Of a stretch of 64,000 nt of DNA, positions 1 through 64,000 are shown piece after piece. How positions within the stretch are numbered: position 1 is the stretch's first letter; the number at the start of each line of letters is the position of its first letter. The notes below the pieces were generated by a model. The model was not told the origin of the DNA and did not search any database. It worked only from the letters and a program-made list of their open reading frames with translations. Source of the DNA: Paramecium tetraurelia (taxonomy: Eukaryota; Ciliophora; Oligohymenophorea; Peniculida; Parameciidae); the NCBI RefSeq assembly GCF_000165425.1, contig NW_001799055.1, forward strand, positions 499,804-563,803, in the 5' to 3' direction. The position numbers were made by a program, and so were the translations under genes.

Positions 1-2
1 AA

Positions 3-998
3 TTAATACTGTAATAAATCAATGAATTATCAAAGACAAGATTAAAAATAGAAAATAGTAAGGAATTAAGGGAAATGCTTAGAAATGTACATAACCATTA
101 TTATTAGATTTAGATGATTATTGAAATTAACAACTTGGAAAAGGATGATATAAAAACAAAGAATTTAGAGTAAGAGATAAGAGATCTCATAATTAAAAAT
201 GATTCCTATAAATTAATTACTCATTAGGTGGATGTTAGATCAAATGTTTTCAATAAGGAATATAAAGTGAAGTTGATTCAATAAGTGTTATAAGACGAAT
301 ATTGCGTGATTGCAATATTTGAATAAAATTTAAGAAATTATAATAAATAACTCCAAATTGAAGTTAAGTACAAGGAAAATATCTTTTTATTTTTATTGAA
401 GTAATTCTTCTAATAAATAAAAACTGCCAATTCTAAATTGAAAATTTTAAATTCAATGATTAATTTTTAACAAATTCGTCTATTACTTTATGATGAAAAT
501 CTAAAATGTAGAAAATCTTGGATATCCACTTCTATCCTCGTAAGCTAAATGAATCTACTATATTCAAGGAAGATCAGAGTTACAATAAAAAAAGATATTT
601 AAGGATTTGTGACTAATTAAATATATCTATTTAGTATACTAATGAGTATTCCATAAGTTTTTGATGAATTTTAATGTATGAAAATCAAGGGCAAAACTAT
701 ACTCAATATTTAGAGAGTGAAGATAACTATGATTGGTAGAATGAATGATGCATAAGCTTATCAAAAATTGTTTAAATAAAACTTAAACTTATGCCAATCC
801 CTTAAACAAAACTAGAAGATAATTTTGAAGCATCTTTAACAATTAATATCAAATAAAACTATGTCGTGTCAATATAAAAATTAGATAATATCAATCTATT
901 TAAACAAATTTCTACTATGGGAAGGATTCAGAGAGAAATATTTCAACCTGAAAACTAAGGACATGTTGGCTCATCTTTCATTTGAATTTGAAGTTTGA
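3..998 (+). CDS. Unrecognised protein, 5' end outside window
   Basis: With TAA/TAG read as Gln, one frame is open without an intron from the window edge to a TGA at 996-998, about 331 residues. The start lies upstream of the window. The visible N-terminal part is charged and probably helical; the rest is rich in Leu, Ile, Lys and Gln with no motif I recognise. It has no clear membrane segment. The length and even amino-acid use make it a real coding region. The function is unknown; a degenerate sensor or kinase-like protein is possible but nothing diagnostic is present. Confidence 0.7.
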
Positions 999-1276
999 TT
1001 TGATTTAGTAAATATAAATCTCATTTTCTGATTAATAAATGTGTGTATACAATTATATCTGAATTTTTTTAGATAAAGACAACAACATCTCTGTATTTTT
1101 AAATACTCATTTATCAAGAAATATAGGCATTTAAGAATTAAACTAATTAAATAATTGTTCAATCTGATCAATCAATATAAATCTCTAAATAACAATAATT
1201 TTTTCTAAAATAATCTGATTGATTAAGAAAATTAAGAATTTATTTATAATTTAAGCATTTTATTATCTCGTAATAT

Positions 1277-1849
1277 TCAATATCTATAAACTGTGCTATA
1301 TGCAGGTGCAACATAACTGGTAGTAACTGGGGCAATTGGAGCAGCAACACTGTAAGAGAGTGGTGAGACATAGTTGATTGGTTGTGCTGTATTGATAGGT
1401 GCAACAAATGAGCTTCTTCTTACTTCTCTTTCTAAGTAATCCACTCTAGGTACGGTTTTTTCGACAGGAATATAATCGACTTATTTTTCATATGTAACTT
1501 AAGGTATGTATTCTTTTTGATATTCCACAGGGTAATAATCTGTCACCCATTTTTGTTTGGGTACCTACAATTTTTATAACATTCTACTTTCACAACTCTT
1601 TATTCCTCCTCTATTTCGACTACAGATTTCTAATAAGGCACGTACTCATATCTAGATTCTCCTTTAATTGTTGCTGGAGCTGGTTAAACATAGCTTATTG
1701 GTTAAGCATATGGGATTGGTTACGCATAAGAAACTGGTTGAACATATGAGACTGAATGATGGATTTAAAATATTACCTGGAGCAGGTCTTACAATCGATG
1801 TCCCTATTGGAGAGGCAAATGAAACACCAAGAGGAGCATATGAGTACAT
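1277..1849 (-). CDS. Alveolin/articulin-like cortical protein
   Basis: A 174-aa protein in three exons (1777-1849, 1588-1751, 1277-1564) separated by introns of 25 nt (1752-1776) and 23 nt (1565-1587). Splicing joins three frames into one uninterrupted reading frame, which supports both introns. The N-terminal 50 residues carry repeats of the type SYVQPVSYAQP. The middle has alternating Val/Pro/Glu/Lys/Tyr motifs such as EYVPYQKSV, WVTDYYPVEYQ and VDYIPVEKTVPRV, typical of articulin/alveolin repeats. The C-terminus is rich in Ala, Pro, Ser and Tyr. In ciliates such proteins build the epiplasm or membrane skeleton under the alveoli. It is short for the family, so it may be an accessory epiplasm protein. 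Confidence 0.75.
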
Positions 1850-2240
1850 TTGATAAATAGAAATAAAATTTATTGAATTTTATTTTTGATTTATTCTAAA
1901 ATTATAGACATAAAGGATTTTTAAAAATCTTTCATTGAAAGATTTAATTTGAATCTTTCTTATTGTCCTAGATATTAATAGAGAATTCTAAATTATTCAT
2001 AATACTAAAAAATAGTTGATATGTTTAATAGTCTGTATTTAATACTTTTTAGAATATTTTGATTGTTAATTCCAATCTTTCGTTTATAAAAGCCTTGTTG
2101 ATGATTAGCAATCACTTTTAATAATTCAAAATTTTCGTTAATTCTTTTCTCATTTAGATTTGTTTAGGGGTGATCAACCTTAATCATTTATAGTTATCAA
2201 TAATTATTATAAATTAATTGAATATATTTAATTAGCCAAT

Positions 2241-5200
2241 TCAAGTGTTTTCCAACTCCATCTTTTTGATGCATTATCTAATGAACATTCGGATTTTGCG
2301 ATTGTTATCCACAACTTTCATTGGTATCATGTTTAGCATTTGCATATTCAGGTTAATCTAATATAATTTTTTATTCAATATACTTGAATGTTTAATTTCT
2401 GTAAAAATAATAACCATATCACCGAGACCACTAGTTCTAATATCAATATGTAGATTATGACTAAAATTAATTAGATAGTTAGAGTTGTTGACATCTAACT
2501 AGTCATAAATTACAATTCAAAATCTGTTATTTGAGAAACTGCTTATTTTATATAGTAAAACAAGGATTGATCAATTTCATAGATTTCTTCATTATAGACA
2601 ACCTCATTTAGATTTTCATTTCTGAAATACTGTAGATAATATTGTTCAACATTGTATATGCCTAATTGAAGATTTCCTTCGATAATCTAATAACAATTCG
2701 TATCATTATTTTTACTAATTATGGAACAAAGATCTCCATAATAGGTTGAGAAAAATAAGTTTCTGAGATCTGGTAATTTATTTAATAAATCTTTAGCAAA
2801 CTAAAATAGACTTAGATCATACATTTTAAAAGTTTAATTGATTTCCTGTAAATATCGTAAGGTCTTGAGCAATCTTAGTCAAAATAGAAATGTTGTTGAT
2901 TTGGAAATCTGAATTCAAACTTGACAATTTGTATAGGTTGATGTAGTAACCATAATTTTCTATCTAAATGGAACTTTAATAGAATTGGGGCAATAAGTAT
3001 TAAATTTGAGATTTCTCATTTGCACTACTGATAATGTTATACACTGCAAAAACTAAGGTTAACAAAGCAATCAACAGAAATCTAATATATTATTATCATA
3101 CTATACAATTATTCCTTAATTGCCTTTTAGTTTGCTTTTTCTATATTTTTGAATGATCTTTCTCCTCTTCAATTATAACTAATATTAATTGTCTTCCTCA
3201 ATAGCTTTGGAGTTCATCTTATCTTAACCATCGACATGCTATTGCAATTCAATTAATTGTTATTCTTCGTCTTCATCACTTGATTCATCATAATCAAAAT
3301 TATTCAACTTCTTCAAATCTTCATTATAGAACTTCAAAAATTTGTCAACCTTTTTAGATAAATTTTAAACATCATTTTGCGGAATCTCTAAGAATAGAAA
3401 TATAACATTTTCTCTATCTATTTTGATTTCCAACATCAATGTTATGAATTTAATCATACCAATTGTAGTTCCAATAAATAAAACCAATAAAGATATTAAT
3501 AAATTCAAATCAGGATACTACACTTAAGAGATAACATCCTCATATAGAATTTAAGAAATCTTTATCAATGGATCATGTATCTAATTAAAATAATTAAAAA
3601 GGATATTTTAAATTGAATTACTCTAAAATACGTTATTCTACTGACTCAAAGATAGATTTAAGCATTCTGATGTAATTAAAAGTATAGAACTCTCCAAAGA
3701 TAGTTATATATCCTCATATTGATTGGATTTCTCATACATTCTCAAGTTAATGGTTTCTGAATCAAAGTAAACTCTGTAAAATCCTAGATTAAGATCATAA
3801 TCAAAGTTGATGATTAATTAAGCTGATTCTTAGATTTCAATTTGCAATCGAGTAAAATTGAATTATTAATCCATACATAAATCTAAAGCTCTTGAAATTA
3901 AGAGATTCAAATTGATAATCTCATTATTAATTTAATAAATAGCTTTAATTTCTGAAGTGAACCCTTCAAAGTTTAATTAACAGAAGTAATATTACAGGGC
4001 AGTTATCAATGCTATAAAATCAATCCAAATGTTAGCATAGATGCAAAACTTAGTAATCTTACTATGCCTGTGATTTTAGGATAATGCATTTCTGATCTTA
4101 ATCTGTGATTGCATGTTACTTACCAATTTCTGATCATTGTCATGCTCATCCTAATTAGTATTATTTCTGAATATAGAATTTTCTTATTCTTCTTCTTCCA
4201 ATTACTTTAAAAACCATAGTTCTTTTTCCTCATCTATATTTAGAATTTAATTATTAACCAATCTTCTCACTCTGATTTCCGAACCATAATCCAATTTGAT
4301 TTAAGTTTATTAATCCTCTTATTAACTTATCATGTCTTTGTAATCATCATATCGTTATTCTGTATATAAATCTTACAAAAACTGCACCAAATTCTAATCG
4401 TACTCAAAATTAGTATCAATTCGCAGTGCTAATGTATCCAATGATTACACTGTTTGATTAGCTCGAGTGGGTATTAATTTCTGAGTGATGGAAATAGACT
4501 ATCTTTAAGTAATTTGTATAGACTATCTACTTTGACCAGGTAACAAACCCCTAGCACTACTGATAAATGTTGAAGCCTTTCTTCCACCTGAGACATCAGA
4601 AAAATCGATCTTCTCCAACTTAACCAACCAATATCCTGATTTTACTAACTTTTTTGATGCTTGTAACTCTAAAAGTAGATTTTCATTTATTATTTAGGTA
4701 ATCTCTATTTCCTTAACTGAACATTAGAAGTAATACACAGACTCAATGTTGTTCTGACCATTCTTATGATATTACACTTACTTCCCATTTTGATTCAATA
4801 TATCGGGCAAAAGGGAATTCAAAATCACTACCTATTTAATATGCCTGAGTTCTATGTCGAAGTATTGGATTGATCCCGAAGACATCTCTATTATAGTTGT
4901 TTCCGAGTCTATAATGAAGACGGCTTATCCCTTAAAAGTAGGATCACTCTTAAAACATACTAGATATTGTAATGAATCTATATTGAAGCTGACCTTATAG
5001 ATGAATGGTATGATGTAGCCATTTCTGTGCTTATAAAACTATAATTGTTCTTAATCAATATATGTTCTTGGATAATCCCCATCATTTTGCATGTTTATTA
5101 ACATATTATCAAAGAACTCAATTAGATAATTATCATGCTACTCAGCATACACTTTAGGCATTAGGATATTAATTGATTTGCCCCTCAATTCTTCCTTCTG

Positions 5201-7170
5201 ATATCCAAAAAATGTTGTAAATAGAGAATTTAGATTAATTATCTTACCTATTTCTGATTTTCTAGCACACACCTGGAGAAAGGGTATTGGGTGCTTTTCA
5301 ATGTTATTTTCAATCAAATCCTCATCCTCTACCTTCACTTACAATTACTGCTTAGCCAACTTATGTTGATTTTTGAGTATCTGACCCATAAAAGAATCAT
5401 TGAACACTTGATAATAGAAGTTGGCTAAGGCTTTCAAATCAGCAAAACCCAAAGAGTTCTTTTTATTCATCTCTTAATGTTTCTCCATTACTTAATTGCT
5501 CACTTTAGTAATCATGGCTCCTATATGCATGAGTCTAACGAGATTAGGCTAATCTTCTTTGAGTTCATTCCAAAAGGTTTTGTAATACAAGGCAGCCATT
5601 TTCATTTTGGAATAGAGTTCACTTTTATTATTTTGATTTGCAATTGCATCCACAACATCATCACTTTTATCTTTGATAATCTTCCTATATTATAATAATT
5701 CAAATACATATATCGATAGGTAATAAACTACTAGAAAAACTTGGGTTTGCTCTTTTGAGAGACCAAATTAAATTGAATATAGGCATCATTCTTATTATTT
5801 CTTCTCTCCATCAAAAATAAGGCATAAAAGATTCGTAAAGATGCTGATGACCAGAATTTTCTCAATCCCATCCTAAACATCTTATCTAATTCAATAATCA
5901 ATCCTCTTTTCAAATCATCCAATTATTCTGAGTTCTAAGCCTTCCTTCTTTATTTAAAATAGCAATCATTCAACTTACATGTTTCTTTATGCTTCTCAAT
6001 ATATCCAATCAAGAGCATGTATGAATTTCTATCAGTATCAGCCTAAGATATCAATTGAAGAACGTATCTGATATGAATCCACACGTCCTCTCCACTTGAA
6101 AACTTGTTCTAGGCTCTAACCAGTGTGTCTACTTTAGATTTCTTAGTCGTCAACATGATAGACACAATAAATGGCAGACCAATGACCCAAGCAATCAAGC
6201 CTCCTGAAAACTCAGCATTTTCTTGCACTTTACATATAACCAACATAACATTAGCCCAAAAATAGTACGAACTGATGATAGAGTAGAATCGTCCAACTTC
6301 GAAATCGTAAATTGGGTCAGCAAAATTATACTCTTTAAACAACCAAGCAGATAGTGTGAATGTTGTCAAAACCAATATCCATGATTCATTTTTACCCAAG
6401 AAGCAATACAATACTTGGCATGTAACTTTATTAATGATAAATGCAACTTCTCCATTACTGTCTTATCTGGCTGTTCTATTACCACTAGTCATGCCTGGCT
6501 CAAAAAATGCATAAGCCACTATGGCACATATCACTACAAATATCAGCATGAATAGTAATGTTATGAGGGCGTGGAATATATGCCATCCTTGCCAACATTA
6601 CACATTTATTTCATCATATCCATAAATGACATATTCATTAGTGACTGGGTCATTGTAGCATTGGAGTATTGAGGTTAAGGTTTCTGTGATGGGTAAAAAA
6701 AACACGGTCACAAAATAAAATGCCACCTATCTCAATACATAGACAGGCCACATAAATTTAAACTTGTTCTATGAAAATGAGTATGAGACGTAAATGATAT
6801 TCAAAATTATCAACAAAATTGCGCTTAAACAAACATAGACTGAGACTAACAATGCGAAATATGATAAATTAGGTACATATGTTGATATTGAAAACACATT
6901 TACAAAATTTAAAATATTGGTTAAAAATGAGTCAGCTTTCCAAACATAGAGTATTTTATTATTGAATGGAAATGAATGCATCTAGACATAATCCAAAGAA
7001 GTCAGAATGTAAAAGTAAATCATTTAATCATCAGCCTTTTCTTCTTTGGCCAAAACAAACAAAACTTTGAAAATAACTATCTTGACCTTCGTTAAAAAAT
7101 AATCCAACCCTTTTTATTCAGTCTCAATAAGATTCTCATTTTCCTCTTCATCATCAAATTATCCTTTCAT
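2241..7170 (-). CDS. Large multipass membrane protein with a PAS domain
   Basis: About 1,612 aa, starting at the ATG complementary to 7168-7170 and ending at TGA 2241-2243. Introns inferred at 5685-5707 (23 nt), 3082-3101 (20 nt), 2801-2822 (22 nt) and 2358-2383 (26 nt) remove every in-frame TGA and give a length divisible by three. The N-terminal 480 residues hold many hydrophobic segments. Around residues 603-690 lies a PAS-like stretch with the S-box signature FFGYQKEEL followed by GKSINILMP. Further membrane segments occur in the last third (near 3490, 3060 and 2430), with an acidic linker (DESSDEDEEQQ) between. This layout is a large family in Tetrahymena and Paramecium. PAS domains sense or bind ligands, but the function of this family is not established. 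Confidence 0.8.
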
Positions 7171-7270
7171 TTTATTATAATTTTATATTAAATTTGTTTA
7201 TTTAAATCATTTATTAAGGACTGTAATTATATTTGACTCAAATGATTGAACAAGGTAGGCAAAGGCTAAA

Positions 7271-7988
7271 ATGTAGATGAAATTTCTCGATTAATCTACC
7301 TAATCGAATTTGAAGAAATTAAGTAGAACCAAGGAGAAATTTAGAGAAAGATTCGAAATGCGAGAATAATTTGATATATGGAATTAATTTAAAATTACAT
7401 AATAATAGTTCATCTTGAATATTTTAATTAGACAAAATAAAAATTACTTTTTCACTCTTTATGTTGGAAAAGGTATTAAAGTTTTAAGTAGTCACAAAAG
7501 GAGAGAAAATACATAACATAAAGCCATTGTTGCCAACAATAAAATTCAATCTTTCTGAAAAACAAAATAATTACACAGAGATGATGGATCATCAACAATC
7601 AATGAATCGATACTCTGGAACTTATCGTAGTAATAGTTAGAAAAGAAATTAGATAAAGTCTATCCGAAGATCGAAGGGAGTGGGTTATTCACAATTGATT
7701 GATAATTATAAAAATACTAGTAGATAATCTTAGGAGAATCCCTTTTAAACAGAATTGCTTATAAAACAATTTTAAAGTATCAGAACCAAGGAGTAGCCTT
7801 CAGAAAGATAAAACACAATGATGGATTGTCCCCCACTCAAATTTCACACAATAGAGGCCACTCCTAAAAACATAAGATATAAGTCACAACCAAAGAAACC
7901 AGAGCATGTTGACACCGAGATGAAAATTACTCCATATGTACATTAGAATAAAAGATATTAATGTGTTGATTATTACTACATTGTTTGA
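7271..7988 (+). CDS. Unrecognised basic protein
   Basis: Two overlapping frames join into a 232-aa product if a 19-nt intron (7473-7491, GTATT...GTAG) is removed; that is at the short end of Paramecium intron lengths. The start ATG at 7271 lies 100 bp from the divergent start of the PAS gene. The N-terminal part is Lys/Arg/Glu/Phe-rich; the C-terminal half is Ser-, Lys-, Gln- and Pro-rich and looks disordered. A possible second intron (7409-7432, 24 nt, no frame change) cannot be decided. No domain recognised. Confidence 0.6.
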
Positions 7989-8030
7989 ATATAATTTTAA
8001 ATCCGGTTGTTGTTAATATAAATTTAAAAC

Positions 8031-9233
8031 TCATTTCTTTCCATATGAGGTTTGATTGGCCATTTCTAAAACTTATTATTTGAAGATGTGAATGACTTCA
8101 TCAATAATAGCATTCTCCTCTAAGAAAATAGATTGAATGCATACCATTTCTTCTATTGAGTTCGGTTTCATACAAGTCTCTTAACTCATATAAGGAAGCA
8201 GTGGCAGCATTGATGGCATTCTAAGAGTCCTTCAAAACACTATTAGCTTTGGCTTAGACAGCAAGAGCAGCTTGTTCTTACTTGAAAGATATGAGACAAT
8301 AGACATACCACAACCAATTTATCTTATAATTGAGTCTTTCTTTGGATTTCATCATTAAGATGGGCAACCTCAGATTCTGTGTCAGCAAGCCAATCAGCCA
8401 ATTAATAATAAGCAGCAATTTCATTGGCTTCCAAATTGGCTAATGATGATTTCAATTAATCTTCTAGATCGGATAAAGCATTGTAAACAAGTTATCCAAC
8501 ATTATGGCCTGGTTATCTATCAGATGAGGATGATCCCTCTTCTTGTCCTAATGCATGTAATTCTGCATTTCCTGAGGCTTGTTCTACAGCTAATTAGGCG
8601 AATTTGGTCATGGCATCTTGATTGAATAATTGACTGTATTGTTTTAATTTGTCTGAAACATTTTGGACATTGATTTCGACCAATGAGGATGGTTATCCTG
8701 TTAAGTATCCACTCAAATCATTCTTCAATACTCTTATAACTCCAAGAGCATCATTATGTTGTTTGATTGCTCTCACAAACAAACCATTTGAGAAGCATCT
8801 CAACTCTTATAATTCGACTGATCTTCTATCAATGTCAGCCAATCTTTAGGTTGCCCATGCAATGTAATCTGTTGCTTCCTATATTATAATTATGTTAGTT
8901 ACTCTGTATTCAATTCCGATTTGTTCCCTTCTGGCTTTGGCACTGGCCCAGGCTTTTTGATTTAATTCATTGACTTTTGATAATGCAGCGATTCTTGCCT
9001 AACCAATCTCTTCGTCTGAGATATTCTTTTCGTCTGCCACTCCTTGGGCTTCGATATTGCTTGTCTTCAAATCATTCAATAAATCATAAACTGCTTAAAC
9101 TGCATCATTTGATTCTGAACCTGTCTATATAATTTATCAATTCGAATGATACTTGAAGCAACAAAGCGAAATCAATATCGAATGCTGATACACTCATTAG
9201 ACCTATCATTGCCAAAATTATGATCTTGTTCAT
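8031..9233 (-). CDS. Trichocyst matrix protein (TMP family)
   Basis: About 365 aa. It begins with a signal peptide (MNKIIILAMIGLMSVSAF) and continues as long helical segments containing family-typical motifs such as AVQAVYDLLNDLK and LVYNALSDLEDQL, one in each half, consistent with the two-part TMP precursor that is cleaved into small acidic crystalline subunits. Introns: 9125-9152 (28 nt), 8281-8308 (28 nt), 8120-8144 (25 nt) and probably 8879-8902 (24 nt). The last is a multiple of three and has no in-frame TGA. TMPs crystallise inside trichocysts, the defensive secretory organelles of Paramecium, and are released by exocytosis. Identification is firm at family level; the subfamily cannot be told. 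Confidence 0.93.
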
Positions 9234-9446
9234 TTCCTCTGAACTTTATTATTATATTAAATAAAAACGGTATTGCAATTATTCATTTTAATAAATGCCC
9301 AACACAAATTCACACTCACACCAAATCCAATGTCACTTTCAATGGCTCATGTTCACCTCAAGATATTACAAAACTATCAATTTATCATGTCTCCAAGTTT
9401 ATAAACTATATTAATATTTTATTTTTTATATATCTAACTGCTAATT

Positions 9447-9776
9447 ATGAGTGACTCATTGAGATCACTGTCAACAAATCAATCGAGTTGAAGGACAAAT
9501 CAGCAAAAAGAAAAAAGTTCAATCTACTTCTTCAAAGACTAATCGTCCTTAAAATATTAGTTATAATGAGCTCATAGATTTATTGCATCCAAATCATTTA
9601 TTCATTAATATTAGTTTGGAAGAAAAGTTCAATGCAATTGAAATGTATCAATATTCATTTACAATAGCATTGATTCCACCTATTTCCCAAATTTCAAATT
9701 TGTAGTTGATGAAAACCTAGAAGACACAGAAGTCAAATGGAAGCGTTTGCCTTCATTTATTAAATTGACAACCTGA
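9447..9776 (+). CDS. Small unrecognised protein, one frame break
   Basis: Two exons around a 23-nt intron (9645-9667). After splicing, the C-terminal part reads as a convincing acidic and aromatic sequence (NFKFVVDENLEDTEVKW). The only nearby ATG (9447) is one base out of frame. The shift can be explained by one extra A in the AAA run near 9477, giving 101 aa. No domain recognised. Confidence 0.5.
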
Positions 9777-10155
9777 AACAGATGTAATCCTTTAGTTTTC
9801 ATATATAATAAATCATCATATAATGTCATATCATATATTTTGTCGTCCTTTCTCCTTACTCTCTCTCTACCAAAAAACTAATACAATCAATCAATATCCT
9901 ATTAATACGTTATTAATTGATACAAATTAAACTATCATTTATATCATTCTTATATAATTATAATCAATATTCTAATTAAGATTACAACTCAGAATAATTC
10001 CAAACAGAAATTGCGAATTTTCTATATAAGGACTATATTAGAGTAAGGAGATGAACACTCCAATCATCGATTTTTCTAACTATGATCATAAACTTAAGAA
10101 TGGAAGGAATCTAAAGAAAAATTATGAATATAATTTCTTGGTTATGTATAGAAAA
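9777..10155. other. Intergenic stretch
   Basis: About 380 bp of AT-rich sequence between a (+) gene end and a (-) gene end. No credible reading frame or RNA seen. A short pyrimidine-rich run (TCTCTCTC) lies near 9860. Confidence 0.5.
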
Positions 10156-10404
10156 TCATATATGTTTAGCCTTAAAATCAGAAGAGGCTTCTTTGATTCC
10201 GTCATGTAACTTCTTTAAAGCTTCCTAATATTGAAGTAATGAAACTTTGTTCTAGCCTTATCCACCTGTTGTAGTTTTTCCAGATCCACAAGAGCATTTC
10301 TTAACCTCAGATGATGCTTCCGGTTAATCATTGTTTCCTCTCAGTTGTTGGGCTGTCACACTGAGTATCAAAAACACAAGCAATAATACTTTTAATATAT
10401 TCAT
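10156..10404 (-). CDS. Small secreted protein
   Basis: An intronless 82-aa frame starting with a clear signal peptide (LKVLLLVFLILSVTAQ) followed by a short mature part with a CSCGSG motif and a Lys/Glu-rich helical end. No family recognised. It lies in the same orientation as the next coiled-coil gene, with only 38 bp between them. It could be a small granule or surface protein; the function is unknown. Confidence 0.65.
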
Positions 10405-10441
10405 TATATTAAATAATAATAATAAAAAACGATTACTCTGA

Positions 10442-11270
10442 TCAATATCGAAATTATAATACTTAAAATGAATCATCATTTAGTAAAGATTTCTTTGACT
10501 TCTTTTACTAAGTTTGTTAAAATGAATATCTTACAAATCTAACTTTGGATGGAGTTACGAATTCTTCAACATGTTATGATTTCTACTTCCTTAGAATATT
10601 TTGAGCATCACGAATGAACTTCCAATCATCCTCTTAAGAATCATTTACATTTTGAGTATAATATCGAGATGAACAAATCGAATCCTTCTTTTTGAGAGCC
10701 ATCTCTTCAGAGGCTATTCCTTCGTCTTCTTCGGACTTTGTTAATTCAAATGCGACTCAAATTACTCTAAAATTTATAATCTTTTATGCAAATATTCTAT
10801 TTAAAATGATTCTTCACATACATTCGTCGAGTTGTTCCAACTTCTTGACATAAATCTGCCGAATTTCCTTCAATCTTTTATTTATATTGCTTTATTCTTC
10901 ATTGATAATTTTCTCTTTTTAAACGAAAGAATGAATGCGCTATGTTATTTCACATTAAGGACGTTCCAAAGATTAATTTGAGTTATTGCCTTATTTTTTA
11001 TCTTTAACCGAAAAGTCAATATTATCTGATAGTAATGAAATGTAACTTTTTTGATTTATGTCAATAGGAGATAGTTACAATTGAATTGGTATGTTTGTAT
11101 GGCAATAATCACCGAAAATCATAGGAGAGGAATTTTTTATTTTTTAGAATGGATCCAAGTCTAAGGAATCTAAACTTTTAATACTTACAATCATCGCTCT
11201 TAGTTTTGCAGTGAATATTCAATTTCTATACTACAGCATCAAAATCGGTACTCTTTAAGAGTTTTTTCAT
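10442..11270 (-). CDS. Unrecognised protein with a coiled-coil segment
   Basis: About 250 aa in four exons. Introns proposed at 11161-11188 (28 nt), 10797-10821 (25 nt) and 10714-10736 (23 nt, GTC start, so less certain). Removing them joins three frames without a stop and gives a length divisible by three. The middle is a Lys/Glu/Gln-rich helix (INKRLKEIRQIYVKKLEQL); the C-terminus is basic and Ser-rich. No domain recognised. Confidence 0.6.
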
Positions 11271-11476
11271 TTGTTCTTTGATTGTTATACTTATATAATT
11301 ATAATTAAAATATAATGGTAATAAAATAATATGAATGTAATCAAAACTAATTTTTATTTTTCAACTTTAATTATTGAAGTTTTCTTTGAACTAATCTATT
11401 TATTATGGAAAGTATTCCATTTTGAAATCAATAACACAAACATTTAGTCCATTTGATAATTTATAATTATAATAAT

Positions 11477-12316
11477 ATGAGCAATAGATTAGTAGCTATT
11501 GGGTAAAACTCTTTGATTCCAATTAAAGCAACTGGAAAATTGGGCGATGAGTTTTTTGATAAACCAGAATACGAACCAAATTAAATGGAATTGCTCAGAA
11601 AGAAAGAGAGGCATCAAGAATTGAGAGACAAGGGATATTTAGTTAAGGATAAACTGAATGAAGATGTTCCTGATGATATACCATTTTATGAGATTTTTGA
11701 TCCTCCAAACGAAAACTACAGAAAGATCTTTTACCCACAAGATCTGAAATCATAAGTAGCTTACTATTATCATTCTCCACATTTTGAGAATAACGAACAA
11801 TTTTTAGTTGATGAAGAAGATATAGAGTAAGCAGAATAAGCAATTAAGTACTAAGAAGAAGCGAATAGAAGAAAAGAGTCAAAGCTACAAAGATTGAATC
11901 AACAATTTAAAAAATAGAAAGAATTAGAAGCAGAAATAGAAAGAAGATAGAGATAAGATCAAGCAATTGAAAATGTCAAAAGGGAGAGAATTTTAAGTAA
12001 GCAACCAATTTCATCGCCTTCAAAAAATCAGCCAAAGAAGGTCAGTCCTCATTTACCATTTAAAAATTATGGTTTGGCAATAGTTGGACCAAAGGGCAAG
12101 ATGTCAATGCAAAAGGATAATAAAATTAATAAAACGAATAAGATCGTTTAAAAACAGCAGTAAAAAACAGAGGAAGATAATGATAATTAAAAGAAAAAAA
12201 CTGTAACTTTCGCTGAAGAAGACGAGGTGAAATACATACCTAAAAATTGGAAATCTTCATCTGAGGAGTTTAGGGAATTGATCAAGCAAAATAAAAAAAG
12301 CAAGAAGTTAAAATGA
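11477..12316 (+). CDS. Charged protein with a possible PP1-docking motif
   Basis: An intronless 279-aa frame. The N-terminal third is compact (GDEFFDKPEYEP, DDIPFYEIFDPP); the middle is a Glu/Arg/Gln-rich helix; the C-terminal third is basic and disordered. Near the end is KKTVTFAEEDEV, which matches the RVxF docking consensus for protein phosphatase 1. This may be chance in a Lys-rich protein. It lies 48 bp upstream of the CEP290-like gene on the same strand. No family assigned. Confidence 0.75.
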
Positions 12317-12364
12317 ATATAGAAGTACTATTATTTTATTTATATTTTTATTGATCTATATATA

Positions 12365-15300
12365 ATGTCTGAGAGTGAAAATTTCAAATTAAGAAGAGAA
12401 ATTATACAGCTCAAAAAATAGATTGAATAATTAAGAGAGGATGGTCGTTAAAAGGATTAAAGGATAGCATTCTTGGAAGCCGAATAAGAGTTCCATTAGG
12501 GGAGATATGAAGAATAGAAAGCAAAATATAATGAATTGCTTTATTAGAATGAGAGATTTAGAAAAGATGGTTAATAGGGATGATGCATATACAAAAGAGA
12601 CCTTAAAGAATTAATTAGATAAAGCAAGGGATGAATTAGATAGAGAGAAGGCTGCTGTTCAATAATATATTGATTAATTGGAGAAGGTGAAACTTGAAAA
12701 TGGTAATCTGATGTGGTAATTGACTTAATTGTCATTGAAATACAAGGATGAAAATATCGTAAAGGATGAATTCCATTACAGAGACGAGGTTTAGGATAAC
12801 AGAGAAAAATTGAAGAATTTAGTGGAGAAAACAAATGCTTTGAATTAGGCTATTGAGAGATTGAGTGCTGAAAACAGAGTATTGCGGAAAATGGCAGGAG
12901 TTCCAGATGATTATTAATTTGAATTGGATGATGTGATTTAAGAAGGGCAATTGTAAGTGGAGAAGTACAGAGCCCAAGTGATTGAATTGGAGAGAGAAGT
13001 GGAAGAATTGGAAGAAGAGAGAGCAAGGTTGAGAAGAAAATTGAGAGAATAAGTAGCTGGAGGTGAAGTGAATTTGGAAGAATTCGATTCTTAATCAAAT
13101 AATCAATTGAGAAAGGAAAATTAGGAATTGAGAAGTAAAGTAAAGATGTTGGAGGAAGAAAATGCCCATATTCGTTAAAATTAATAAGATTATGGAGCTA
13201 TGGGCATGGGCACATAATAAGGAATTATGAAAGTTACTAATGATTAGGTGTAAGAAATGATGTAGAAACAATAACAGGAATTAAGAGAACAACTTTAAGA
13301 GATAGTCAAGAACTATGAAAGGGTAAAACCTCTAAGACACTACATAAGTCAAATAATCAATTATATAATAAAGATAAGTTGTTGATACGGCTGGATTGGA
13401 TAAATTAAGTATGCCTCCTAATCCCATTCCTGGAGCCTTTGGAAATTATAATGATATTAAGGATGGTTACAGTTAGCGCTTTAATGTTAAATTTCCGGTT
13501 GACATGTCTTCAGCATATGGGGATTCAGGCATGGATCAGATGTAATTGAAATACGAATTAGCATCATTGCAATTGTAGAACATAGAGACCTTGAGATTAT
13601 TATAATAGAAGGAAGCTGAGTATATGAATTTGTTATAAGAAGTTACTACTATTAAGGAAGATATAAAGGGAAAATGTTTGTTGGTCTAAGATCAGTTATT
13701 TGTGAAATACATTGAAGAGAGAGACAAATTTAAGGTGATGTTTGGAGAGATCCAAGAGAAATACAAGGCTTAATTGGATTTGAATGCGGGAAAGCAAAGA
13801 TTAAATTAGCTCATTATGAGGAATTTATGAGAGACAGAGAGAAGCCAAAGAAAGAAATGGAAGAAAAGTTAGGAGAGATGGCTAAGAAGACTGCTATTTT
13901 AGATGTCAATTTGATCAAATTATCTCGAAAGTATGATGCATTGACTGAAGAATATAAATAAATGAAGACCAGTTATACAATAGTAGAGAGTGAGAGTATG
14001 GCAAAGGAGAAGGAATTATTAGAGAAAATATATAATTTGATTTCATGGAAGAAATCAGCAGAAGAACATATGAGGGTTATGATTAAAGAGTTAAAGAATT
14101 CAGTACCAGCTGATGAATTCAACAATCTTAGATAAAAGTTAGAATACACATAGGATAAATTGGCTAATGCCTAATTGAAAGAGGCAGAGTATTAAAAGAG
14201 AATGGCAACACTTGAGAGTCATGAGAGAGAAGCATTTGAAAAAGGAGAAAGAGTTAGGTAATTGGAAGAAGAATTAGTGGAAATTTAATTGGAAGAAGAA
14301 GTTATTAAGAAAAGACTGTAGAGTTTTGATTCTGCTTTTGACAAATATGTCAAGATTTATGAACATATTGTTGAGTTTATTAAGATTAAAAATATTTCAG
14401 TTATTGAAATATTTAAATTATTCGATGAGAATGGAGACAACAAGATTTCAAGAAGTGAATTCACCACAGCTATTAGTAATATTGGAGTTCCGGTGTCTAA
14501 TGATGATATGGAAGTTGTATTCATGTTTGTAGATTTAGATGGAACTGGTTAAATAGAGTATTAAGAATTCATTAGAAAGCTCAAGAGATCAGGAATCAAT
14601 CTTAGAAAACCTGAAGATTAATTACTTTATCAATTATATAATGCAATTAAGGAATCAGGTTACGATTTGAGATCTGCATTCCAAGCATTTGATACTAATT
14701 GTGATAATGTTATTTCCAAGGCAGACATGAAAGAAGCACTTCTTTAGATGAATATTAAACATGATCAAAAGGCTATTGATTATATCTTTAGAATGGCTGA
14801 CACCAGTGGAGATAATTAAATCAATTATGAAGAGTTCTATGTATTATTTGATGAAATTGTGAAAAGTGAATTAATCAATCAAGGAAAATCAATCTAACTC
14901 AGCTTAGATATTAAGTATCAAATTATGTGTAAATTGGATCAATCAATTAAAGATTAGAGATTAACATTATTAGATGTGTTCAATATGATTGATAGAGATG
15001 GAGATTAAACAATTACTTTTAATGGAATTTTAAGCTTTGTTTAGAGAATTAGAGGGAGGAATCTCACCTGATTTGGTTAGATAATTGTTTGATTAAATGG
15101 ATTAAGATCGAAATGGTCAAATTAGTTATAATGAAATGTTAAATTATTTGAGAACTGCAAAAACAGAAGAGGAAAAATATCAAAAGTTACAATTTATATA
15201 ATAGAGAACTGAATAACTGAAAACTATGTAGGAGACCGATGTGACTCTCCAAAAGGCCAAATAAGAAAATTAAGGATAGACATTAGAGGATAGATTGAAA

Positions 15301-18106
15301 ATGAAAATAAACATTTTGGAAATGAGGGAAAAAAATGCCTAATTAAAGTGTGATGTGCTACTCAATTAATTAACCAACACAGAATTGACACTTAAAGAGA
15401 CAACTAAAACTTTATTTGAACTCCAAAATTAAATGGAGAGATCTAATGATACTTTCTATAGAGATAGAGAGGAGAAACTAATGTTGTTGGAAAAGTTAAA
15501 GGGAGCATTATCCAGAGAAGAAAGTGATAAATTGACTAAACAGATTGAATAACAGAGGTTAACCATTTCTGATTAAAACAGTGCAATTACAACTTACAGG
15601 TAATTGTATGACACAGCAGTCATGTAAACTAAAAGTATGAAATTAACTATTGAAAAAATCAAAAATGATTCTGACACAATGTAATAAACGATAAAAGAAC
15701 TGTAAGCAGTATCTGATTAGAATATGATGATTGGTAAATTGTATCATCATCTCATGATTGCCAGATGGCATGAAGCACAAACTAATCAGAAGTATGAAAA
15801 GGTTTTGGATGAGTTAAGAAAACTCAAATTACAATCTGAGTCATATGATACTACAATTCTTAAACAATCACAAGAAATTATTTAATAAAATACCATATTC
15901 TCAGAGCAAATTAGATCATATGAACAATAAATTACTGAGCTCAAATTAAAAATATTGCCAACAGTCACTTTATAAAGAGTTGAAGAATAAGCAAAAAGAG
16001 TCAAAGAATTATCAGATATGAAATAGGAGGTTGAAAGATAAAATAGAGAATTGAGAGATAGGTTCTATGAATTACAACTTAAGGCAGACTATTTTGATAA
16101 TTACAAGGAGAAGTTAGATAATCTAGAGAGAAATTTAAGACAGAATAATCCTGATGAATTAAGTTAGTAAATTATAGCTGTAAGTTAAAAGTTATCAGAA
16201 GAAAAAATAGAATTGCTTAGAGTCAAAAGGGAAATGCAAGTGAGTGCTGAGAAACAAGAGTATTTTTAAAGATTAAATAAACAATACACTGACACAATTA
16301 AGAAGTTAGAGTACGAATTAGCACATGCTGACTTGGATTTGAGGAAAAGGGAAGAAGATTGGAGGAAAAGGTTCTATGAATAAAGAAAAACCATTTTTGC
16401 CTAATTGGGACTCATTGAAAAAGATGATATGAAAGAATATACTTAGAAGAATACAGATGCAAGTAAGATGTTGATTGATGCAATTTAGAAAAAATAGAAA
16501 GAGCAAATGGAACAATAAAATTAACCTACTGAATAATAGTAAGTAGAAATCACATAATATTAGAAAAAAATCTAAGAACTAGAGGCTTCAGTAAAGAAGA
16601 AAAATATTGAAATTGAAGGATATATAGAAAGATAAAAGATTGTTACAAGTGGCACCATTGTATTTCAATAGTAATAATTGGAAGATTATACTAAGACATT
16701 ATTAGCTTAAGAGGCTGAAAAGGTGTCTGTTGCTGGTTAATAAATGCTTAAGGCAATGCAAGAAATAATTCAGGATAAAGATAGGGAATTGGATAGAAAG
16801 GAATAATAGTTAGATGCTTTGAGGCAAGAGACGTTATTACATAAGAAAAAGGATATTGCAGAAATCTAAAGATTAACAGATCTATTGCATAGAAGAGATT
16901 AAGTATAACAGGAAGCAAACAAAACAGGTAATAGCAATAATTACAATAATTTTTCATATTTGTAATAAAATTAAATGGCTGAATTGCAACCAGTTTTAAT
17001 AGAAAAATATTAATAATAATTATAAGAAAAAGATAGAAAAATTAAAGATCTTGAATTATCATATGAAGCAGAGAAAAGTGCTTTAAAGAAAATGAAAGAG
17101 GAATTAATCAAAACTATTGCCATTAAAGAATAATTAGAAATAGAATTAGATAATGAAAAGAAATTGAATGAAAGCATGTAATATGTGTAAAAGATTGAAA
17201 AATTATAAAATTTAGTTAATGAAAAAAATAACTAATTGGTTACATTAAAGAAAACTGTAGTTGCTTTAAAGGAAGAATAATATAAGATAGCTGGAGAATC
17301 TATAGACAAGGAGCAAATTTACAAAACTAAAGAATCTAAATTAAATAATAATTCAACAGAACTTGAAACCAGATTAACCAAAATGGTTAATGATATGAAA
17401 TTACTAAAAGAGGAAATTAAAGATAAACAGAAAAAGTTAGAACAACTTCAAGAGAAGGAAATTTAACATAGAGCACAAATGACGGATTTACAAAAGAAAA
17501 ACTCAGAACTCAAGGCTATCATCTAAGCTGGAGGTGGTAAATTAGAAGAATAAGATCAAACTGTTTCTAACATCCAAGCTAAACTTCAGTAATTTAACTA
17601 AATATAGATGGAGAAAGTGCAATTGGAGAGAGAAATTCAATTTTTGAAGTAACAAGGAGGAACAAGAGAATTATTTGATAAAGATGCTACATTAAAGCCA
17701 CCTACAGGTTTATATTTTAAAACATTCGCAGAGTTGTTGGATACTCTCAAATAATATCTGATAACAAAACCAAAATTTGATTTGCTATTTGAATTTAAGA
17801 AATTAGATAAGTAGTTTACATAAGTATTGCCAATGGGAAGGTTCTTTGAAGTATTATCTAGTGCTGGAGTAAAGTTGAAAACAAGGTATACTATACATTA
17901 ATAGTTTTAGAGATCAAAAATTAGTTATAGACACAATTAAGACAAAAGATGAAAATGCCGATTATTATACTAAATTTTATTATGTTTATAAGGGTTGGTC
18001 TGATAATGTAGTTTAAACTGATTAAGCTGATAAGTAGTAATAATAACAATAGCAATAAATATAATAATAGCAATCACAAAAATTTAGTGCAAAAAGCAAA
18101 AAATGA
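12365..18106 (+). CDS. CEP290-like coiled-coil protein with embedded EF-hands
   Basis: About 1,896 aa. Residues 1-665 and 920-1850 are almost continuous coiled coil. Several stretches resemble animal CEP290 in order: a LRKMAGVPDDY region leading to YRAQVIELEREVEELEEER, the KNSVPADEFNNLRQKLE segment, and a late KREEDWRKRFYEQR segment. Between the two coils (about 14,400-15,150) six EF-hand-like loops occur in three pairs (for example DENGDNKISRSE and DLDGTGQIEYQE). Human CEP290 has no EF-hands. The end is Gln-rich. Introns: 13323-13348 (26 nt) and 17886-17910 (25 nt). Four single-base frame breaks at short runs (12557-59, 13379-80, 13788-90, 15036-38) cancel out in length. CEP290 forms Y-links of the ciliary transition zone. 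Orthology is likely but not proven. Confidence 0.72.
18020..18075 (+). repeat. Gln-codon tract in the CEP290-like C-terminus
   Basis: A near-continuous run of CAA, CAG, TAA and TAG codons encodes a polyglutamine stretch just before the end of the coiled-coil protein. Under the standard code it would be a run of stops, so it directly shows the TAA/TAG = Gln reassignment. Confidence 0.8.
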
Positions 18107-18148
18107 AAAAAGATTTGATTGAAATAAAATAAATAATTAATTATTTAC

Positions 18149-19367
18149 TCAATTCATTTCTATAGATAAATTATATTTTTTATATTTACCAGATGAAATT
18201 CTTGGTTTAGAAGTATTTGTACTGGATCTCCTTTTAATATTATAAATTTTTTACTGTTTTATATTTTACTAAGGCTTAATTTACATAGTTGGAGGTTGTT
18301 TTTATTAGAATTGTTGATGTTACTGGTTTTAATTCTTTTTAATTTGCTATTTTTTCATTTAGTTTAAATATTGGATAGTGCTTTAGGCTCTTACATCCAT
18401 TCCAGTGTGGCATCTGGATTGATTTGTAACCGTAGTTTTATTTTTTTAGTGATTATTGGATAGCCTCGCTTTCATCTCTTCCAAGGGTTCAGTAGAACAT
18501 CGATTAGAATTTCTCTAATAGCTGGATAGAGAGGAGCGATTCAACAACTATTTTTTCTATAGTATTTATGCCACAGTTAAAGCTTATTACTATAAATCCA
18601 TAGTTTAACTATTAATATTAACATTAAGATTGATATGACTATTATTAACATTAAAGATATTATTGGTCTTGGATGGATTGCTCTTGCTTTTCTATTTCAA
18701 TAAAATGGCTGCGAGAGTGGTTTTGCTAAGTGACTTTTTGGACTCAGTTGGAATGGACTTCTTCACAGAGGAGGTTTTGGTATCTATTTCAAAGGGTCTT
18801 TGATTTTTTTTACTTATACTTCCGTTGATAATGACTATTATAATGTGTTGTGCTGTTGGAATTGCTCTTTGCTCTGGAGGCCCCTTTTTATTCGCATTTT
18901 TTCTTAACAAAATCTTTGCAATTTATTGTATGCAACTTCCTTTCTAAGTCGTTTAAGATGGTTCTATATGTTTATTATGTAGCTGGATGTTTGGCCTTTT
19001 TAGGTTGAGGAGGCTTTAATTTTTATTAATAAGGTTTTGGCTATAATACAACTGCATCGTCTGATAAATGTTCAGATGAACTATTAAAATTAAAATTTAG
19101 ATCTAATTGATCTTCTGATTTTTCATTTCCTTCTGTTTTTAAACGATGGGGAGATTCAATTGTTTAATATTTTTCAGGTGTTTCTTCAAAAGGCATTCGA
19201 GGAAACACATAATCCTATTTTGATTATCTAAATTTGAATTCGATCTCTTCTCTCTATTAACATCTATTTGAATATAATGGTTGGCAAACTTGCATAAAGT
19301 AATCATCTGTTCTATTCGAAGAATCGCAATTAAATTTATCAGTCATTTGTGAATATATATCATCCAT
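18149..19367 (-). CDS. Low-complexity Ser/Asn/Gln/Lys-rich protein
   Basis: About 405 aa read through with no intron. The N-terminal part is acidic and Ser/Thr-rich, the C-terminal two thirds basic with many Asn, Gln and Ser (for example KTNNIFNVNNSH). One base too many in the run of eight T (18813-18820) breaks the frame; both sides are clearly coding. The stop lies 43 bp from the convergent stop of the CEP290-like gene. Composition suggests a largely disordered protein; no domain recognised. Confidence 0.7.
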
Positions 19368-19434
19368 TTCTTATAATTATATTAATAATTATAGTATTGA
19401 ATAATCATTGATAATTTACAATTAGTTAGCAGCT

Positions 19435-20583
19435 TCATTTCTTAAGTAATCTATTCCCTTGAACAACTCGCAATTGCAATTCCTTTACTCTGGCAGCTCT
19501 ATTCAAAATTTGCTTAATTTTCTAATCATCCCCACAATAATATTCCAATTCACTCACCAATTCTTAATTCACTTTCATTAAATTGTCTATATGTGTCTAC
19601 AATTGCTTCAACTTATTCTTGTAACAATTATTGTCATTGATGATCGTTTGGTTATCCATCTTAGTCTTATTAAACTCTTAATCTGCTTAAGAATATTATT
19701 CTTAACGATGAAGTTGGGTTTTCTGCAATTAAGCCTTTTTCTTATTCAAATCATCCTTTTTTTGTTACTCCATAATCAAATATTTCCTTTACTTTGATAA
19801 GTCAACCTCATTTTATTATAATTCTTGATTCATGCGATTTATCTGTTACTCTGTGGATTTGTTGTTTTATTTCTGCTATTGAAATTCCTACTCTATTTTT
19901 TTAATGTGTTCATTGGTATATGCTAATTGTTATTGATACTATATTATTTATGCAAAACTATTACTTTATTTATTTCCTGTTCCTAGTCACTTTACTATAA
20001 TTATATCAACTGATCTTGCAATATCTAACAATCTTATTCTATTTTCCTATTCTTTTGCTAAATCTCATTTATCTTCCTGTTCAAGTCTTTGTTCTTTACT
20101 TCTGCATTGTAACTTTCCTATTCGAATTGTTCAAGTTTATGTTGCAAATTCTCAATAATTGATGTTTCCTAAATGACCGAATCCGATAATTTATTCAACT
20201 GTTTTCGTGCCTATTAGATTTCAAGTTATCTTTAATCATTAATTTCTTCTAATTCTTTCTGTTATAAAATTTATCTCTCCTAATCCAAATGTCTCTCTTT
20301 CAATATTTTTGATAATTGGTTAATTTCTTAGGTCATCATCTAAATTTAACCAATACATTATTCATGTTTCTATTTATGTTCATGTTCTAAAAGTAACTAA
20401 GAAATAAGAATATAATTAAACTTTTTCCTCATTAGCCATCTTTATCTTGATTTCCCATTTCCCCATTTCTTATTCAAGCTATTCTAATTCCTCTTATTAT
20501 TTTTGAGCTTCATAAATATCTGCTTTTAGCTAGGCTATGATAATGTCTTTTTAATCAGATTCGTAATAAGAAGATCTATACAT
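19435..20583 (-). CDS. Coiled-coil protein
   Basis: 365 aa, introns 20397-20421 (25 nt) and 19939-19964 (26 nt). The whole product is heptad-rich in Glu, Gln, Lys and Leu, ending with a distinct segment (ELEYYCGDDQKIKQIL). Likely cytoskeletal, basal body or ciliary, as for many ciliate coiled-coil proteins, but the sequence cannot prove this. Confidence 0.8.
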
Positions 20584-20746
20584 TAAATGTTTTGTTAATA
20601 AAATTTTATTGTTTAATTAATTAGTTGATTTTAATTAGACAATTAAGTAATTATTTTACCTTAGAAATTATAATAACTTGCCTTTTTCATTAAAGATTAT
20701 CTCTAAATATTTATTAATCAATTATTTATTTAAATTATAAAAGTGA

Positions 20747-23431
20747 ATGAATACAAATAGAACAGATAATGGTTTATTGCAGGACTGTTATTTTGGCCCT
20801 TGTGTTTTGGTTGATTCTACTAATGTGAACAATTATAAAAAAAATTCACCTTCTAGGAATTCAATCTCATCAGATTTTAGTTAAAAAGATATTGAGTAGT
20901 AATCAAATAATATTTCTCGGAATGTAGAAATGTTGCCCATAACTCTGCAAGTGTTGAAGGCCAAATAAAACTTTAGATCTAAGGGGAATCCTAACCAATA
21001 ATCATAAAGCAACTTCATTAAAGGAAGCAAGAGACAATTGCTGGAACCTAAAAATTAAAAATCAGAAGGACCCTCCTTCTTAAAAACTTATATTACAAAT
21101 AGCATCATAAATAAATTTAAAAATAACCTATACTTGTCATCGTATGTCCTCCCATATTACATGAAATATATTTTGGATAATGAAAATTACCTATAGGAGT
21201 AAAAGGAAAAAACTAAACTAAATTCAAACAAACAAGAGAGAAGGTATTGAAATTATATTTTAAGTCAGTAAAGAAAATGGCCAAACAAACAAAATGTTGA
21301 AATTAAGTCATTTACTTATGCCTGGGAAAAATCTAACAATTTTATGGGATTTCATATCCTTATTTGTTCTGTTTCTTAGACTATTTTTTTGCACCATGAT
21401 TGCATCCTTTGGATAATCGGATAATTTTTTTAAAGGCTGTGAACTTTTCTTTAATATATATATACTATTTGAGACTTTATTGACAATTTGTAGACCTGTA
21501 ATTCTCTAAGGAGAAATTGTAAGTGAGCTTGAATAAATTTGGATTCTCTATTTGAAACATTAAATGTTAGAAGATTTATCCAGTTTTGTTATTTGGTTTA
21601 TGATTTATTTTGGTTTAAATTAAGTGATAGTTCTTAATGAAATTTTTGCCATTACACAATTTGTCATAACTGTTAGATAAATAGCAAGAAAATATAATAT
21701 TCAAATCGAATAATTGTATTTAAAAGGATTTAATAGTGATTTTCTAGATTTGATTAGTCTGTTTATCATTATATGTTTTTTTGCTCACACAATGGCTTGT
21801 TTATGGTATTATATAGGCCATATCACTTTGAATCAAGGTTCTTGGTTAACATACTATGAAACAACCAATGAAAATATTTGGGCTAAATATAACCTCTCTT
21901 ACTATTGGGCGACTATGACCATGGTTACTGTTGGATATGGAGATATTACACCTAAAAATCAGGTAGAGGTTGCATTCGTATCCATAGTGATGATATCATC
22001 CAGTTGTATGTTTGCTTACTCAATGAACTCTATAGGAGTGATAGTGAAAACTATTTATGATGAAAAAACAAGATTTAAGTATTCATTTATTGAAACTTCC
22101 CTAGGAGAACGTTAATTTTGATGAATCAATTCATGTCTAAAAACGAAGTAGATTCTTAAATCCAAAGCAGAGTGAAGAACTATATTAAATTTAGTATTGA
22201 AAATGAAGTCTTAGAAAACAAAGAGGAAACTACTAAAATAATAAATGATTTACCAGTTGGTTTAAGAAAAGAATTAGAATCGGACATTTAATAGAAAGTT
22301 ATTTAAAAAATAAAGGTGATAACAGATTATTTTTCAATACAAACTTAAAATAAAGTTAAAAACAATTTATGTCTAGTCAAATTCACTCCTAAAGATATAA
22401 TATACCACAGAGATGATATGAAAGATAAAAATTTGTATATATTCAAATAGTTATGTAGATATTTCATTTCTGAAGGGGAAGTCTAAATCTTCGAAGAGCA
22501 AAGTCAAAAGGTGATCAGGAGATTAAAAGCTGGGGATGTTTTCGGAGAATTTTAATTTTTTACAGGGCAGACTCCTAAAGAATCTACAATAAGTGTAGGA
22601 TTTACATAATTATATAGGATAGATAGGGAGAAATTTATAAATATCATAAAACAAACGCAAAAAGATTATGAAAAATTTCATAAAATCAAAGATTCTATTT
22701 TATATTCTAAAAATTATACCAGCATTCTATCTAAATGTTATATATGCAATAAATATACACATAGAGATATAGAATGCCCTTATTTAACATATTAACCTTC
22801 TAAATATCTAAAGATTTTGAAATTTAACAAGTCTGAACATAACGAAAGACAAAAATACACCAGAAACAATAGAAAAAAGAGCAAAGCATAACTTGATCAA
22901 TAATAGATTGAAGCAACTATACGAGACTATTAAGAATTCTTAACAGAATCAATGTTAAATGACCTCAATGATCAAGTGTTAACATATTAAGTATCAGACA
23001 CTATTAGTGGTCAAATTGAAACAATTCCTATAGATGAATTCAGATAGAAATCTTCAAATTCTATTAATAAGAATATTCAGCAAACTGGTTTAAATAGAAG
23101 AGAATCATAAACACCCAATCTGGACTTAGATAAGAAAAAGTCAGTTGTTTTAATTAAGTAAAAGGTATCTTTAACAGAAGAGGAAAAAAGAAAAACACAA
23201 ATTTATAGGGAAACTTTAATTTTTAAATAGTTAGACCAATTCTAAGTGAAATAACAGTTCTATATGTTGGAAGGCATGGATAAAATGCAGAATTATATAG
23301 ATTATTTACCACATAATAATGCTAATATAGTTATCAGAAATGCAAACAAAGAAAAGCCAAGGACTAAATCTATTAAGCCTTAGGTCTTTAAATTTTCGAA
23401 TAATAGTTTTAGAATTGCTAAAAATATATGA
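20747..23431 (+). CDS. Cyclic-nucleotide-gated (CNBD) K+ channel with CCHC zinc knuckle
   Basis: About 886 aa. A long polar N-terminus is followed by six hydrophobic segments (about 21,320-22,060). The pore contains the intact K+ filter TVGYGD (21927-21944). A C-linker and a cyclic-nucleotide-binding fold follow, with GDVFGEF at its core (near 22,535). Directly after it lies C-x2-C-x4-H-x4-C (22736-22777), the exact spacing of a zinc knuckle. The C-terminus is basic and disordered. Intron 21244-21268 (25 nt, CAG end). One missing T in the TTTT run near 22117 breaks the frame between pore and C-linker; restoring one base gives a length divisible by three. It should sit in the plasma or ciliary membrane. 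A paralogue lies at 44.9-47.9 kb. Confidence 0.92.
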
Positions 23432-23484
23432 CTTTATAATATTTAAATTTTAAATAATCATCATTCTTGAAATTTTTAATGATA

Positions 23485-24321
23485 TCAATAATATGAATAC
23501 TTATATCCGTAGTTAGATGAACAAGAATGATGGTGATGATGGTTTTGATGATTATGAACAGGCTGCATTGAAACCCAATGTTATTAAGTAGTATAATGAA
23601 CTGGCTAGAAGCAAATAGATTATGGTTTTATGGTATTAGAGTTTGTTGTTTCTACTATCCTTTCGACTTAATATTGCTTGAATATATAAGAGTATTAATA
23701 CCTTTATTGGTTATTCGATGTATTTAGGCTATTCAATTATAGGAACATATACAGGTATGGTAATCTCTTCATTTTGTTAGTGTATTTAGCAAGGTTATAT
23801 TTTATTATTTATTTATTAAGTTTAATATAATTAGTATGAATTTTATTACTAATTTAATTACAAGAGTCTTATTTATTTTTCTAATTCATTTATTGTGTTA
23901 TGTAATCGCTTAAATTATTCATTTTTTTTAAGTATTTCTGACTCAATCAGTTAATCTTACTTGAGTTCAGATTTAAGGTACTTAATCTCTTAGGATAGAA
24001 ATTCTTATTCGTTTAAAAGTTGCTATTGTTTTTATTTTAAGTCGTGAATTTCATTTGAATAGTTTTCTACTTGGATTTTGAAGTGATCGTTTTTGGATTA
24101 GAGTTACAATACCTCTTTTTTGGTGTCTTTATATTAATACAAATATATGTACCCATATTCTGTCTTTGTGTCTACTGAAATTAGTTTTTCAACTCTCTAT
24201 TTTTCCTTTATAGATTATTCAAAATAATGTATTATTCTCTGTCTTTTTGTGCAATTTACTACTCTAAGTTTCTAATTTTCTCAATTAATGCTTCATCCAA
24301 TTGGTTAGTTGTATTTATCAT
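23485..24321 (-). CDS. Coiled-coil protein with His-rich C-terminus
   Basis: 261 aa, introns 24127-24152 (26 nt) and 23677-23701 (25 nt). The first 170 residues are a Gln/Glu/Lys/Leu coiled coil. A Val/Pro-rich linker (ITIPVYVPIIEQPKYIE) leads to a C-terminus with the cluster HNHQNHHHHHS and an aromatic end. The His cluster could bind metal or be low complexity. It is convergent with the K+ channel, 53 bp between stops. No family recognised. Confidence 0.72.
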
Positions 24322-24381
24322 AAAATAATTTAACGTATAATAATTATATGTTAAATATGAGTATGCTAATTTTATTTAAAA

Positions 24382-25822
24382 TCACTTTGAAATAATCTAT
24401 GTACAGTTTGATAAACTTTATCTTGATTCCCTTGTAGTATTTTACTCAAATATTCTACCAATTTAGGTATCAAAATTAGGCAATCTATTAACAAGAGGAG
24501 AGGAGTCATGACAATCTTCAGTGTCGTATCTTTGCTTATAGAGATCATACAAGATTGAAAATTAATCGTACGCATTCTTTAATTGTATTCTGTCAGAGAT
24601 TTTCTTTTCCAATAGAGATTTCAAGAGACTCTATAAATAAAATACTCATTTACAATAATATTATTTGAGAAAGCATCACACTTATCTAAATCCAAATTAA
24701 ATTAGCATATTCTGTTGTTATGCACTAGCTATTCAATTGTATCCCCTTTAAATGGTAATTCATGAAATAACCTAAACATCAATTTGTTATTTTTACAATT
24801 AATAAAGTAGACACCCACTGCTAAAGACATCACAGCTAAACGAGTAATATGTGCATTGAGAATTTAATACTTCAGGTGCAGCATATCCAGGAGTTCCACA
24901 CTTATATAAAAGATATCTGTTAATATTGGTGAAGGTTGCAAATCCAAAATCAATAATGGTGAGAGAGGTGAAATCATCTTCTTCTGCTAAAACCAAATTT
25001 TAAGGTTTAATATCTCTATGGATTATCTATATTCATATATCAATTTACTTCCAATTCAGAAAGTTTGATCAAAGCTTCAAATAGACGTTTCATTATTGAA
25101 AATATTTGAAACAAGGAGAAGGTTTTATTCATCTTTTTGTTATTTTCCAGATAATGAGACAATGAATACCCATCCAGATAATTCATTATTATTAAATACT
25201 GTTAGTCATCCTGATAGACATCTTAAATCTGAACAAAATAGTCAAATCCTTTGACTTTGTTCATCACAGCTATCTCCTACTCTATGATTGACTAAAGTTA
25301 GATATTCTATTTACGTAATTTAAAGGAGTTAAATCCTTATTATTAATATATTTAACAGCCAATTCATTTCCAGTAGATTTACATTGAATTTTTTTTACAC
25401 TTCCCGACGACCCTCTGCTTATATCACTTTTTACAGTATATAATTCATCAAAATTACCAAAACTACATCTGCAGCTGAGCAAATTCTTTAGTCTAATATT
25501 CATTTTATAATGAAATATACTTTATAAGTTAGTCAGGATCTTTACTTATGAAAGTCTTAAATTTTTTCTTTATTTTTATAGTAAACCCAATGAATTTGGG
25601 CTGTTTGTTCTCAAATTTTATAATCCACTTAATCAGAGTCATGATTCTGATTAGGACCTGAAATCTAAATATTTAAACACCTTATTTTAGCTTTTCTAAT
25701 AAGCATGATCATAATACCTTATACATCACAATTTTATCTCCTGTATATTTTAATTGATAAGGATGATTAAAAAATATATTCTTGCTGTAAACTTGCAAAG
25801 TGAGAATTGCTTAGTTATCCAT
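24382..25822 (-). CDS. Ser/Thr protein kinase with N-terminal PH-like region
   Basis: The catalytic part shows a Gly-rich loop (SRGSSGSVKK), AVKYI with the conserved Lys, HRDIKPQNL, DFGFAT in place of DFG-loop start, and CGTPGYAAPEVL, so all key catalytic residues are present. Introns: 25292-25314, 25027-25048, 24772-24796 and 24631-24653 (22-25 nt). Upstream coding sequence to an ATG at 25822 gives a short PH-like region (FIGFTIKIKKKFKTF) of the sort seen in front of many Paramecium kinases. Two single-base breaks at short A and T runs and an unclear intron near 25,690 make the N-terminal 130 residues uncertain. A conservative start is 25503. Confidence 0.85.
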
Positions 25823-26604
25823 TTTTATTCAATCAATATTTCTTATCTTAATAATTTATATGTATAATTCTAATAATAGTTTTGTTATTTTAGCACAGTC
25901 AGTCAGAACTCTATTTCTTAATTGGTCAGTAAGAATAATCGCAGATTAAAAGACTTATAAATTGAAACTACTTTACTTTTACAAATATTATTCAAAATAT
26001 TGCTAACTTAAAAAAAAAATGAAATTTAATATTATAATTTCTTTTTTCCCTCATCTAATTTAACTTATTGTCGTGCTTTTGCATTTTTTTATTAGAATGC
26101 TTTTTTAGATTTTGGTTTAATTTCCCAATCATCCCTTTATTCTTTTATCATACATCTTGTTTTTATTCAGATAGAATACTCTTTGATAAAAGTTAGGTAT
26201 ATGCATTCTAGTTAGTACTTTGTTATTAAATTTTATTATTTGATTATTGAATATTAGGAAATCATGAACTGATTCTTATTCAATTGCAATAAATTTTAGT
26301 TAATAAAGTTATATATTAAAATCTTAAAGATATATATATATGATATGTAATTATAATTCCATTTTTCTTGATTCAGTATCATCACTATATCTTAATGCGT
26401 AAATAAAATACAACAATTATAAGAATTGCCATTAATTAAAATTTGCATATGCATTTTTGATTCTTTAGATTCAATATGATTAAAATGATCATTTTAATTA
26501 TCTTTATTAGTTATTTATAGTAAAAAATAACAAAAGATATCTAACACTCTTTATCAAGTTAGGAAAAATAAAATAAATAAAAGAAATCATCAATTGATGG
26601 ACAT
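25823..26604. other. Gene-free intergenic stretch
   Basis: About 780 bp of AT-rich sequence between two (-) strand genes, with long T and A runs and a TATATATA tract near 26,330. No frame longer than chance and no RNA recognised. Confidence 0.5.
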
Positions 26605-27072
26605 TCATTTTAAATTTAATTTTAGATCGAATCTAACCTTTTTTTTCACCACATCCTTATTTTTGACTGAACCTTGATTTTGGCAATATCTTAAGTCATG
26701 CTTTAGTATTGTTTTTTTTGTATTAGTATCATCACAGTGAATTGATTCATCTGATTCAGAGGAAGAATTATTATTATTTGGAATGCAATCTTATAAGAAT
26801 TGATGAGACTGCTGTATTGATTCAACTCCGTCCACATCTCCATTAACTTCCTTAATTTCCTGATTGTCACCTTCAAATTTGAATGGTTCATGGATATAAG
26901 TAACAGAGGCATCTTCTTTGAAATTTTCATCTTGTTATTGGCATTTCTCTTTGTTTAATATATTCGAAGATGAGCTGCTTTTCTTTTACAAGATATTTGA
27001 TGAAGTAAATTAATTGAGATTGGTTAGCTCTGATGATTTATCATTGTATTGCCTGCAACAATTCGCACCCAT
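26605..27072 (-). CDS. Small protein with N-terminal lipidation signal
   Basis: An intronless 155-aa frame starting MGANCC. Gly at position 2 with Cys at 5 and 6 is the classic arrangement for N-myristoylation plus palmitoylation, so the protein is probably anchored to a membrane. The rest is acidic, Ser- and Asn-rich and disordered, ending with a basic segment (VVKKKVRFDLKLNLK). No domain recognised. Lipidation is inferred from sequence only. Confidence 0.7.
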
Positions 27073-27132
27073 CGGTATTTTAATTTATATATATAATAAA
27101 TCAATAATATAGATTAGCATCTTGTATCAGAT

Positions 27133-27488
27133 TCAACTCAAGATGCATTAATTAGCAAATATTATGCTGTTAATTAAACAACACCTTTATAATTGCGAAA
27201 TTTTAATCAATTCTTTAGAGTGGTTCTGTTAATTGCTTAAAGTTCTCAAAATCTTGGCTTCATTCTAAGCTTATTTCACTCTTATTTGATCTCTGTTCTG
27301 TCAATATGTAAGTGTTAATCTAATTGGACCTTTATTAATGTTATATTTACTTTTCTTTTCGTATCAATCAACCACACATCTAAAATTTTAATAACGCATC
27401 CTTAAATCTTAGAAACTTATTTAACCTTTGATTCTTTTAATACTTACTCTAATAAATATAGAAAACTCAATAAAAATATCAAACACAT
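27133..27488 (-). CDS. Possible small protein
   Basis: A frame from ATG 27488 joins a second, Gln/Asn/Leu-rich segment if a 32-nt intron (within 27,280-27,345) is removed, giving 107 aa. The start is hydrophobic (CLIFLLSFLYLL) and could be a signal or membrane anchor. Alternative introns exist and the composition is weak, so this is tentative. Confidence 0.3.
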
Positions 27489-28188
27489 TTTTATATCTTT
27501 CGTTTTATTGAACAAAACCAAATTGTCTTTACTGAGCGCAATATTACTAATATTGTACAATTTAAGCATAACTTTTCTCAATTTTGATGTAAGACAACTT
27601 AAATAGTGATATTATTCAAATAAATTAGGTTTAAAATGTCAAGAATTTAAAATTTCAATAATTATTAATATATATTGAATAGTTCTAATTAATTGTAAAG
27701 AAAAACTACAGTTCTTGTATTGATTATATTTTGATATCAATAATCACACTCATTAATTAACAGAAGCCTATCAAGAATACGATAAAAAGTGTTTTTAGGA
27801 ATGAAGATTTATCTTAAATAGTATTAATAAATATTATTTAAATTATTATAATGTTAATTATTAAATATATATACTCTTTTTTAGTAATAATAATAATTTT
27901 AAACATTCTTGCTTCGTATAATTTATAGTTATCATATTTATAATTAAACACAAAAAAATAAATACTTATTGCGTATTAAAAGAGATCATAATTCTAATTC
28001 AATTAATCTAATTGATTTAATTATTCGGTTCAGTCTAATACATTATTAAATAATCTTATAAACTTTATTATTAATGACAATATAATTAGAAAATTAATAT
28101 AATATACCACAGTAATTTTTGATAAAATAAGTTTTTTTGTTGCATTTTTAATAGTTTTTAAGCGCTAATTTATCTAATAATCCATTCT
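27489..28188. other. Gene-free intergenic stretch
   Basis: About 700 bp, extremely AT-rich. No convincing reading frame in any of six frames under the ciliate code. Confidence 0.45.
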
Positions 28189-28571
28189 ATGACTAAAAAT
28201 TTACAATTATATCTGCATTTTGAGGGTAATTATTATTCAATTGCCAATTATTCTTATGGTATCGAATTTAGTAACCATTTTGCATAATTCGCAATTGGAA
28301 TGACTTATTCTCTTGGTATTATGAAGAAACAGAAGAAAATGCAATGAGAACATTGAATTTGCATAATTTGTAGTGGATTGATAAAATTTATATGGATGGA
28401 TGTAGAATAAAGGGTAAAGAATTGATTTCAGACTTCAGAAGATGTTTTAGTAATTTTTTTTAAGTGATATAAGAGGAATACTCGATTTAATCTAATATAA
28501 ACTTTATTAAAATACGCTTTATTAAGGAAATAAACCGAAAACTCATTTTTTAAAGCCAAAACATAAAATGA
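28189..28571 (+). CDS. Unrecognised ORF, one frame break
   Basis: A frame from ATG 28189 continues in another frame after about 40 residues; one extra A near 28270 would join them into 127 aa. The second part (ETEENAMRTLNLHNLQWIDK) has a coding-like composition. No domain recognised. The next (+) frame starts 39 bp downstream. Confidence 0.4.
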
Positions 28572-28610
28572 TTCAATATTATATTTATAGCAATGTAAAA
28601 TCCAAATTTC

Positions 28611-29278
28611 ATGCCCATTCTCATTTACACCTAACCTACCGGATATCCCCAATATTATCCCATGTACTATATGCCAATAATGCCAAACTATATGATACCT
28701 CAATGTCAAACCTCTTAAGAACCTGAAATGAATCATATAATCTCAAAAACCAGCGACCAAAGTTCATTTTCTAACTAAAACTTTGATCCAAACAACCAAA
28801 TAAACTTTTAATCAATAAAACAAAATAATAATGAAATTGCAGTTGAAAATATTGAAGAAATTTAAACTAATACAGAATCAAATAAACCGAAATAAAAATC
28901 TGGAAAAAAGAAGATTAACCTCTTACAAAAATCTACTAATATATAGAAAAACTATGCAAAAGCAATCGTCTCTTATGCTTGCGGACAGAGAGTTCACATC
29001 ATAAACACCTTAGGAAAAAAGAAAGGAATTGAATTCCTAAAAATAATTAATCAACTCAAAAACAAGTTAAAAAATATAAACCACATAAAGAACTATACAT
29101 AGAAAGAATCCTTTTTGAGCATGTTCAGGATATTAGGGTATACTTTTTAAATTAATATTTTAGAAATAAATTCTTGAAGAATGAAGCCGTTAGTTACATC
29201 TATCACTCCAACATCCAACAGAAGAGTTGTCATCTTAAACACCTAAAAATGATTGAGCAAAACTTATTGAAGTGCTGA
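28611..29278 (+). CDS. Unrecognised protein, ciliate-type paralogue family
   Basis: About 213 aa with one 26-nt intron near the end (about 29,141-29,166). The N-terminus is rich in Tyr, Met and Pro, the middle is Asn/Gln-rich, and the C-terminal 110 residues form a conserved-looking helical block (NYAKAIVSYACGQ, then SFLSMFRILGNKFLKNEA, then HLKHLKMIEQ). The last block resembles a repeated Paramecium-specific family of unknown role. That memory is not verified. Confidence 0.6.
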
Positions 29279-29389
29279 TCGAGTTATATGATATATATTT
29301 ATTGTTTTTATTTGATAGTAATTAATATCAAATATAATAATCTCATTAAATTATTTATATTACAATATGATTGCATAAAAAAAGCAAGT

Positions 29390-29640
29390 GAATTATACTT
29401 CACATTCAAAATCATAGTTATTGGACACTTCTAAATAGATGGGAGATCATATTAATAGGCAGTAGGAATAAATTATGACCTCTTGAATTCAAATCAAAAA
29501 TAGTATTTTGCAAAAGGAATTTTGAATTTTCCTTTGGCCAAGCATTTTATTTGTTTAATCAGATTATATTCTAAATTTTAGCAAACATTAAGTGAAAAAT
29601 AATAAAATAAAATTAAATATGTTACTTGATTATTGAATAA
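29390..29640 (+). pseudogene. Possible relic of a small-GTPase gene
   Basis: A short frame reads ELYFTFKIIVIG, resembling the first strand of Rab-type GTPases (FKIVIIG), followed by a degenerate P-loop region and VGINYD where family members have the switch I strand. The GKS/T residues are missing and no exon structure is clear. If correct, it is a decayed duplicate, common in Paramecium after whole-genome duplication. Weak evidence. Confidence 0.28.
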
Positions 29641-30628
29641 TTTCTCAAAAAGTAATTAATTGGAAAAGCTATTGATCATTTAAATGGAAAATAATATAAT
29701 GTAATGAAAGATGGCGGATCTTTAGATGTTCAGTCACAGCATTAACTTATTCCAAAAAAAAATAAATGAGTGCTATCATTTTACAATATTTAAAAATACT
29801 TAGAATATACATAATTATAAAATTAAAGTAATCAATTTTATTCTTTAAAACTTGCTCTTTAAGTATTTTCTTGAATAATACCTATTCCCATGTGCATAAA
29901 TGATTTGTAACATATAAATATATATAAACCTGAATGGATTTCCTTTAAAAAAATAAATGTAAAATTTCAGAGAAGTTCTAATTGAACCATTTGGTTAAAA
30001 TTAACAAATTTTATTTAAGGGTTCTTAGCCATTCACGAATATTTGTTTTTTTTTATAATCATTATCAGCCAAAATTATATAAAATAACTCAGATTAAGTT
30101 CTAAACTCATAGGTTATTCTTAAGGTTGTTAGAAGGTAACTGTCCTTTTGAATACAAGGCTTTTAAGGCACTAAGCAGAAGAAGGATGATATATATATTC
30201 TTAAAAAAGTATTTTCTATATTGTACTTATAGAAATAAATTCGATTGTAATAAGTCCACATAATTAATTTTACAAGTTAAATCAGAATTAAAATAGAAAT
30301 TGTTCAGAGATAGTTCATTTTGCTAAAGGGAGCTAACTTATTGATGGGAGAGACACTTTTATTAAGAAATAAAGAAAGAACTTAAAAAAATAAGTGTAAA
30401 TAAATTTGAAATATAAAACATAAGTTATTATTAATAATTATATAATAAAAAAAAAGATTGATTTTCATTAACGAATCTTTTGTATTGGTTAGATAAATTA
30501 TATAAAGTATCTAAATTAAATGCGTATTATTATAAATGATTTAGTTAAATCAACTGTTAAAATAAAAAATGTATATAAGTCTCAGTTATAAAACAAGATA
30601 TTTTGCTTGAATAAATAATATTTCAAAA
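29641..30628. other. Gene-poor stretch
   Basis: About 990 bp of AT-rich DNA upstream of a Cys-rich gene. Scattered coding-like words occur (for example near 30,130 and 30,310) but no frame can be followed. Possibly decayed sequence. Confidence 0.4.
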
Positions 30629-32468
30629 ATGCAATTGATATTCCTATTCTTCTTGATTGAAGTTTCTTTTAGTTGGCACCCCATTTTATCATCAAGAATA
30701 ATAGAATCAATTGAAAATGAAAATATTATAATCGAAGAGGATTATTAAATTATTGCTGAGGGGAGCTTTTCTATCTCTTATAAAGGTTTGTAAAGTTATA
30801 GAGAATTATACTTAATGTTTGATGCTAAAACTAATAAGACTGAAAGTGAAATATTGATATTAGTTAATGGAGTTAGAAGAAATATAATTCAGGTACAAGG
30901 AGAGTTCAAAGAATTTCATATGAGATTTTAACATTAAGCTTCGGATGTAGTGATCTAGATGAGAATAGATGATTAAACCAAAGTAGAAATACGAAACTTT
31001 AATATGTTTGTTTAAGAATGCCCGAAGGATTGTAAATATTGCCTATCAGGTTCATGTGATCTTTCGTTATATCAGGATTGTGACTAATTAAGATATAAGA
31101 ACACTTGTGTTGAAGAATGCCCAGATGGGACTGTGGCTGAGTTCAACTAATGTGTATAAGTAGGTATTATATTATCTTTATATTTAGGTTTGAAAGAGAT
31201 TGAATAAGTGAAATCCTTTTTGCAAGAGGAACTTTCAACAATCTAGAAATTTGGAGAATAGAAATTGCTCAAATTCAATTTCGAAAATGGTTTTAATGGA
31301 TAATTGGAAATAGTGTTTAATTGTTATAGTAAGCAAAAGCAAAATGCTGATTAATTAATAAAGGTCGGTTTTAGGAAGGGTTAAACACAAGTTATGTACC
31401 CTTTTTTAAATTCTTATACTAATTTACAGTTTCACAAAGAGTGCAAACCTCAATATGAACTAGAGTGTGTGTAGGTGAAAGGCTTATTTGATGTAGAATT
31501 TCTAAAATAAGATTAAATTCTTATTGATAGTTATTCAAAGAAACTGGAGTAAATTGGCTATTGGGAAGTAGAAAGCTTTAAGGTTTACAATGAAAGCAAG
31601 AAGTTGTATGAGTGTGACATTGAGAATTGCTCTTAATGTTCTTACAACAATGTGTGTTAACAATGTCAAGATCATTTCCATTTATATTAAGGCTAATGCA
31701 TTAAGAAGTGTCCCTTCTATACAATACAAGAGAAAAATAGATGCATCAATCTTCATGAGAGCCAACCAGGTAATAAAATTTATTATACTTTAGATCTTAA
31801 ATTTTTGGTTAAGTTAGAATCGCCCTTCTAAGATCTCTCTCAAATTTTTGGTTAAATTACCTTTGATTTGAAAGAGCAAATTAGTTTTAGATATGAGAAT
31901 CAAACTACTTTTATTGGAGGAGGATTATTGGACAGATGGCGACGCACTACATTTTCAAAATAACTAAATTTGGGAAGACATTATGCAATTAGAATCATGT
32001 TTAATATATCCTTAGAAAATTCAACTTAAGATTAGGATAGTTTTATTTATTCAATCGATGGAAAAACCTTCAAGGTTTTGAATAATCAAACATATGTTGA
32101 TCAAACACTCAACCATAATAAAAACATTCTAAATCTAAATTTAGGATGTAAAATCTCGAGTAATGGTAGATGTGTAGTTTCTAATTACTATTTTATGACT
32201 ATGAAAGTATTAATATTCTTATATATTTCTTTAGTGTTCTCCACTTTGTTAAAGTTGTACAGGTCCATCGTAATCTGATTGCAAAATTTTTGAGGCCAAT
32301 ATTGATAAATTTGATTACAAGAATTTTAAGTGTTAGGATGGTTATTACTTAAGTGAATACGGTTGCAAACTCTGTTCATAAGGATGTCAACTATGCGAGT
32401 CTTAAAATAGATGTCTCAAATGCCAAGACACAAAAGAGGCAGAGTTTATTTGTAAGCCCTACCTTTGA
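30629..32468 (+). CDS. Secreted Cys-rich furin-like repeat protein (short paralogue)
   Basis: 587 aa after removing introns 31164-31187 (24 nt), 31770-31793 (24 nt) and 32207-32234 (28 nt). It has a signal peptide (MQLIFLFFLIEVSFS), then alternating lectin-like beta segments and Cys-rich modules with CPKDCKYCLSGSC, CSYNNVCQQC and CSPLCQSC patterns, typical of furin-like/growth-factor-receptor Cys-rich repeats. It ends at a TGA within such a module and lacks the membrane segments seen in the long paralogue at 34.5-39.7 kb. It could be a secreted form or a truncated duplicate. Function unknown; surface or matrix localisation is likely. Confidence 0.8.
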
Positions 32469-33623
32469 AAAGGCCTTCTTGATTTAATTATTGTTTATTT
32501 GAGTTATATGAAATTAATATTTAGAATTCAAAAATTTAATGGTTATTTAATGTTAATTAACAATAACTTAAGATATGACTACTGATCTTGGGTTGGGTGT
32601 GTTCATTTAATTAATTTGATAGCCATTTTAAAGAAATTACAAGTAGCATTCTACTAATAAATTTCAAAAATTAAGGATTCTGCTTTACCTCTCTCTTTTC
32701 ATTATCTTAAATTGATTGATTGATTGAATTTCCCATATACAAACTAGTCTTAATTATAAAATTTTGAAGCCATTCTACAAGAATCAATTATCTACGTATC
32801 ATATTTTATACTTCATCATCAACTCAAGATACTTAATTAAATATAATACAGAAATCCTTTAGTCAGCTTTCAAGAATCGATTAATCTTATTATTCTTAAC
32901 CTATTATAAAAGAAAACTGCAGAATTCTGGGATTGCAAATGCATTTTATTTGAAATCTATTTTTTAGTAAATGGCTAGATAGTTTTGAAAAAAAGTAATA
33001 ATCTTCAAAATAACTATAATAATACAATCCAAATCATAATCATAATCAGAATAAATGGTGTGTTTAAACATAAATTGTGAAATTTTGTTTATAATTTTTA
33101 ATTTATGTATATTTAATAAAATTAACCTATTTTAACTATGTAAATGACTCAAATTCTAATTCTAACACGGTTTAAACAACTATACATTTATTGTCAATTT
33201 TATTAGATTTATCAACAAAAGATTTCAAACAAATCGTTGAGAATATAATTTGATAAATCCAAAAACTCTATTGATAGTGATTATATTAAATCAGATTCCC
33301 TTTTTTAATGTGAAAATTATTTTAATCATATAGAAGCTATAAACAGATTTAATAAAAATAATAATTGTTTCTTTAAGATTAATATTAAATTATACAAACT
33401 TGCATACCATCTTGTTAATATTCATAGACCTAATCTAACATAATGAAGACTTGCAGCCAAACAAGAATTCATGGGCAGTTTGATTACAAACTCAAGTAAG
33501 GCAAATTGTAATAATTGAAATTGAGGATTGGACGGTTCTGCAAAATTGGTGAAATAGCTAATTTTTTAAAACATATATGTTTTGGTCAATGGTTAATGAA
33601 TCAATAGATATTAACTTGATCTA
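32469..33623. other. Gene-poor stretch after the short Cys-rich gene
   Basis: About 1,150 bp, AT-rich, with a short TTGA tandem (32,713-32,726). No continuation of the Cys-rich protein is visible, so the lost C-terminal membrane part has not merely been displaced by an unrecognised intron. No other gene seen. Confidence 0.45.
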
Positions 33624-34058
33624 ATGGATCAAAATAAACTCATGAACAATAATGATTATGTTAATCCAATTATAAAAAATTATAATAAATCTGAAGAAAT
33701 TATAATAAGATTTTTTCTGTAAATATTTGAGTATGTAGAATAAAAGGTTGGCACTGTTTAGAATCATATAAATCTCTTATATTAACAATAATTACTATTT
33801 TACGATCCTTGCTTTTCTTGTTTGGGTAATCGAATATTCCTGATAATTCATGATTGGACAACATGTGAGGGTGAGGATTATGGCTTAAACTTAGATCTTA
33901 CTTACTAAAAGGGATCATATTTGATTCTAAATTAGTATATACATTAATTTGTTATCACTATTAAGTTAAAATTGAAAATTAAAAGGTATTCAAACAGAAT
34001 TTAGAATATTTATATTTTTTTAGCAAAATCTAGTAAATAAATTTCTTTTATATAATGA
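33624..34058 (+). CDS. Unrecognised ORF
   Basis: An uninterrupted 144-codon frame under the ciliate code. The first 100 residues have a protein-like composition (EEIIIRFFLQIFEYVEQK, then DPCFSCLGNR and HDWTTCEGEDYGLN) that is unusual for random AT-rich DNA. The last 40 are less convincing and an intron may lie there. It sits between the two Cys-rich paralogues. No family recognised. Confidence 0.42.
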
Positions 34059-34510
34059 TTATCATGATTTCTAAAACTACTTGTTTGGGATTAGAGGAGA
34101 TTGACCAAAATTTATACTTAATAAAATTAGTGATTGAGATTTCCTTTGATAAATTCTGATTAAGAAATTTAAATTTTTGGAGTATGATATTTTATTTGAA
34201 AGGCTTTTCCCCTGGTATAGTTGGATTTGAATGAGGAGTTTGAAGTTACTTGATAAATTAATGGAGATTGAAAATTTCCTGTTGTAGATCTGAAATTTTA
34301 AGGCAAAGTAAGTGAATAAATATAAAAAATTTAAATATAATTTTAGTAAAGAATTTTGGGGGGGAGAGATTTGGCTCTAACTCTAGAGTGCTAATTATTG
34401 AAATGAATCGATTCTGATATAAAATTATTATATTCATATCAGAATTTATCAAACATTTTATGTATATCTCTGGATTTATGTAATATGGAAATATTTATAT
34501 AAATAACATA
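34059..34510. other. Intergenic stretch
   Basis: About 450 bp AT-rich sequence with a short G-run (GGGGGG, near 34,360). Nothing else recognised. Confidence 0.4.
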
Positions 34511-37500
34511 ATGAAATGGATGTAATTGCTTGTCTTGAGAATGCTTATGTAGATTGTGTAATGTGGTAAAGATATTGAGTATCCATTAAGGTTGGGAATT
34601 ATTTAAATCAGAACTAATGGATAGTTCGACTTTTGCCCTTTGGAAAAACTCAAACAATTCACCAGGTTCAAATTTACTTTAAGTTTGCGACCTACAGCCC
34701 ACTCTGAACTCTAAGCTTCTGCAAGGGGATACACTTTTGAGCAGGAATATTGTCATGCCAACTACGCGAGCATTCAGCAAAATTAGGATAAGTTTCGATA
34801 TCTACTACTTAAATATCTGGAACGTAGCAGAATCTATCACAGTCTATGCCAACAGTCTCTTGGTTTATTATGGGAAGCCAATTCACTCAGTATATGAAGA
34901 TTACCCACTAAGATTCTGTGTTTCAAGGCCTTTTGGAAAATCTTACGCTGAATAATTGTGGCGTATAGATTAGGAAATATCATTTAACGATCCAAATTTA
35001 AATATTGAAATAGTGCATGATAACGCTTCAACAGGAACGACCAGTGAATATGGAATAAACAATTTCATTTTGCAAGTCTACTTTTGCCCAGACAGATGTG
35101 GGGAATGCGATTAAGAAGAATGTTTAGTTTGTTAAAATGGATTTAGTTTGGTGAGAGGTGAGTGCAAATGCAATCCCTTCCTATAATATTCTTACTTTAA
35201 CCCTGATTTGACATGTGTTGATGAATGTCCAGCCAATTATGCATCTGATGATAATCGAATATGTTAACCGTCTGTTGTTAGTGCGATTTACTCTGATCTT
35301 GAAGAAGATACATTTAGTTCTTATAAATTTAAATTTGTCGCCGATAAGTATTACAGTGTAAATTAGCTGATGATTAATACCATCGGAACTAAATCCGTTG
35401 CAGGTATGTTTTCCAACACAGACTCAATAATATTTGATGACGTCAATTTGTAACCCAATTTTAAATACATCATCAAATTTAAACTTTACATTACTGGTAA
35501 ATTGTCAAAGTTGTTTCCTGAAACCATTTAAATTCTTTTTAACCAATATGTTGTAGCTTATCTGGTAGATTTCAACTAAATATAATTAACATCCTCAATC
35601 AAAACATCATCAACTGTAAGTTTAGGATAACACTGTAGTATTCCCAACTATTCTAAATGTTCATCATACGAAATAGTCATGCAAGTGGAATTAACCGAAT
35701 TAGTAACAGAAATAATGTTCAAAACCAAATTTTAATTAAATACTCCTCAAAGAACTTGGGGAATTAGAGATTTGTAAATTTCTTAATATCAATTAACATC
35801 AATTTACATTTAATGTTCAAACAATTGTTAGACTTGTAATCAATCATAACCAAATGTGTGTTTGTCTTGTTCTGGAAGCTTAAAGTTATTTAATGGTAAT
35901 TGTGTGACTCAATGTCCAAATTACACCACTACTAACGTAAACTCTTGTGATGATCCATAACTTACTTAGGTTAACGAGATGTATCTAGTAAGCATGTATC
36001 ATGATATGAACTATTATGTTCAAGATAACTTTTAAGATTTTCCGTAGATTTCTACATCCTATTTTATGAATCGCTAGATATTAGGTGGATTTAATAAGTG
36101 GAAAAATGAATAAATAAATTTAATACTGACTAAAGACAAATCAATGTATAAGGTAAAGATCTCTTTAATGTTGTTGTTTATTGATTCAACTAATAACTAA
36201 ATTTAATTCCGTACTAGCATCAACAATGAATAACCATAATATAGTTTGTTTGGAAGCAGCATTTCAGTGGGAAATCAAATTGGTTAATCTTATGTTGAAA
36301 CTATTTAGAGTGTTTCTTATGTGAAATCATTTGAATCTACTAATTAATTCAAAATTTAATTATAGTGTATCTAAGGAATAGATATTGAAGCATATTGTGG
36401 TATCTATGATTTTAGAATTATTGTATCTACTTGCTAGGATAATTGCTTAAAATGTGATGAAAATGGAAATTGTATTACTGAAATGGATACTATTAGTACA
36501 GACATCAATGGATGCAAGGAAGGATATTATAAAAATGGAGATGGATGCTTCAAATGTCTGTATGGATGCTCAAAATGCAGTGAGGAAAATGTTTGTTAAA
36601 CATGCTAACCTGGCTATGAATGGAGATTCAATACTTGTTTTTGTAGCTCAGTTAAAGAAAAGCTCGCTTATTGTGAATAGACTAATTGCTTTCATAATTG
36701 TTAAACTTGTTCGGACAAAAAAGAAAGTTATGGAGTTTGGAATTAATTACATCCCAAGAATTGTTTGTCTTGTGATGAATCGAAAAACTTATGGCTTAAT
36801 GTGAATCAATGTAGTTGCTTAGATGGATATTATATGGAGAATTTCAGCTGTTATATGTGCTTACCAACCTGCTTAAAATGCTCTTAATAAGCTAGAATGT
36901 GCACTGCTTGTCATCCTGGATAGAATAGAGTTTTAGAAAAGGAGTAGTGTCGTTGTTCAAATGGATATTTTCAAGAAGACAACGACTTAATTTGTAGTAA
37001 ATGCGATGAATTATGTTAAAATTGTAATTTCACAAAGGATTAATGTAGCTCATGTTACTCTAGTCAGAATAGAAGATTGAACATTGATACATGTATTTGT
37101 ATGGATGGGTATTATGAAAGTGGAGACTTAATTTGTAAAAGTATGAATTCATTATTTAACATTAGAATGTCCTCCAAAATGTAAAACATGTTTAAATGAG
37201 ACTACTTGTATAACTTGTAATGAGGATTAATTCAGAATACTAAGTATAGATAATGTTTCTTGCACTTGTTAATCTGGATACTTTGATTAAAGTTCCTAAA
37301 ATACATGTGGAAGTAATAATCATATTTGATTATTTAGAATGTCACTCGAGTTGTTTAGAGTGTAAGTAGAGTAACAATTTTGAATCATGCACAAGATGTC
37401 CAAATACAAGAGAACCTAAATATCATAGTGGTGGTAGTGTAACCTTATTTGAATGTAAGTGCAGAAGAGGATATTATGAAACCAATTAGTAAGAATGTTC

Positions 37501-39745
37501 TAGTTGTGCTGATTATTTGAATCCGCCTACAAATCATTATTGCTATTCGCAATGTGGTGATAGTATTGTATAATGGAATGAGGATTGCGATGATGGTAAT
37601 AACATCGATAGAGATTCTTGTTTTAAATGTTTGCATGGTAATTCATTTTGCTTTGATTACACTTGCACTGGTTGTTCAGCAGGATAATGCACTGGATGCA
37701 TAGATGGATTTTATTTAACTCAAGAGTTCATATGTTTGCCTTGCAATTCAAGCTGTAAGACTTGTATTGACAGAGCAGACAATTGCACTGATTGTATTAT
37801 CTACAATGAAGATCAATCTGGATGTGTAATTTGTGATCAGAGTTTAGGATACCATATAGAAGATTCTTAATGTGTTCCCATTTGTGGAGATGCTATTAAG
37901 GTTGAATAAGAAGAATGTGATGATGGTAATTTAATTATTGGGGATGGATGTGATTAAATGTGTAAGGTTGAATCTGGGTTTAAATGTGGATCCCTTTGTC
38001 AATTAATTGTCTATCCGAGTATTATATTTGAAGTCAATAAATCAGATAAATCATTTGATGAAGAAAGAGTTATCAGAATCAAAACCGATTCTCTTGTTTC
38101 TATCACCGGCAGCATTAATTCTATATTTTCATTCAAAGTAAATAATTGTGATAACTATTCTATTTCATATGTTGATTTGACTCAATATTCAGATAAATTC
38201 ACTTACTTATTCCTGGAATTGACCTTGATTTTTAAGTCATCTGTACCTGATCCTGAACTAGTTTGTTAGATCATTCATTAGACAGCTGTATTTAATTAGG
38301 AGGGTAACACATTTGGGGAAAAGAATTACATGATAAAATTAGAGGAATACCAAAAACCTTAACTTTCTACTGAATAGGCTACAGATGGATTGATGAAAAT
38401 GAGTAAATATATACTCTACCTACTCTTCGGATTTGCAATATTGGCATTTCTCTTTGGTGGATTGAATATCTTCTGGAATCTGTTGGATGCATTACAATTA
38501 GTTTCCTATCTCCAATTCTTTAATGTTTAGTATCCTTACAATTTAAACAACTATTTAACTATCTTTGGATTTGCTCAATTTGACTTCATTAAAGATTACT
38601 TAGATTTGGAAGCATTCATCAGCCAATTTGTGAACACTCCAGATGCAGACTTCAAATTCAGAGAAGAGGGCTATTCAACAGTCTTCTATGTCAACATCAT
38701 TACAGTCCTTACAGTATTTTTCATCACTCTCCTCACTTACATGGCATGCACACTATTGCTATCTACACTGACAAAGTTTTCACACTCCTTTGTTTATGTG
38801 CCACTTCACTCCCAAGAACAAAGCATTTGCACCTTATTCATTTACAGAGCAACAAGAAATCTCTAAATTTAACTTATGCGTTTCAACAAGGCATTTACAT
38901 CTGGAGTTATTAGAACCTTCATGGCAGTGGCATTTGATTATAATCTCGCCTTGTTTTTATAATTAAAGGATTTCGATCTCAGTGATCCAATCCTTTTCAC
39001 CAGTTTTCTTTTTTGTTTATCTGCTTTTGTTATTGAAATTGCATTTATCCATATGGCTGTTAAATATATGTCCAAACCAGCATTTGTATTTAAATAAAAA
39101 ACTAGTATTGATAACTTTGGAGCTATTTATGAAGGCATTAAATTGGACAAAAATCCATTCACTTATTATTTCAACATCATACTCTTAGTCAAGAAAATGC
39201 TCTTTATGATGTGTTTGGTTATGTTTTATTCCTCTCCCTGTCTACAAGTGGGATTGGTATCTCTCCTGAACATTGTAATGGCTCTATATCTCATCAAAAT
39301 TCAACCACTTGAGGACAAAGATGAATTATTCAAATAAGTAGGCTCTGAAATCTTCATCTGGCTAGCTGAGATGCTTATCTTAGGCTTTGCCATTAATGAA
39401 TAATCGAACTCCTTAAATGAGGACTCACAACTTGTGATTGGTTGGTGCGTAATTGCATTGACTTCCTCTCTTATCATATTCCAATTATTCATAGATGTCA
39501 AATAGCATATCAAATTTCTAATTACAGAGTATTCCATCATTAAAAAATTGCTCTATAAGCTTTAGTAGATGATTTTCAAGAGGGAACCCTAATAAGAGTA
39601 AAATATTTTCCTCAAAGGAAGAAGAAGAATGGGAATTGAAAATATGACATCCTAAACCAATATTATGACTAATAAATTGAAAACCCTAAGTAATTACAAA
39701 TAAGGAAGAATGGTAACGTTTACCGTCAGCTCAAGTAGTAGCTGA
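34511..39745 (+). CDS. Large Cys-rich furin-like repeat membrane protein
   Basis: About 1,727 aa. A short signal peptide is followed by beta-rich lectin-like segments alternating with many Cys-rich modules. Two modules match the DUF4215-type pattern (CGDSIV...DCDDGN...CFKC near 37,550 and CGDAIK...ECDDGN...DGC near 37,890). After a beta-rich extracellular stretch come seven or so hydrophobic segments (38,405-39,510) and a basic cytoplasmic tail ending in a Ser run. Introns 37141-37165 and 37313-37337 (25 nt each). One extra T near 34,795 breaks the frame; without it the length is exact. The architecture recurs in ciliates and suggests a surface receptor or adhesion protein; no ligand is known. 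Confidence 0.88.
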
Positions 39746-41894
39746 TATCAATCTAAATCTTTTCCTGTGTATATTGTTTATATATTTATACATAATTTAA
39801 TTAATTTTTCATAATTATTTTTACTCAACCCTTAGGTATAGGTTTATTAAATATTCTATATCATTTATAGGATTACATCCTTCCTTTTTAGGATTCAAAT
39901 TTTAATTTCAAATTATTCTAAATTTCTGTTTAATTCATAATTCATTTTTCAATAATATCATTTTAATGCAATTTATCTATGTTTTATAATTTTCATATAT
40001 TTATTAATTTATGACAGAATTAGACATAATAGATAACTTTCTTAAATCATATAATTCTTCTCTATCTTCCTGACTTATCCATTAATAACCATCGTCAGAT
40101 TTAATAAAAGCATGCATGGTACACTTTTGAAAGATTTGTTGAAATTGGTTCATAAGGAAGGGGGATTTAGACGATTTTATAGTAGTAATTTAGTATGATT
40201 TACAAAGGATTCTTTTATAGATATTGTCTAATTAATAACCCTAAGCATGTTTTTATGGAAGTAATAATAATTTATCAAATACTATATATTAATAATCAAT
40301 TTAACATATATAATTATATCGAAAAGATTATTAGCAAATATTAAAAGTTTAAATAAATTCACATTGTTTTACGAATATGTAGGAGAGTTTCTTATAAGAA
40401 ATTGAATTAAGTTTATTTTTTCTATATTCTTCCTATCTAACCAAAGAAGTAATCTAAAACCAATTCAAGATACTAGCAATTTAATAATTGTCTAGTGCAG
40501 AATACTAATCATATAGATAAATCTATAATTAACTGATAAAGGAGTGAGTTATCAATGGATCTTTCAATCTCTAGACACCAAATTGCTTATTGAATTGTTG
40601 AAGAGTTCATATATTATTTACGCTTTCGATTTCAATAAACTTTTAAGAAAAATAATGAGTTATTTCTTTGCATTTTCACAGTATACATCAACATTTTAAA
40701 AATAACACAATTATTATTTTATTATGAGTAAAATAGGCAATCAAAATAATATAGTGTAAAGTATCCCAAAATATTCGAATTAGTATTTAATTCAAACTCT
40801 CAAATGGCCTCTTGAATTAATTAGATCTTCTTAATCCTAAGTATCATTATATACTTCATCTGACAAATCAAATTAAATGACAGAAATCTTGTTGATCCTT
40901 CAGTCGGATTAGGATTAATCACCTTTTCACCATAAGGAGAACTATAAACTCATTACTTATAAAATCTAACTATTTTAGATATTGTTAGATTAACATCCAT
41001 ATACAAATCTTAAATCGATTTATAGACAAATTTTCATACTTATAAAACAATTCTATCTTAATAATAATTATTATTATTATTCTACCAGTCGAGAGAAGAG
41101 AAAAACATATATATTAAATAATAGTATCTTTTTGTAATTATTCTTCCACTTTAATTCTTCTATCATTTTCCCCGTTCGTTTCCTTCATTCTTCTTCATTT
41201 AAAATCTAATTAAATTTTTAAATACTGTAGGTATTATCTCTAATATTATTTTATTAGCATCGATCTTCAATTAATATATTCTCATTTCCTCTTAAAAGGA
41301 TATTTTATTTTTATTAATTAAAGGTCATATTATTTTCTCAATCTCTATCATGAAATATTTAGCTCTTACAATTATATATTAATAAATCTCAAATTTATAA
41401 TATAACTTAAAAAAGTAGATTTGCTGAATTTTTCAGTATAAAATTTTAAACATATATAATTAAAGCTGCTATTAAAATAGCATTAGAAAGCATAAAACTG
41501 GATAAGATATTATCTAATTTAATATTATTTGTTATAACTTCAATAATTAAAGGCAATCCAAAATCCGATTGCATTCATAGGTAATCATCATGAATAATAT
41601 AGTATTAATTCTGTATAAAATTGAAGGACTATTGATTTCATATTATTTTCAATAATTAATTGATTATATAAATATTTAACTGCAAATGAAGTAATTTATC
41701 CAAATATTCTTGCCTTAGTTAAACTCCATCTATGAGATAATTTTAATAATATGGATAACAAGGGTACCCATAATAAATACAATAGTACGGCTCTCCTAAA
41801 GCTGCAATTCCGTAAGATTATTTTATATATAATTTAGTTCGTTTCAATAGACAACACAAAATCAATAATTGCAGACGTAACCAATTGATATAAT
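39746..41894. other. Long gene-free stretch
   Basis: Over 2.1 kb of AT-rich DNA, the longest gap in the window and long for Paramecium. It includes a possible carrier-gene relic (40,100-40,230) and an ATT/ATA-rich microsatellite near 41,060. No intact gene seen on either strand. Confidence 0.5.
40100..40230 (+). pseudogene. Possible relic of a mitochondrial-carrier gene
   Basis: One frame reads HGTLLKDLLKLVHKEGGF followed by RRFYSSNLV. This matches the matrix-helix region of mitochondrial carrier repeats (EGGxxxFYxG). It is followed by a stop and similar decayed residues (FTKDSF). Only about 40 residues can be followed, so this is a fragment. It may be a decayed duplicate. Confidence 0.35.
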
Positions 41895-42772
41895 ATGAAA
41901 GACAACAAAGCAGATAAGGGAATAGAGCAGATGTTCATCATTTTGAGAGACCTCTTTAAGTAGTGCCATAAGAGGACATTGAGTAAAAGTGGAAGGAGAA
42001 ATGCTGTAACTAATAGTGTTATGAATGATAGTAAGACTAGAGATGCATGTATATGAATTACAAGTTGAAATTTAAAGACTGAGATTGCAAAATAGTGGTG
42101 GCTAGATTACGTACATCTAGGATGACACAAGAGTAATTTAGATATTTAGAGAGTTAGATTAATGAGTTAATGTAAGCAAATAAGGAGATAAGGAATTAGG
42201 AATAATAGATGAGAATACAAAATAAGTAATTGTTAGAGGATTTGGAATCTTGGAAATCTAGATATAAGTTACTTTAGGAGTCGAATTCAAAGAGTTCAGG
42301 CTTGGATGAAGAGATTAGATAGTTGAAGAAGAAGATAAATGAATTAACTGAGGACCTAGCAGGCAGTCACGAATAAATCCAATTGAGAGATAATGAGATT
42401 TTGAATTTGAAGCAATTATTACATGATAAAGACAACGAGTTAGATCAATTGGATGCTCGTATCAGGGAGTTGGAAATGATGTGCGAGAATTATTCTCAAT
42501 CAGAAACACAAATTATAAGTCTCTAAGGAGAAGTGGAATTGTGGAAGAAAAAGTTCAAATAGGTGAATGAGTAGAACTCAGATTTGGCAGAGAAGTTGAC
42601 TATGGCTGAAACATAATTAGAAGCCATTAAAAAGAGATAGGTGACTGTCACTAAGGAAACTGAAGTTCGAAAGAGTGGTACTTATGGGGGAGGAACAACT
42701 ACTTCATATGAATAGAATGTAATAAAAGGTGCTTAATTATTACATCCAAGAGGTTCATAATATTTAAAATGA
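41895..42772 (+). CDS. Coiled-coil protein
   Basis: About 283 aa. A 25-nt intron (roughly 42,018-42,042) joins the basic N-terminal exon to a long Glu/Leu/Gln/Arg coiled coil. One extra G near 42,120 breaks the frame; both sides are coding. The C-terminus is a distinct non-helical tail (SGTYGGGTTTSYEQN, then LLHPRGSQYLK) that could be a conserved end motif. A cytoskeletal or basal-body role is possible. It lies 48 bp before RPS23 on the same strand. Confidence 0.72.
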
Positions 42773-42820
42773 ATATTTTTGAAAAAACAAATTAAATAAA
42801 ATCTTTTTTATTTTTTTATC

Positions 42821-43272
42821 ATGGGTGTTGGTAAACCTAGAGGTATGAGAGCTGGAAGAAAGCTCAAAGATCACAGAAGAGTTAACAGATGGGCTGATAA
42901 GGAATACAATAAGGCTATGATTGGATCAAGATATAAAAATCCATTTATGGGTGCATCACATGCTAAGGGATTGGTTGTTGAAAAAATCGGAGTGTAATTA
43001 TCATATTCTATAATCTTAGTGAATCCAAACAGCCAAACTCTGCTGTCAGAAAGTGCGTTAGAGTGTTGCTCAAGAAAAATGGTAAAAAAATATCAGCCTT
43101 CGTTCCAAAGGATGGTTGCTTGAACTTTTTAAATGAAAACGACGAAGTCACAGTAGCTGGATTCGGAAGAAAAGGACATGCAGTCGGTGATATTCCAGGG
43201 GTCAGATTCAAGATTATTGCTGTTAAAGGAAAATCATTGCTTGCTTTGTGGTTGGGCAAGGTTGAAAAATGA
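42821..43272 (+). CDS. RPS23: Ribosomal protein uS12 (RPS23), small cytosolic subunit
   Basis: 141 aa in two exons around a 26-nt intron (42994-43019). The N-terminus [15 protein letters not shown], the [13 protein letters not shown] segment and the [11 protein letters not shown] loop are hallmarks of eukaryotic uS12, and the length matches the usual 142-143. The protein sits at the decoding centre of the 40S subunit; the loop containing PNSA carries the proline hydroxylated in other eukaryotes. Its intact splicing and frame make it a useful quality control for the window. Confidence 0.98.
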
Positions 43273-43461
43273 TAGTACAAATACATTATAAATATATATA
43301 TTGAAGACCTCCATAAACAGCTCACATTATATTTTTATTAATTTTTTTTCCCTTCACCTTCAAATTCCTTTTTTATTATCCACATACTTTTGAATAAGAT
43401 AAATAGAACTGCCTTATAAACATAAAGTCATTCTCAAAGAAGAAGCCCAAATATTAACCTT

Positions 43462-44093
43462 TCATGTTTATAGCTCATACGTTTGCAACTTTGGTAACCA
43501 CTCCTTTTATTTCTCAAACCAATGTTTGAGAATCTTTGAATCAAGGAAGTTCCTCATTTCAATACAACCTTACTGGATAGAGGCTTACCTGAATCCAATC
43601 TCTTTATAGAACTTACTAGGATTTCAAGAAATTGCTATTAATAAGTAGATAATAATCTATTCCATCAAAACATAATTTTTCAGGAAACATTAAGATTTTA
43701 GGAACCCATTTTTCTCAAAATCTCATCTATATCATGTTGTTATCAGGCCTCATTTACCCTATAATTATTTTTTTTAATATTGCTGAACTCTAGATGCTTG
43801 ACTTAGCTTGAGCTTCTTGATAATTTCGAACTCAATTGAAGAGATAACAAATTCTATTTTACAGATTTTGTAATCTAGATTCTGATCTTCTTAATAAATT
43901 ATCATTACATTTAATTCTGCCAAATTGATTCTGCTTCACTAAATTGGATATAAAAATTCCATCATAAATTGGACTAGCATCCAAATTTACTCCTATTCCT
44001 TCTAAGTTTCACATGCAAATCATAGCTTAGTCAATTGAATTACATTAATATATCAACTTTATCTTTACCTCTTTTGGTAACCATGCTATGCAT
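43462..44093 (-). CDS. Disrupted or error-rich gene, unrecognised
   Basis: Several open segments in shifting frames on the (-) strand read as protein: GVNLDASPIYDGIFISN, then a Ser-rich part, FPEKLCFDGIDYYLL, and a convincing C-terminus with FLDSKILKHWFEKQKEWL. Each shift lies at a short A or T run or at a plausible tiny intron, but too many are needed to give one reliable model. The true start may be upstream near 44,150. It is either a real gene with consensus errors or a decaying one. No family recognised. Confidence 0.45.
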
Positions 44094-44149
44094 AGAAGGT
44101 GTATTTACATATTTAATCCGTATCATTCATATCTTTATAATAATTTTCT

Positions 44150-44938
44150 GTTATGACTGTTTTATTTTCATCCTTCCCTTATATTATCTGTAGTTTACAT
44201 ATATTTCTTTAGTATTTGCAACTAGCAAATTCCTATATTTTTGAAATTCAATTCTTAATTATTTGCTGATTATACAACTAAATGAAAACCACTTTTGACT
44301 TATCATGTCAATAACCATTGAGTTATTTACGAAAGTATCATTGCCCAAAAAATAAAATTTAATCTGAAAACTAAAAAACTTTAGTATATCAATCTTTCCT
44401 TAATGTTTTAATTAATAATGTTGATTCTATTAAATCTTAATCCAAAAATATATTCTAAAATCGCTAAAACAGCGATATTTCTGATTTCAACCGAATGTGC
44501 TGATGTCTTATCACTTAAATGTATGATGGTTAGAATAATAATAATGTCTAATTATAATTTAAATATATTTAGCTTAAATATTTATAATTTGAATTGTGAA
44601 TAGGGAACAGAGAATGCTGGAAAATAAATATTCTTCTCTCTAATTTGTTCTGAGCTCATTTGATATTAGTTTTTGATTGCTCTGAGAGAACAATTGATAA
44701 CCGACATTCACAAAATTATGAAATATTAATTTACAAGGATCTAAGAATATTTTTTCACATTTCCTATATTTGTGTATTCTACAAAGTATCTTATCTATTA
44801 TCCACTGTAGTTTAAACTCTGTTTTAAAAAGACTGAGTAATAATAAATTAAATATATAAATTTTTGAAGATGATAAACAGATCTCCAACAATGAAAACTT
44901 ATAATAAATAAAATCAAAGCTAAGATCCACTGCTCATT
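44150..44938. other. Intergenic stretch with a doubtful (-) ORF
   Basis: About 790 bp, AT-rich. A (-) frame 44,521-44,930 is open under the ciliate code (135 codons, Phe/Leu/Ile/Lys-rich), but its composition resembles translated AT-rich noncoding DNA and it directly abuts the divergent channel gene. Not called as a gene. Confidence 0.4.
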
Positions 44939-47865
44939 ATGACTCCTCCCAGTAGCTTGCGTGAAATTAGTTGTTCATTTAGAGGGAATCTAAATCGATA
45001 TGTAACAATATAAAGTAGGAGAAATAAATAAGAGCAATAAGAAGATTAATAACACTCAAGATAATACAGAATGCATTTGCAAAGAATGTATCAGGAGACT
45101 TTTATTAAACAATTGCTCGATAAAACTAAGCCAACAAGCAAAATGAACAATTATTAAAAGTAAGTTCTTGATGACCTGTAATTTGGATAGGATACATAAA
45201 TAGATGATATAGATAGTAGTTGTTATAAATTTATGTTCAACTATTTCAACAATTATCCTATTATATAACCGTAAAGCAATTTAAAAATTTGTTCAGATAT
45301 TATTTTCATTATAAACACATTGATAATCTTAATATGGTTGCCATTAAAATATTCATTCGAACTCGATTAGATTCTATAAATATTAAACTACAATAATTAC
45401 GAAATAATTGAATACCTACTCATAGTGATGTTGGCATTCGAAATAATCCTCTAATTCAATTAGGCCTATATATTTAAGGGCAAAGTAATTAAGTAATAAG
45501 TTCTTATTGTATTAGTTAGCGCTACCATATAATATACAACTATTTGAAATAAGACATGATTAAGGACCTCATCTGTTTGGTGTCCTTGATAGTTCTTTTA
45601 TTGTAAACCTTCGAGGCTGGGGAATTGAATTTAGTCCTCTTGTGTGCTTTTGGGCTTCTTCAAGGATCAAAATTGTTGAAGGTTGTGAACAACACGCTGG
45701 AATATTATAACATTCAGTAGAACAATTTGATTCCATTGGTCATAAATGTGATTGGGGTAATTTATTTGATTCATCTTGTGTCATGCATATAGTACACTCT
45801 AATAAAGGAAGTGAACAATGCAAATTCCTTAGAGAATGTAATTTAGCAGTATGTTCAATGTTTTAATTGGGCATCAGTCTATTTGACAAGTGCAGGATTT
45901 TCGAATATAGAGTCGAATAATAATGAGCAACTGATATTCTCATCAGTGATATCGATAGTTTCTATATTGATTGATGGATTTATATCTATAAAAATAGGTT
46001 TGTTTTTGTATAATCATTCTCAAAGGATCAAGCATAATTAATACATCAATATGATGACTAATTTCATGAATTTAAATAGCATAAATTTGAATCTCCAACA
46101 CAGAATTCGTAGTTATTTGTAATACATTTATAAAGTAATATAAAAGAATAATAATATAGTAAGAACAGTAGATGAATGATGAAGATATTACTCAGATAAT
46201 GGTGAAGTTGTCACACTAGCTGAGAAGTGAGTTGAAACACTAATTATAAGCCAACATTTTGGAGCAATGCAAAATGATATCCTAAAATTTCTCTTTGAAG
46301 TTGAGGAAACAGTTAGTGTATTATATGGAGGAATTGAAGACAGTGCCTGAACAACGAATCTTAACTTTGAATGAATAAGATGATAGTTCAATATATTTTA
46401 TCAATAAGGGTGAAGTCAATGTGATATTCGAATAAACAAACAATATGAATGAGAAATATCCCCGTAATCATATAAAGACTTTGCAAAAAGGAGAGTACTT
46501 TGGATTCTTGGGGTTTATAACTGGGAGTGTAAGGACAGCCACAATAATAAGTAAAGGATTCTGTTAATTGTACAAAATCTAACGAAATCATTTTGTAAAT
46601 TTGCTTGAACAATTTCCGGATGACAAAGAGAAGTTCTATATGATAAAAGATAAAGTTTAATTTCAACAGGACCTGTCTATGATTGATGCGAGATGCTATA
46701 GTTGCAAATCCACCAGTCATTTGGTGAATCAATGTCCATTCCTACATTTTGAACCTGATAAGGATAGAGTGGTCAAATAGCAATTGTATCCAATCTAGTA
46801 GGAAAGAGAGGAGATGTAATGAAATTAGAATTAAAATAGATAACGGAAATCCAAGTACATTAACGCCTTGTTACAGCAAGCAGTAATTCAAGATTTGGCT
46901 AAAGAATTGATGAAAGATTTGGAGCACGTTGAAGAAAGTGAAAACATATCAGAAAGTTAATCTTAAGACATTCAGACAAGAACCATAAAAAGTATTATTA
47001 TTTAGTTATTTAATTAATAGGTACTTCGAATGTCCAAACCAGAAGTCTCAGCAAATCTTTTAGCCAATATAGCAATCAGTTGAGTAAGTTTAGTCATAGA
47101 CCTTCTTAAACATTGACAGTCGCATAAAGTCAAAACTACCAGTCCTTGATGTCCCAAGAGGAAATAGGGAAGTTCGAGTAAGAACTGATAAAGAAGATGC
47201 CATTGCATAGAAGGTCTCAGTAAAAGGAAACAGCAGGTTTCGGTGCCAGATTTGAATCGTAGATGCATAATCCAATCTAAGACCATGATGAGGATATACC
47301 GAACATTGACATGATGGATGATGAAGTTTAAGTGTTCCAATAGGAGAGTCATAAGCCTTCTCAATAATTGTATTATTCAGACAAGAGTCCAAGAATTCAT
47401 AGAAGAATCTAATAGAAGGTTAAATTTGATCAAAATTTACTTGGGATAAAGAACAGGAGATCAAGCTTAATCTACGAGAATTATATTTAACAATTGTATG
47501 AGGAAGAACACTATCAAATAGAATTCGTAAGATTGCTTTCATTACCAACCATAGCCCATCCTAACTTAGCCCTCTGTGGGAGACTTTGATAAGATCTGTG
47601 AGTTCAGAGAGTATTATCCAGAATATAACATCTCCAGAGTTATGAGGTTTCTGCATAGAGTGACCTAGACGTATCGTAGACAACCGACAAATTCCTTATA
47701 TTCATTTTTATTCATTGCCATCCAGAAGGGACATGCCATGAAGGACAAATTGCATCATTTCCACAGCAGAAGCAATATCAAACCAAGCAATAATAGAAGG
47801 ATATATAAGTATTTGATATTCAAATATTAATTAGGAAGGGCAAAATCAAAACGGTTATATTTTGA
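44939..47865 (+). CDS. CNBD channel paralogue with degenerate K+ filter and zinc knuckle
   Basis: About 931 aa. Six hydrophobic segments (about 45,290-46,020), a cyclic-nucleotide-binding fold (46,320-46,620; KGEYFGFLGF core) and a C-x2-C-x4-H-x4-C zinc knuckle (46694-46735) match the K+ channel at 20.7 kb in order. The pore helix aligns (NWASVYLTS) but the GYGD filter is replaced by AGFSN (45886-45906), so K+ selectivity is doubtful. Introns: 46135-46159, 46816-46839, 46992-47020, 47527-47554 and 47809-47834 (24-29 nt). The second is a multiple of three and contains an in-frame TGA. One base appears missing near 45,535. The long C-terminus is Ser/Gln-rich. It may be a regulatory or non-K+ subunit. 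Confidence 0.85.
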
Positions 47866-47930
47866 ATTAAATAATCATGTTTTTATTTATATTTATAGTT
47901 TATTTTACTAAATGACAAATAATAAAATAT

Positions 47931-48299
47931 ATGCTAAAAAGAGATAAGAAGCAGAAGGTCGACAAGATAGTGCAGACTAATATGGAGGAGGATCCAAGAC
48001 AATTCTATTTGATTGACACTCAAGAAGAGGTGAGTGGACACATTTTGGAAAGATTGAGACAACAACCCATCGTCTAAATGAAAAAGGTTGCCTTTGACAA
48101 AGAACACGGAAACACTATTGATAGTGTGCCCATCAACATTAAATCACATGTTAAATCGGAAAACGAATTATACTTTGAATTGCAATACTAAAACCCAAAC
48201 TTATTACCATCTTATTACCCTTTCTACTTCTTAAGAGAGAGATTCCCCAAACTGCTGATTGAATATTATAAGAATAACAGTGTTTTAATATTGAAATGA
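47931..48299 (+). CDS. Small unrecognised protein
   Basis: 122 aa, intronless, starting MLKRDKKQK. The acidic/aromatic body (YYPFYFLRERFPKLLIEYY) looks folded. Its start lies 65 bp after the channel stop on the same strand, and its stop is 11 bp from the convergent MORN gene stop, so untranslated regions must be very short or overlap. An earlier ATG at 47912 is in another frame. No family recognised. Confidence 0.65.
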
Positions 48300-48309
48300 A
48301 ATTTAAAAG

Positions 48310-49827
48310 TCATAATGATTTTTTATTAACTAATTTTCCATTATCATAAACATTTATACAATATGGTTTATCCCTCAACAACTTGAAAACCATATGTTCT
48401 CCATGTTGTTTCCCTTGAACATACTCACCGATCTCTCTCAGCCCATTCTCAACATCAGTGTAGATCCCTTACCCATGTCTTTGTCCATCCTTGTAAGTCC
48501 CCTCAAAAATGTTATCAGTTATGTACTTGTATACTCCTGGCCCTTCCCTTTTATCATTCATGTACTCTCCTGTAAAGCTAACTAAATTATCACTCAATAC
48601 ATCTCGCCATTAGGAAATTTGACTATGGCACTCCCATGTCTCAAACCAGATTTAAATTATCCGACATACAGTTCCCCATTTTTGTATTAAAACGATCCGA
48701 TACCTTCCTTCCTATCCTGCACAAAATCTCCTTCATACTCATCCCCAGTTGCATACTTATACAACCCCTTTCCATGAAATTGTCCCATTTTCCATTGTCC
48801 TTAATACTCGTCTCCTGAAGTGTATCTCATGATTCCAAACCCCTCTCTGATATCATTCTTTAGATCTCCCTGATAATACTCTCCTTTGAATTGGACCTGA
48901 ATCCCTCTGCCTTCTATCTTCTCATTCACCCATTTCCCCTATTTAATCCAGTAACGCTTTTTCTAATCCACCAGCAATTGTTGACCCCACACAAAATTGT
49001 CATCTCTAAAAACACCGTATTAATATGTCTAAGCCACTTTATTAAATAACAATCCTATCAAAGTCAAATTATTTCTTACCTCTTCCATACTTCTTGTCTC
49101 CTTTTACTTCCCCAATATAGAAGTCTTCATTTGGATACTCTATTTTAGTTACCTCTGGACTTCGAGTCAATAAAAATTCTGGTTATATCCAATCATATTT
49201 AATTTGATGAGTTTGTACAAACTGTTTCAATTAATCATTCTAGATATTCTTTTCCAGAATATCATTGAAATCCAGCAACTTAATTTTATCATCCAAATCA
49301 TTGCTAATTTTTAACAAATCCTATATGCCCATTCTCTATCCAATAAAATTGGTTATATCTTCAATGCTATCCAAGATTCTCTCATCATGGAATGTTGCTA
49401 GTAATTGGCATTGTTCATTTGTAAATTAATTGATATTGCCTTATTGCAAAATCACAAAACTATCTGCTAAATCCTCCAACATGGAGTACAATTATTGTAT
49501 GTCGTGAATGTAATACTAAAGCAATTTCTCCAATTGTTCACTGATATTCTGCACAACCTACTTAAACTATTCTGCCTTCTGCTATAGGATTATCGTAAGT
49601 TGCAATTTGTCAAATTTAGCAATTGAATCCTTACACAATTATTGAACTTATGAAATTGTCTTCGCATCCTTCACATGCTCACTATGATAATCATTATAGC
49701 AGAAGCAACACATTAACTTCTTATCACAATGAGGGTTTAAGCAAATGGCTATCAATCTGTTGGATCCCTCATCATGTAGTCTGTCACACTTTTTTTCTGT
49801 TTTTATATATGATTAAGACTATTGCAT
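48310..49827 (-). CDS. B-box / coiled-coil / MORN-repeat fusion protein
   Basis: 489 aa, introns 49055-49079 (25 nt) and 48578-48600 (23 nt). Near the N-terminus a Cys/His cluster (KCDRLH, then CLNPHCDKKLMCCFCYNDYH and SEH) has B-box zinc-finger spacing. A coiled coil of about 170 residues follows, as in TRIM-type proteins, then at least six MORN repeats (such as YEGDFVQDRKEGIGSF and YVGQFKSGLRHGSA). MORN repeats bind lipid or act as scaffolds at cortical and ciliary structures. No RING domain is seen, so ubiquitin ligase activity is not indicated. A separate B-box gene and a MORN gene lie side by side at 59-61.4 kb. Confidence 0.88.
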
Positions 49828-49950
49828 TAATATAATTTTATTTTCAATAATTATAGAGATGAATATATAGATGAATATACCTAATTTTCAAATTAATTAC
49901 TGCATTTTGACTACTACTCAAATGCAAATATATTTAATAAACTATACATC

Positions 49951-51108
49951 TCATTATTCAAGTGGAACATCATATTCAAAGTCCTTCGTCGTCAATCCTT
50001 TACATTAATACTACCCTTCTCTAATAAAATGTCCTCTAAAATATCGATAGTTCTTGTATTTCTTCTTAGTTTCACTCACCTTCTTTGGCACTTTTATCTA
50101 TTTTACCAAATCTTCCTCCTCCAATTGATAAACATACGGATTCTATTGCTCCTTCTTTTTATTCTTTTCCTCATCATTCCCTTTCTAAGAATTGCGTTTT
50201 TTCTTCGGCTTCAAAAGAACCGAAAACTATTCATTCTCATTATTATTAGATTCATTAAATAATTAGAGTTTTTTGGAATAGTCATTTTCTAACAGAGTCA
50301 GCTTATAAATTGGGCATTGTTTGTTTTGCTCAATAGTCTTGTATAGCATCGGATGAAATGTTAATTGATTCGCATGATTAGTGAAGAATCTATTGATCCT
50401 TCTAAACTCCTCCATCAATTGCAAGTAAAAGTAGATCTTTTTAAATTGATGTCTCGTAGTTATCTTGGAGAACTTACTATATCTCTCCTCTCTTGAATCT
50501 GAAAAACAGCTAGCATAGCATTTCAATAACTCCTGTAACTTCATTGCGCTTTCCCTGAAATCTCTCACAAAGTAATCATCTTTGTATTCGTCTATGTCGT
50601 GATCCAGTATTCTCAACATTGATAACACCGTTATTGGCTATATCATTGTATGTTTCTAATAGAAATCAGATCTCCTTAACGACTTCACCACTGAAAATAT
50701 ATAGCAATCCTTAAATCCCAACAACCCTGGTTTCAACCACGTTTTAACATAATCAGCATATCGAGTTGAATACAATTAGATTCCTGTCAATCTCTTGAAT
50801 TCGTGTTTTGCATAATCCATATTGCCCCTTGTTTTTATCGCTGTTTCGAATAGGGTGGCCAATTATTCCTTAGACATGTTTTCATTGTAATCAACAAAAG
50901 ATTCCCATCTAAATATTTATCAATGTTTCTACGCTCTTTTCAATCTGTAGGCCTTCTCAATCTTTATTCCAACCTGAGCTTCCAAATGTCTTGCAACTTA
51001 TCCCCAATTCTTACAATTTGGTCCCCCATGAACATCCACTATTTAAACTAGTTCCTTTGATATGCTCAAGTATTTCCCTTTACTCTTTTGTCTATCCTTC
51101 TATCTCAT
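49951..51108 (-). CDS. Basic protein, possibly DNA-binding
   Basis: 377 aa with one 24-nt intron (50909-50932). The N-terminal 90 residues (GGPNCKNWGQVARHLEAQVG, then IEKAYRLKRAWESFVDY) resemble ARID or Myb/SANT folds: a conserved Trp, a VA-x2-L helix and a YxLKRxW helix. A long helical middle and a Lys-rich tail (KKVSETKKKYKNYRYFRG) follow. ARID versus SANT cannot be decided by eye, so transcription or chromatin function is only a suggestion. Confidence 0.6.
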
Positions 51109-51483
51109 CAGAATAAGTAAAATTATTCATTATTTTCCCCTTTCTATTTCGCATTTTAATTTTTGTCAAATTATTATAAACAATATTATAAACATAAACC
51201 AAAACTCTTTGTGCTTATTGATACATAAGATTCATTTATTGTTTATTACTTAGTTAAGAATAAAATGGCTTTAGTATATAAGAACATTGCATACAGTTAA
51301 ATGGATTAAATCTACCTCAAGTTTAAAGATATTTTTATAATGAAGTATTGTGGATTCCAATTCGTTTATCCTTATTTTATTATTAAATAAGTCTTCTAAA
51401 CATCGATAATTTATGTGTATAAAAATTTTAATTTTTTTGGATTTATATTTAGTTAATGAAGCAAAATAAAAATTAATTAAATA

Positions 51484-52565
51484 TCAGCATGTCTGTCTTT
51501 CGACAAATGACTTATTTATTACATTCCATATTTTGGAATGCAAAAAACAAAGAGAAGTTCCTCCTCTTTTATTTTAGGTAGTCATTCTATTCAAATCAGA
51601 CATACAAACATAGGGCATAGCACTTTGGACTGAGATACCAAATTTAGAATGGTCTTTTGTATATTTAAATTTATAACCCTAAATATAGAATTTGAATTAT
51701 ACATTATGATTTCTATAAATATTGCTATAAGTTTGGTAAGTATTTGTGCATGCAGCCTCCTATAGACCTCCAGTTCCATTTCCCCATGTTTCCATTACCA
51801 AACCAACTTTTAATGTAGGAGCAACAACTGTAGCATAAAAGTCATCCACTAAATTTTGGTTCTTGGAAATAACATTAATGATCATTCCATTCTTGCTCTT
51901 AACCTATGAAGCTCCATTTTAGGCTGGGATTTTCCTTGAATTGTTTCTTAAAGCAAAAATATTTGGGTAAGTTGACTCAAAAGTGCTGATTTCATTAGCC
52001 TTCTGGGTTAAGGTTTAGGCAATAATATATTGCTCGGCTACAACATTAATTTAAGAAGTCATCATTGTCACACAAAAAAAATGTTGCCCATTTACACTAG
52101 AACTGCTTGGCATTCCAGGTATTATATAACTAAATTTATATTACCAAAATATTACCTTTAAGTATCATCGAAAACAGGGAATTGTGGTGTTGAATGGTTG
52201 ATTATGAATCCCTATCCACTAGTAGATGCTGACAAAATGCCTTTGGAATGAGCTCTATCGGAGATTGTTGATTTTCCAGAGGGTTAATCATTCCATACTA
52301 CATTCATAGTTGTAGTTGATGTAAATGAGATCTAACTCACAGTTCTTTACAAGGCAGATGTATAGTCTCTCAAATCATCATTCATCAGGTTCATTGCAGA
52401 ACAGTCATTTTGTGAATCACAATAATAGTATTCAAATCCACTATAGGGAATACTTGTGTCAGCAGGCAATTTGAATATCAGCCACCAGTCAACCTATGTT
52501 CCTGTCGAACTTAAGCAGCTTTGGCTAAACACCTATATCACTAGAACTAGCAGAAGGATTTTCAT
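51484..52565 (-). CDS. DNase II family acid endonuclease
   Basis: 351 aa, one 26-nt intron (52130-52155). A signal peptide (MKILLLVLVIQVFSQ) precedes WWLIFKLPA, the family N-terminal motif. The first catalytic His motif AHSKGIL, the NHSTPQFP segment, METWGNG, the second His motif KDHSKFGIS and the DLNR...RGG C-terminal block all occur in the family order. DNase II cuts DNA at low pH in lysosomes or phagosomes, leaving 3'-phosphates. In a bacterivorous ciliate the likely role is digestion of prey DNA in food vacuoles. Length is normal and both catalytic His motifs are kept, so it should be active. Confidence 0.92.
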
Positions 52566-53700
52566 TGTTACAATTATCAATGAACTATCTTTGTTTTATA
52601 ATATGATATCACTTTATATGTCATGTGACGCACTTTTTTTATATTGTAATACTGTTCAAAATCTTTAAGCTTTGTACAATAATATTCAATATAATTAAAT
52701 TAAGTGACATTTATTTTTTTAATACTAATACTACATTAAATCATCTTGCATTTTAAAATATTATACCACTTTTAATTAACTCAAAATAATTGTATTATTC
52801 TCCTCTTTGATAAAGGTCGTTGTTGTTCCGAATTATGGTCATGATATGACTTAAATTCAATTAAAAAATAAAGAGATTTAAACTTTCTATTTATTGAAAT
52901 TGCAAGAACTCAGAATTTGCATTTTAGAATTTTCATCATTTACCAATATACCTACAAGAATAAGGATCACTATTGATATTGTATATGAAATATTTCTAAA
53001 ATTCATAAATCATAATCCTTTCTACTTCTTATATTATGATCAAATATATTTCTGATGAAATGCAAATATACTTTTTATTTATTGTCATAATCTTTACTTT
53101 TTAAATATGACAATAAAACATGAATCCCCCCTCATTGATGTACCTTAATCAAATATCTCAATATTTTATGTGACGAAATTGATAAAAAATAGTATTATTT
53201 TCTTTTGATTATGTAATATTAGAGTAATAATCTGTCACCACTCGCAAAAATATAAAATTTAATAAAAATTTTCTTATTAGAACAATAATATCCTGAATTA
53301 TGTGAAAATACGACATATACATCCCTTATAATCTAATATGGCTATAAAAATTGGAATATAAGTATTTTGTGGCGACATAAAACTTATTTTAATAAATCAA
53401 GTGAAAAATCTTAACATTTTGATACCAGAACTTCAAATATCACTATTCTTATCAGAAAATTTAGTTGCTTTTGATTTGTGATTTTTTAAAATAAATTAAT
53501 AAACTTCTAATCAAATGATGTCATAAAAAGATACAATATAAAAATTTTGAAAACAGGAAAGGAAATGGGATTCAATTATTATTAAGCATTACAAGATTAG
53601 AAGCAAGCAATTTGGTGTGGCAGAGATGATTATTTTAAGTAAATTGAATATAAATTTTATTGATTATATTTATAAAAATTTGTCAGTTAATCGAACAATC
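52566..53700. other. Gene-free stretch
   Basis: About 1.1 kb of AT-rich DNA between the divergent DNase II and Aurora-like kinase genes. A short frame at 53,563-53,660 (starting MGFNYY) could be an upstream exon of the kinase but cannot be joined to it. Nothing else recognised. Confidence 0.4.
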
Positions 53701-55242
53701 ATGTAAAGAAAAATAGAATGCTATAATAAAGGACTTTTTACGTCAATGACTCAATTTGAACTCAAATAGAGATCTAACGGTAAGACTAGTTTAGGAACTG
53801 GATCTTTTGGAACTGTTAATCTGGTACAACATGTCAAATCATAATCACTCTATGCCATAAAATCAATTTAACAAAGCAATATCTAAACTCCATATGAGTA
53901 GGAAGGAGTGGAAAGGGAAATTAAAGTCCATTTAAAGTGCCATCATCCAAATATCGTAAATTTGTATGATAGTTTCATTGAACATGGAAACGTATATATG
54001 GTGTTGGAATATGCTGAAAATGGAAACCTCTACAATTACGTATAAAGGAGAAAAAGATTAGATGAAAAAGAAGCCTGCAAGTACTTTATTTAAACCTGCA
54101 AAGCATTGCAATATCTTCATGAAATAAATGTATTCCATAGAGATATCAAAGTAATAAATGATATAAACATACATAGCCTGAGAATTTGTTGTTGGATAGC
54201 AATAACGACATCAAATTATGTGATTTCGGATGGTGCGCAGAGAACATTCATCTTAAAAGAAAGACCTTCTGTGGAACCTACGAGTACATGGCTCCTGAAA
54301 TTGTCTCAGACTTGCCCTATGACTATAAGATAGACATCTGGTCAGTTGGAGTATTGCTTTATGAATTGTTGCATGGGTATGCTCCATTTAAGGGGAAGGA
54401 ATACAAGGAAATAGCAGCAAATATAAAGACCGGCTTAATACGCTATTCCAGTTCAATCAATGCAGATGCCCAAGAACTAATAAAGAATATCTTATAAAAA
54501 GAACCATCTTAGAGATTATCCTTCAAAGATATTTATCAATCTCCATTTGTTCAGAGATGCTATCCATAATAAGGATGTAATATTGTTATCTAATAATATA
54601 ATAGAACTTAAGATATCGTTATCTCCAAGGTCTAGTTTTTCAGTTGATTAAAATTCAATCTAAAAATATCAATCTCCTTTGATAAGTCACAAATAATAAC
54701 CAATTGGTAGATTAAATCAAACAAATGGGAATAATTTGAACAACTCTTCATCTTTGAGTATCAAATCTCCTAATATATCAAAAACAAGAGTTGATTCAAA
54801 GAAACAATCAAATATATTTGATGATATCAAAAAGAAAATCATTTATGAATAGACCAGTCCTTTAAGGGATGCGACAAACATGCATAAAAGAAATTAGGCT
54901 AGTTTAACCAATTTAATCAAGAATTCTAATACAAAAATTACATAGATAAAAAGTCCTTAACCAAAAAAGATCTAATTGAGTAAATACTGTTCAAAATCAA
55001 GAAACTTTGATGAAAATGGAACTCTCAAGCTTTTAGATTAATTTAAATCAATGCCATCGTTTACAATAGAGGATCAATAGCATACTTTCGAAGAGGAAAA
55101 CAGATTAAATTTAAAGACTGATAGAGTTATCAAAGTGTAAAATAAGGATTGTGTTTCTAGATTCAAAAAAGAATCTCATTAGTCTTAAGATTTAGATAAG
55201 ATACTAAAAATGTATCTAAGTATGTGCAGCAGTAGACAATGA
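53701..55242 (+). CDS. Aurora-like Ser/Thr protein kinase
   Basis: About 504 aa, one 26-nt intron (54151-54176) inside HRDIK/PEN. The Gly loop [34 protein letters not shown] and FCGTYEYMAPE are present; the Trp after DFG and the TFCGT activation loop are typical of Aurora kinases. The catalytic domain is followed by a 200-residue basic, Ser/Asn-rich tail, unusual for Aurora but common for Paramecium kinases. One extra A near 54,628 breaks the frame between domain and tail. Aurora kinases act in mitosis and, in protists, in flagellar/ciliary control. Subfamily assignment is likely, not certain. Confidence 0.88.
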
Positions 55243-55848
55243 ATTGTTATTTTTATAATTTAGTACTTTATTAAATATTTTTGTAATCTATTATATTCTA
55301 AGGTCAGTTAAGAAAAATTCATTAGTCGTTAAATCTGAAATTATATAATTGCATCAAATATTAGCGTAATTAATATTGTTTGGTATTTGTACTAGGATAT
55401 AAGATATTAACATATTGAATTAAAAGCTTAATTATGTTGATATTATTTAATAATTTCTGATCTCAATTTATTGTTTAAATTATTAATTTGTTAAAATACT
55501 GACTAAGCAAGCCATAGATCAAAATTAATAATGTATCATCATTTACTAAATATATGACTCTAAAATAAAATAAAAATTCATCCTAACAGATTCAGTCATC
55601 AATAATTATTTGTCCATTTTGGTCATTTATCTTGGTTAATTTTGATCTAAAGTAATCACATAAACCGATAACAAAATTGATCCCAATCAAATTTCAATCC
55701 ATGCTAACTCCCAAAACTTCATCAATAAACATTTATGTGACTATTTGCATATTAAATCCAAATTTTATTATTCATTTAGTCCATAGATTCTATGATTAAT
55801 TTAAATCTCATGGCATTTTAATTACATTTTTAATAAAAATTAAATCTA
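55243..55848. other. Gene-free intergenic stretch
   Basis: About 600 bp AT-rich sequence. No gene or RNA recognised. Confidence 0.45.
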
Positions 55849-56246
55849 ATGAATAGTCAAGAGAATGTTGCTGGGGTGAAAACGAGGTCTATGAAAGTGT
55901 GCGATAATATGGTAGAAATTACTGCAAAACGAGTTTACTGTCATATTTCGAAAGCAAAGAAGACTTAATTGGTTCAAACTGTACTGAAATAGAAATGCAA
56001 AATTAAGAAAGTAAGATTTTCTTAAAATTTCAGATAGCCAAAGACCTGAATATTAACTATGCTACTGCTAAAACTATACTACATTGTTATAAGAAAAAGG
56101 AAATTAATTTGAACGATGACTCATAGTAAAAAAGGGCTAGTTATAGTTCTATAAAGAATGACCCTAAATTATATGTCTAAATTAGGCAAGGGGAAAAAAT
56201 AATAAACCACTATGAGTATTTCGATGTAATCAAAAGACACTAATGA
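55849..56246 (+). CDS. Small helix-turn-helix protein
   Basis: 124 aa, one 23-nt intron (56011-56033, CAG end). After splicing the middle reads as a homeodomain-like HTH: a basic first helix (KKTQLVQTVLK), then IKKIAKDLNINYATAKTI leading to a CYKKK end. The INYATAKTI recognition-helix motif is typical of HTHs in transposase-derived and protist-specific small DNA-binding proteins. No catalytic transposase domain is present. It may be a domesticated or regulatory DNA-binding protein. The C-terminus is short and has no motif. Confidence 0.62.
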
Positions 56247-56386
56247 TTTTTTTTAACTCCTCTTAATTTTGCATTTCACTATATATATATACAAAAAATA
56301 GAAAGTTCCTAGAAAAATTAAATGACTTCGACCAGAATCCTAAATAAAATACTTTTAAATATCATATTGATCAACGAATTGCCTTG

Positions 56387-56615
56387 ATGTGTTAAAAGCC
56401 AAAATATATAATTAATAAAGCTTAGTATATATTGTCAATTAAAGGAATTAAAGAGCTTGAATGCTTTAATTTCATAAGTCCTATATCGTGAACTCCTTAT
56501 AGAAATGATTATTTTGGATTCTATTCAAACCCTTCAGGAATATCACTAAATAAAAAAGTAGTAAAGAATTAATTTCAATAGTCGATTCTAAATCGATAGT
56601 ATATTTGAAAAATGA
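56387..56615 (+). CDS. Possible small protein or gene fragment
   Basis: A 67-aa product results if a 25-nt GTC...TAG intron (56478-56502) is removed. The same frame is open upstream to about 56,290 with coding-like residues (EKLNDFDQNPKQNTFKYH) but no ATG there. The start is therefore unclear and this may be the 3' end of a broken gene. Confidence 0.35.
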
Positions 56616-56904
56616 TAAGTAAATAAAATATATAAATGCTAGATATTTATAAATGCGTCCTTTGAATTTTCAAAAAAAAATGGCTTGCAAATCAAAATTA
56701 TTTTAAATTTTGTATTGTAATTAATTATGAAGGACAACAAAAATTAACCAGAATTAATTAAGACTTAAGTAGTTGACATTAATAATCATTTTTTAGTTAA
56801 GAAAGAGGAATTATCGTTATCTTGGTTTCCTTAGTATCAAAATTATGATATTATTTAAGGTAAACTATTAAGCAACCTTCTTATTAATCATCGAATATTA
56901 GTCA

Positions 56905-57204
56905 ATGTCTTTAGCAACAAGTAATCCCATTCGAAATACTAGCAACCTAGAGCTTTTAAACTATGTTTTACTGGGATTGTTCTAGAATCTCAATATTATA
57001 GTTCATATAATAACAGGAAATTAACCTAATAATTTAGAATTGAAAGATCTAAACTCATTAAATTATGAAAGAACAAGAGCAGATATCAATATACTATGCA
57101 TTTTAGAATGGATAAATTAGCAATTTTATAAAGACCCAAAAAAGGTAGATAAAATTGTTGATGTTATATAGAGATATTGCTATCTAAGAAAGATTGATCT
57201 TTGA
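56905..57204 (+). pseudogene. Truncated cNMP-binding-domain protein fragment
   Basis: A 99-aa frame whose second half (ERTRADINILCILEWINQQF, then VDKIVDVIQRYCYLRKID) resembles the N-terminal lead-in helix of ciliate cyclic-nucleotide-binding proteins. It stops at TGA just where the first beta strand should begin, and no CNBD follows. A 113-aa overlapping frame at 56727-57068 is probably a shadow. This looks like a truncated or decayed gene. Confidence 0.4.
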
Positions 57205-57497
57205 TCATATGTATACTAATTGTGAACAAATTAATTGTTATGTCCATGCTTAAATTTGGTTCTGCATGTTTAAATAACATTACGAATGTTTTAAATTATT
57301 ATATTTTATAAATGATGAATTATTTTGTAAAATAATTGGCTTATTTTATTTTTCTTTTGGTCATGAGGTTTATATCATAAAATCAATTATAAATTGCAAT
57401 TTTGGTTATATTGGGGAGATGACTTTTAGATCAATTTTACTCCAATTCATTTAAATGTTGGTTTAATTATAATTATTAAAATACATAAAGTCTATTG
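57205..57497. other. Intergenic stretch
   Basis: About 290 bp of AT-rich sequence. A long TGA-free frame crosses it but has noncoding-like composition (Ile/Phe/Tyr/Asn). Confidence 0.4.
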
Positions 57498-58293
57498 ATG
57501 CTTCATTGTTGTCGATGCAATAAAAGTCGATCTCCAAAAGATAGGAACAAAAGCAATACTAAATTGCAGGATCACTAAATTGAGTAAAGGGTGTAGCAGG
57601 CGAACCATTAACAAGCTTATATTGCGAAGATTAAGGAGAATGAATAAATGATTCTGAAAATGTACAAAGAGTTGTAAGATGAAAATGGTAGACTTAGAAG
57701 TCTTATAAATTCGTATTGATTATTTGTTTTAAGGTGTAGATTGGAATAGGAGAAATTAGAATTGCAGGAGAAATTCAATTAGTTATAGATTCAAAGCATA
57801 CAATTTATTCCTCAAAGTCATTCGAGATCAATACTGGAGGAGACTAATTTACATTTTAGTACCAAGCAACAGTCTTTCCAATTTAATGACCCCAGCAATA
57901 TAAAATATTAATCGTTAAAAAAATTGTACGACGAATTAATTAAGGATAAGGACTGGGATGCTTAGAAAAAGAATCAGTATTCATCTTCAATATAGTTTCT
58001 GAATAATATTCTTTAATAGAAGTAAGAAGACTTGGAATTGGCACAAGGCCAAATCATTAAGCAGAATAAGATCATTGGGGAATATGAGTTAAAATATAAT
58101 TAATTATTATGTAATACATATGATTAATAAATAAGAGGATTACTAGTAGTTATAATAGGAGGTTTACTAAAGGAAGAGATCATTCTCGGAATTTAAAACC
58201 ATGGCACTATCGTAGGATAACCCTTTTAATGGAGTGATTTAGGAGGCGATCAAATTAAACCCTTAGAAAATTGTAATAAAAACTATAAATTGA
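57498..58293 (+). CDS. Coiled-coil protein with N-terminal Cys cluster
   Basis: 247 aa with introns at 57713-57739 (27 nt, or 57713-57733) and 58111-58135 (25 nt). Starts MLHCCRCNKSRSP, a short CCxC cluster that might bind metal, then a Gln/Glu/Lys coiled coil for about 170 residues. The ending (QEAIKLNPQKIVIKTIN) is non-helical. It ends 29 bp before the next (+) coiled-coil gene. No family recognised. Confidence 0.62.
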
Positions 58294-58322
58294 GTTCGTC
58301 TATTTATATAATTATATTTATA

Positions 58323-59024
58323 ATGATTACTCGCAGTGAAATTAAGGGATTTCTGCCCCAAAGTATTAGTAAACAATATAAAACAGAACCGATAGATCAG
58401 AATATCAGCGATCTCTCCTTCAGTTTCACACACAGTTTGAAGAGTAGTGTGAAGCCGAAGTTAAACGATTCAATACAATTCGAAACCCAGATATCTTAGA
58501 GAATTCAAGTTAAACCTCCTCTAACATCAAAGAGCAACAAAAAGTTCTCGATCCCAATAATCAGAGATAAAACAAACTTTAATTCTGGATTGATTAGTGA
58601 TTAAATGTCTACTCCTAGATCGAAATTGTAAGACTGTAAATTTTAACTAATTCATCTCAAGCTGTAAAACTAACAAAACCAAAAGATCAACAAGCAAATA
58701 TTGATTGAGAAATTATCTAAGCAATTGAAACAATCTTCAACAACCAACATCCCAAAATCAAAAGAGATGATGTAAATTGAGTTGTTATTAGCTGCATACA
58801 ATTAATTACACTTAAGTCATTCAAAGTTGAAACAGGAGAACAAGACTTTAGAATAAGAAATCACAATATGGAAATCAAAGTATCAGGATTTGGAAAAAAA
58901 GACAAAATCAAACATCCATTCTAAAAGTACATCATTATAAGTGTAATTCAATAAGCCAATTAATTAAAATATATAAGAGAGATTAAAAACACAATCAAAT
59001 TCTTTTAAGTTCTCCTTATATTGA
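58323..59024 (+). CDS. Basic coiled-coil protein
   Basis: An intronless 233-aa frame. The N-terminal half is Ser/Lys/Pro-rich and disordered; the C-terminal half holds a coiled coil (LLLAAYNQLHLSHSKLK, then QENKTLEQEI). It follows the previous coiled-coil gene by 29 bp and ends 44 bp from a convergent stop. Both tandem genes may act together, which is inference from position only. Confidence 0.72.
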
Positions 59025-59068
59025 TTTATATAATTCATACTATATTTATACATATATATTTAGATTAG

Positions 59069-60249
59069 TCATTGTTTTCTTGATCCAAAATTACTTAAGC
59101 TTGGATACTCCCCATAATTATTTCTCATCTGTCTCTGTGATCCAAACTATTGTTAACTTTATTGCAAGTAATTATTGGAACCAGGAGACTGATTCATGTA
59201 TTAGGCTTGCTATGAAATCTCAAGTCCCCCTTTTGTTTGACTTTATGAAATCTTCTGTTCAGATTATCTTATTGATGCTTTACTATTTATAGCCGATCCA
59301 GCATTAGATTTCGAAGTAGTTATTTCTGGGGGAGCCAACTTGTGAATATTCAAGTATTCCGGTAGATCATAATTAACTACTTTTAGAAACTCAGAAATAA
59401 ATCCTCCTAATTAAGAACTAGATTTATGTATAAATTAGTACGATTTCTCAGAATCAAAACTAACTTTGGTTTAATGAAGAGCATATCTCTCTGTGAATTC
59501 TTATGCTTGTAGAAAATATTGTTCATTTTCCTGTAAAGTTTTGGATTTCAAAAATCGTATGAGTGGTCTCATGCAATCCTGATTCTTTAAATTATCTAAT
59601 AATTCAACATGTGAATTCCATCTATCTTGAATTACCTATTTGAAGAATTGAGCATCTCGTTTATAATTTTCAATATTTTTTATATGCTTTCCTTGGACAT
59701 CTATGAGCAATGAATTGAAATGTTATTCAATTATCTTAATGATCCTCTCCTTCTTCTCATTTAATAGTTTTATGCATTACATGTTCATTTGGTCAGCCAT
59801 TAATACAGAATTAGTAATATTCTAAAAGCAAGATGCCAATTTATTAGCTTATAATATATATGATCTAAAGGTACCTTCATTATGCACTGTCAATTATATT
59901 TTATTTAAGACATTTTCCAGACTATCCAATTTAGGTTTGGACTGCGATTCAAAATGCTCCTGCACATGTTAAGGAATACATTCAGGACATAATGGGAAAC
60001 AACATCCTTCAAGTTAACAGAAGTTAGTATAATTATATCCTTAATGATTGTAGCAATTAATCTAATTGCAATTTAAATAAACAATACTCTTGGTATGTTG
60101 TGAGTGTTAAATTCATTACAATGCTCGAGAATTTTAGGTACTTATAAAACGCTTGACACCAATTTTGTTTCACACATTGGATTATTGGCCTATTATTATT
60201 AAGTTATCTATCCAAGAGAAGTGACTGAAGCTTGATATCCCTTTGACAT
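59069..60249 (-). CDS. B-box-like zinc-finger coiled-coil protein
   Basis: About 393 aa. After a short Gln-rich N-terminus, two Cys/His clusters (HCNEFNTH and the CPECIPQHVQEH end of a B-box) are followed by about 170 residues of coiled coil and a Ser/Gln/Asn-rich tail. One missing A near 60,080 breaks the frame inside the zinc region; adding one base gives an exact length. The layout equals the N-terminal half of the B-box/MORN fusion at 48.3-49.8 kb. It lies 50 bp downstream of the MORN gene on the same strand. Confidence 0.75.
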
Positions 60250-60299
60250 GACTGTTATAATAATATATTAAATATTAAATATTAATATAGTTATAAGAT

Positions 60300-61428
60300 T
60301 CACAGCTCTAAGAGTTGAGTGATTTAGACTTTATTACCTTCTACTTCTTCATCATTAAGCCATTTTATTCTCTGCCCATTTTGCCACATTCCAATTCTAT
60401 ATTATTTTTCACTCTGGTAATATATTCCAACACCAGATTATTTTCCATTAATCCAAGTACCTGCATATTTCCTACCATCTCCAAAATAGAACAAACCTCT
60501 ACCTTGTTTTTTATCTTATTAATAATTCTTTAATAAAAAAAGAAAATACTCCTTTGTAGCATTTTCCATCTGGCCATTTAAGAGTGCCTTCTCCATGCAT
60601 TTTGTTATCTAACCAATTCCCAACATATTCTCTTCCATCTGGCCATTTATAAACCCCAAATCCAGAAATTTCGTTGTCAATAAAATTACCTTTCCTTTAC
60701 ATTGAATTTTACCTTCATAACTAGCAGTATCAACAAAGGTTAATTGTCCTTTGCCATTCTTTTTACCAAATTAATACTAGCCTTCGTACTTTGCTCCATC
60801 GGGCCAGACTTCAATACCATAACCATGTTGATTGTCGTTAAGCCATTCACCCTCATACCTGGCTCCATTAAAATGCACGTAAGTTCCTTTACCACAAGCT
60901 GCATCATCTACCCATTCACCATCATAGATGTCTCCGTCAGCATGTATTAGTTTTCCCTTGATTTTAAAAGTCGCTTACTTATCCATTTGATTTATCTTGT
61001 TTCCATTAACCTTCATAGATTGATCCATCTGGCCATATCTATTTTCCATAGCCATCTCTCATGCCACTGAGCCATTGTCCTTCATATTTGGTTCCGTTTG
61101 GCATTAACATAATCTAGTTAAGTTGAAAAAGTACTGGAAGTAATTTACGCTCTTTAGTTTGGATGGTGTCGACAACTTATTAGGGTATGGGATGTTGGGT
61201 TGTAATCAAATTTTAGGAGATCTCTTGGTTGGAGACTTTGCTGCGCATTGAATTCTTCATAATGGCTGAGTCAAAATCATTGTTAATAAGGGCATCTATT
61301 TTATCTGAGTTCTAATCTTTTTGAGGTTTGTGATGCTTGATGGAAACCTGAATGGATCTTGTCGATATTTTTTATGATGTCAATTCATCCTTTTAACAAC
61401 ATTATGTAGCACATTTACATTAACCCAT
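60300..61428 (-). CDS. MORN-repeat protein with N-terminal lipidation signal
   Basis: About 361 aa, introns 60957-60978 and 60528-60549 (22 nt each). It starts MGQCKC, a likely N-myristoylation plus palmitoylation site. After a 110-residue polar linker come about nine MORN repeats (for example [28 protein letters not shown] and [14 protein letters not shown]). One missing A near 60,690 breaks the frame within a repeat. MORN arrays organise membrane-associated structures, and the lipid signal supports membrane attachment. Its (-) strand neighbour is a B-box coiled-coil gene. Confidence 0.88.
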
Positions 61429-61541
61429 TTAAATATTTATATTTGTAATATTATTATGATAGCTCATCTATTTCTAGCATTGATAATTTTATTGCCCTTT
61501 CTCCTTAATTGCTTCTTCCTTGCTCTTTTCTTCTTCTTACT

Positions 61542-61756
61542 CAGACAATCCAAAACTGCAATCGATTACTCACAGTAATGATTGATTATAGGATCTTATG
61601 CGTTTGATGCAAAAATCTAACTCTGAGGTACCTAGTATCTCTGAATACGCAGAGCTTGCAAATAGACTGATGGCGAATATAAGGTTGATGATGACATCAA
61701 TCTGGGATAAGGAATTGCAAATCTTCCCATTTATGAAAACAGTCTTTGCATTTTGA
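61542..61756 (+). CDS. Doubtful short coding segment
   Basis: A frame with coding-like residues (SEVPSISEYAELANRLMANI, ending PFMKTVFAF) contains one in-frame TGA near 61,585 and has no clear start. It could be a small gene with an unrecognised intron, or a relic. Confidence 0.28.
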
Positions 61757-61786
61757 ATAATAAATAAATAAATAAATAAATAATAA
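61757..61786. repeat. ATAA microsatellite
   Basis: About seven tandem copies of a TAAA/ATAA unit just upstream of the MAP kinase start. It is a simple repeat; a promoter role is not shown. Confidence 0.8.
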
Positions 61787-61796
61787 CAGAGCAAGA

Positions 61797-62962
61797 ATGA
61801 AGAACAATCTTTTTGGAGGAATCCCATTCAATTGTGGTGAAAGATATAGGTTGATAAAACTGGTTGGTACAGGTGCCTATGGTTCAGTGGTTCTGGGTTT
61901 TGATCAATAAAACTAGAATATGAAAGTTTAATCATACTCCTATATGCATAGGTGGCTATCAAGAAACTCAATTAAATCGAAGATGTCATTGATGCAAAAA
62001 GAATCCTAAGGGAAATCAAAATCCAAAGATCAATGAATCATTAAAATATTCTCAAAATATATGACATTATTTACGACAAAAAGACTGATCGATTTGGAGA
62101 TATTTATATAGTAAGTCCCTACTTTCCAGTTGACCTCGATAAAATTATTAAAAGCAGTCAAGAATTGACAGTCACTCAAGTCTAATTTATTATGTATCAA
62201 CTATGCAAGGGACTCTACTATTTGCATTCCTCTGGTTCCATTCATAGAGATATCAAGCCAGGAAATATATTGGCAAATGAAAAATGCGAAGTTTGCTATT
62301 GTGATTTTGGCTTTGCTAGAAAGTACGATGAACTTCATGATTAATTCGAAGAGAACATGACTGAATACGTAGTCACTCGATATTACAGAGCCCCTGAAAT
62401 CATGTTATCTAGTTAATAATACTCAAAACCAGTAGACATCTGGTCTTTGGGATGCACCTTCGCTGAACTTATGAGTCGCAAAACTCTCTTCAATGCTCCA
62501 AATTACATACAAATGCTTAAGATGTTCTTTAATATCTTAGGCAAACCCTCTGATGATGAACTTAATCAATTTGTTACCAATGAAAATGCTCATTCCTTTC
62601 TGTAAACCTTGCCCCCAAAACCAAAGCAACCTGCATCAAATAGTGTTCCATATCCTGATCCTAAAGCCAGAGATCTACTTGATTAGATGCTTGAAATCAA
62701 CCCAAAAAACAGAATTACTGCTTAAAAAGTATGCATTATCTCACATTAGTGTTTAGAACACCCTTTTTTCGAGTCGATTAGAAACCAAGCAGAAGAAATC
62801 ACATTTGCTGGTAACCTAGAATGCGATTTTGAAAATGATGATTCTATTACCCTAAACAATTTGAAACAACTAATTTTGATTGAAATCAATCAAATCAAAG
62901 CAAAGAATAATGAAGCATAAATTGTTATCGAAGAAGAGATGAAAAGACTTAACCTTTATTGA
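61797..62962 (+). CDS. MAP kinase (TEY activation loop)
   Basis: 372 aa, introns 61926-61951 (26 nt) and 62729-62749 (21 nt, a multiple of three). The Gly loop [33 protein letters not shown], the TEY phosphorylation motif followed by [10 protein letters not shown], and the CMGC-type [11 protein letters not shown] are all present, so it should be active. TEY defines the ERK-type MAP kinases; Gly replaces the Ser/Glu usual before N in PxN of the catalytic loop. The protein ends soon after the kinase domain. It would act in a phosphorylation cascade in the cytoplasm; the upstream stimulus is unknown. Confidence 0.95.
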
Positions 62963-64000
62963 TTTATTTAATTATAACAAATATTAAAATATTTAATCAT
63001 CTTATTTTTATTCTTGATTTCATCACAATCCTTTTGTTTATTATTAAATATATAAAATTTATGTATTAAATGTATCATAAATTTTAAGGTATTAAAATTA
63101 ATGAATATAATTTGGTTTATGTGTTTTGATTCTGAGAAAAGTCTAAATTGAAATTGCAACTTCAATTTCTGGCTTAGAATAATATTATAATAAAGACCCT
63201 ATTATTATTTCTGGAATATTTGGAAGCCATTATAATATTATTAGATTGTAAGTTTATTTCATTTATTGAAATTTAATAACAATATTAGCTTTATGTGATA
63301 TATAAGGACTAACTCGAAAGTATTTGGTATTATTATATAGATCAATTTAATAAAGATACCAAATTAGTTAATTTAATCTCAGAATTTACTACTTAAATAG
63401 TACTATATTCTAATTAATCACTTAAAATTTTCTAATTAAATAAATTAATAATAATAATCATTTGAGTTAATGTAAGTTAGAAATAAAGGTTAGACATATT
63501 TAACTACTTGATTATCTTGATTTAATTAACATACATAACCATTAAAGTGTTGATAATTATTTAATCTATTGATTATTATTAAATAAATAAGTATTGCAGG
63601 ATTGCTTGAATAAAGACTTGGAACTATGTTATTGAGATTAGATATAGTTTTATATTTGAATTAGTAAGTTGATTAAATTCACTTATAAATGTCTTTTATA
63701 ATAACTTTTTTTAGAATTGAAATTCATTACTTATTATTTAATAAGTAGTAGAATTTAGGTTTTAATAACATGTTTTATTATTCGATAAATAATTTAATGC
63801 AAATCCATCAGGCTTAGTAAGTTAATTACTTTACACTACATTCTTATGGAAATGTAATTTGATCTTAATTAACTTATGAAAAACAACTACTGAAAAATAA
63901 TTTTAAGATAACAATAAAAATAATGATTTCTTAGCAATTAAAGGTGGGATTCTATGATAATACAATTCCTAAATTTAAAATATAATTGACTAATCGTCCT
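62963..64000. other. Gene-free AT-rich end of the window
   Basis: About 1 kb with no convincing frame, RNA or telomeric repeat (no C4A2/C3A3-type tracts). Confidence 0.5.

What the first reader, a model, noticed from the sequence alone, without database searches (positions are those of the whole stretch)
22736..22777. CCHC zinc knuckle directly after the CNBD in two K+ channel paralogues
Both channel genes have C-x2-C-x4-H-x4-C about 30-40 residues after the cyclic-nucleotide-binding fold (22736-22777 and 46694-46735), embedded in otherwise divergent sequence (CYICNKYTHRDIEC and CYSCKSTSHLVNQC). Zinc knuckles usually bind RNA or single-stranded DNA or mediate protein contacts. I know of no description of one attached to a cyclic-nucleotide-gated channel. 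It might couple the channel to RNA, to a partner protein, or to redox/zinc sensing.
Basis: partly seen in the sequence, partly recalled or inferred. Interest (0 to 1): 0.75.

Follow-up and report, generated by a model that had tools for sequence, protein, structure and literature searches.

The report
Zinc knuckle on ciliate channel tails
A large family of potassium-channel-like proteins in this ciliate carries a small zinc-finger motif just behind its cyclic-nucleotide-binding domain, and the four presumed zinc-binding residues are kept more strictly than the residues expected to bind the cyclic nucleotide.

Summary
Confirmed. Both motifs lie in frame at the stated coordinates, and they are not a chance pair. 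The window's genome holds at least 153 CNBD-channel places. I could read the DNA of 74; all 74 have C-x2-C-x3/4-[H/D]-x4-C behind the CNBD: 65 with x4-His, 8 with x3-His, 1 with Asp for His. In 36 disjoint pairs the ligand codons show 58 synonymous and 1 non-synonymous difference, against 73 and 148 in the rest of the knuckle. A Tetrahymena protein sequence in the PDB has the same CNBD-knuckle order. The two residues expected to contact cyclic nucleotide (positions recalled) are both present in only 21 of 53 aligned members. Window paralogue B keeps the knuckle although its pore reads TSAGFSN, not TVGYGD. RNA binding looks less likely: Gly precedes His in 6 of 72 and mean net charge is near zero. 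Zinc binding is untested, 79 places are unread (19 have a PF00098 match), and AlphaFold2 gave low confidence to the tail behind the knuckle in A. My searches of open papers found no description.

The parts
22736..22777 (+). CCHC knuckle of paralogue A, CYICNKYTHRDIEC
   Evidence: ligand conservation
46694..46735 (+). CCHC knuckle of paralogue B, CYSCKSTSHLVNQC
22460..22654 (+). CNBD of paralogue A as matched by PF00027 (P0001 residues 123-187); the full fold starts further upstream
   Evidence: E 4.6e-12; Foldseek to CNG, SthK and HCN C-termini
46352..46612 (+). CNBD of paralogue B as matched by PF00027 (P0002 residues 88-174)
   Evidence: E 7.4e-12
22778..22849 (+). Conserved stretch behind knuckle A (family consensus CP-x-[LIV]-x-[YF]-x-P-[DN] ... 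R)
   Evidence: low AlphaFold2 confidence here in A (blocks 65, 59, 59)
46736..46807 (+). Same conserved stretch behind knuckle B
   Evidence: AlphaFold2 blocks 77-73 with a helix at residues 224-232
21927..21944 (+). Selectivity filter TVGYGD of paralogue A
45886..45906 (+). Filter position of paralogue B, TSAGFSN (no GYG)
22435..22458 (+). Inferred 24-base intron (GTA...TAG, length divisible by three, no in-frame stop) inside CNBD A; taking it out restores the family sequence LYFI..GE
   Evidence: insertion against the other rows; no transcript data

Best explanation
The motif is a Zn2+-binding CCHC knuckle that is a fixed part of a ciliate family of CNBD channels. It closes the C-terminal end of the cytosolic domain: about 10 residues behind the last helix of the CNBD the chain is clipped into a compact zinc-held turn, followed by a conserved stretch (C-P-x-[LIV]-x-[YF]-x-P-[DN]). 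I propose that this cap serves protein contacts, either between the subunits of the tetramer or with a partner that places the channel, and that this is why it is kept even where cyclic-nucleotide contacts or the K+ filter have been lost. Shown: pattern, position, conservation, selection on the ligand codons, presence in a Tetrahymena sequence. Inferred: zinc binding (from the ligand pattern). Proposed: the protein-contact role.
For: 74 of 74 readable places carry it. In A1 the only invariant columns are G126, C213, C216, H221, C226; rows of A1 were picked with the pattern, so one search is the fairer count. Ligand codons: 58 synonymous, 1 non-synonymous; rest of knuckle 73 and 148 (Fisher 5e-22). 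Eight members of one clade (support 0.991) have one residue fewer before His and keep all ligands. Tetrahymena 7w5z_C sequence aligns over profile positions 4-275 of 280, E 3.1e-67, with CYNCKKIGHISSSC at the knuckle. Both expected cNMP contacts present in 21 of 53, neither in 20. Knuckle kept in L031 and L032 whose filters read TSAGFSN and TSSGLSN. AlphaFold2 confidence over the knuckle: blocks 94 and 88 in A, 88 and 81 in B. Near-neutral knuckle, Gly before His 6 of 72.
Against: No metal, contact or function was measured. The stretch behind the knuckle, which I take as part of the contact module, was predicted with low confidence in A. The loop residues of the knuckle are variable (2.7-3.8 bits), so a conserved binding face on the knuckle itself is not evident. 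PF00098 scores B below its cut-off and does not list A. 79 of 153 places were not read; 19 of these have a PF00098 place. One member has Asp in place of His (L074).
Confidence: 0.5

Rival explanations
1. Internal clip only: the zinc holds the end of the last CNBD helix and shapes how it moves on ligand binding, with no contact outside the subunit.
For: Constant position about 10 residues behind the helix; high predicted confidence continuous with the CNBD.
Against: Kept in members that lack one or both expected cNMP contacts (32 of 53); conserved residues continue beyond the knuckle.
Confidence: 0.25
2. Nucleic-acid binding: the channel tail binds RNA or single-stranded DNA as many CCHC knuckles do.
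For: CCHC spacing; aromatic residue after the first Cys in 51 of 72; Tetrahymena and a few members have Gly before His.
Against: Gly before His 6 of 72, Gly after the second Cys 6 of 72, mean net charge -0.08; single knuckle; a basic stretch further downstream was seen (positions +29 to +35) and could help, so not excluded.
Confidence: 0.1
3. Redox or zinc sensor: oxidation or zinc release changes gating.
For: Three thiolates in a cytosolic tail near the gating ring; general chemistry only.
Against: No call bears on it; ligand invariance fits a structural site as well.
Confidence: 0.1
4. Chance or relic: Cys and His in a variable tail without metal.
For: One member with Asp for His (L074); Pfam scores mostly weak (12 of 53 members listed at E up to 1).
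Against: 74 of 74 places, codon test, presence in Tetrahymena.
Confidence: 0.03

Closest known systems
CNG, HCN and SthK channels (C-linker plus CNBD)
   Same: CNBD sequence and predicted fold; channel pore upstream: TVGYGD-like in 61 of 72
   Different: The profile of the family aligns to these chains only up to about position 182-200, before the knuckle; animal CNGA channels carry a coiled coil behind the CNBD instead (recalled; the entry title 7rhl names a CLZ coiled coil)
Retroviral-type zinc knuckle, Pfam PF00098
   Same: C-x2-C-x4-H-x4-C spacing in 65 of 74; some family members score over the Pfam cut-off (17 of the 38 best places lie in channel clusters)
   Different: A is not listed and B is below cut-off; few Gly, near-neutral; attached to a channel
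Tetrahymena 'Cyclic nucleotide-binding domain protein', sequence of PDB 7w5z chain C
   Same: CNBD, knuckle and some of the tail align
   Different: Canonical Gly-His; 29-31% identical at best to the Paramecium-type rows. The entry is a complex IV structure (passages) and was not among the 50 rows shown by Foldseek, so I do not know whether this region was modelled or the label fits the chain
Kv T1 domain zinc site (recalled, no call)
   Same: Zinc in a cytosolic channel domain, at subunit interfaces
   Different: Other domain, other ligand pattern, N-terminal

Membership tests
zf-CCHC zinc knuckle | C-x2-C-x4-H-x4-C | tested here: met
   Both window copies; 65 of 74 places, 8 more with x3
zf-CCHC zinc knuckle | Score over the Pfam cut-off | tested here: not met
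   A not listed, B 12.7 bits against 20.8; some paralogues pass
zf-CCHC zinc knuckle | Binds Zn2+ | not testable with these tools
   Needs metal analysis
zf-CCHC zinc knuckle, nucleic-acid-binding type | Gly before His, basic surface (recalled) | tested here: not met
   6 of 72; mean net charge -0.08
CNBD cation channels | CNBD homologous to PF00027 | tested here: met
   A 46.2 and B 45.5 bits against 27.5; 53 of 53 members
CNBD cation channels | Pore with K+ filter upstream | tested here: inconclusive
   A met; B TSAGFSN. Family: 61 of 72 TVGYGD-like, 3 other (one of these SVGYGD), 8 none found in the 500-1500 bases upstream, where an intron could hide it
CNBD cation channels | Glu and Arg of the phosphate-binding cassette (positions recalled) | tested here: not met
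   A has Glu, not Arg; B has Arg, not Glu; both in 21 of 53, neither in 20
CNBD cation channels | Gated by cyclic nucleotide | not testable with these tools
   Needs electrophysiology

The most novel reading that the evidence does not exclude
Ciliates have turned the CNBD of a very large channel family from a ligand sensor into an assembly and placement domain whose key element is a zinc-held C-terminal cap; combinations of paralogues, including pore-degenerate ones, are sorted by this cap.
Probability: 0.25. Interest if true: 0.8.

Novelty: new variant of a known kind. Interest (0 to 1): 0.6.

Why it matters
It would add a zinc module to the short list of elements known behind the CNBD of ion channels, in a family of at least 153 places in one genome, and it gives a sharp test (four residues) of what these channels need when the cyclic-nucleotide contacts are gone. 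Pfam lists the knuckle in only 12 of 53 members at E up to 1, which may be why it was overlooked.

Tried and rejected
Rejected: chance pair; knuckle as a general partner of CNBDs in this genome (of 135 PF00027 places that I copied out of 150, 102 lie outside the channel clusters, and none of the 74 PF00098 places lies within 1200 bases behind these 102; PF00098 misses many true knuckles, so this is weak). Two rows, L033 and L068, were dropped by a filter on the downstream sequence; both have the pattern. One fetched cluster has a second pattern match upstream, taken as chance. A1 holds 53 of the 74 places (open frame long enough and pattern present). The tree has no outgroup and was rooted at the midpoint; Tetrahymena fell among the paralogues, support for that place was not printed. 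Papers: search listings (13 showed 20 of 53, 33 showed 20 of 206, the others all they found); passages only of PMC10227065, PMC10060162, PMC7576140, PMC6564038, PMC3556005, PMC8964087. PMC1557398 is not held. The library lacks most subscription journals, and older Paramecium K+ channel papers that I recall were not seen.

Full report
The window uses the ciliate code (table 6) and belongs to a genome held as G000, 69 Mb in 231 contigs. The genetic code, tiny introns and genome size suggest a Paramecium of the aurelia kind; this is inference, no tool names the organism.

Observation. The two motifs are in frame at the stated places. Each begins 28 residues after the end of the Pfam CNBD match. 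Channel A has a TVGYGD filter upstream; channel B has TSAGFSN.

Family. P0001 (C-terminal frame of A) matches 95 places of the genome and P0002 (B) 150; the searches score only the best candidates, so these are lower bounds. They merge into 153 clusters. The readable ones are those closest to A or B plus one block of 20 taken in contig order, so they lean towards near relatives. All 74 have the pattern: 65 C-x2-C-x4-H-x4-C, 8 C-x2-C-x3-H-x4-C, 1 with Asp for His (L074). Of the 79 unread, 19 have a PF00098 place; for the other 60 there is no direct evidence on the ligands.

Conservation. In 72 distinct segments the three Cys columns have zero entropy and His 0.11 bits, while the other knuckle positions have 2.25 to 3.74 bits. 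The pattern was used to pick segments, so the fair statement is the 74 of 74 above. In a 53-row alignment the five invariant columns are one Gly of the CNBD and the four ligands; the median column has 2.64 bits. In 36 disjoint closest pairs the ligand codons differ synonymously 58 times and non-synonymously once; other knuckle codons 73 and 148, the 20 residues upstream 167 and 270, the 12 downstream 144 and 124. DNA identity therefore does not explain the retention. The eight members with the shorter loop form one clade with support 0.991 and keep every ligand.

Outside this genome. The sequence of PDB 7w5z chain C, 1471 residues, named a cyclic-nucleotide-binding-domain protein, aligns through CNBD and knuckle (CYNCKKIGHISSSC) with E 3.1e-67 to the family profile. 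Passages of PMC10227065 call 7W5Z the Tetrahymena complex IV dimer. The chain was not among the 50 rows shown by Foldseek. I therefore use it as a Tetrahymena sequence only. Other profile hits shown, to CNG, HCN, SthK and kinases, end before the knuckle.

A blind scan with PF00098 gave 74 places in the genome; 30 lie in the channel clusters, 17 of them among the 38 best, against about 0.1 expected. So the channel family is a main carrier of CCHC-like matches here, though the very best places are outside it.

Mechanism. The positions expected to contact cyclic nucleotide (Glu and Arg of the phosphate-binding cassette, recalled) are both kept in 21 of 53 members, one only in 12, neither in 20; A lacks Arg, B lacks Glu. 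The filter is TVGYGD-like in 61 of 72, other in 3 (L031, L032, and L064 with SVGYGD), and not found in 8. The knuckle is kept throughout. The conserved function of the tail is therefore not tied to ligand contact or K+ selectivity, which favours assembly, placement or partner contact. AlphaFold2 is confident over the knuckle (94 and 88 in A; 88 and 81 in B); against a folded contact module, the stretch behind it is weak in A (65, 59, 59) and moderate in B (77, 73).

RNA. Gly before His 6 of 72, Gly after the second Cys 6 of 72, mean net charge -0.08, aromatic after the first Cys 51 of 72. The region 29 to 35 residues downstream is rich in Lys and Arg, which could bind nucleic acid, lipid or protein. 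RNA binding is disfavoured, not excluded.

Known or new. No paper in the listings describes a knuckle on a CNBD channel; the count of 'zinc knuckle' was 0 in all 20 rows listed. PMC7576140, a survey of CNBD channels of eukaryotes, has no occurrence of 'zinc' in its main text. Automatic databases may list the domain pair; I did not search them.

Noticed in passing
window 45886-45906: Pore of channel B reads TSAGFSN where A has TVGYGD; its closest relative L032 reads TSSGLSN. Possibly a non-K+ or silent subunit.
   Followed up: partly
window 22435-22458: Inferred 24-base intron whose length is divisible by three and which holds no in-frame stop, so it reads through unnoticed in the frame.
   Followed up: partly
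L017, L018, L019, L021, L022, L024, L025, L026: A clade with one residue fewer between the second Cys and His of the knuckle.
   Followed up: yes
L074: Single member with Asp in place of the His ligand; its look-alikes L069 and L076 keep His.
   Followed up: no
window about 42818-43272, + strand: Frames that look like ribosomal protein S23 (S12 family), split by an intron; named by eye from the translations, no search made.
   Followed up: no
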